NCBI GenBank assembly: GCA_913777515.1
Contig: CAJYSL010000277.1
Coordinates: 1 to 39,877, forward strand
Reading direction: 5' to 3'
Origin: an uncultured Mucilaginibacter sp.
GTDB taxonomy: Bacteria > Bacteroidota > Bacteroidia > Sphingobacteriales > Sphingobacteriaceae
Length of the DNA stretch: 39,877 nucleotides
Within the stretch, counting starts at the first letter, position 1. Each line of letters begins with the position of its first letter. This document shows positions 1 to 39,877 of this stretch, piece by piece. The notes under the pieces were generated by a model. The model did not search any database. It was not told the origin of the DNA and saw only the letters and a program-made list of their open reading frames with translations. The translations under genes and the position numbers were made by a program.

Positions 1-662
1 AATTTATTGTCTTTCAGGATGGATGAGGTATCCTGCTTAAAGTTACACTCAAAAGCATAGGGCTTCATGTTTTTAAGGTAGTCGGTAATGGTTTTTCTGG
101 CTTCGGATTTATCCAGGTTAACAATAGGCATGTAAATGATGCTATCTATCAGGGTAGGATATTTTTCTTTTAACTGGGCATAAGTAACCTCTGCTTTAAA
201 TATAGCCTGTTTTAGTGTTCCGGTTTCTTTTAATACGGCAAAAGCTTCATGGTAGTAAGGATAGCTCTTGTCCAGGTTAACCATTACCTTTTTGCCTTTA
301 AGGGCCAGCATCACTTCTTTAAGCGTTGGAATTTTATTAGCGGTTACACGGCCCAGGCCGTTTCGCAAGCTGAACTTTTCTATCTCCTCATAGGTATAGT
401 CGTCGGGAGTGCCTTTGCCGTTCGTGGTACGGTCGATAGTTTGGTCGTGCATGATGACGATAACGCCGTCTTTGGTTTTGGCTAAATCCAGTTCTAAAAT
501 ATCAACGCCCATAGCAGCGGCATTTTTAAAAGCCCACAATGAGTTTTCGGGAGCGTTGCGCCAGTCGCCGCGATGTGCAGCAACCATTATTTTATTTTGT
601 GCTTTGGATATTAAAGCAAAAGCTTGTAATACAAGGATTGTTAAGATGAATTTAGTTTTCAT
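1..662 (-). CDS. Glycerophosphodiester phosphodiesterase family protein (3' end outside window)
   Basis: Minus-strand reading frame from ATG at 662: MKTKFILTILVLQAFALISKAQNKIMVAAHRGDWRNAPENSLWAFKNAAAMGVDILELDLAKTKDGVIVIMHDQTIDRTTNGKG; HRGD, ENS and ELDLAKTKDG...HD motifs of GDPD; not in ORF track because it is truncated by the window edge. Confidence 0.9.
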   Translation of the reverse strand, partial: MKTKFILTILVLQAFALISKAQNKIMVAAHRGDWRNAPENSLWAFKNAAAMGVDILELDLAKTKDGVIVIMHDQTIDRTTNGKGTPDDYTYEEIEKFSLRNGLGRVTANKIPTLKEVMLALKGKKVMVNLDKSYPYYHEAFAVLKETGTLKQAIFKAEVTYAQLKEKYPTLIDSIIYMPIVNLDKSEARKTITDYLKNMKPYAFECNFKQDTSSILKDNK

Positions 663-681
663 GAATCAGGGAATGAATAAA

Positions 682-2739
682 TTATTGCATATCAACCGAT
701 GAAATCCATTGGTTGGTGATGCCGAAATTGGGGTTTGGTTTATCGGCGGCAGTGATAATTAAAGTTCCGCCTTTTGTAATTTCCTGGTGAGTAAGCCAAT
801 TGCGGCTAAGCGGCTTGCCATTTAGGGTAACCGACTGTATATACCGGCGATTGGGCGCGTAGTTGGCTACCTTAACCGTAAAGTTTTGATTGCCGGTTTT
901 AAGCTGCACCTCGGCAAATAGCGGCACACTTAAATAATAAACCGGCCAGCCTGAGCATGTCGGAAAAATACCGGTTGCTGCAAAAACATACCAGGCCGAC
1001 ATGGCACCCGCATCGTCATCCATGGTACGGATATAGGTATCAGGTTTGTTTTGGTAGATGACATCTACAAACGGGTCGATGCCGCGGCTGTTATCGTTAA
1101 AGTAATACTGCACTACGGTATCAACCGCATACTTTTGCACCAGGTACTGCGAGTGCCAGGGTTGCGAGGTGGCATTGAACATTAACGGCGCCTGTATGTC
1201 GGGCTCGTTGGCGTGGTTATAATAATCGTTATCAAAAAATTCGTTAAGCTGCTTTAAGTATTCTTGCTCCCCACCAGCCAGTTCAATCAGCCCTTTATTA
1301 TCAAAAGGTACCAGCCAGCGGTATTGCCAAATGGTTCCCTGGTACATGCCCCGCGCCGAAACACGGTCAACATCGGGCTTGGTAAGGTCTTTAAAATCTT
1401 TGTTCCAGTACTCTTTGTATTGCAAGGCCTGTTGGCGGTATTTGGCGCTTAACTCAGGTTTGCCTATAATTTTCATAATCTCCGACAACGCCCAGATGTC
1501 ATAACTCGACTCCAATGCTTTATCAGGGTGCGCAAAATCCAGGCGACCGGCTTCGGCTACCAATGAATCGTCGATGCTTTTAAAATCAACTTTGAAGCCT
1601 TTGCGGTAAGCATCTAGTAAAACCACAATAGCATGCTCGGTGCGCACGGTATTTGATGGTTCGTGCTGGGTGGCATAGTCCTTTTTGCCGTATTTATACA
1701 TATTAGCAATCGAGTTAACCATATACTGGTACTTATCCGGATAAAGTAGTGCTAGTAAGGGTAATTGGGTGCGGTAGTTATCCCAAATGGCCCATCCGTT
1801 GTAAACCTGTCCGTTGGTGTGTTGCAGGCTACCGTCCGTAGCACGATAGCTACCATCTTTTTCTGACACCAGGTAAGGCGACTCCATGGTGCGGTATAGT
1901 AACGAATAAAACAACTTTTCGCGGTTAGCATCGCCCTTTACAGTAATATTATTTAACAGACTATTCCAGCTATTCTGACCGGCATTTTTAACTGACAACA
2001 GACCAGCATCAGCAAGCGCAGCTTTAGCATGCAACACATCAACGCTCGAAAAAGCAACATGAACTTGAATGTGTGAGGCGTTACCCACGTCAGCCAGTAG
2101 CTCATGCTCACTTACCTGCTTTAATTTTACCGGACTACTAAATTTAATGGCATAATACACCCGGTAAGTGCCCACGTTACAGGTAGTGCGCGAATCTATC
2201 CAACCACTAATGCCATTATCTGCTACCTGATGCTCTTCGGCTACGAATTTATTAGCCAGCGTATGGCTCAGGTTAATCAGAAGCCCTTTATTGCTGTTCT
2301 CAGGAAAAGTATAATCTTCGACACCGGCGTTACCGTTTACGGCGATGGCCACTTTAAGTTTATTGGTAAAAGCTACCTCGTAAAAACCCGGACCAGCACT
2401 CTCGGCTGATTTATTGAGTACACACGCGGCTGCATCGCTACCAATAAAAGGTTTGATTAATATGTTACCACCACTCCCCTGGCATCCTACACCCTCAAAA
2501 CGGTTATGGGTAAAACCTAAAAACGTTTTGGCTTTATGCTCATAACCCATATGCAGCTTGGGGTACGTTTGCGGACCAATGCTTAACATACCGAAGGGCG
2601 TTGAAGCCGCAGGCGACATCTGTCCATGGTCGCCGGACGAACCCAAAAACACGTTAACCTTTTGGGCATTTTGTGCTGATGCCAAAGCGACTGTTAACGA
2701 TAAAGCGATAACGGAGAGCAGTTTTTTCATACAGGGCAA
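682..2739 (-). CDS. GH92 family alpha-mannosidase, secreted
   Basis: Signal peptide then GH92-type motifs (GSSGDHGQMSPAASTPFGMLSIGPQT, GFTHNRFEGVGCQGSGGNILIKP, TMDDDAGAMSAWYVFAATGIFP). Confidence 0.93.
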   Translation of the reverse strand: MPCMKKLLSVIALSLTVALASAQNAQKVNVFLGSSGDHGQMSPAASTPFGMLSIGPQTYPKLHMGYEHKAKTFLGFTHNRFEGVGCQGSGGNILIKPFIGSDAAACVLNKSAESAGPGFYEVAFTNKLKVAIAVNGNAGVEDYTFPENSNKGLLINLSHTLANKFVAEEHQVADNGISGWIDSRTTCNVGTYRVYYAIKFSSPVKLKQVSEHELLADVGNASHIQVHVAFSSVDVLHAKAALADAGLLSVKNAGQNSWNSLLNNITVKGDANREKLFYSLLYRTMESPYLVSEKDGSYRATDGSLQHTNGQVYNGWAIWDNYRTQLPLLALLYPDKYQYMVNSIANMYKYGKKDYATQHEPSNTVRTEHAIVVLLDAYRKGFKVDFKSIDDSLVAEAGRLDFAHPDKALESSYDIWALSEIMKIIGKPELSAKYRQQALQYKEYWNKDFKDLTKPDVDRVSARGMYQGTIWQYRWLVPFDNKGLIELAGGEQEYLKQLNEFFDNDYYNHANEPDIQAPLMFNATSQPWHSQYLVQKYAVDTVVQYYFNDNSRGIDPFVDVIYQNKPDTYIRTMDDDAGAMSAWYVFAATGIFPTCSGWPVYYLSVPLFAEVQLKTGNQNFTVKVANYAPNRRYIQSVTLNGKPLSRNWLTHQEITKGGTLIITAADKPNPNFGITNQWISSVDMQ

Positions 2740-2744
2740 AGAAA

Positions 2745-2772
2745 GAAAAAAGGAGGAAAGTATTTTCCTCCT
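2745..2772 (-). terminator. Candidate intrinsic terminator between SusD-like gene and GH92 gene
   Basis: Inverted repeat AGGAGGAAA-gta-TTTTCCTCCT; on the minus strand the stem is followed by TTTTTTC. Confidence 0.55.
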
Positions 2773-2791
2773 GAGTATAACGATGCGGTTA

Positions 2792-4327
2792 TTAATAACC
2801 CGGATTTTGATACATCCTTGTCGGGTCGAGTTTATACTCGTCGAACGGAATGGGATAATAACGGTCTTTAGTGCTAAAATTAGCTAACCTGGCAATACCA
2901 AAATCGGACTGGCTTTTACTTTTAAAGTAAGTTACCAGCTCGTCGGTACTAAAAGTACGTAGCAAATCAAACCAGCGATGATGCTCAAAAGCCAGCTCAA
3001 CACGGCGTTCGTGTAAAATGGCCAAACGCAGCGTAGGGTATTTGCTGCTGTAAGCCGAGGTAGCCGAAACCACTGAGTACAAAGGCACTCCTGCACGGGC
3101 ACGTACCATATCTAAGTATTGTATTGCACCGGCAGTATCGCCTAAATAATTACTTACTTCGGCCAACATTAATATCACGTCGGCGTAGCGAATCAGTATC
3201 CAGTCGTTACCTCCATAACCCAGGTTTGATGCTGCAGGGCTGGTATCTCTAAATTTAGTGATGAAATAATCTTTTACCGACGATGCATTCGCATATTTTA
3301 CCGAAAAGGCCATACGCGGGTCGCCGCTTTCATAGTCCTTAATTAAGTCGGGCGTTACGTTGCCGCCAACACCGGTGGTAGTTTTAAGCGAGTTAATAGT
3401 TTCGCCGGTAGGCTGATTGTTGGCCGCGATAGACGAGCTATAGTTAGGGTCGCCTTGCTTGTTTACAATTTGCCAAATCAGTTCGGGGCAGGTTGATTTT
3501 TTGGTTACATCAAACACATCCGTATAAGGTATACTGCTCAAAGCACCGAACGAACGCATGTTGTAGGCTGCCAGCAAATAAGTCTTGGCATCGTTTAGGT
3601 TGCTCTGGCGGTTGGATTGATCTTGCGTGGTAGCCATTGTTAAATAAACCTGGCCCAGCGTTGCGTTTATAGCAGCTTTCGAAGTACGGCCAATGCCAGA
3701 ACTGGTTTGTAGGTTAGGCAGATTGCTGTTTAAAGCATCTTTTAAGTCAGCTACAATCTGTGCATAAACGGTAGCTTGTTTTTCGCGGAAGGTATTAGCC
3801 GTAACATCTTCCGGATATACCAATTGTTTAGTTACCAGCGGCACATCACCCCATAAGCGAACCATATGAAAATATGCAGTTGCGCGTAAAAACTTAGCCT
3901 CTGCAATATATTGCTGCTTAACCGCCGGATCGGTAAAAGTTACCTGATCAATGTTTGACAATACAAGATTTGCCCGGGCAATTGTTGTATACATAGATAC
4001 CCAGTGGCTTTTAAGGTAAGTATTGCTCGGCAGGATAGAAAAATCGCCAAACTGGAAGGGCTCTCCGGCATTACTCTGGTTATCATTACGGCCAGTATCA
4101 TCAGAGCGCTCATCTGTCCATAAACCACTATTTTCGCCGATATTATTGCTGCTGCGCAATGATTGGTAAATACCATTTACTGCACTCAACACATCATCAG
4201 GTGTGCGAAAGCTGGTAGCCAGTTCAATGGCATTAGGGTCTTTTTGGTCTAAAAAGCTTTTTTTGCACGAAGCCGAAAATAAGATCAGGCCGGCAGCAAA
4301 AGCAGTTGTTATCAATGTTTTTTTCAT
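2792..4327 (-). CDS. RagB/SusD family nutrient-uptake outer membrane lipoprotein
   Basis: Lipobox (LILFSASCKKSFLD), SusD-type RAEAKFLRATAYFHMVRLWGDVPLVT and C-terminal HERRVELAFEHHRWFDLLR...YYPIPFDE. Confidence 0.95.
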   Translation of the reverse strand: MKKTLITTAFAAGLILFSASCKKSFLDQKDPNAIELATSFRTPDDVLSAVNGIYQSLRSSNNIGENSGLWTDERSDDTGRNDNQSNAGEPFQFGDFSILPSNTYLKSHWVSMYTTIARANLVLSNIDQVTFTDPAVKQQYIAEAKFLRATAYFHMVRLWGDVPLVTKQLVYPEDVTANTFREKQATVYAQIVADLKDALNSNLPNLQTSSGIGRTSKAAINATLGQVYLTMATTQDQSNRQSNLNDAKTYLLAAYNMRSFGALSSIPYTDVFDVTKKSTCPELIWQIVNKQGDPNYSSSIAANNQPTGETINSLKTTTGVGGNVTPDLIKDYESGDPRMAFSVKYANASSVKDYFITKFRDTSPAASNLGYGGNDWILIRYADVILMLAEVSNYLGDTAGAIQYLDMVRARAGVPLYSVVSATSAYSSKYPTLRLAILHERRVELAFEHHRWFDLLRTFSTDELVTYFKSKSQSDFGIARLANFSTKDRYYPIPFDEYKLDPTRMYQNPGY

Positions 4328-4338
4328 TTCAATATGTT

Positions 4339-7300
4339 TTAAAATGCAACTCTTAAACCTAAGTTATATGAGCGTACCAGGGGGTAAACACCATAGTCTA
4401 CGCCAGGTGCCAGGTTGGCTGGCTGGGTATTATTTGATGCTCCGCTGGTGTAGTTGTAATCAACCTCGGGGTTGTAACCTTTGTATTTGGTAATGGTAAA
4501 TGCGTTAACCACGCTGGCATAGAGGCGCGCGCTTGATATACCCAGTTTGCCGTTCAGCAATTTAGGCAAGGTGTAGCCCAGCGTAATGTTATTACAGCGC
4601 AGGAAAGAACCATCCTGTAAGTAAAAGGTAGACAAGCGGGTGCTGTTGCTTTGAGTACCGGCACGTGAGGCACGGTAAACGGTACCATTACCCGGCTGTG
4701 CAGCATTGCGGTAACGGTTTACTACATCTGCATAATTATTACCCGAGCCCTCCATGTTGTACAGGTAATAATCCTGACCGTCGAGCACACTGTTACCTTT
4801 AGAGCCGTTAAATGAGGCATTCAGGTCGAACTTTTTGTAAGTGGTAGTGATGGCAAAACCGTAAGTAAAATCAGGGTAAGGGCTGCCAATTACCGTTTTA
4901 TCGGCATCGTTTACGATTCCGTCTTTATTGGTATCCTCAAAGTACATATCTCCTACCCGTAATGGGTTAGACTGCGAAGCCGATGGGGCCACTTTACCCA
5001 AAGTTTCGGGCGTAACAATACCGGCAACCTTAAAGCCGTAAAACATACCTACCGGCTGCCCCTGTTGAGTAATGTTGGTAAGATAAGAGCGTTCAGCGCC
5101 GTTGATAATAATGGTGTTGTTACCGCTTAACTTGGTTACCATATTGCGGTTGACAGCAATGTTACCGCTAATATTCAACGAAAAATCTTTAGCATTAACC
5201 GCACGGCCATCTAACTGAAAATCAAAACCGCGGTTACGGATTTGTGAGTTACGCAGGTTGGTTAAGATGGTAGTACTGCCCGAGATAGCCGAGATAGGCT
5301 GATAGTACAATAAATCGGTAGAGTAACTTACGTAATAGTTAGCAATTACAGACAAACGGCCTTTAAACAAACCAACATCGGTACCAAAGTTATATTGTGA
5401 TGTGGTTTCCCAACTTAATCTGTTATCTGCTATACCGTTAGGGTAAGTAGCCGTGGCCACACTGCTTGAGCTGCCAAATACGACACCGGTTGGGCTGGCC
5501 AAAGTTTGATAATAACCGTAGTTGCCAATATTGTAGTTACCTACCTTACCCCAACTGGCCCGTAATTTGACAGTTGATTCATCACCCAGTAGCTTTTTAT
5601 AAAACGGCTCCTGAGAAATATTCCAGCCGCCGGATACTGAAGGGAAGTAGCCATATCTGTTTACGGTTCCAAAACGTGATGAACCATCCGCCCGGAACGA
5701 ACCGGTTAAGAAATACTTGCCGGCAAAATCATAACTTAAACGGCCAAAGTAAGACAACAATGTAAAGTTTGATTTACCGGTAGGACCGTTATTCAATGTA
5801 AAAAACGAAGGATCGGCCCCTTTACCGGTAATTTCGGGAACGTTATCATTCAAAAATCCTTTTGCGGTAACGCTGATGGCATCGCGCATATTTTTTTGAG
5901 CGGTATAACCACCAATAGCATTGAAGTGATGCTCGCCTACCTGCTTGTTATAACTCAACGTAAACTCAGCCAGTTGGTCGTTCACTGTAGTAGTTTGTGC
6001 CGTTGCTGTTGCCGCAGCAATGGCCTGAGCCGAGCCCGGAGGATTAGCACCGGCACTTAAATTGGTCGGCAGGTAATAATCATACTTTTCGCTGTAGGTA
6101 TTGGTACCCAAACTGGCTTTAACGGTCAAATCGTCCAGTATCTTATAACTGGCCGAGGCGTTGATAGCGGTACGGTAACCCTTGCGGTTTATTTTAGTAC
6201 GCGTAGCCAATGCCACCGGGTTTTCGATGCTCTGATAACCAAATGCGGCCGATTGCGATGCTGCTGCGTTGGTAGCTAATGAACCGTCGGGGTTGTAAGC
6301 CGGGAAGAAAGGCATGTAAATCAAGGCGCCTAATATTGGCCCGTGGTCAAAACGGCCTTCCTGAATTTCGCGGTTATAATTCTGAGTATAAGCAACGTTA
6401 GCATCTACGTGCAGACGTTTGCTGATATCAGACGAAATGTTTGAACGGAAGTTGTAACGCTCCTGCCCAGACGAAACGATAATACCCTGCTGGTTTTGAT
6501 AAGCACCGCTTACATAGTAACGGGTATTGTTATTACTGCCCGAAAAAGACAGCGTATGCTTCTGAAAAAACGCATGCTGATACAATTCATCCTGCCAATC
6601 GGTGTTTACCGTTTGCGGGATTAACGACTGCGAGGCGAAATCATACAGATAAGTAGGGATTTGCACACTGCCTGCATTACCTACATTGGCTACACGGGTA
6701 GCGTTGTTATCTGAGTACATGGCATCGTTCCAAACTTTGCCGGCATTTTGCCACAAATCGTGGTAGGCGTTGTTACGGCCATCAATCACCAATTGGGCAA
6801 AGTCGTTTGAGTTCAGTAGCTTTACTTTGTGTGCCAAACGGTCGCTTCCCATTTGCACATTGTACTCAAATTTACCTTTGCCGTCTTTACCGCGTTTGGT
6901 GGTAATTAAAACCACACCACCAGAAGCCCGCGAGCCGTAAATAGCTGCCGAAGCTGCATCTTTTAAAATGTCAACCGACTCAATATCATCAGGGTTAATA
7001 AACACATCATTATTAGCCGGATAACCGTCGATAACGTACAGCGGGTCTGAACTGGCGTTAAAAGAACCAATACCGCGTACCCTTATTTTAGTACTCTGAT
7101 AAGGTGCTCCGGTGGTTTGCGATACCTGTACACCGGCCACTTTACCTACCAGTGCCTGGCCCAAAGTAGGCGCAGCCAGGTTAAGTTCGCTGGCTTTTAC
7201 ACTGGACACCGCACCAGTAACATCACTTTTACGCAGGGTTTGGTAACCGATGGCTACTACCTCGTTAAGCTTATTGTATTGCAGTTTAAGTTTAACATTG

Positions 7301-7668
7301 ATGGGGCCATCGCCCACAGTTACTTCCTGACTTAAGTAGCCAATAAAAGTAAACACCAGTACCGTACCTTTATCAACGTTAAGAGTATACCGCCCCTCAG
7401 CGTTAGTGGTGGTACCGGTGGTAGAATTTTTTACATGCACGGATGCACCGGCAATGGGTTGATTATCTTCATCAGTAACGATACCGGTAACCGGCGGTAA
7501 AACATTTGAGCCCGATTTTGCGTAAGAAACTACGGGAACAGAAAATGACAAAATGAACAGCAGCAAAAAACAAATGCTGTTCAACGTCAGTTTTAAAAGA
7601 GCAGGAATAATCTTTTTATTCGTACTTTTAAACATGGTTGGTAAGATTAAATTAATTTGATTGGTCAA
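4339..7668 (-). CDS. SusC/RagA family TonB-linked outer membrane protein (start possibly 7635)
   Basis: CarboxypepD_reg-like domain (VTGIVTDEDNQPIAGASVHVKNSTTGTTTNAEGRYTL), plug domain (VRGIGSFNASSDPLYVIDGYPANNDVFINPDDIESVDILKDAASAAIYGSRASGGVVLITTK), C-terminal aromatic; immediately upstream of SusD. Confidence 0.95.
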   Translation of the reverse strand: MTNQINLILPTMFKSTNKKIIPALLKLTLNSICFLLLFILSFSVPVVSYAKSGSNVLPPVTGIVTDEDNQPIAGASVHVKNSTTGTTTNAEGRYTLNVDKGTVLVFTFIGYLSQEVTVGDGPINVKLKLQYNKLNEVVAIGYQTLRKSDVTGAVSSVKASELNLAAPTLGQALVGKVAGVQVSQTTGAPYQSTKIRVRGIGSFNASSDPLYVIDGYPANNDVFINPDDIESVDILKDAASAAIYGSRASGGVVLITTKRGKDGKGKFEYNVQMGSDRLAHKVKLLNSNDFAQLVIDGRNNAYHDLWQNAGKVWNDAMYSDNNATRVANVGNAGSVQIPTYLYDFASQSLIPQTVNTDWQDELYQHAFFQKHTLSFSGSNNNTRYYVSGAYQNQQGIIVSSGQERYNFRSNISSDISKRLHVDANVAYTQNYNREIQEGRFDHGPILGALIYMPFFPAYNPDGSLATNAAASQSAAFGYQSIENPVALATRTKINRKGYRTAINASASYKILDDLTVKASLGTNTYSEKYDYYLPTNLSAGANPPGSAQAIAAATATAQTTTVNDQLAEFTLSYNKQVGEHHFNAIGGYTAQKNMRDAISVTAKGFLNDNVPEITGKGADPSFFTLNNGPTGKSNFTLLSYFGRLSYDFAGKYFLTGSFRADGSSRFGTVNRYGYFPSVSGGWNISQEPFYKKLLGDESTVKLRASWGKVGNYNIGNYGYYQTLASPTGVVFGSSSSVATATYPNGIADNRLSWETTSQYNFGTDVGLFKGRLSVIANYYVSYSTDLLYYQPISAISGSTTILTNLRNSQIRNRGFDFQLDGRAVNAKDFSLNISGNIAVNRNMVTKLSGNNTIIINGAERSYLTNITQQGQPVGMFYGFKVAGIVTPETLGKVAPSASQSNPLRVGDMYFEDTNKDGIVNDADKTVIGSPYPDFTYGFAITTTYKKFDLNASFNGSKGNSVLDGQDYYLYNMEGSGNNYADVVNRYRNAAQPGNGTVYRASRAGTQSNSTRLSTFYLQDGSFLRCNNITLGYTLPKLLNGKLGISSARLYASVVNAFTITKYKGYNPEVDYNYTSGASNNTQPANLAPGVDYGVYPLVRSYNLGLRVAF

Positions 7669-7968
7669 CCAGGCACATTAACCGGACGATTGTTGGCGCA
7701 CTCACCGGTTTTTGTGTTTTATGAGGTTGTGATTGTTAATACGGAGTAAAGTGTCAGCTTTTTACATAGGCAATTACATTAGGAAAGCGTTAAGAGCCGG
7801 CTAAAACGGATAACAGGAACAGTTATTATTGACGAAATAAAAACAACAAGTGTATTTGTTTGCCATATTGGCAACAAAGCTACCTGTAGCATCTTAAGTT
7901 AACCGCGCAATAAGATTAACTTTGTATTAACAAATATTAAGAAGAAATAAGGACAACATCATTCAAAG

Positions 7969-8847
7969 CTACCACTGAGCAGTGAGATAGTTAACGTTGC
8001 TTTTGCGAGATGAAGTGACCGCGATGCCTTTTGTTTTATTGATGAAGGCAAAGCCTTCCAGTTCGTCAGCCCGCTGATTGATGTCAACTTGCTTTATCAC
8101 TTTCATCTGTCCGGCATTGACAGATGCTTCAAAATCTACATAAGTAAATCGCCATTTGTGACCTTCTACCTGGTTTTGGATAAGTACCAGTATTTTTTCT
8201 TTAGGTAGCCAGTGCAGGTTTTGCACCCAGGGCGTGCAAGTAAACTTTTTGAAAAGCACACCTGGCTCTGACGTTTTACTGCAGTTAGCCAGCTTCTCGG
8301 GGTCGTACAGGCGCACCTCGTTGCCATGGTCGCCGTAGTCGGCCGTAGCTACATACCAGCGGTTATTATATTTAACATACTCGGGGCGGGTGCCCTGTAT
8401 GCAGGCATCGTCATCAATAGTTTTTAACAGGTTGCCATTCAGCGTACCGGTTTTCAGCAAGCCTTTCCAGTTTACGTGGTAGATTACGGCTTTCCATTTG
8501 GTGCCTTCGGGGTTTAATCTAACCGAATTACCTATAAAAACTTTGTCGCTTCCGTTATAGGCAATCCCCGTGGGATGGCCAATCACGTCCTGCCCATTTT
8601 CGGTCAATTTGTATTCTTTACTTAAATAGCACAGGCTATCGCTCTGCATCCTGTATTCGCGAATCATGCCAACCTCGCGGTCGCCATATAAAAACACACG
8701 CCCGTTTTGATAAGATATACCCTGGCAAGCTCCTAACGAGTCAACCGTTGTTTCGCGGTCTATGCTCATATCCACTTCTTTGTTTAAAAACGCCGTGGCG
8801 AGTACAGCAACTAAAGCAATGCACGAAATCAGGACATTCTTTTTCAT
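7969..8847 (-). CDS. Secreted hypothetical protein, possibly beta-propeller-like
   Basis: Long ORF with N-terminal signal peptide; repeated hydrophobic/aromatic blades (GISYQNGRVFLYGD, GIAYNGSDKVFIGN); no specific family recognised. Confidence 0.7.
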   Translation of the reverse strand: MKKNVLISCIALVAVLATAFLNKEVDMSIDRETTVDSLGACQGISYQNGRVFLYGDREVGMIREYRMQSDSLCYLSKEYKLTENGQDVIGHPTGIAYNGSDKVFIGNSVRLNPEGTKWKAVIYHVNWKGLLKTGTLNGNLLKTIDDDACIQGTRPEYVKYNNRWYVATADYGDHGNEVRLYDPEKLANCSKTSEPGVLFKKFTCTPWVQNLHWLPKEKILVLIQNQVEGHKWRFTYVDFEASVNAGQMKVIKQVDINQRADELEGFAFINKTKGIAVTSSRKSNVNYLTAQW

Positions 8848-8871
8848 CAGGATGACTTTTATTTATGTTAA

Positions 8872-10143
8872 CTAAGGGTCCATGGGCTCGTCTGCATCAA
8901 TTTGCAGCGAGGTGATGACCGGGTAAAACTCCAATGCAGTTTCGGATAAGCGCTTGCCAAGCTTGTAAGGCACATATCCTAACTCCTTTAAGCAACGCTT
9001 ATCCATGTTGGTAATCCCGTTGTTCTGGCTTTTATCGGTCACAATCAGGCCGGGCTTTTCCATAGGGATACCATACCTGAACATCAGCCTAACATCGTTA
9101 CGAATGTTGGTGGTAGTATGGCGGGCATGAGGCTCGATGATTACAGCATTCTCCGGCAAATGCAGCGTGCCGACCATATATTTTTTCATCTCGGCCGCCT
9201 CGTTATACTTTGTTTTGTATGGGTGTACACTGCCACCCGATACCACTACAAACGGCGCTTTGCCCGCAAAATATTGCCGGGCTGCCGCCCTGCAGCGCAG
9301 CATCCCTTCCCCGCTGAGCGGCGTAGTCAGGTTATCGGGCCCGGCACCCGGTACCAAGATATGCGAGTACGGATAGGATGCCCATTTAATTTTGCTTACC
9401 TTACTGACGGCAGATTTATTAGCCGTAGTAGCCATAGGCTCGTAAAAGCCTGCATTACGGCGTTCGTTAATCTCGAGGTAAAGCAGGGCTGCATTTAAAG
9501 ATGGACTGAAAAACAACCCTTTGCTACTGTTGCTTTCTGCAATGTCGGTTGCACAATCATACATCAGGTTGGTGTATCCTTTCCTTTTCACATCAAAGCT
9601 AATGGAATCGACTTGGGGATAATTAGGTTTTTTGCCCTCTGCGTAAACGCCGATGGTGTAGTTGACATAATTTGCGTCCTGCTCCCAGGCTTTTACCAGA
9701 AGGTCAACCGGCTTTTCGTTACCGTATATAATGTACATGCCCGAGGGAATCAAATGCAGTTTAACCAAATTACCCAAGGCATTGGTGGGTTGGTAAAGCA
9801 CCCTAAAGCGGTTGCTCACTTTTTGTATTTCATCGTCGGTAAACTTTTGCTTTTCGGGCAGGCACAACGCATCCTTACACTCTGCGAGTGAGGATTGCAC
9901 GGCATTGTACTTGACCTGAGCCAGTTGCTGAAGCTCCGGGTCTGACTTAAGCAGCTTTTTTGCGGCTTCGTTTTGCTCAAACAACGTAAGCAGGTAATAA
10001 TTTTTAGCCTTTACCCAATCGCCGCCGGATACCGGTTTATAATTAGCCTGCGCACCCATATACTGCGCAAAACCTTTGAACCCAAGCAGACAGAATAAAA
10101 TTAAGAAGCGAATTTTCATGCGGATAATTACCATTACAAACAA
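8872..10143 (-). CDS. YdcF/ElyC/SanA-like (DUF218) secreted protein with long N-terminal region
   Basis: SHILVPGAGPDNLTTPLSGEGMLRCRAAARQYFAGKAPFVVVSGG...AAEMKKYMVGTLHLPENAVIIEPHARHTTTNIRNDVRLM pattern typical of DUF218; start probably internal (second Met, MKIRFLILFCLLGF). Confidence 0.8.
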   Translation of the reverse strand: MFVMVIIRMKIRFLILFCLLGFKGFAQYMGAQANYKPVSGGDWVKAKNYYLLTLFEQNEAAKKLLKSDPELQQLAQVKYNAVQSSLAECKDALCLPEKQKFTDDEIQKVSNRFRVLYQPTNALGNLVKLHLIPSGMYIIYGNEKPVDLLVKAWEQDANYVNYTIGVYAEGKKPNYPQVDSISFDVKRKGYTNLMYDCATDIAESNSSKGLFFSPSLNAALLYLEINERRNAGFYEPMATTANKSAVSKVSKIKWASYPYSHILVPGAGPDNLTTPLSGEGMLRCRAAARQYFAGKAPFVVVSGGSVHPYKTKYNEAAEMKKYMVGTLHLPENAVIIEPHARHTTTNIRNDVRLMFRYGIPMEKPGLIVTDKSQNNGITNMDKRCLKELGYVPYKLGKRLSETALEFYPVITSLQIDADEPMDP

Positions 10144-10385
10144 CCGATATGTTTATTAACTCAATGTTAGCGTTAAGTTATCAAGATTAATTGTAGTTCA
10201 GTATGCTTAGCATACTCAGTTTTACCAATTTTCACTGCCAGCAAACCAGCCACGCAACTGTTAGCGATTTGGAATAAACGACCGGTTATGTCGCTGGTTA
10301 TATTAATAGGCCAAACACTCATTTCATTTAAATCAACTCATAATCAAACCAATAAAAAAATAGGCTTAAATTTTTGACACATTAT

Positions 10386-10416
10386 TTTGGAAATTTAAGA
10401 TAAGCGATTACCTTTG
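10386..10416 (+). promoter_or_regulatory. Bacteroidota-type promoter upstream of tRNA-Asp
   Basis: TTTG (10386-10389), 19-nt spacer, TACCTTTG (10409-10416) matching the TTTG / TAnnTTTG consensus; 15 nt upstream of tRNA start. Confidence 0.65.
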
Positions 10417-10431
10417 CAATCCCAAACGGGA

Positions 10432-10505
10432 GGAGTGGTAGTTCAGCTGGTTAGAATACATGCCTGTCACGCATGGGGTCGCGGGTTCGAGTCCCGTCCA
10501 TTCCG
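10432..10505 (+). tRNA. tRNA-Asp (anticodon GTC at 10466-10468)
   Basis: Cloverleaf by eye: acceptor GGAGTGG/CCATTCC, D-loop AGCTGGTTAGA, anticodon stem CATGC-CTGTCAC-GCATG, T-arm GCGGGTTCGAGTCCCGT; CCA not encoded. Confidence 0.95.
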
Positions 10506-10510
10506 CAAAA

Positions 10511-10542
10511 GCGCTTACATCAATAATGTAGGCGCTTTTTTT
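10511..10542 (+). terminator. Intrinsic terminator of tRNA-Asp
   Basis: GCGCTTACAT-caata-ATGTAGGCGC stem (one G-T wobble) followed by T7. Confidence 0.85.
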
Positions 10543-10623
10543 GTACCGGAAGCACTCAATAGAAGTGAGCAGCTTCGCCTTAATGCAATTTAAAATTAAG
10601 CTAATAATATTCAACTAAGGCCT

Positions 10624-11475
10624 TCATTTTTCATATGGTATAATGGTCATTGCTGTGAATCCGGTTTTAATAAATGGTACAAGTCGCGGTGTGAATATCT
10701 GCGGTTTAAAATTAAGATCCTTTAATTTTGCATTTAAAATCCACTGCCAACGCTTGTCAAGGATAAATGCTAATCGCTGTTTGGTTGTTAGGTTAGGCAA
10801 TGTATAATAAACTGCATGTTCTCCTTCTTTTCCGAGAGGTTGCCTATAGGTTCCGATAATGGTAACGTTATTTTTGTTTTCAAAATCCCTTATAAAGGGG
10901 ACATCTTCTTTAAGCAAATCCCGCATGGGGTCTCTAGGACAGCACACTGAGCCATAATATTCAGAACGGTAAAATTTGAGCATGCCTTCAGGCGCCTTAA
11001 CTGCGGCATACGCCAGCTGTGGCTGTTTATTGTCGGCAGCGATATAAAGGCTGTCTGTCTGTATGCTGCTACCGTTTCTTCTGATAAGATAATACCAATT
11101 GGCGGTGGCCGGTTTCAACGTAACCGCGCCTTTTTTGTCATCTTTCGCTACTTTCTGATCAATCTTCCAATCAGGTATAATTAAAATAAATTCTTTGATT
11201 GCCGGATAAAAACTTTCCTGTTTAGTAAACATCTCGACTGGGATTTTCGCGCTTACAAAAAACACATAATTGCTATCAGCTTTCTCGCGTATAGGAAGGT
11301 CTATTAAGTAATCTCCCTCCGATTGAGCCACCCGATCATCGCTTATCATCACTACCTGGTCGTACCTTTCTTGCAACCATTTCTGCTTTGGTGTTACCTG
11401 GGCTTCTGACGATGCTATACTGCTCAACTGCAGCAGTACGCAAATTACCCATACGAGTAGAACGGATTTAATCAT
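10624..11475 (-). CDS. Secreted hypothetical protein
   Basis: 283-aa ORF with signal peptide (MIKSVLLVWVICVLLQLSSIASSEAQ); no recognised family; lies between tRNA-Asp and its remnant. Confidence 0.75.
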   Translation of the reverse strand: MIKSVLLVWVICVLLQLSSIASSEAQVTPKQKWLQERYDQVVMISDDRVAQSEGDYLIDLPIREKADSNYVFFVSAKIPVEMFTKQESFYPAIKEFILIIPDWKIDQKVAKDDKKGAVTLKPATANWYYLIRRNGSSIQTDSLYIAADNKQPQLAYAAVKAPEGMLKFYRSEYYGSVCCPRDPMRDLLKEDVPFIRDFENKNNVTIIGTYRQPLGKEGEHAVYYTLPNLTTKQRLAFILDKRWQWILNAKLKDLNFKPQIFTPRLVPFIKTGFTAMTIIPYEK

Positions 11476-11720
11476 TTTTTAATACTGCTTTATGTTTAAA
11501 AATCGGATACATGATTCAGCTATTCGTAAATTATCAACAGCACGTCAAATTTAGTTTAAGGGATAAAGACTTGCTTAATGCCCCAATTAAGTTTAAAAAA
11601 ACATTCTCAATCATTAGAAAACAAACTGTTTTAAATCAAATATAAGTGATCAGAAAAGTACTTCTTTTAAAGATTATCAAAATATTGCTGATTACATTGA
11701 TGGAATAGATTAGCGTGCAA

Positions 11721-11768
11721 TCCATTCCGCAAAAGTGCTTACATCAATGATACAGGCGCTTTTTTTGT
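11721..11768 (+). repeat. Degenerate copy of tRNA-Asp 3' end plus terminator (direct repeat of 10497-10544)
   Basis: TCCATTCCGCAAAAGtGCTTACATCAATgATacAGGCGCTTTTTTTGT versus 10497-10544, 44/48 identical by eye. Confidence 0.9.
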
Positions 11769-12011
11769 TTTGGCCCCCCCAAAAAGACACGATTTATAAG
11801 TTCACCTTCCAAGGCTACATATTTATATCTTCAATAGTGATGTCTTTTCCAGATATTGTTTTTCATACCAGCAAGTGGTAGGTAATAACATACCTGTCTG
11901 TTAAATGACATAGAAGATATTTGTCCAGGTACTCAATTCACAAGAATTCACAGATTATTTATTATCCTATCAATCACATCCAGTTTGCTGAAGAATTATA
12001 AATACAATTAT

Positions 12012-12629
12012 TCAAAGTTTGTAAGACAAACTAATCCCCGGAAGAAAATGTTCGAGCTCTATGATAAAGCTGTATGCGTCTACAAACAAGCCGGTATAAA
12101 ATCTTTTAGATAATCGTACTTCGCCGTAAACGCTATTGTACAATCCAAGCCTAAACCCCTTTTTAGTATGATAAGCCACGGTGCCCGGAACAAGTTCCTT
12201 ATGACCGTCATTATAAACCCTTTCCTGGTAAGTTTTGAGAATAACATAATTGGCATACCTCAACGCAGGACCAGCTTTAATGCCAGTTCTTATTAGTGCA
12301 CCGGGCTTATTAAACTTAAAGGTTAATGCCGGCGAAACAAACCAGGCGTTATACTTACGGTTCTGACCTTCAAATCCGGTTGGATTACCTTTGGATGCAT
12401 TGTAGATATCTGTAGTAAAGCGATTGACCGATAGGTCGAGGTTTAAGCGCTTAGTCAGGTAAACATCATAATTGGCCCGGAAGAAAAAGCCTGTATTTCC
12501 CCAATCATTCTCCGTGCCGTAGCCTGCAGCTGCGCTTAAAAATCTCTCCTTAGGCACTTGCCCAAATACGGCAGAGGTAACACAAAAGATAAAAAACAGC
12601 AAAGCGCATTTTTTCATTAGCAATAGCAA
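12012..12629 (-). CDS. Putative outer-membrane beta-barrel protein
   Basis: Signal peptide, alternating aromatic strands (YDVYLTKRLNLDLSVNRF, FRLGLYNSVYGEVRLSKRFYTGLFVDAY), terminal LSYKL. Confidence 0.7.
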   Translation of the reverse strand: MLLLMKKCALLFFIFCVTSAVFGQVPKERFLSAAAGYGTENDWGNTGFFFRANYDVYLTKRLNLDLSVNRFTTDIYNASKGNPTGFEGQNRKYNAWFVSPALTFKFNKPGALIRTGIKAGPALRYANYVILKTYQERVYNDGHKELVPGTVAYHTKKGFRLGLYNSVYGEVRLSKRFYTGLFVDAYSFIIELEHFLPGISLSYKL

Positions 12630-12780
12630 TTATTCTTAATTAGCATAGTTAAAGCATTTGGTCCTAGGTATCTTATTATTGTTTCGGTGTAAAATATTTA
12701 CTGAGTTGACCATCCTGTCTAACTATCCCTTGAAAATATAAATCAGATAAGCGTAAATGTGGCTAATCACTAACATCATT

Positions 12781-13935
12781 TTATTTGGCAGATAATAACT
12801 CCTGAAGTTTCTTGTTTAAATTCTCATCCGTCAGGTGTTTTGCAACAATTTTTCCATCCGGGCCGACAAGTATATTGTCAGGAATTGAGGTTACGCCATA
12901 TAGAATCGCCGCCTTATTTTCTGGCGAATGAAGATCAGCTACCTGTTGCCATTCCAATTTGTCTTGATGAATGGCGGCTAGCCAGTTTGCCTTGTCCTTT
13001 TTATGATCCAGTGATATACCCAAAACCGTAAATCCTTTGTCGCTAAATTTCTGGTATGTCTTAATCAAATTAGGCTTCTCTTCACGGCAAACCCCACACC
13101 AACTGGCCCAAAAGTCCAATAATACATACTTATCTCTAAAGCTTTGTAAATTAACCATTTTCCCGGACGGGTCCGCCAGCTCAAAATCGGGCGCTGGTTT
13201 GCCTAAAGCTGTTACATTTTCTGCCCTTATCTTGTTGATAACAAATCTTGCCGCTGGGGTTTGCTTATATTTATTGCTTAATCTGTTGTAAAGTGTCTCA
13301 CGCGTAACAGAATCTAATTCTCCGTCCTTGTCTTGTAACATATATAAAGCGGCAAATGAGTTTGCATTCTTCTGTACAAATTCAACCTTATTTGCATTTA
13401 AAGCACTTGCCAATTTTTCATAATAAGCCATTACTTCTTTATACAGCGGATCTGCCGACTCAAAGTGTTTTTCATAATCCTTACCGTACTTTTCAGCTAG
13501 TTTCCGGTAGATTTGCTGCGTGATTTCTGCATCGGATTTCAGGAATGATTGATACAAATCGTTATCGGGCGCCCCGGTAACAACCGACTTTTCGAGGTTA
13601 GCCATATCAGCTTTAATAGCTATGGTTCCCGGTTGCGCAACCAAGACGTCGTAGTGGGTTTCTGAATTGCTGTTAGTCGCTTGATTATAGCCGTAAAAAC
13701 GATAATCAGCTGCCTGCTTAAATGGCATTTTGATTTGAAAATGTCCGTTAACAATTTCAGCAGTATCTCTTTGAGTAACGGATTGGTTAACCAGCATTAC
13801 GCTTTGCCCATTATAGGCTTTGTCTGCCACACCATTAACTATAATTTGATTAGATGTAGCAGTGTTTTGGTTTTGCGGTTGATTACAAGCCTGGATAGCG
13901 ACCGCTAGTGCAATAAGGTAGAATAGATTTTTCAT
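12781..13935 (-). CDS. TlpA-like thiol-disulfide oxidoreductase lipoprotein with DUF4369-like N-terminal domain
   Basis: ORF 12781..14007 with likely start at internal Met 13935 (MKNLFYLIALAVAIQACNQPQ lipobox); thioredoxin fold ...KYVLLDFWASWCGVCREEKPNLIKTYQKF...GVTSIPDNILVGPDGKIVAK. Confidence 0.9.
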   Translation of the reverse strand: MKNLFYLIALAVAIQACNQPQNQNTATSNQIIVNGVADKAYNGQSVMLVNQSVTQRDTAEIVNGHFQIKMPFKQAADYRFYGYNQATNSNSETHYDVLVAQPGTIAIKADMANLEKSVVTGAPDNDLYQSFLKSDAEITQQIYRKLAEKYGKDYEKHFESADPLYKEVMAYYEKLASALNANKVEFVQKNANSFAALYMLQDKDGELDSVTRETLYNRLSNKYKQTPAARFVINKIRAENVTALGKPAPDFELADPSGKMVNLQSFRDKYVLLDFWASWCGVCREEKPNLIKTYQKFSDKGFTVLGISLDHKKDKANWLAAIHQDKLEWQQVADLHSPENKAAILYGVTSIPDNILVGPDGKIVAKHLTDENLNKKLQELLSAK

Positions 13936-14436
13936 GGATAAAAACGGTTTAGATACACGAATTATCTTTGGATAAACGAAGACCTTAATATAGAAATTAA
14001 AAGCCATGTCGTTTGCAAAGCCTTAATTTCTTTTTGGTAAATTATAAGTTAATTTAAATAGTTATTCCTCTTACTTGTTGCTTTCGTTTATGTATATTTA
14101 GGAAAACACTAATAACTACGGATCGCTCTAGTTACTTTTTAGTCTATAAATTTCCAGATGGACTATTGATATTCCCTTTCTTGGATAAGTGTTGCAAAGA
14201 CTAAATATCAAAACAAGCTACCAGGCAATCATACTCAAATAAAAACCTGTCTGATCTTGATAAAACTCTAACCTTTGAAGCTTTTACAAATCCCTAGACT
14301 TTCAACTAAGCTCGAAAAATTTAACATGATTGCAGAGTTAGCAGTCTACATTCATTTCATCATTCTTTTTGAATAAAAGTTAAGCAGCCAACACAAACTA
14401 TTGTAGTTACATAATAGTTCCAAAGTACGCGTTAAC

Positions 14437-14468
14437 GAAAAACGCCCTGCAATTAATTACAGGGCGTT
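14437..14468 (-). terminator. Intrinsic terminator downstream of the second SusC/SusD locus
   Basis: AACGCCCTG-caattaatta-CAGGGCGTT; on minus strand followed by TTTTTCG. Confidence 0.75.
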
Positions 14469-14490
14469 GGCTTTTAAATAAAATGTTTGA

Positions 14491-15039
14491 TTACGGAATT
14501 CGTCTTAAAGCAACAATTATAGTCCCGAAATTACGACTTATGGTACCCGAGCTTGCAGATGATATTTTTAAAGCAACGGCATAAGTGGTATTTGCCGCAA
14601 ACTGGTCCGTAATATTTATATCAAACCCTGCTAACTTTTGTCCGGCTGGAATAGTAACCGAGGCTGGGAGAGAATAAAAGTTAGAAGGTAACGGCACATA
14701 AGATGTACGGTTTGCCTGTGCAGGTGACAGGTGATTAGTTAATGCATCCGCATCAGTTGTTAAGCCAACATTGATATCAGTTGGTGCAGTACCTGCTGTA
14801 CCGGCATAATTCACATCAATATGAACCTTCCCACCTGTTTTCAGGGAGAGAAATTCATAACGAGCATTGGGTACTGTTAAGCTGGCTGAACCCGAAGCGA
14901 TTACAGCCGGGTTAGCAAACTCAATAATTGCACCGGCACTATTGGGAGCTTCCGGCCCGATGATTTCTTTGCTTTTCAGGCAGGAAGACATCAAAAACAC
15001 AGAAACACAAAGAATCAGATAGTTATATATTTTTTTCAT
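14491..15039 (-). CDS. DUF1735 / BT_3987-like surface lipoprotein
   Basis: ORF 14491..15063, likely start at 15039 (MKKIYNYLILCVSVFLMSSCLKSKE lipobox); VTIPAGQKLAGFDINITD...TYAVALKISSASSGTISRNFGTIIVAL typical of the domain; directly 3' of SusD. Confidence 0.75.
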   Translation of the reverse strand: MKKIYNYLILCVSVFLMSSCLKSKEIIGPEAPNSAGAIIEFANPAVIASGSASLTVPNARYEFLSLKTGGKVHIDVNYAGTAGTAPTDINVGLTTDADALTNHLSPAQANRTSYVPLPSNFYSLPASVTIPAGQKLAGFDINITDQFAANTTYAVALKISSASSGTISRNFGTIIVALRRIP

Positions 15040-15067
15040 TTTCTTTAATTTAATAGCGAGCAATCAG

Positions 15068-16690
15068 TTATTTAGCCCAAAAAATCTTGGAGGTATACTT
15101 ATCTACAGTGGGAACATTAGAAGCGTTATATACAAACTCGGACTGTGGATAAAGCAACCTGGTTGGTAACTTATCAGGCCCTGTTGCTTCAGTCACTATC
15201 GAAGTAAATGAATTTACGGCAGTTGTTGGATTAGTTTGAGTGCCGGGTACGTTATTGAACGGATACCCAGTACGGCGATACTCATTCCAGCTTTCATCAG
15301 AAATAATGAAGTTTAACGCCAGGTATTTTTGAGTTATGATAGCTTCTAATTGTTGTGCGGGCGTAGCAGCTAAGGCAAAATTTACCAAGTAAGAACCAGC
15401 ATTAGCCAATTTGTAAGCGGTAAGTTCGTTTGCAGGACTCCTGGCTATTGTTGAGCTACCCGGGATAGTTCCCGAAACAATACCGGCTGCGTTCTTATCC
15501 AGGTAGTTAAAAGACGCCAACATACCATTATCGAATGCTGTAGCCGCGCTGCCGCTAATTAAACCGGACAATCTTGCCTCTGCTTGTAAAAAGTAACTGT
15601 CTGCCGCCAAAAATATTGGCATTCCGGCATCTGGCCCTTTAAATATTCCCGCCTGATCATATACCAATGCACTTGACCCTTTGTACCAGGAGTTAGGTGT
15701 TTGCCCGCGGCCTGCTGCATCTGTTTGATTACCTAATTGGTTATAGAAGCGTTCGGCTGAGATTGCAGCGCCATTTTTGTAATACAAGTTAATGCGAGTA
15801 TCGTCTTTTAGCTTTTTGCCGTCGAAAAACCCAATAATGTATGGTGTTGGAACATACTGGGCACCTACAGTACGGGCCGCATTAGCATTACTGTAAGCAT
15901 AGGTATCCCAAAACGGATTCTGTTTACCCGAAATTTTGGCATAGCCTGGGTTTACAATAGCATCGTCAGTTAAAAAGCCCTTAACATCAAACGTTTTATT
16001 AGTAAACGCTACTTTACTTCCGGCTCTTACAATCAGCCTAAGTTTTAGAGTATTCGCAAACTGTATCCAACGGTCTATTTCTGTAGTGGCTGTATTTGAA
16101 TTACCAAATAAAGGATCTGCAGCTTTAAACGTAGGCGTAGCTGCTGGATTAGCGTTAAAAGTAGCGATAGCAGCGTCACACAAATCAGCAATCGATTTGT
16201 AGATGTCAGTGGCCTTGTCGTATTTTGGAGTTACCAGCTCAGCGCCCTTAAAAGCTTCCGTATATGGAACATCATTATACTGATCAACCAGGCGCTGAAA
16301 GATGAATGCTTTCATGACCTTGGCAGCAGCATTATACTGCGCATACTCCGGCTTACCTTCTGTATTGTTGATTACGTATTGTATATCGTTACCGGTATCA
16401 TAAGTTTCTGAGAACCGGGCTGACTGATCGGTTGTTAAGTAATTGTAAGATATGATAGCTCCCCAGCCGCTTACACCACCACCGTTTGCTAAATAGCCAA
16501 CAACCTGCGCCCCGTAAAAATTAAAACCTACTGTATTTGCAGCAACCGAAACAATAGATTGAGGTAATACCAAATCAGGTGTTCCTGATATCGCCTGATT
16601 TGGATTTACGTTGACATCAAGATATTTTTTGCAGGAAGTGCTTGCCAAAGCAATTATTCCCGTTAATATGAATTTATATGTATTCTTCAT
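15068..16690 (-). CDS. SusD/RagB family lipoprotein (SusD_2-like)
   Basis: Lipobox TSCKKYLDVNVNPNQA; AAKVMKAFIFQRLVDQYNDVPYTEAFKG; YFLQAEARL; QKYLALNFIISDESWNEYRRTGYP. Confidence 0.93.
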   Translation of the reverse strand: MKNTYKFILTGIIALASTSCKKYLDVNVNPNQAISGTPDLVLPQSIVSVAANTVGFNFYGAQVVGYLANGGGVSGWGAIISYNYLTTDQSARFSETYDTGNDIQYVINNTEGKPEYAQYNAAAKVMKAFIFQRLVDQYNDVPYTEAFKGAELVTPKYDKATDIYKSIADLCDAAIATFNANPAATPTFKAADPLFGNSNTATTEIDRWIQFANTLKLRLIVRAGSKVAFTNKTFDVKGFLTDDAIVNPGYAKISGKQNPFWDTYAYSNANAARTVGAQYVPTPYIIGFFDGKKLKDDTRINLYYKNGAAISAERFYNQLGNQTDAAGRGQTPNSWYKGSSALVYDQAGIFKGPDAGMPIFLAADSYFLQAEARLSGLISGSAATAFDNGMLASFNYLDKNAAGIVSGTIPGSSTIARSPANELTAYKLANAGSYLVNFALAATPAQQLEAIITQKYLALNFIISDESWNEYRRTGYPFNNVPGTQTNPTTAVNSFTSIVTEATGPDKLPTRLLYPQSEFVYNASNVPTVDKYTSKIFWAK

Positions 16691-16699
16691 TTTTATGCT

Positions 16700-19600
16700 T
16701 TAAAAAGTTAATGATATAGTACCACCATAATAACGTGACGGCGGGTTTGACAATGCAGTTAAGCCAATACCGTTACCATTGTTGGCGGTATTTGAACTAT
16801 ACTCCGGATCGCCGTAAACATTGGTTTTAGGCGTAAATATGAACAGGTTACGGCCTTGTGCGCTGATACGTGCCGATTTAATAATTTTTGAATCCCCTAA
16901 GAGTGATTTAGGCAAGGTATAAGCCAGGGCAATTTCACGTATTTTCCAGAAATTACCTGGTATAATATAATTCTCATTAATTCCTCTTCTTGGTCCTGAA
17001 ATACTCCAGTAAGCAGGGCCGCCGTCTCTAACAGTAACATTGGTGTTAGCTACATACACGCCATTTTGCAAATATGAAGAGTTTGGTATAACAAAGCGTT
17101 CCCTATCATAAGCAACAGAGTTAATACCAGCACCGTTAAAATCAAGACCTGTACCTGCACCGGCATAGAAAACATAACCAGCTCTGTACTCGGCTACACT
17201 GGTTAGGCTAAATCCTTTGTAGCTCACATTAAAATTCAAGCCCAGTACTTTCGTAGGGCGGCTGTTTCCGAAATCAACCACGTTACTTGTGGGTGAAGGA
17301 TAACCGGTTACTGCATTTACAACAATACGTCCCTGGTCATCACGGACATAGCCTGCACCTTGAATTACGGGATATGGTCTGCCTGCAACGCCGTAAACAC
17401 CAGGCGTACCACCGGATATATTAATATTGGGTAAACCTCCCAGCAAATAATCAACAACTACTTGTGAGTAAGCGTAATTAGCGCCAACATCAACTCTCCA
17501 GTCTTTAGTTTTAACCGGCGTTAAATTCAACAAAGACTCAATACCATAACCTGATGTTTGACCGGCATTTAACAGGTAGTTACTGTATCCGGTAGCCGTC
17601 GAAACAGCAGCTGTTACGGTTTGATTGTCAGACCGGTTGTGATAATAAGTTATCGTTGCATTGATACGATCTTTTAAAAAGCTCATCTCTGCACCGGTTT
17701 CAAACGTGTAAGTAAACTCAGGTTTTAAATCTGTGGATACGATAGTATTGTTCAGCGTAAAACCACCTACTCCATTATAAGGATAACCTGATCCCTGAGA
17801 AAATGTCGGATCCAGGCGGTAAGCACCAAAATCGGTAGAATTACCAATATTTACATTACCCACTTTAGAGTAGCCTGCTCTTAATTTAATGTAATCAATC
17901 TGATCTATATTTTTCAAACCTTCAAAAGCGTCCGTCGGAACAAAAGACACGTTTGCGCTTGGATAAAAGAATGAACGATTATTAGGTGCCAGTGTAGAGA
18001 ACCAGTCGTTACGAGCGGTAGCATTTAAGAACAGGTAATTTTTATAAGCCACATTTAATACGCCATAAATAGCTTGCTGACGAGCAGTATAAGTTACTTC
18101 GGTTGCCGTAGGCGGATTGGTACTGTTACCTAAATTAAATAAGCCCGGTTGTACTAAGCCCGTAATAGAAGAGCTTAAATCCCTTGACCGATCCTGCCTC
18201 ATGAAGGCGGCAGTTACTAAATTTAATTTAAAATCACCAACCTGTTTTTTAAAGGTAGCCTGAAACTCGTTGGTTAAACGGGTTGAATAAAAGAACCCAT
18301 CAGTTACCGAACCAACCAGATCGGTTTTTTTGTAGTTACCAACCTCCGGACGTGCTTTGATATAATCACTAAAGCGATATACATCTGAAGTTGATTTATC
18401 AGACTGGTTACGTGTTGACAAACCTGTACGGTATAAAAGGTCTACCCACTTGGCAGGAGAGTACTTTAACTCAATGCTACTGGTTAAATAATCATTACGT
18501 ACCGTATTTCTGTTGTTATCAATCTGGAAATACGGGTTGTTGTAATAAGCATTGAAATAGCCGCTAGGGTCGGCATACGGATTATTTCTCCAATCTTTAT
18601 AAGACAGGATAGGTGCCTGCGATGGGCTATTTAATAACTGGTCATAAATTGTCCCTGCTCCGGTTGACGATCTGTCATAGCGGTTCTGTGCATAATTAAC
18701 ACTGTACGTTGCTAATAATTTACTGGTAATATTTCTGGTACCGTTTATCCGGAAGTTAGCCCGGGTAAATACATCTGTTGGCAAAGTACTGGTGGTACGG
18801 TTATACTGTCCGGACATAAATAATGTTCCTTTCTCGTCACCTGATGATAGCGACAAGTCGGTTTGGCTGGTTAAGCCGTTCTCCCAGAAATCATATTTAT
18901 CATTTTGATAGGCGTAAGGCACACGCTGTATATCACCATTAGCAAAAGGCAAACCCAAATCTCTCAACGTACCGTCGAACGCAGGTCCGAACTGCTGGTT
19001 TTCGTACGACAGGTAAGTTTTCACATCATTAGTGGAGCCTGAACCATATTTCTTTTGCAGTTTAGGAAAGAATGCCACTGCCTCAACAGACAATGTTTGT
19101 TGAGCCTTGATCTCTACCTTGCCTTTTTGCCCTTTTTTTGTTGTAATAATCAACGCACCGTTGGATGCATCAGAACCGTATAATGCAGCGGCACTGGCAC
19201 CTTGTAATACCTGGATATCCTGTATATCCTCAGGGTTTAAATTACTTAACAAAGCATTCGGCACAATAACGTTGTCTAGCACAATAAGCGCCTCGTTGTT
19301 ACCTGTTAATGAACGCTGACCTCTTAAAATAACCCGAAAGTTTGGATTTGCGCCACCTGTTGTACCGCTTATCTGCAGACCTGCAACCTTACCTAATAAC
19401 CCAGCGGCAACGTTAGTGGCTTTAGCCTCCGTTAATTGATCTGCTTTAATAGTTGTTATTGCTGTACCCTGCGATTTACGACTGGCTGCCAGACCACCTG
19501 CACCAACAATAACTTCACTTAATTGCCGGGTTGATGGTTGCAACGCAACGTTCAATACATTATCACTGCCAATATTAGCAGTAACCGGCGCGTAGCTTAC

Positions 19601-19828
19601 AAACGTAAAATCGAGCGACTTAGCACCAGGACTGACACTCAAAGAGTAGCGACCGTTAGCATTTGTTTGTGTTGCCAAATTTGTACCTGTAACTCGCACC
19701 GTTACACCAGGTATCGGTAATCCATCGTCTCTACCAGTCACTACACCAGTGATGGTCCGGTTTTGCGCATACAAACGAGCTGAACTCAGCAGTAGCAACA
19801 AGAAATTGAATAGTAAAAATTTCTTCAT
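16700..19828 (-). CDS. SusC/RagA family TonB-linked outer membrane protein
   Basis: ITGVVTGRDDGLPIPGVTVRVTGTN carboxypeptidase-regulatory-like domain; plug RVILRGQRSLTGNNEALIVLDNVIVPNALLSNLNPEDIQDIQVLQGASAAALYGSDASNGALIITTKKG. Confidence 0.95.
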   Translation of the reverse strand: MKKFLLFNFLLLLLSSARLYAQNRTITGVVTGRDDGLPIPGVTVRVTGTNLATQTNANGRYSLSVSPGAKSLDFTFVSYAPVTANIGSDNVLNVALQPSTRQLSEVIVGAGGLAASRKSQGTAITTIKADQLTEAKATNVAAGLLGKVAGLQISGTTGGANPNFRVILRGQRSLTGNNEALIVLDNVIVPNALLSNLNPEDIQDIQVLQGASAAALYGSDASNGALIITTKKGQKGKVEIKAQQTLSVEAVAFFPKLQKKYGSGSTNDVKTYLSYENQQFGPAFDGTLRDLGLPFANGDIQRVPYAYQNDKYDFWENGLTSQTDLSLSSGDEKGTLFMSGQYNRTTSTLPTDVFTRANFRINGTRNITSKLLATYSVNYAQNRYDRSSTGAGTIYDQLLNSPSQAPILSYKDWRNNPYADPSGYFNAYYNNPYFQIDNNRNTVRNDYLTSSIELKYSPAKWVDLLYRTGLSTRNQSDKSTSDVYRFSDYIKARPEVGNYKKTDLVGSVTDGFFYSTRLTNEFQATFKKQVGDFKLNLVTAAFMRQDRSRDLSSSITGLVQPGLFNLGNSTNPPTATEVTYTARQQAIYGVLNVAYKNYLFLNATARNDWFSTLAPNNRSFFYPSANVSFVPTDAFEGLKNIDQIDYIKLRAGYSKVGNVNIGNSTDFGAYRLDPTFSQGSGYPYNGVGGFTLNNTIVSTDLKPEFTYTFETGAEMSFLKDRINATITYYHNRSDNQTVTAAVSTATGYSNYLLNAGQTSGYGIESLLNLTPVKTKDWRVDVGANYAYSQVVVDYLLGGLPNINISGGTPGVYGVAGRPYPVIQGAGYVRDDQGRIVVNAVTGYPSPTSNVVDFGNSRPTKVLGLNFNVSYKGFSLTSVAEYRAGYVFYAGAGTGLDFNGAGINSVAYDRERFVIPNSSYLQNGVYVANTNVTVRDGGPAYWSISGPRRGINENYIIPGNFWKIREIALAYTLPKSLLGDSKIIKSARISAQGRNLFIFTPKTNVYGDPEYSSNTANNGNGIGLTALSNPPSRYYGGTISLTF

Positions 19829-20418
19829 GAAAAGAGTATTTAGTTTTAGTTATACCAAATATATAATTAGAAAACTATTAAAGATTACGCATTTATGAAT
19901 TCTAATGATTTTCTTATAATTTTTTAATAAAAACATAAGTATTTCAACTAAAAAATGCAGTTCATACTATTTTTTTTAAAAAAACTTTTATTCTTTCAGT
20001 AGCTTTATTGATAAAACTCAAAAAACGTTATGAAAATTTACCTAAAACTTCAAATACTTTATAAAAATCACATCGAGTAATACATTCAAGAAATAATAGC
20101 CAACCGAACGGTTAATAGCCATTCTTTTTTTTGCAATTATTAATTAACTATGAGATAAGCTGAAGATAATTTCAGCTGTTGACACGTTTTTAGCAAAAGC
20201 AATAAACCGTTGCATGACACAACGCTTATTGATATTTACCGACGATTGTATAGATTTTACATCAAAACCTGAATCAAGTAATATCAAGCAATGCTGAAGG
20301 AATTATCAGCCTTAGTTGAAGAGTCGCTGTCTTTATCTAAAGGCAAACGTTGCCTCTCCAAGTAAACCGGCAATGAAATTAAGATTTTTAAATACAACCA
20401 AAGCGGGAAGATTAACAT

Positions 20419-21213
20419 TCACGGGTGCTCCACCAATTGGTGATAAAGCATCTCCAAAGCCGCAGGCGTGACGCTGATTTTTCCGCGGAAAGGATTATCC
20501 ATCGTGCCTATCAGGTAAATCATCAGGCCTAACAAACCGGCAAGCAAGACGGTCATACATACATGCATGGATAAGCTTTTTACGTCAAAAAACCAGGATA
20601 CTACGATACAAATCATCCCACCGATAACCACTAAGGTCCACAATACAGCAGGCAAACCCGTGTGGGTTGAGTTGATGCGCGAACGCCTTATCTCTACCAG
20701 GTTATTAAATTGTTTAAACACCTCCGCCTCAATAACCTGGTCCCTTACGGTTATCGGAGTATAGCTCATTAAGTGAGTTTGAAAGGTATCCAGATACAAG
20801 CCGGATTGTGTGGGTAGTAAGCCCTTGCGCTGCAATGGCCAGCTTACATGAATAACGTTATATACGTAGTTCCTTAAATCCATTTGCAATTTGCTTTTTA
20901 GAGAATCCGGATAGCCCCTCACATCCCTGTAAATGCTGGCTACAGACTGGGCTTCCTCATCTACCTTTGCATTCAGGCTCGAATACGTATTCCAGGTACC
21001 GGCTGCCACCAAACCGAGGGTAATACCATAAAAAACAGTCATGGCCGCCAAATAATAGCTAACAATATCATTATGAGCATGATCTTCTTGATGCAGGCGC
21101 TTAACAATCTTGCGTGTACACAAAAGCCCGATGAGGCCAAAGCTAACGAACAGCAGTATAATGACACTTGCAAATAGCCAGTTAGGCAGGTCGTACAAAA
21201 AGTAGAAACTCAT
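20419..21213 (-). CDS. DUF4239-like membrane protein
   Basis: N-terminal TM then YYLAAMTVFYGITLGLVAAGTWNTYSSLNAKVDEEAQSVASIYRDVRGYP; two C-terminal TM helices. Confidence 0.8.
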   Translation of the reverse strand: MSFYFLYDLPNWLFASVIILLFVSFGLIGLLCTRKIVKRLHQEDHAHNDIVSYYLAAMTVFYGITLGLVAAGTWNTYSSLNAKVDEEAQSVASIYRDVRGYPDSLKSKLQMDLRNYVYNVIHVSWPLQRKGLLPTQSGLYLDTFQTHLMSYTPITVRDQVIEAEVFKQFNNLVEIRRSRINSTHTGLPAVLWTLVVIGGMICIVVSWFFDVKSLSMHVCMTVLLAGLLGLMIYLIGTMDNPFRGKISVTPAALEMLYHQLVEHP

Positions 21214-21487
21214 CTTGTTCGCGCTTAATATTTGCCCTTACCCTTCAGGCCTATTTTTGACCATCGTTGAAAGCAGTGTTTCGTTAACGAGGCAATGATA
21301 GGTTTGTTTTTAATTTAATTCATACAGGAGTAAATTCGAAAACAGTACATGTTTCGGCTACAGGACGCCAGCAGGCTACTTACGTCAGGCAGTCAAAAAA
21401 ACTCTAATGCATTAACTGGAAAGTTAAGTACTATTCTTGGCCTGCTTTACCTCGAAGCTGATTTTGCTCAGGCCAACTCCATCAGTA

Positions 21488-21853
21488 TTATCGCTCCTTT
21501 TTAAAGAGAAATTTACGATGCGTAATGCCCCAGGCCGAAACAGCTTCAATTACTCCGCTTAATGTCTTACCATGCTCAGTCAACTCATATTCAACAGTCA
21601 CTGGTTTGGTGGGCATTACGGTCCGAGCCAATATTTGATTTTGCTCAAGTTCCTGCAACTCTTTAGAAAGCATTTTAGCAGCAATACCTTCAATTCCGCG
21701 CAGCATATCCATAAAACGCACCTTACCGTACAGCAGCAGCCATCCAATAATCTGTATCTTCCATTTTCCAGACAACAGAATCATCGTATCCTTTATCGCA
21801 ATTAATTGTTCCTTGCATTCAGGTGCTTGCTGGGTTGTTTTTTTGGCGTTCAT
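21488..21853 (-). CDS. HxlR family winged-helix transcriptional regulator
   Basis: MILLSGKWKIQIIGWLLLYGKVRFMDMLRGIEGIAAKMLSKELQELEQNQILARTVMPTKPVTVEYELTEHGKTL. Confidence 0.93.
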   Translation of the reverse strand: MNAKKTTQQAPECKEQLIAIKDTMILLSGKWKIQIIGWLLLYGKVRFMDMLRGIEGIAAKMLSKELQELEQNQILARTVMPTKPVTVEYELTEHGKTLSGVIEAVSAWGITHRKFLFKKER

Positions 21854-21891
21854 TATTCAAAATTACGCCAATTACTTTATCAATAGCAACT

Positions 21892-21927
21892 TAGTTTCAT
21901 AAAGGAAACCAGTTTCTAAAAGGTAAC
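21892..21927. promoter_or_regulatory. Candidate operator: two contiguous 18-bp direct repeats in the HxlR/DoxX divergent intergenic region
   Basis: TAGTTTCATAAAGGAAAC (21892-21909) and CAGTTTCTAAAAGGTAAC (21910-21927), 14/18 identical; first copy has GTTTC-N6-GAAAC dyad. Confidence 0.55.
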
Positions 21928-21954
21928 AGATAACGATTGTAAAGTTGCACCGAA

Positions 21955-21962
21955 TAATTTTG
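21955..21962 (+). promoter_or_regulatory. Bacteroidota -7 element (TAATTTTG) upstream of DoxX gene
   Basis: Exact TAnnTTTG match 20 nt before the ATG at 21982; no clear -33 at standard spacing. Confidence 0.45.
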
Positions 21963-21981
21963 TGGCATAAATATTTGAATC

Positions 21982-22356
21982 ATGCAAAAAGGAAAGAGAA
22001 TTTACTGGATTGTTACCATTATTGCTATGGCATTGATTGTGCTGCCATCTTATTTTGTACCGCACGAATACCTGGCTGAGGCTATTCGCAGGATGGGCTT
22101 CCCGGCTTATTTTGGCCTCGAATTAGATATTTGCAAAATTATTGGCGCATTAATCATTCTTATTCCTGCTATACCTGCAATGTTTAAAGAATGGGCCTAT
22201 GTTGCTTTCGGCATATTGCTTCTGTCGGCAAGTTTAGGGCATTGGATGGCTGATGGCCCTGTCAAAGGTATAGCACCGCTGGTTCCGTTTGCAGTATTAT
22301 GTGTATCTTATTTTTACTTCAGAAAATTACACTACCCGGCGACTGTAAGATTATAA
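21982..22356 (+). CDS. DoxX family membrane protein
   Basis: Four hydrophobic helices, LGLELDICKIIGALIILIPAIPAMFKEWAYVAFGILLLSASLGHWMADGP. Confidence 0.85.
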   Translation: MQKGKRIYWIVTIIAMALIVLPSYFVPHEYLAEAIRRMGFPAYFGLELDICKIIGALIILIPAIPAMFKEWAYVAFGILLLSASLGHWMADGPVKGIAPLVPFAVLCVSYFYFRKLHYPATVRL

Positions 22357-22379
22357 ACTGATTTAAAAACACTTAAAAG

Positions 22380-23092
22380 ATGAAAATAGAAATCTGGAGC
22401 GATGTGATGTGTCCGTTTTGCTATATCGGCAAACGAAACTTTGAGACTGCCCTGGCACAATTTCACGACCGGGAAAATTTATAAGTGGAATGGAAAAGCT
22501 TCCAGCTTGACCCAACAATACCCAATGTTCCGCAGCACCGTGATAATATGTACCAGTTTGTAGCTGCCCGTAAAGGTGTGAGCTATGAGCAGTCGGTGGC
22601 GATGCATCGGCAGGTGGCAAAAATGGCTAAGCATGCGGGCCTTGACTTTCATTTTGATAACATGCTTGTTACTAATTCGCTCAAGGCTCATTGCCTCATC
22701 CAAAAGGCGAAGACCAAAAGACTGGGAGAACAAGCTGAAGAGCGTTTGTTCTATGCCTACCTTACCGAAGGACAAGACCTGTCTGATGATTCTGTATTAA
22801 CAGCATTGGGGCGAGATATTGGCTTAATAGATGTTGATGTAAATGATGCGCTTACAAACACTGATTTTAACAAAAAGTACAGTTAGAAAGCGCAGAAGCA
22901 TATGGGCTGGGAGCAAAAGGAGTTCCTTTCTTTGTGATTGATCGTAAGTATGCAATTGCAGGAGCCCAGCCAGGTAATGCAATTTTAAAAGTACTGCGAA
23001 CCGCTTACACCGCATGGAAGAAGGATAATACTGGCTTGATACAGCTTACTCAGGGTGCAACATATGCTTCCGATAACAATTGTACATATTAA
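22380..23092 (+). pseudogene. DsbA/FrnE family thioredoxin-fold oxidoreductase, disrupted
   Basis: MKIEIWSDVMCPFCYIGKRNFETALAQFHDRENL*VEWKSFQLDPTIPN (in-frame TAA at 22482-22484); then frame break near A5 run 22872-22876; remainder ESAEAYGLGAKGVPFFVIDRKYAIAGAQPGNAIL...TY* ends 23092. Confidence 0.88.
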
Positions 23093-23200
23093 GATGATAA
23101 TAATGCAATTTGTTGACTAACACCCAAATAAAACGCAATAAAACTTTATGTTTAAACACCGGATTGTTTACTATTGTAAAAACCTTTAACACTATAAACC

Positions 23201-23734
23201 ATGGCAACTACAAAATGGGTTTTAGACCCCATGCACTCCGAAGTACAGTTTAAAGTTAAGCACCTGGTCATCTCTACAGTAACCGGGTCGTTCCGCAAAT
23301 TTGAAGGACAGGTAGTAACCGAAAGCGAAGACTTTGAGGATGCTGAAGTAGATTTTTCGCTGGATGTTGACAGCATTGATACTACGCAGGAGTCGCGCGA
23401 CCAGCACCTGAAATCGGCTGAGTTTTTTGATGCCGCCACTTATCCAAAAATTACTTTTAAATCTACCTCATTAAAAAAAGTAAGCGGTTCTGATTACAAG
23501 TTAGAAGGCAACCTGACGATTAAAGATGTAACCAAGCCAGTGGTATTGGATGTGGAGTTTGGCGGTTCGGCAGCAGATTTTTATGGCCAAACCAAGGCCG
23601 GTTTTGAGATTAACGGCAAAATTAACCGTAAAGATTATGGCTTAACCTGGGAAGGCATCACCGAGGCCGGCTCCATTGTAGTGGGCGAAGAAATTAAATT
23701 GAACATTAACGCACAGTTTACCAAGCAAGCGTAA
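23201..23734 (+). CDS. YceI family protein
   Basis: MATTKWVLDPMHSEVQFKVKHLVISTVTGSFRKFEGQV...FSLDVDSIDTTQESRDQHLKSAEFFDAATYPKITFKST...GLTWEG. Confidence 0.95.
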   Translation: MATTKWVLDPMHSEVQFKVKHLVISTVTGSFRKFEGQVVTESEDFEDAEVDFSLDVDSIDTTQESRDQHLKSAEFFDAATYPKITFKSTSLKKVSGSDYKLEGNLTIKDVTKPVVLDVEFGGSAADFYGQTKAGFEINGKINRKDYGLTWEGITEAGSIVVGEEIKLNINAQFTKQA

Positions 23735-23753
23735 AAACCATATCATTTTTAAT

Positions 23754-23814
23754 AAGCCTGTTGAGCCGGAATTTAACACTATGCGTGTTGCGTTCTAGCC
23801 CAGCAGGCTTTTTT
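23754..23814 (+). terminator. Intrinsic terminator downstream of YceI gene
   Basis: AAGCCTGTTGAG ... CCCAGCAGGCTTTTTTG with inner AACAC-tatgc-GTGTT hairpin. Confidence 0.65.
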
Positions 23815-23925
23815 GTTGTATCACCATCCTCATCAATTGTTTTAAAACGGCAATCTACAGAGGCTCAAACACTATGGCAGCATTTGACGTTGCCTTGTTT
23901 TTAAAGTTCTTGCTCACGTTTTAAG

Positions 23926-25115
23926 ATGGCTCAATATAAAATTTTAGTTTCCGGTGCAAGTATTGCAGGGCTTACCCTGGTTTATTGGTTGAAGCAGTAC
24001 GGGTTCGAGGTTACCGTAGTAGAACGTGCAAGCGAGCTGCGTTTGGGCGGACAGAACATCGACGTTAAAGGCTCGGCCTGGGAAATTGTGAAAAGATGGG
24101 CCTCGAGCAAAAAATAAAAGAGGCTAACACTACCGAGGTTGGTATCCGCTTTGTCAATACCCGCAACAGAACGATTGCCGAATTTGCCAAAGACGATGCC
24201 TTGAGCATGACCCAGGAACTCGAAATTTTACGTGGCGACCTGGTAAGCATACTTTATGAAGAGGTAAAAGAGGGCACGGAATTTCACTTCGGTGATTCTA
24301 TCGAAGCGCTTACACAAAACGATGAAGGCGCTCTTGTAAAATTTAAAAGCGGGCTGGAGAGTAACTTTGATTTAGTGATTATTGCCGAAGGCATTGGCTC
24401 AAAAACCCGCCAGCTGGTATTCGGGAACGAAGTGCAGTTCAGGTACCTCGGCATATATACAGCTTATTTCACGGCCCCAAAAGCAGCTACCGACAGTGAA
24501 TGGGCGCGCTGGTGTAATGCAACAGATGGGATTGTATTTTTGATACGGCCGGATAACCACGGCACAACCAAGGCATGTGTAAATTTCCGTGTGCCCGAAC
24601 GTGGCTACGAAAAGATACCTATCCAGGAGCAAAAGCAATTACTGATTGATAAAATTAAACACGTGGCCTGGGAAGCGCCCCGGCTGATTGAAGCCATCAG
24701 GCAGTCTGATGATTTTTACATGGAACGCCTGAGCCAGGTTAAAGCGACACACTGGCACCACGGCCGGGTAGCCATGATTGGCGATGCCTCTTACTGCGTT
24801 ACGCCCATAGGCGGAGTGGGTACAGATTTAGCCATTACCGGCGCTTACGTTATTGCCGGCGAACTATCGAAAAACCACGACTACCAGCAAGCCTTTAAAG
24901 CTTACGAGAACCAACTTCGCCCTTATGTTACCAAAGTACAAAAGCTACCGCCGGGTGTGCCGCGACTGGTTTATCCAAAGTCGAAAACAGGGGTAGCCAT
25001 ATTAAATTTCTTTTTCTCGCTGGCACGGAGCAAGCCTGTAAAATTTGTATTAAAGATGCTTGGAAAGAATAAAAAACAACCAAAGCAACAGCTTCAACTA
25101 CCGGATTACTGGTAG
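23926..25115 (+). pseudogene. FAD-dependent monooxygenase (PHBH fold), frameshifted
   Basis: ORF 23926..24117 (ILVSGASIAGLTLVYWLKQYGFEVTVVERASELRLGGQNIDVKGSAWEIVKR) and ORF 24096..25115 (MGLEQKIKEANTTEVGIRF...GRVAMIGDASYCVTPIGGVGTDLAITGAYVIAGEL) join if one nt is restored at 24091-24097. Confidence 0.85.
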
Positions 25116-25123
25116 CCATTAAA

Positions 25124-27436
25124 CTACTTTTCGGACAGGAGTTCGTTGTTTACTTTATTACTGATGCTGTGTACAATGCTATCGAGTTCTTGGGCACACT
25201 TACCAATCATGCCGATGATTTTCTCCCGCTCTTTAATTTCGGACGGGTCATTAGCCAATTGGGACAGGGCCAGTATGGACGCAACCGGCTTACGAATTTC
25301 GTGCGAACTTGACCACGAAATTTCCTGTAATATTTTGTTTTGATAAAATAACTGGTCTTCGCGCTGCTTGCGCTCGGTGATGTTGCGATGCACGGCAATG
25401 TAGCCGGTATGTTGTCCCGAGTCGTTAAACATAGGCGTGTATTCCACATTGACCCATTGGGTGATGCCGTTTTTTAAGTGATGTTTAACATCCAGCGAAA
25501 ATGTTTCCAGCCGGGCTTTACGGTCGTATATTTCGGCATTGATATGTTGGTCAATATGCGGTCCGCCCAAAAACTCACTTGGTTCTCTGCCTTTAACCTC
25601 ATCTAAAGTATATCCGCTGTAATCTTCAAATGCTTTATTAATCCAGGTAATACGATGCTCGGTGTCCATCACAACCACCATGTTATTGATTTTGGTAATA
25701 ATTTCGGCCAAACGCTTGTTTTCTTCGTCAATACGCTTAAACTCATCAATATCTTTTACCGCACCTACAATACGCACTGGTTGCCGTTCATCGTTGTAAA
25801 TAATATACCCCTGAGAAAATACGTGCTTATACCGGTCCTCTCCTGCCCGCATACGGTACTCGCAATACCAAGTGGTTTCGCCTGCCGCCATAGCCTGCCG
25901 TTGTGTAGTGGCAATAGCCCAAATATCGTCGGGATGCACAAACGACCGCCACCAGGCTTTGTTGCTGCCTACTTTGTCGGGCGTAATTTCGAGTAGCGCA
26001 GTTACATCGGTATAAAATAACAACTTATCGGCGGCCATATCATAATCGTAAATCACATCCTGTGTGGCTTTGGCAACAGTTTCGTAACGCATTACGGCTT
26101 GTTCGAGGCGGATATCTTTCTCTACCCTGTCGGTGATATCATTAAAATAAATGGCAATGCCATCTTCAATAGGATATACTGATACGGCGTGCCATTTTTT
26201 AAAATGCCGCCAGTAGGCCTCAAACTTTAACGAAACCTGTTCGGTTAATGCCTTTTGATATTGCTTGTAAGTGATGCGTGTTTCTATCCCCGGATAAATA
26301 TCTATTAGCTTTTTACCAATGAGTTCTGATGCAGGCTTACCGGCCTCTAACTCAAAACGCTTATTAACTTTAGTAAAAGCCAGGTTATGGTCGAGCGTAT
26401 AAAAACCTTCGTTGATGTTATTCAGCGTATTTTCGAAGCTTACCAGGTACTTATTACGCTCAATTTCCATTTGCTTAAGCTCAGTAATATCCTGGGTAGA
26501 CCCGGTTATTTTGTAGGGTCTGCCCTCCTTAAACTCCGGCTTGCCCAGATGCCTGATGTAACAGGTGCGCCCGTCAAACAATTTTACCCTTAAGGTCAAA
26601 TCCAGCGGTTTGCCCCTGGTAAAAAGGACATTAATAGCTTCAGCCATCGTTTGGCGGTCTTCCGGAAAAACCTGCTGCATATACAGGTTATACAGGTTGA
26701 TACTTTTGTCGGGCTTAATCTGCATAATCATGTACATTTCGTCAGACCAAACCAGTTCCTTAGTTTCCAGATAAAACTCCCACCCCCCAACTTTAGCCAA
26801 TTGCTGAGTTTCGCTCAGCTTTTCTTTCCCGGCTTTTAGTTCTTCATTAAGCTTTTCAAGCGTTTCTTCGTAGCTAATCTTATCGGTAATATCATAAGCC
26901 GTCACCAGATTGCGCACTTTACCATCAACTTTAATGGGTTGTGCAATAACATTAACTATTACAGGTGTACCATCAGCTTTTAAGGTAGTCCAGATGCCAT
27001 CGTGCCATACGTAAGATTGGTCACCCTTTATTGCTTTAGTAATACGCTCACGGTCGGCCTCAGGACCAATTTCGTAAACAGCCATCTGCAAAAACTGCTC
27101 GCGCGAATAGCCGTAATTAGCGACGGCTGCGTTATTAACCGAAATAAATTTTAAGGTATCAGGGTCGTATATCCACATCGGGATGATGCTGCCCTCGTAC
27201 ATCGAGCGGTACTGTTCTTCGCTTTCACTCAACCGTTTGCTGCCTACGCTGATGAGTTTCCAAAGCATCAGCCCGGTAATCAAAACAAAAAACATACCTT
27301 TAAGGCTGCTTATGGTTTGCAACGTTTCGGGGCTCGATATGCCTTCAAACCAAAACAATAGCTTATCGCTCAGGGTTATCCAAAGGCAACACGCGATAAT
27401 ATATATGGCTGAAATTTTAGTTGGTCCTAACTTCAT
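25124..27436 (-). CDS. Multi-PAS sensor protein with HisKA-like C-terminus lacking HATPase domain
   Basis: Two N-terminal TM helices; about five PAS/PAC units (YEGSIIPMWIYDPDTLKFISVNNAAVANYGYSREQF, ITWINKAFEDYSGYTLDEVKGREPSEFLGG...YIAVHRNITERKQRE); ends ISWSSSHEIRKPVASILALSQLANDPSEIKEREKIIGMIGKCAQELDSIVHSISNKVNNELLSEK*. Confidence 0.88.
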   Translation of the reverse strand: MKLGPTKISAIYIIACCLWITLSDKLLFWFEGISSPETLQTISSLKGMFFVLITGLMLWKLISVGSKRLSESEEQYRSMYEGSIIPMWIYDPDTLKFISVNNAAVANYGYSREQFLQMAVYEIGPEADRERITKAIKGDQSYVWHDGIWTTLKADGTPVIVNVIAQPIKVDGKVRNLVTAYDITDKISYEETLEKLNEELKAGKEKLSETQQLAKVGGWEFYLETKELVWSDEMYMIMQIKPDKSINLYNLYMQQVFPEDRQTMAEAINVLFTRGKPLDLTLRVKLFDGRTCYIRHLGKPEFKEGRPYKITGSTQDITELKQMEIERNKYLVSFENTLNNINEGFYTLDHNLAFTKVNKRFELEAGKPASELIGKKLIDIYPGIETRITYKQYQKALTEQVSLKFEAYWRHFKKWHAVSVYPIEDGIAIYFNDITDRVEKDIRLEQAVMRYETVAKATQDVIYDYDMAADKLLFYTDVTALLEITPDKVGSNKAWWRSFVHPDDIWAIATTQRQAMAAGETTWYCEYRMRAGEDRYKHVFSQGYIIYNDERQPVRIVGAVKDIDEFKRIDEENKRLAEIITKINNMVVVMDTEHRITWINKAFEDYSGYTLDEVKGREPSEFLGGPHIDQHINAEIYDRKARLETFSLDVKHHLKNGITQWVNVEYTPMFNDSGQHTGYIAVHRNITERKQREDQLFYQNKILQEISWSSSHEIRKPVASILALSQLANDPSEIKEREKIIGMIGKCAQELDSIVHSISNKVNNELLSEK

Positions 27437-27643
27437 CTCCCAGCGCCGGAATTAGTTTTGCCGTAATAAAATTACAGCCGGATATTTAAGGTTATGGTGT
27501 TGCATGTTGAGCGGGTGCCTATGCTAAAATTGCGATAGGTTATTACCTGCAAATTTCTAATAAAATATTGACAACCATCATTAATTGCTAAAATTTAAGT
27601 ACTTGTTGAAACACATTTATACCCGTATTTGCTATAATAACAT

Positions 27644-28264
27644 ATGCTGATTAAAATTTATCCGGAAAACCCCAACCCTAAAGCTATTGACCAGGTAGTA
27701 CAGGTATTACGGCGGGGAGGACTGATTATTTACCCTACCGATACCGTTTATGGCCTGGGCTGTGATATTACCAACCATAGAGCCATTGAGGCCATTGCCC
27801 GCATCAGGCATATTAAGCCCGAAAAGGCCAATTTTTCTTTTATCTGCCATGATTTAAGCAACCTGGCCGATTATACCAAATCCATTGATAACACGGTGTT
27901 CAGGGTGCTTAAAAAAGCGTTGCCAGGCCCGTTTACCTTTATTTTGAATGCGAGCGGCAAAGTGCCTAAGTTATTAAGCTCTAATAAAAAAACAGTGGGT
28001 ATACGTATACCTGACAATAACATTGCCCGCGAGATTGTAAAACAACTGGGCAACCCTATCCTGTCTACTTCTATACGTGATGAAGATGATATTTTGGAAT
28101 ACTCAACCGACCCGGAACTGATTCATGAAAAATACCAGGATATGGTAGACATCGTGATTGACGGCGGGTATGGTGGCAACGTAGCCTCTACGGTAGTAGA
28201 CGTTACATCGGGCGAATTTGAAGTAATTCGTGAAGGTAAAGGCGAGTTAGAAATGTACATGTAA
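27644..28264 (+). CDS. Sua5/YciO/YrdC-type threonylcarbamoyl-AMP synthase family protein
   Basis: VQVLRRGGLIIYPTDTVYGLGCDITNHRAIEAIARIRHIKPEKANFSFICHDLSNLADYTK...PGPFTFIL...VGIRIPD; YciO-like KP.KANFSFI variant. Confidence 0.93.
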   Translation: MLIKIYPENPNPKAIDQVVQVLRRGGLIIYPTDTVYGLGCDITNHRAIEAIARIRHIKPEKANFSFICHDLSNLADYTKSIDNTVFRVLKKALPGPFTFILNASGKVPKLLSSNKKTVGIRIPDNNIAREIVKQLGNPILSTSIRDEDDILEYSTDPELIHEKYQDMVDIVIDGGYGGNVASTVVDVTSGEFEVIREGKGELEMYM

Positions 28265-28272
28265 GAAAATAT

Positions 28273-28314
28273 AAAGGCCGGAAGCTGTTATGTTCAATCA
28301 GCTTTCCGGCCTTA
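28273..28314. terminator. Bidirectional terminator between convergent Sua5-like gene and trpA
   Basis: AAGGCCGGAAGCTG-ttatgttcaat-CAGCTTTCCGGCCTT, one-base bulge, A/T flanks both sides. Confidence 0.8.
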
Positions 28315-28322
28315 TAAAGTTC

Positions 28323-29093
28323 TTATCCTTTGATGCTCTTAATAAACTCCGGTATCTTTTCCATATAACCGGGCGTTCCTAACAACTTCACAAAAGCACT
28401 ACCTACAATGGCCCCGTTGGCGTAGGCGGTTGCCTTTTGATAAGTAGCCCGGTCGCCAATACCAAAACCAATTACCGTCGGATTTTTAAGCTGCATGTCT
28501 TTAATGCGCTGAAAGTAAGTTTCGGTAGCATCAGATACCTGCAGGCTGTTTCCGGTAACAGATGCTGACGATAAAAGGTAGATGAAGCTGTTACTTAATT
28601 CATCAATTTTGCGGATGCGGGCTTCAGCAGTTTGCGGGGTAACCAAAAATATGTTACTTAATTCATGTTGGGCAAAGCAATTTTTATATAGCGTTTCGTA
28701 TTCATACATCGGCAGGTCGGGTACAATTACGCCATCCACACCTACCTCGGCAGCTTTAGCACAAAAGCGTTCCACGCCATACTGTACCATGGGGTTAACA
28801 TAGCCCATCAGCAATACCGGGATACTTACCCGCTTGCGCAGCTCGGCCAGTTGCTCAAACAGCAGGTTCAAGTTCATGCCGTTATCCAAGGCGGTTTGCG
28901 AGCTATGCTGAATGGTTGGCCCATCGGCTACAGGGTCTGAATACGGAAAGCCAATTTCCAGGAAATCAACACCGGCTTTTTCCAACGCTTCGGCAATATC
29001 TACGGTGGTATTAAGTTCCGGGTAACCGGCTGTAAAATATACGGATAACAGGTTGTTCTTTTTTTTATCGAACAATTGATTTAATCTGTTCAT
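28323..29093 (-). CDS. trpA: Tryptophan synthase alpha chain
   Basis: YFTAGYPELNTTVDIAEALEKAGVDFLEIGFPYSDPVADGPTIQHSSQTAL...GVDGVIVPDLP...GFGIGDRATYQKA. Confidence 0.97.
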   Translation of the reverse strand: MNRLNQLFDKKKNNLLSVYFTAGYPELNTTVDIAEALEKAGVDFLEIGFPYSDPVADGPTIQHSSQTALDNGMNLNLLFEQLAELRKRVSIPVLLMGYVNPMVQYGVERFCAKAAEVGVDGVIVPDLPMYEYETLYKNCFAQHELSNIFLVTPQTAEARIRKIDELSNSFIYLLSSASVTGNSLQVSDATETYFQRIKDMQLKNPTVIGFGIGDRATYQKATAYANGAIVGSAFVKLLGTPGYMEKIPEFIKSIKG

Positions 29094-29112
29094 GTGTCTT
29101 GTTCAGAGTTGG

Positions 29113-29140
29113 TAGTTCATAGCAAATAGTTCATAGCAAA
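29113..29140. repeat. Two tandem 14-bp repeats (TAGTTCATAGCAAA) plus degenerate continuation in trpB-trpA gap
   Basis: TAGTTCATAGCAAA at 29113-29126 and 29127-29140, followed by tggttgatagtttctggcaaatagtaaatagc. Confidence 0.8.
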
Positions 29141-29233
29141 TGGTTGATAGTTTCTGGCAAATAGTAAATAGCTTTTCTATCGACCAGTCTTAATTTGCTA
29201 TTGTTCGGTACTTGGCGAACCGCTTATCGTTAG

Positions 29234-30415
29234 TTAAAAGCCGAAGTGTTTAATATAAGTTGATAAATCTTTGTCGCCGCGGCCCGACAGGCATACCACC
29301 ACATTGTCGTCTTTCTCAAATTTCATTTTCTCAAGATAGGCAAACGCGTGTGCCGACTCGATAGCCGGAATGATACCTTCCAGTTGTGAGAGCAGCAAGC
29401 CGGCTTGTAACGACTCATCATCAGTAATGTTTACATACTGCGCACGCTGTATTTTATGCAGATGAGCATGCTGCGGACCGATACCGGGATAATCCAGACC
29501 TGCCGAAATAGAATAGGGCTCTACCACTTGTCCGTCATCCGTCTGCATCAAAATGGTACGGCTACCGTGCAATATACCTTCGCGGCCTAACACTGATGTT
29601 GCTGCCGAATGTCCGCTATCTACACCTTTGCCCGCTGCTTCAACCGCAATCAATTTTACCTGCTCATCCTCTAAAAAGTGGTAGAACATACCCATGGCGT
29701 TACTGCCACCGCCTACACAAGCCAATACATATTCGGGTAATTCTTTACCGGTTTGTTCCAGCAATTGTTTTTTAGTTTCTAAAGAGATAATGGATTGAAA
29801 CTGGGCTACCATTTCGGGATAAGGATAAGGCCCGACTACCGAACCGATAATATAATGCGTATCAACCGGGTTGCCAATCCAATCGCGCATAGCTTCGTTG
29901 GTGGCATCTTTAAGGGTTTTACTGCCCGAGGTGGCCGGCACTACGGTAGCACCCAGCATTTTCATGCGGGCTACGTTAGGCGCCTGGCGCTCCATATCTA
30001 TCTCGCCCATATACACCACACATTGCATGCCCATCAACGCACAAACTGTAGCGGTGGCTACACCATGCTGACCGGCGCCTGTTTCGGCAATAATGCGTTT
30101 TTTGCCCAGGCGCTGGGCCAAAAGTATCTGGCCTATGGCATTGTTTATTTTATGCGAGCCAGTATGGTTTAAATCTTCGCGCTTTAAAAATATATTGGCA
30201 CCATATTTTTCAGAAAGCCGTTTTGCCAAATACAGCGGCGAAGGCCGGCCAACGTAATCTTTGAGTAACTGGTCAAATTCGTTTTTAAATCCTGCATCAC
30301 CAATAATTTGCAGGTACTGCTGCCGTAATTCTTCAACGTTTGGGTAAAGCATCTCAGGGATGTATGCCCCGCCAAAATCTCCGTAATATCCCTGCTCGTT
30401 TACTGTATATCTCAT
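29234..30415 (-). CDS. trpB: Tryptophan synthase beta chain
   Basis: [83 protein letters not shown]. Confidence 0.98.
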
Positions 30416-30417
30416 GG

Positions 30418-31038
30418 TTAGTTAGCTCTTAATATATTAAATGCGTTGCGCAACTGGTCTATGTTTTTTAATCCGGGCTCAATTTCAAACCGGCTATTCA
30501 GGTCAACACCGTAAAAAGCCGGGTGTTTAATTTCTTTTACGCTGGCGATGTTTTCGGGGCTTAACCCGCCGCAAATAAAAAACGGCACATCCAATTTATA
30601 CTTGGCTAAAATATCCCAGTTAAAAGTTTTACCCGAGCCACCGTGCCCTATCGTTTTGGTATCAAACATAAAGTAATCTACGTGGCCTGCGTAATCGTCC
30701 AATTGTGCAAAGTCAAAATCGTCATCAACACCAAAGGCTTTTAAAACCGTCACTCTATCCCGCAATGCCTGGCAAAAAGCCGGGGATTCGCTGCCGTGCA
30801 ATTGTACGGCATTAAACCCCAATTGGTTTATCAGAGCATTAATTTTATCAGCCTCTTCATTTACAAAAACAGCTGTTTTGCAGATGGACTCAGGCAAGGC
30901 GGTTAGTACCTCTGCCGGTAAATCAGCAATGTACCGGGGCGATAAACCATAGCAAATAAAGCCCGTATAATCTGGATTCAACTCGGCCAATGCCTTAATA
31001 TTTTCAGGATACTTCATCCCGCAAACCTTAATCTTCAT
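30418..31038 (-). CDS. trpF: Phosphoribosylanthranilate isomerase
   Basis: [30 protein letters not shown]...AVQLHGSES...LKAFGV...GGSGKTFNW...[12 protein letters not shown]...GVDLNSRFE. Confidence 0.95.
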
Positions 31039-31039
31039 G

Positions 31040-32029
31040 TTAGCTTTGCAACAGGCTTTTAAAACTATTAAGAGCTTTACCGTTCATCAGGCTTTCTTCG
31101 GCTTCGTAAAAACTGTCGGCAAAACTTTGGCCGCCTTTAATGGTGCGGATGGCTAAAGCTGCATTGCAAAGCACTACATTATTTTGCGCCGTAGTGGCTT
31201 TACCCTCTAACACCTGCATAAATATCGCAGCCGAATCTGCCACGGTATGGCCTCCGGTTATCTCCTCAGCATTAACCTTGTCAAAACCTAAAGCGGTAAT
31301 ACTGTTAATCCTCTCGCCATCTGCCGAAAAGGTTTTAAAATCGCCGGTTAACGATACCTCATCATAACCATCCAACGCATTTACAATAGTATAGTTGATG
31401 GTTGATTTTTGATAAAGATAGGCGTACAAACGGGCCAGCTCAAGGTTGTAAACACCTACCATCTGGTTATTGGGGCGTGCCGGATTAACCATTGGCCCTA
31501 ACATGTTAAAAAACGTTTTTACCGCTAACTCGCGGCGTACCGGTGCCACGGTTTTCATGGCCGGGTGAAATAGCGGTGCGTGCAAAAAACAAATATTGGC
31601 TTTATCCAAACCGCTGTTTAGCTTATCGCCATCGTTAGTAAACTGGTAGCCCAGGTACTCCATGACGTTGGATGAGCCGCAGCCTGACGATACACCATAG
31701 TTACCATGCTTGGCTACTTTATAACCAGCCCCGGCCACTACAAATGATGCCAGGGTTGATATATTAAAGGTGTCTTTACCATCGCCGCCGGTTCCGCAGA
31801 GGTCTATTAAATCATCGGCTTCTAAATTGATGGGCAGGCACAGCTCCAGCATGGCATCACGGAAACCTTCCAGTTCGTCAACCGTGATGGTACGCATACA
31901 GTAGGCCGTCATAAACGCCGCCATTTGCGACACGTTGTATTTACCTTGTGCTATATTGGTGAGTATCTCTTTAGATTGCTCCCGGCTAAATGTTTTGTGC
32001 TCGAATAAATGATTTAGTATCGCTTTCAT
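31040..32029 (-). CDS. trpD: Anthranilate phosphoribosyltransferase (ORF extends to 32137; true start likely Met at 32029)
   Basis: MKAILNHLFEHKTFSREQSKEILTNIAQGKYNVSQMAAFMTAYCMR...DLCGTGGDGKDTFNISTLASFVVAGAGYKVAKHGNYGVSSGCGSSNVMEYLG. Confidence 0.96.
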   Translation of the reverse strand: MKAILNHLFEHKTFSREQSKEILTNIAQGKYNVSQMAAFMTAYCMRTITVDELEGFRDAMLELCLPINLEADDLIDLCGTGGDGKDTFNISTLASFVVAGAGYKVAKHGNYGVSSGCGSSNVMEYLGYQFTNDGDKLNSGLDKANICFLHAPLFHPAMKTVAPVRRELAVKTFFNMLGPMVNPARPNNQMVGVYNLELARLYAYLYQKSTINYTIVNALDGYDEVSLTGDFKTFSADGERINSITALGFDKVNAEEITGGHTVADSAAIFMQVLEGKATTAQNNVVLCNAALAIRTIKGGQSFADSFYEAEESLMNGKALNSFKSLLQS

Positions 32030-32112
32030 ATTTCGCCAGCTGCCTAAAGTGGAAGCATGGATATTCGTTTTCCCTGATTTGCTTATACATTCCCCCTTCA
32101 GGGGGGAGGCAT

Positions 32113-32140
32113 AAAAAAAGGGCTGCCTTGCGGGCAACCC
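32113..32140 (-). terminator. Attenuator terminator hairpin upstream of trpD
   Basis: Minus strand GGGTTGCC-CGCAA-GGCAGCCC-TTTTTTT (8-bp stem, one G-T wobble, T7). Confidence 0.88.
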
Positions 32141-32181
32141 TTCATATTATATCAATTAATAAACAGGAGATTGCCTTACGA

Positions 32182-32223
32182 TTACTCGTTAAGCCACCAC
32201 CAGTTATTGTTTTGTATATTCAT
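32182..32223 (-). CDS. Trp leader peptide MNIQNNNWWWLNE
   Basis: Minus strand ATG AAT ATA CAA AAC AAT AAC TGG TGG TGG CTT AAC GAG TAA; three consecutive Trp codons upstream of an intrinsic terminator and trpD. Confidence 0.88.
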   Translation of the reverse strand: MNIQNNNWWWLNE

Positions 32224-32235
32224 TGTTTACGGTGG

Positions 32236-32267
32236 CAAATATGATTATTGTTTTTTCGAAATGCAAA
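32236..32267 (-). promoter_or_regulatory. Candidate promoter of the trp leader
   Basis: Minus strand TTTG (32264-32267), 20-nt spacer, CATATTTG (32236-32243; one mismatch to TAnnTTTG), ending 12 nt before leader ATG. Confidence 0.45.
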
Positions 32268-32311
32268 TGATAATAATATTTTTATGAGCAAAACAGCACT
32301 CAACAAACTAC

Positions 32312-33256
32312 ATGGCAATAGGTAACAGGGTAATTAATCCCGAGGATGATTTAGGCTTTGGCCGACAGGCCGTTGCACAACGGGTAATTAATAAAGACGG
32401 CTCGATAAACGTTAACCGCCGGGGCCTCCCTTTTTTCAGAACAACCGACGTTTACAACCACCTTATCAGCATGAGCTGGACTAAATTCTGGCTGGTGATA
32501 CTAAGCGGTTACCTGATTACCAACATTGCTTTTGCCTTTATTTATAACCTCACCGGCATAAAAAACCTGGAAGGTGCTGATGGCAAAACCATGATAGCTC
32601 ATTTTTTTGATGCCTTTTTCTTTTCGGCACAAACCCTGTCGACGGTTGGGTATGGGCATATTAGTCCTAAAGGTATACTAACCAATTCTATTGCAGCTTT
32701 TGAGTCGATGTTGGGACTGCTATCGTTCGCGTTGGCTACCGGTTTACTTTATGGCCGGTTTTCGCGGCCGTCGGCTAAAATTATTTACAGCAATAATATG
32801 CTGGTAGCACCTTATCTGCAAAACCAGAAGGGTTTGATGTTCAGACTGGGTAACCTGCGCAGCAATACACTCATTGACCTTTCGGTTGATGTGATATTTT
32901 CGTACAACGAGCAGGTAGACGGTAAGATAGTCCGTAAGTTTTTTCCGTTGAAGCTGGAACGCAGCAAAGCCAGCATTTTAACCCTAAGCTGGACGGTGGT
33001 ACATCCGCTTGACGAAGATAGCCCGCTTTTTCATGTAACACCCGAAGAACTGAAAGCCACTAACGCCAATTTTGCGGTATTAATGAAAGCATATGACGAC
33101 ACCTTTTCGCAAACGGTGCATTCGCGCACCTCTTACCAGTATGATGAGTTAATATGGGGAGCCAAATTTACGCCGGCATTTTATACGGATGAAGACGGCA
33201 AGGTATCGCTTGATTTAAGCAGGATTGGCACTTATGCCAAAGCAGACCTTCCGTAA
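32312..33256 (+). CDS. Inward-rectifier-type (KirBac-like) potassium channel
   Basis: FFFSAQTLSTVGYGHISPKGILTNSIAAFESMLGLLSFALATGLLYGRFSRPSAKIIYSNNMLVAPY followed by cytoplasmic Ig-like Kir domain (LMFRLGNLRSNTLIDLSVDV...WTVVHPLDEDSPL). Confidence 0.93.
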   Translation: MAIGNRVINPEDDLGFGRQAVAQRVINKDGSINVNRRGLPFFRTTDVYNHLISMSWTKFWLVILSGYLITNIAFAFIYNLTGIKNLEGADGKTMIAHFFDAFFFSAQTLSTVGYGHISPKGILTNSIAAFESMLGLLSFALATGLLYGRFSRPSAKIIYSNNMLVAPYLQNQKGLMFRLGNLRSNTLIDLSVDVIFSYNEQVDGKIVRKFFPLKLERSKASILTLSWTVVHPLDEDSPLFHVTPEELKATNANFAVLMKAYDDTFSQTVHSRTSYQYDELIWGAKFTPAFYTDEDGKVSLDLSRIGTYAKADLP

Positions 33257-33293
33257 TCAAGTATTTAGCCCGGTAAATTAATTCCTACAGAAA

Positions 33294-34109
33294 TTACTTC
33301 AGCAGTGGGTCTTTCTCTTTGGTAAAAACATTATACACCAGCTTATCCAGCCAAGCCGGGAATATTTTACTTAGCGTTACAGTGAGTTTGCCCTGACCTG
33401 TCATAATGAGCGTACGGGCACGGTTTTCAATGCCGTCGGCAATAAGCTTAGCTACCTCTTCGGCAGTCATCATTTTTTCTTCGTTCAGGCTGCTTTCGCC
33501 CTGCTGCTGTGCGCTTTGGTTAAGGGCAGTATTACGAATATTGGATGCCGTGAAACCCGGACAGGCCGTCATTATGTGTACGCCGGTTTTTAAGTTTTCG
33601 ATACGCAAGGCATCTAAAAAACCATTCATAGCAAACTTGGATGCCGAATAACCGGTACGCCCAGGTAAGCCTTTATAACCGGCAATAGATGACACGCCTA
33701 CAATACTACCCTGCGTCTTAATAATTTCGGGCAAGGCATATTTGGTGCAATAAACCGTGCCCCAAAAATTAACGTCCATCAGGGTCTTCAGCACCTTTAA
33801 ATCCAAATCTTTGAATAGCGCACGCATAGATATGCCCGCGTTGTTAATCAGCACATCTATTTTGCCATAGGTAAGTATGGCTTGTTTAATTAAAAAAGCG
33901 CAGTCGTCCTCAACACTTACATCACACTGTACGGCTACCGCTTTGGTTTGAAAACGTTTTTCGATATCCTGCGTAATTTCGCACAAGGTTACGTATTGGC
34001 GTGCACCCAATACTAAGTTTGCACCACGACCGGCCAACTCATAAGCCAATGCTTTGCCAATGCCTGATGAGGCACCGGTAATAATAACAACCTTGCTTTT
34101 TAAATTCAT
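33294..34109 (-). CDS. SDR family oxidoreductase (ORF extends to 34127; likely start 34109)
   Basis: MNLKSKVVIITGASSGIGKALAYELAGRGANLVLGAR...LINNAGISM...SSIAGYKGLPGRTGYSASKFAMNGF. Confidence 0.93.
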   Translation of the reverse strand: MNLKSKVVIITGASSGIGKALAYELAGRGANLVLGARQYVTLCEITQDIEKRFQTKAVAVQCDVSVEDDCAFLIKQAILTYGKIDVLINNAGISMRALFKDLDLKVLKTLMDVNFWGTVYCTKYALPEIIKTQGSIVGVSSIAGYKGLPGRTGYSASKFAMNGFLDALRIENLKTGVHIMTACPGFTASNIRNTALNQSAQQQGESSLNEEKMMTAEEVAKLIADGIENRARTLIMTGQGKLTVTLSKIFPAWLDKLVYNVFTKEKDPLLK

Positions 34110-34930
34110 ACCGCTGACGAAGACCACCGGGGCATGGCTTTGAGGCGCAGCTCAGGCATCTTGAATAAATATTTAGCTGCAAAAGTAAACATTGCGCCGT
34201 AGAAGTTGCGCAAATGGTGCCAGCTAACTTTAGAGGATTGCACCTGTTGCTGTATCACAAAGGTTTTAGCGAAGTAATAATTACGGAAACCCTCCAACCG
34301 CATACGGTATGATAGGTCGATGTCGTACCCATAAACCGGAAAGCGCTCATCAAACAAACCGGTTACATTGAGCGCTGATTTGCGCAGAAGCATAAAGCAA
34401 CCGTTGAGCACATCAGTTTCGGTATTCTCAAATTCTTCAACCCAACCGGCCTCGTAATGCGGACTAAAAAGGCGCGACTTGGAAAATAAGCGAGCCAAAC
34501 CGGTAAACCTGAAAAAGTTAACCCAGGCAACCGGCATTCCTTTTTTTGATTCGGGGATAAAGTGACCTTCGGCATCCAGCATCCTTACGGATAAACCACC
34601 TACGTGCGGATGGATATCCATAAACTGCAGAACCTTGTCAAGCGTGTCTTCACTATTGATGACAGATGGATGCATGATTAAAACATAATCACCGGATGCA
34701 TTTTCCATCGCCTGGTTAACCGATTTGGCGAAACCTAAATCCTTGTCATTAACCATCACATTTGCTTCCGGAAACTCGGCTTGTAACATAGCCACCGACC
34801 GGTCGGCCGAGGCATTATCTGCCACTATCATTTCCATCTCCAGATGATGCGCAGCTTTTTGCAGAGCCGAAAGAGCGTTTCGCAATGGCTTGCACATATC
34901 CTGGTTAACAATGATGGCAGATAGTCTCAT
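34106..34930 (-). CDS. Glycosyltransferase family 2 protein
   Basis: MRLSAIIVNQDMCKPLRNALSAL...MIVADNASADRSVAMLQAEFPEANVMVNDKDLGFAKSVNQAMENASGDYVLIMHPSV; ATGA overlap with the SDR gene. Confidence 0.92.
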   Translation of the reverse strand: MRLSAIIVNQDMCKPLRNALSALQKAAHHLEMEMIVADNASADRSVAMLQAEFPEANVMVNDKDLGFAKSVNQAMENASGDYVLIMHPSVINSEDTLDKVLQFMDIHPHVGGLSVRMLDAEGHFIPESKKGMPVAWVNFFRFTGLARLFSKSRLFSPHYEAGWVEEFENTETDVLNGCFMLLRKSALNVTGLFDERFPVYGYDIDLSYRMRLEGFRNYYFAKTFVIQQQVQSSKVSWHHLRNFYGAMFTFAAKYLFKMPELRLKAMPRWSSSAV

Positions 34931-34931
34931 A

Positions 34932-35552
34932 TTATGTTTTAACGAGTGAATTTTCGTATGGAACGCGGGTAGTGATTGACCGCCCTAAGGTAATCTCGTC
35001 CACATACTCTAACTCTCCTCCAAACGCTATGCCACGGGCAATGGTTGATATACTAATATTATAATCTTTTAACTTTTTATGTAAATAAAAGATAGTAGTA
35101 TCCCCTTCCATGGTTGCACTCAACGCAAAAATCACTTCTTTCACCTCATTCGCCCTGATTCGCTCAATTAATGACTCTACTTCCAGGTTAGACGGTCCTA
35201 CTCCATCCATCGGAGATATCAAACCGCCAAGCACATGGTATACACCACTGTACTGATTTGTATTCTCTATGGCCATTACATCGCGCGTGTCTTCTACCAC
35301 GCAAATGGTGTGATGGTCGCGTTTGTACGATGAGCATATCTCGCAAACCGTGTAATCAGATATGTTATGGCAGGTACGGCAATGTTGAATTTCGTTACGC
35401 AGCTTCGTCATGGCAACACTAAAACGCTCCACATCAGGCTTATCCTGGTTAAGCAAATGCAATACCAGCCTAAGTGCCGTTTTCTGCCCTATTCCGGGCA
35501 GTTTAGTGAACTCCCCAACAGCATTCTCCAACAATTTTGACGAAAAAATCAT
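34932..35552 (-). CDS. recR: Recombination mediator protein RecR
   Basis: [21 protein letters not shown]4 zinc motif [16 protein letters not shown]; Toprim [14 protein letters not shown]...[19 protein letters not shown]. Confidence 0.97.
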
Positions 35553-35754
35553 ACATCAAATTTACAAAAATTGCGCCTAAAAATAGGTCAGTAAACCGTC
35601 ATCTGCTATTAAAATCAACGGTTGTATTTTCGTTTTTTTAACCCTTAGGCAAGCAGCATAAAAGTTTTTATATTAGCTTGCACACACTAACATTAGCCCG
35701 CGGGCTGATACCAAATGCTAACCATATCAAACTGACTATTTTAAGTAAACAACT

Positions 35755-37239
35755 ATGTCGCCAGGAACTCTACTCATATTTATAGCCGGATACTTTTTGG
35801 TGCTTATTCTCATCTCGTACCTCACCTCGCGCAAATCATCCGATAACGATACCTTTTTCGTAGCCAACCGCAACTCCAAATGGTATTTGGTAGCTTTTGG
35901 TATGATTGGTACTGCCCTGAGCGGTGTTACCTTCATCTCGGTACCCGGTAAAGTGGGCGCACCCAGCGGCGACCAGTTTGCTTACTTTCAGTTTGTGTTG
36001 GGTAACGCCGCAGGCTTTATCATTATTGCCACGGTGCTGTTGCCGCTGTATTACCGGCTGCAGGTAACTTCTATTTACAGCTACATCGAAAACGCTTTGG
36101 GTCGTTGGAGTTATAAAACAGCAGCGACCATATTTTTAATTAGCCGCACCATTGGTTCGTCGTTCCGGTTGTATTTGGTAGTAATTGTGTTGCAGAAATT
36201 TATTTTTGACAGCTATGGCATTCCGTTTTGGGCAACGGTGCTGCTTTGCCTGTTGCTTATCTGGTCGTACACGTTTAAAGGCGGATTAAAAACCATAATT
36301 ATTACCGATAGCTTGCAAACACTGTTCCTGGTATCTTCTGTATTTTTATCTATCTATTTTATCTGCCGCAGTTTAGATTACAACCTGTTCGAGGCGGCAG
36401 ATGCCATCAAAAACAGCAGCTATTCTAAAATATTTTTCCTGAACGATTTTGTAAGCAGCAAACTGCACCTGAGCAAACAGTTTTTGGGTGGTTTATTTAT
36501 CACTGTAGCCATGACCGGGCTTGACCAGGATTTGATGCAGAAAAACCTGAGCTGTAAAAACATCGGCGAAGCACAAAAAAACATGTTCAGTTTTACGGCA
36601 GTCTTTGTGGTGATTAACATTTTCTTTTTAAGCGTGGGCGCCTTGTTATACTTGTACGCCGCTAAAAACCGCATCACGGTCGAGAAAACCGATTACCTTT
36701 ACCCTACCATTGCGCTGAGGCATCTGGGGTTAGTACCGGCTATTGTTTTTATGCTTGGACTAACGGCTGCCACCTTTGCCACTACCGATTCGGCCCTGAC
36801 GGCTTTAACCACTTCTTTTTGCGTTGACTTTTTAAACTTCAACAAACGTAGTGATACCAACAGCCCCGCCATGGTTAAGGTGCGCCATTATGTGCATATC
36901 GCCTTTTCGGCATTGATGTTTTTAACCATTATTTTATTTAACGCAGTAAACAACGATGCCGTAGTGAGTGCTATTTTTAAAGTGGCCTCATACACTTATG
37001 GTCCGCTGCTTGGCTTGTACAGCTTTGGTTTGTTTGTGAGCAGCAGGCAGGTAAATGATAAACTGGTGCCATTTATTTGCTTAATATCACCTGCTATCTG
37101 TTACTTTTTAAGCACCGAGTCTGCCAGTATTTTAGGCGGATATGTTTTTGACAACGAATTAATCATTGTGAATGGTTTAATTACCTTTGGCGGCTTGCTG
37201 CTTACCTCAAAGGCTAAAACCAAAATAGCAGCGTTATAG
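35755..37239 (+). CDS. Sodium:solute symporter (SSS family)
   Basis: About 13 TM helices; FVANRNSKWYLVAFGMIGTALSGVTFISVPGKVG...GLDQDLMQKNLSCKNIGEAQKNMF...LGLTAATFATTDSALTALTTSFCVDFL. Confidence 0.93.
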   Translation: MSPGTLLIFIAGYFLVLILISYLTSRKSSDNDTFFVANRNSKWYLVAFGMIGTALSGVTFISVPGKVGAPSGDQFAYFQFVLGNAAGFIIIATVLLPLYYRLQVTSIYSYIENALGRWSYKTAATIFLISRTIGSSFRLYLVVIVLQKFIFDSYGIPFWATVLLCLLLIWSYTFKGGLKTIIITDSLQTLFLVSSVFLSIYFICRSLDYNLFEAADAIKNSSYSKIFFLNDFVSSKLHLSKQFLGGLFITVAMTGLDQDLMQKNLSCKNIGEAQKNMFSFTAVFVVINIFFLSVGALLYLYAAKNRITVEKTDYLYPTIALRHLGLVPAIVFMLGLTAATFATTDSALTALTTSFCVDFLNFNKRSDTNSPAMVKVRHYVHIAFSALMFLTIILFNAVNNDAVVSAIFKVASYTYGPLLGLYSFGLFVSSRQVNDKLVPFICLISPAICYFLSTESASILGGYVFDNELIIVNGLITFGGLLLTSKAKTKIAAL

Positions 37240-37258
37240 TTAATTTAAATTTAACAGC

Positions 37259-37966
37259 ATGACAAATGATGATAAAATAAGACAAGCTTTCCATAACCAA
37301 AACTGGCACGAGATTAAAGTAACCGACTCTTGGCAGATTTTTAAAATTATGGCCGAGTTTGTTGATGGCTTTGAAAAACTGGCCAAAATTGGCCCATGTG
37401 TATCCATTTTTGGTTCGGCTCGTACACATAACGATAACCCATTTTATAAACTGGCCGAAGATACCGCCCGCCTGCTTACCGAGCGCGGTTTTGGTGTCAT
37501 CTCCGGCGGTGGTCCGGGTATTATGGAGGCGGCCAACAAAGGCGCTTACGAAGCCGGTGGTAAATCGGTAGGTTTAAATATTGAGCTGCCGTTTGAGCAG
37601 TTCCACAACAAGTATATCGACCGGGATAAACTCCTGGAGTTTGATTACTTTTTTGTACGCAAAGTAATGTTTATGAAGTACTCGCAGGGCTTTATTGTAC
37701 TGCCCGGTGGTTTTGGTACCATGGACGAATCTTTCGAGGCGATTACACTGATACAAACCGGTAAAATTGCCCGTTTCCCTATTGTGTTTGTGGGGGTTGA
37801 TTACTGGAAAGGCCTGTTTGACTGGGTGGAAGAAAAAATGCTGAACAGCGAACGCAACATCAGTCCTGATGATTTAAACCTGTACCGCGTAGTTGATACT
37901 GCCGAAGAAGCGGTAGAGCACATCTTCCGTTTTTACGACAAGTACCTGCTCAAACCCAACTTTTAA
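37259..37966 (+). CDS. LOG family / TIGR00730-type Rossmann-fold protein
   Basis: VSIFGSARTHNDNPFYKLAEDTARLLTERGFGVISGGGPGIMEAANKGAYEAGGKSVGLNIELPFEQ...FIVLPGGFGTMDESFEAITLIQTGKI. Confidence 0.93.
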   Translation: MTNDDKIRQAFHNQNWHEIKVTDSWQIFKIMAEFVDGFEKLAKIGPCVSIFGSARTHNDNPFYKLAEDTARLLTERGFGVISGGGPGIMEAANKGAYEAGGKSVGLNIELPFEQFHNKYIDRDKLLEFDYFFVRKVMFMKYSQGFIVLPGGFGTMDESFEAITLIQTGKIARFPIVFVGVDYWKGLFDWVEEKMLNSERNISPDDLNLYRVVDTAEEAVEHIFRFYDKYLLKPNF

Positions 37967-37991
37967 CGGCTTCAGCTCTCATATTTCATGG

Positions 37992-38056
37992 GCGGATAAC
38001 ATTGCAGTTGTCCGCATCTATTCAGCAAACCGGATATTTCAAAACAGGAATATCCG
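37992..38056. terminator. Two consecutive hairpins downstream of LOG-family gene
   Basis: GCGGATAAC-attgca-GTTGTCCGC (37992-38015) and CGGATATT-tcaaaacagg-AATATCCG (38031-38056). Confidence 0.45.
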
Positions 38057-38221
38057 ATTTGTTGCTTTTATAGCCGGTTTCAATTACATGATTATTTACG
38101 GCTTGCTCCATAGTTTCACTAACTGGCAATTGTGATTAACAAGTTTTTACCAAGAATGTAACGTAACACTGCATGCGATTAAAACCTCCATTATCCGGTA
38201 TAATTTCTTTATTTTGCGGAT

Positions 38222-39463
38222 ATGGAGCAACCTGTACAACCTAAGCGCGAGCCTGCCCTGGGCTTCATTTTCGTTACGTTACTGATTGATGTTACCGGTT
38301 TTGGTATCGTCATCCCGGTTTTTCCAAAACTGATAGAACACCTGATTCATGGCAATTTGAGTGATGCAGCGCGGTATGGCGGCTGGTTAACTTTTGCTTA
38401 TTCTGTGATGCAGTTTTTATTTGCCCCTGTACTGGGTAACCTGAGCGATAGATACGGTCGCCGTCCGGTGCTGTTGGGTTCGTTACTTGGTTTTGGCATC
38501 GATTATACCTTTCTGGCATTTGCGCCCAGCATCTGGTGGCTTTTTGTTGGCCGTATTATAGCAGGTATAACCGGCGCCAGCTTTACCACGGCGTCAGCTT
38601 ATATTGCCGATGTTAGTACGCCCGAAAAGCGTGCACAAAACTTCGGCATCATTGGTGCGGCTTTTGGCCTGGGTTTTATTATCGGCCCGGTGCTGGGTGG
38701 CGTTTTAGGGCAATACAGTACCAAACTGCCGTTTTTAGCCGCCGCAGCTTTAGCCATCCTGAATGCGATTTACGGCTATTTTATTTTGCCCGAGTCATTA
38801 GCAAAAGAGAATCGCCGCGAATTTGAATTAAAACGAGCCAACCCCATCGGTTCATTAATGCAGCTTAAAAAATATCCGGCCATCAGCGGACTCATTGCCT
38901 CACTCATTCTTATTTATATTGCCGCCCATGCTGTGCAAAGCACCTGGACGTTTTTTACTATGGAACGCTTTAAATGGAGCGAATCACTGGTAGGTTACTC
39001 CCTGGGTTTTGTGGGATTGTTATCCGGCTTGGTGCAGGGTTTGCTTATTCGCATTACCATCCCTAAACTGGGGCAAAAAAAGAGCATTGTTTACGGCTTG
39101 TTGTTGTATAGCATTGGCTTGTTTTTATTTGCCTTTGCCAACCAAAGCTGGATGATGTTTGCCATACTGGTACCTTATTGCCTGGGTGGCATTGCAGGCC
39201 CGGCACTGCAGGGGTTAATCAGCACCCAGATTCCGCCCAACGAGCAGGGCGAACTGCAGGGCGGATTAACCAGCTTAATGAGTGTTACCTCTATTGTGGG
39301 CCCGCCGCTCATGACATCATTATTTGCCTGGTTCACCGGTAAAAATGCGCCGTTCCAGTTTCCGGGCGCACCATTTTTGATGGGCGCTATACTGATGCTG
39401 CTAAGCACGGCGCTGGCAGTGCGCAGCTTCAAAAATGCACGGAAGCTAACGCCGTCAATGTAA
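38222..39463 (+). CDS. MFS transporter, TCR/Tet family
   Basis: [29 protein letters not shown]...[28 protein letters not shown]; 12 TM helices. Confidence 0.93.
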
Positions 39464-39548
39464 TCAGGTCGTCGCAAAGTACATTATCTTCTAAAATCAA
39501 ACATTTTTACGCCAATTCATTTTAACTGGTGGTATCTTTTTATAACAC

Positions 39549-39877
39549 ATGAGCGAAGCTGTTAAGCCCAAACGCCCTGCCGCACTGGGATTTATTTTTG
39601 TAACCGTATTTATTGACGTGCTGGGCTTGGGCGTTATTATACCCGTACTTCCCAAATTGCTCGAACAAATAGGACATGTAGATGTAAGTATGGCTTCGCA
39701 ATTGAGCGGTTATCTTACGTTTGCCTATGCCTTAATGCAATTTATATTTTCGTCGGTATTGGGTAACCTGAGCGACCGTTATGGTCGCAGACCTGTCTTG
39801 TTGCTTTCACTCTTTGGTTTCGGTATTGATTATCTGTTGATGGCCTTTGCTCCTACTGTATTCTGGCTTTTTGTGGG
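39549..39877 (+). CDS. MFS transporter, TCR/Tet family, second tandem copy (truncated by window end)
   Basis: [109 protein letters not shown]. Confidence 0.92.

Follow-up and report, generated by a model that had tools for sequence, protein, structure and literature searches.

A putative ribosome-mediated tryptophan attenuator upstream of trpD in Mucilaginibacter

The window analyzed here is a stretch of 39,877 nucleotides from an uncultured species of Mucilaginibacter, a soil bacterium, and carries on its minus strand a short leader followed by genes of tryptophan synthesis in the order trpD-F-B-A, trpE being absent from the window. The gene proposed to be regulated, trpD (31040..32029), encodes anthranilate phosphoribosyltransferase (TIGR01245, 304.6 bits, above cut-off) and is followed by trpF, phosphoribosylanthranilate isomerase (30418..31038), whose match to NF002298 (E 7.7e-48) is under that model's own cut-off, all 13 of its profile matches being to models that contain TrpF. 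Next come trpB, tryptophan synthase beta (29234..30415; TIGR00263, 598.6 bits), and trpA, tryptophan synthase alpha (28323..29093; TIGR00262, 235.3 bits). On the plus strand, the neighboring gene at 32312-33256 diverges from the leader and trpD; it bears a weak resemblance to potassium channels, and a similar gene adjoins trpD in two other loci (L010 and L013).

The leader contains an open reading frame of 13 residues and a stop codon, MNIQNNNWWWLNE (32182..32223, minus strand), with its ATG at 32223, three tandem TGG codons at 32202-32194 and TAA at 32184-32182; it is read from the sequence and conserved in congeners. Four RNA segments can be placed around it. Segment 1 pairs with segment 2 in the predicted 1:2 hairpin (32167..32201), with the core CUUAACGA / UCGUAAGG and a GUAA loop, which is present both in the RNAalifold consensus of 35 leaders and in the minimum free energy (MFE) fold of the window. 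The stop codon of the leader sits inside the GUAA tetraloop that closes this hairpin (32185-32182), and the relatives often have other GNRA-like loops at the same position (GAAA, GAGA, and GUGA). Segment 2, GGCAAUC (32169..32175), and the first Trp codon are 27 nt apart, in a register that is kept in relatives. Segment 3, GGGUUGCC (32133..32140), serves both as the 5' arm of the terminator and as the partner in the predicted antiterminator, and its TTGC core is without variation in A1. Segment 4, GGCAGCCC with a run of seven T (32113..32127), is the 3' half of an intrinsic terminator that is found in the sequence, the MFE fold and the consensus fold, and which reads GGGTTGCC (32140-32133), a CGCAA loop, GGCAGCCC (32127-32120), and T7 (32119-32113). 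Direct reading thus bears out the reading frame, segment 2 and the terminator coordinates given in a preliminary description of this DNA; the terminator is where that description placed it, but the spacing between stop codon and terminator is 41 nt rather than 42. Of 200 dinucleotide shuffles, 199 fold less stably than the leader itself (z −2.57).

A predicted sigma-A type promoter (32236..32267, minus strand) lies immediately upstream, consisting of TTTG at 32267-32264, a spacer of 20 nt, and CATATTTG at 32243-32236, which differs from TAnnTTTG by one mismatch; congeneric leaders are preceded by a like TTTG...ATATTTG arrangement. The TAnnTTTG motif is the −7 box, located at −12 to −5, that has been mapped in Flavobacterium psychrophilum (PMC9723704), and applying that spacing to the window (32223-32239) predicts a transcription start at about 32231 and a 5' untranslated region of about 8 nt. 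The same prediction gives 3-15 nt across 80 leaders, so that these transcripts would be nearly leaderless, in agreement with the very short 5' untranslated region proposed earlier. One passage of the literature describes Shine-Dalgarno sequences as lacking in Bacteroidota (PMC6847099), and the leader would presumably be translated without one. The position of the leader between a promoter-like site and trpD-F-B-A, also proposed earlier, holds, and it bears on the suggestion that the hairpin is simply the terminator of an upstream gene and no attenuator is present. The hairpin does have the form of an intrinsic terminator, but the gene at 32312-33256 points the other way, the hairpin read on the plus strand has no T-run, and its location between the promoter-like site and trpD is not that of an upstream gene's terminator. 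With a divergent upstream neighbor, there is no gene on that side that the terminator could serve; the upstream-terminator reading, which has a negligible probability, was dropped.

The tandem Trp codons are a conserved feature of the locus. In a sample of 36 Mucilaginibacter trpD loci that includes that of the window, a Trp-Trp(-Trp) leader reading frame is present at the same position in every one, and a search with a 28-nt leader pattern through a collection of 85,488 species, each represented by one genome, gave 85 stretches, of which 80 were listed. All 80 listed loci belong to Mucilaginibacter or to unnamed Bacteroidetes or Sphingobacteriaceae assemblies, and all encode the leader; in each of the 78 listed loci that have trpD in range, this gene follows the leader in the same orientation at 95-227 nt. 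The trpD gene of one uncultured relative among them (L127) is 96% identical. Conservation of the micro-reading frame and of the paired segments in relatives had been set beforehand as a test of the proposal, and it is seen at 36/36 and 80/80 listed loci. The two strands of the 4.67-Mb assembly together contain 96 copies of TGGTGGTGG, from which we calculate that a correctly oriented copy would be expected by chance ~0.003 times at a distance of up to about 300 nt from any particular gene. To judge from the sequences, the location of the leader next to trpD is not a matter of chance. The Asn codons that precede the Trp codons are also conserved, with either AAC or AAT in use, and they may pair with a downstream UUUGUU run, in which case coding and structural constraints are not separable at this point.

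The downstream elements are conserved in a similar manner. The terminator hairpin and T-run are present in all 35 aligned leaders, and, counted from the first Trp codon, segment 2 starts at 27 nt (25-28) in at least seven of the family's genera, a register kept within 2 nt despite variation between genera in the C-terminal part of the peptide (LNE, HYENS, HNAIA, and RCINCGR). Such a constant distance is what would be demanded by the footprint of a ribosome on the Trp codons. Covariation between segments 2 and 3 across genera gives a permutation p of 0.54 in a test that is powerless because segment 3 is nearly invariant, an invariance to be expected if segment 3 has two partners; one double change from G-C to A-U is present (L077). 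When a covariance model, R1, built from the 35 Mucilaginibacter leaders only, was run against 301 family genomes, 239 of them, representing 19 of 25 genera, gave a match, and the window's own genome gave a second one; E-values from such models are rough.

The effect of ribosome position was modeled by folding 116 leaders from the RNA downstream of the ribosome to the end of segment 3, with the first, second or third Trp codon or the stop codon in the A site. The mean expected number of 2:3 pairs is 7.5 with the ribosome at each of the Trp codons and 1.1 at the stop codon, compared with 2.7 in the absence of a ribosome, and with a ribosome stalled at a Trp codon, 116/116 leaders are predicted to pair segment 2 with segment 3. 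In the window, this pairing was matched by 2 of 300 shuffles of the spacer and, in ten other leaders, by between 0 and 24 of 300. Folding with and without a masked ribosome, which had been suggested as a check, therefore yields an antiterminator at the Trp codons that is lost at the stop codon and, together with the consensus fold, supports the mutually exclusive 1:2, 2:3, and 3:4 pairings that the preliminary description had drawn by hand; in silico at least, the leader behaves as a switch between antiterminator and terminator governed by the position of the ribosome. The 1:2 stem stands in the consensus of 35 leaders and in the MFE fold but is predicted to be weak in the isolated RNA of the window, where, without a ribosome, 2:3 pairing is favored (6.9 pairs) and the 1:2 hairpin does not win, whereas the median leader does not favor 2:3. 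An untranslated leader may consequently allow read-through in this genome, and according to the model, it would not clearly favor the terminator.

On this evidence, a ribosome-mediated transcription attenuator of trpD-F-B-A is very probably the best explanation of the element, as judged from sequence and modeled folds. RNA polymerase would start near 32231 and produce a transcript with a very short 5' untranslated region and the 13-residue leader. When Trp-tRNA is ample, the ribosome would reach the stop codon and cover segment 2, so that segments 3 and 4 would pair and transcription would end at the T-run; when it is scarce, the ribosome would stall on UGG-UGG-UGG without covering segment 2, which could then pair with segment 3, and the polymerase would continue into trpD. 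The start site, translation of the leader in the absence of a Shine-Dalgarno sequence, actual stalling at the Trp codons and the response of the leader to Trp are what we infer here. The leader appears to be of the appropriate functional class in having a reading frame rich in conserved codons for Trp, the product of the operon.

It should also be considered whether the translated leader acts mainly by polarity, through Rho-dependent termination or translational coupling, the hairpin being only a weak terminator. This would be compatible with a leader reading frame that is real by conservation and with the result that the terminator is predicted at equilibrium in the complete RNA whatever the ribosome state. 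For an attenuator, this latter result means that the choice would have to fall while the transcript is still being made, as it does in the classical mechanism. Such a scheme as polarity or coupling, however, needs neither a terminator hairpin and T-run kept in 35/35 aligned leaders nor a segment 2 that is complementary to segment 3 and constant in its spacing from the Trp codons, and the Trp codons are ~95-227 nt from trpD, too far for coupling; the probability of this alternative is low. It is less likely still that Trp is sensed by some other device (a T-box, TRAP, or a repressor) and that the Trp-rich reading frame is incidental, because cmscan with Rfam gave no match at threshold to the T-box model or to any other Trp element in the window or the leader, TrpR was not found in the eight genomes of the genus sample, and the in-frame Trp codons are conserved throughout the genus; nothing turned up in favor of this reading.

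A further amendment to the preliminary description is that this leader appears to belong to a pair of Trp attenuators serving a split pathway. In congeners, trpE is at a separate locus, with the order trpE-trpG-trpC in one of them (G002, read from L259), and each of the 30 trpE loci examined (L209-L238) has its own Trp-Trp leader, most with GGCAGCCGG, that precedes a terminator of the CCCGGC type. When these trpE leaders are folded with a ribosome mask, 5.1 pairs form between segment 3 and the RNA upstream of it in the stalled state versus 0.9 at the stop codon. An Rfam search of eight trpE loci gave no match at an E-value of 1 or better, and a model of the trpE leader, R2, matches 95 of 151 family genomes in 15 of 25 genera. 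The window's own genome has a trpE-type leader, MTKQLHNLGWWHLS, at G000:C340:10-123 on the minus strand (L283), with its terminator cut by the end of the contig. A match to PF04715 in the same genome (L056) was rejected as trpE because it covers only part of the domain and is far weaker than the matches of the trpE genes of congeners; from its sequence, it is probably pabB. A broader interpretation, to which we give an even chance, is that Mucilaginibacter and much of the Sphingobacteriaceae have two unlinked trp operons under separate Trp attenuators, whose leaders differ in sequence (that of trpE-G-C being without an Rfam match at eight loci) and are both translated nearly leaderless and without a Shine-Dalgarno sequence, so that a single tRNA signal is read twice by differently built switches where TrpR is not detected. 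The literature searched gave no description of trp genes divided between trpE-G-C and trpD-F-B-A with a leader for each, and the layout offers a natural test of coordinated control after the splitting of an operon.

The element resembles the trp leader of enterobacteria (RF00513, Escherichia coli trpL) in its Trp codons, in the logic of 1:2, 2:3, and 3:4 pairing and in having a terminator before the operon, but it differs in having three Trp codons rather than two, a predicted 5' untranslated region of ~8 nt without a Shine-Dalgarno sequence, proposed control of trpD-F-B-A rather than trpE, and a genus sample in which TrpR is not detected. Attenuation, which depends on a ribosome loading quickly onto the emerging leader, seems to have been retained in a phylum without Shine-Dalgarno sequences. 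In another family, leader-peptide attenuation has been proposed for F. psychrophilum on the basis of the 5' regions mapped for its amino-acid operons (PMC9723704). The Bacteroid-trp RNA, RF01692, was listed by Weinberg et al. in 2010 (PMC2864571) and has been discussed as preceding the trp operon in F. psychrophilum (PMC6414381); the literature searched gave no Bacteroidota trp attenuators beyond these. The attenuation logic of the preliminary description stands, but this kind of element is not new, RF01692 already covering the phylum.

Comparison with the Rfam trp models, also suggested earlier, has a mixed outcome. The window falls short of both cut-offs. It scores 16.9 bits for RF00513, where 41 are required, and is not a member of that family; for RF01692, where 49 are required, it scores 35 bits (E 0.0089 in a search of 181 bases; absent at the gathering threshold), but the best-scoring congener (G461) passes the RF01692 cut-off with 53.4 bits. 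Five others score 46-48 bits, the match in G028 falls exactly at the trpD leader, and the cut-off is passed by 8 of 151 family genomes. In the opposite direction, R1 recovers the RF01692 loci L057, L058, L059, and L065 of Flavobacteriaceae with E-values of 1.7e-9 to 1.7e-6, and L063 at only 0.007. R1 also matched in the reverse orientation at these loci; we took those hits for echoes of the terminator, which is palindromic, and set them aside. The scores of up to 53.4 bits in congeners and the recovery of Flavobacteriaceae members by R1 indicate that the window holds a divergent member of the Bacteroid-trp kind and not a formal RF01692 hit. Shared features are the phylum, the position upstream of trp genes, a short reading frame with two or three successive Trp codons, and a hairpin over these codons followed by a terminator; the window itself has three successive Trp codons and an intrinsic terminator before Trp synthesis genes. 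The RF01692 model ends at segment 3 and is without the terminator and the 2:3 pairing, so the terminator and antiterminator parts missing from it are now supplied. In 11 of the 12 Flavobacteriaceae RF01692 loci (L057-L068 except L061), a leader GUCGUGA that includes the UGA stop codon is the exact complement of UCACGAC, which lies in the loop and 3' arm of the terminator, a part that the Rfam model stops before; from these sequences, the antiterminator of the Flavobacteriaceae leaders may be built differently, by pairing with segment 4 and the loop in place of segment 3. Bacteroid-trp attenuation is in this way extended to a family mostly missed at the Rfam cut-off. The trpD leader of the window is the same kind of element as RF01692 Bacteroid-trp, already known in the phylum, and what is new is a divergent Mucilaginibacter copy, unseen at the Rfam threshold, that is one of a pair.
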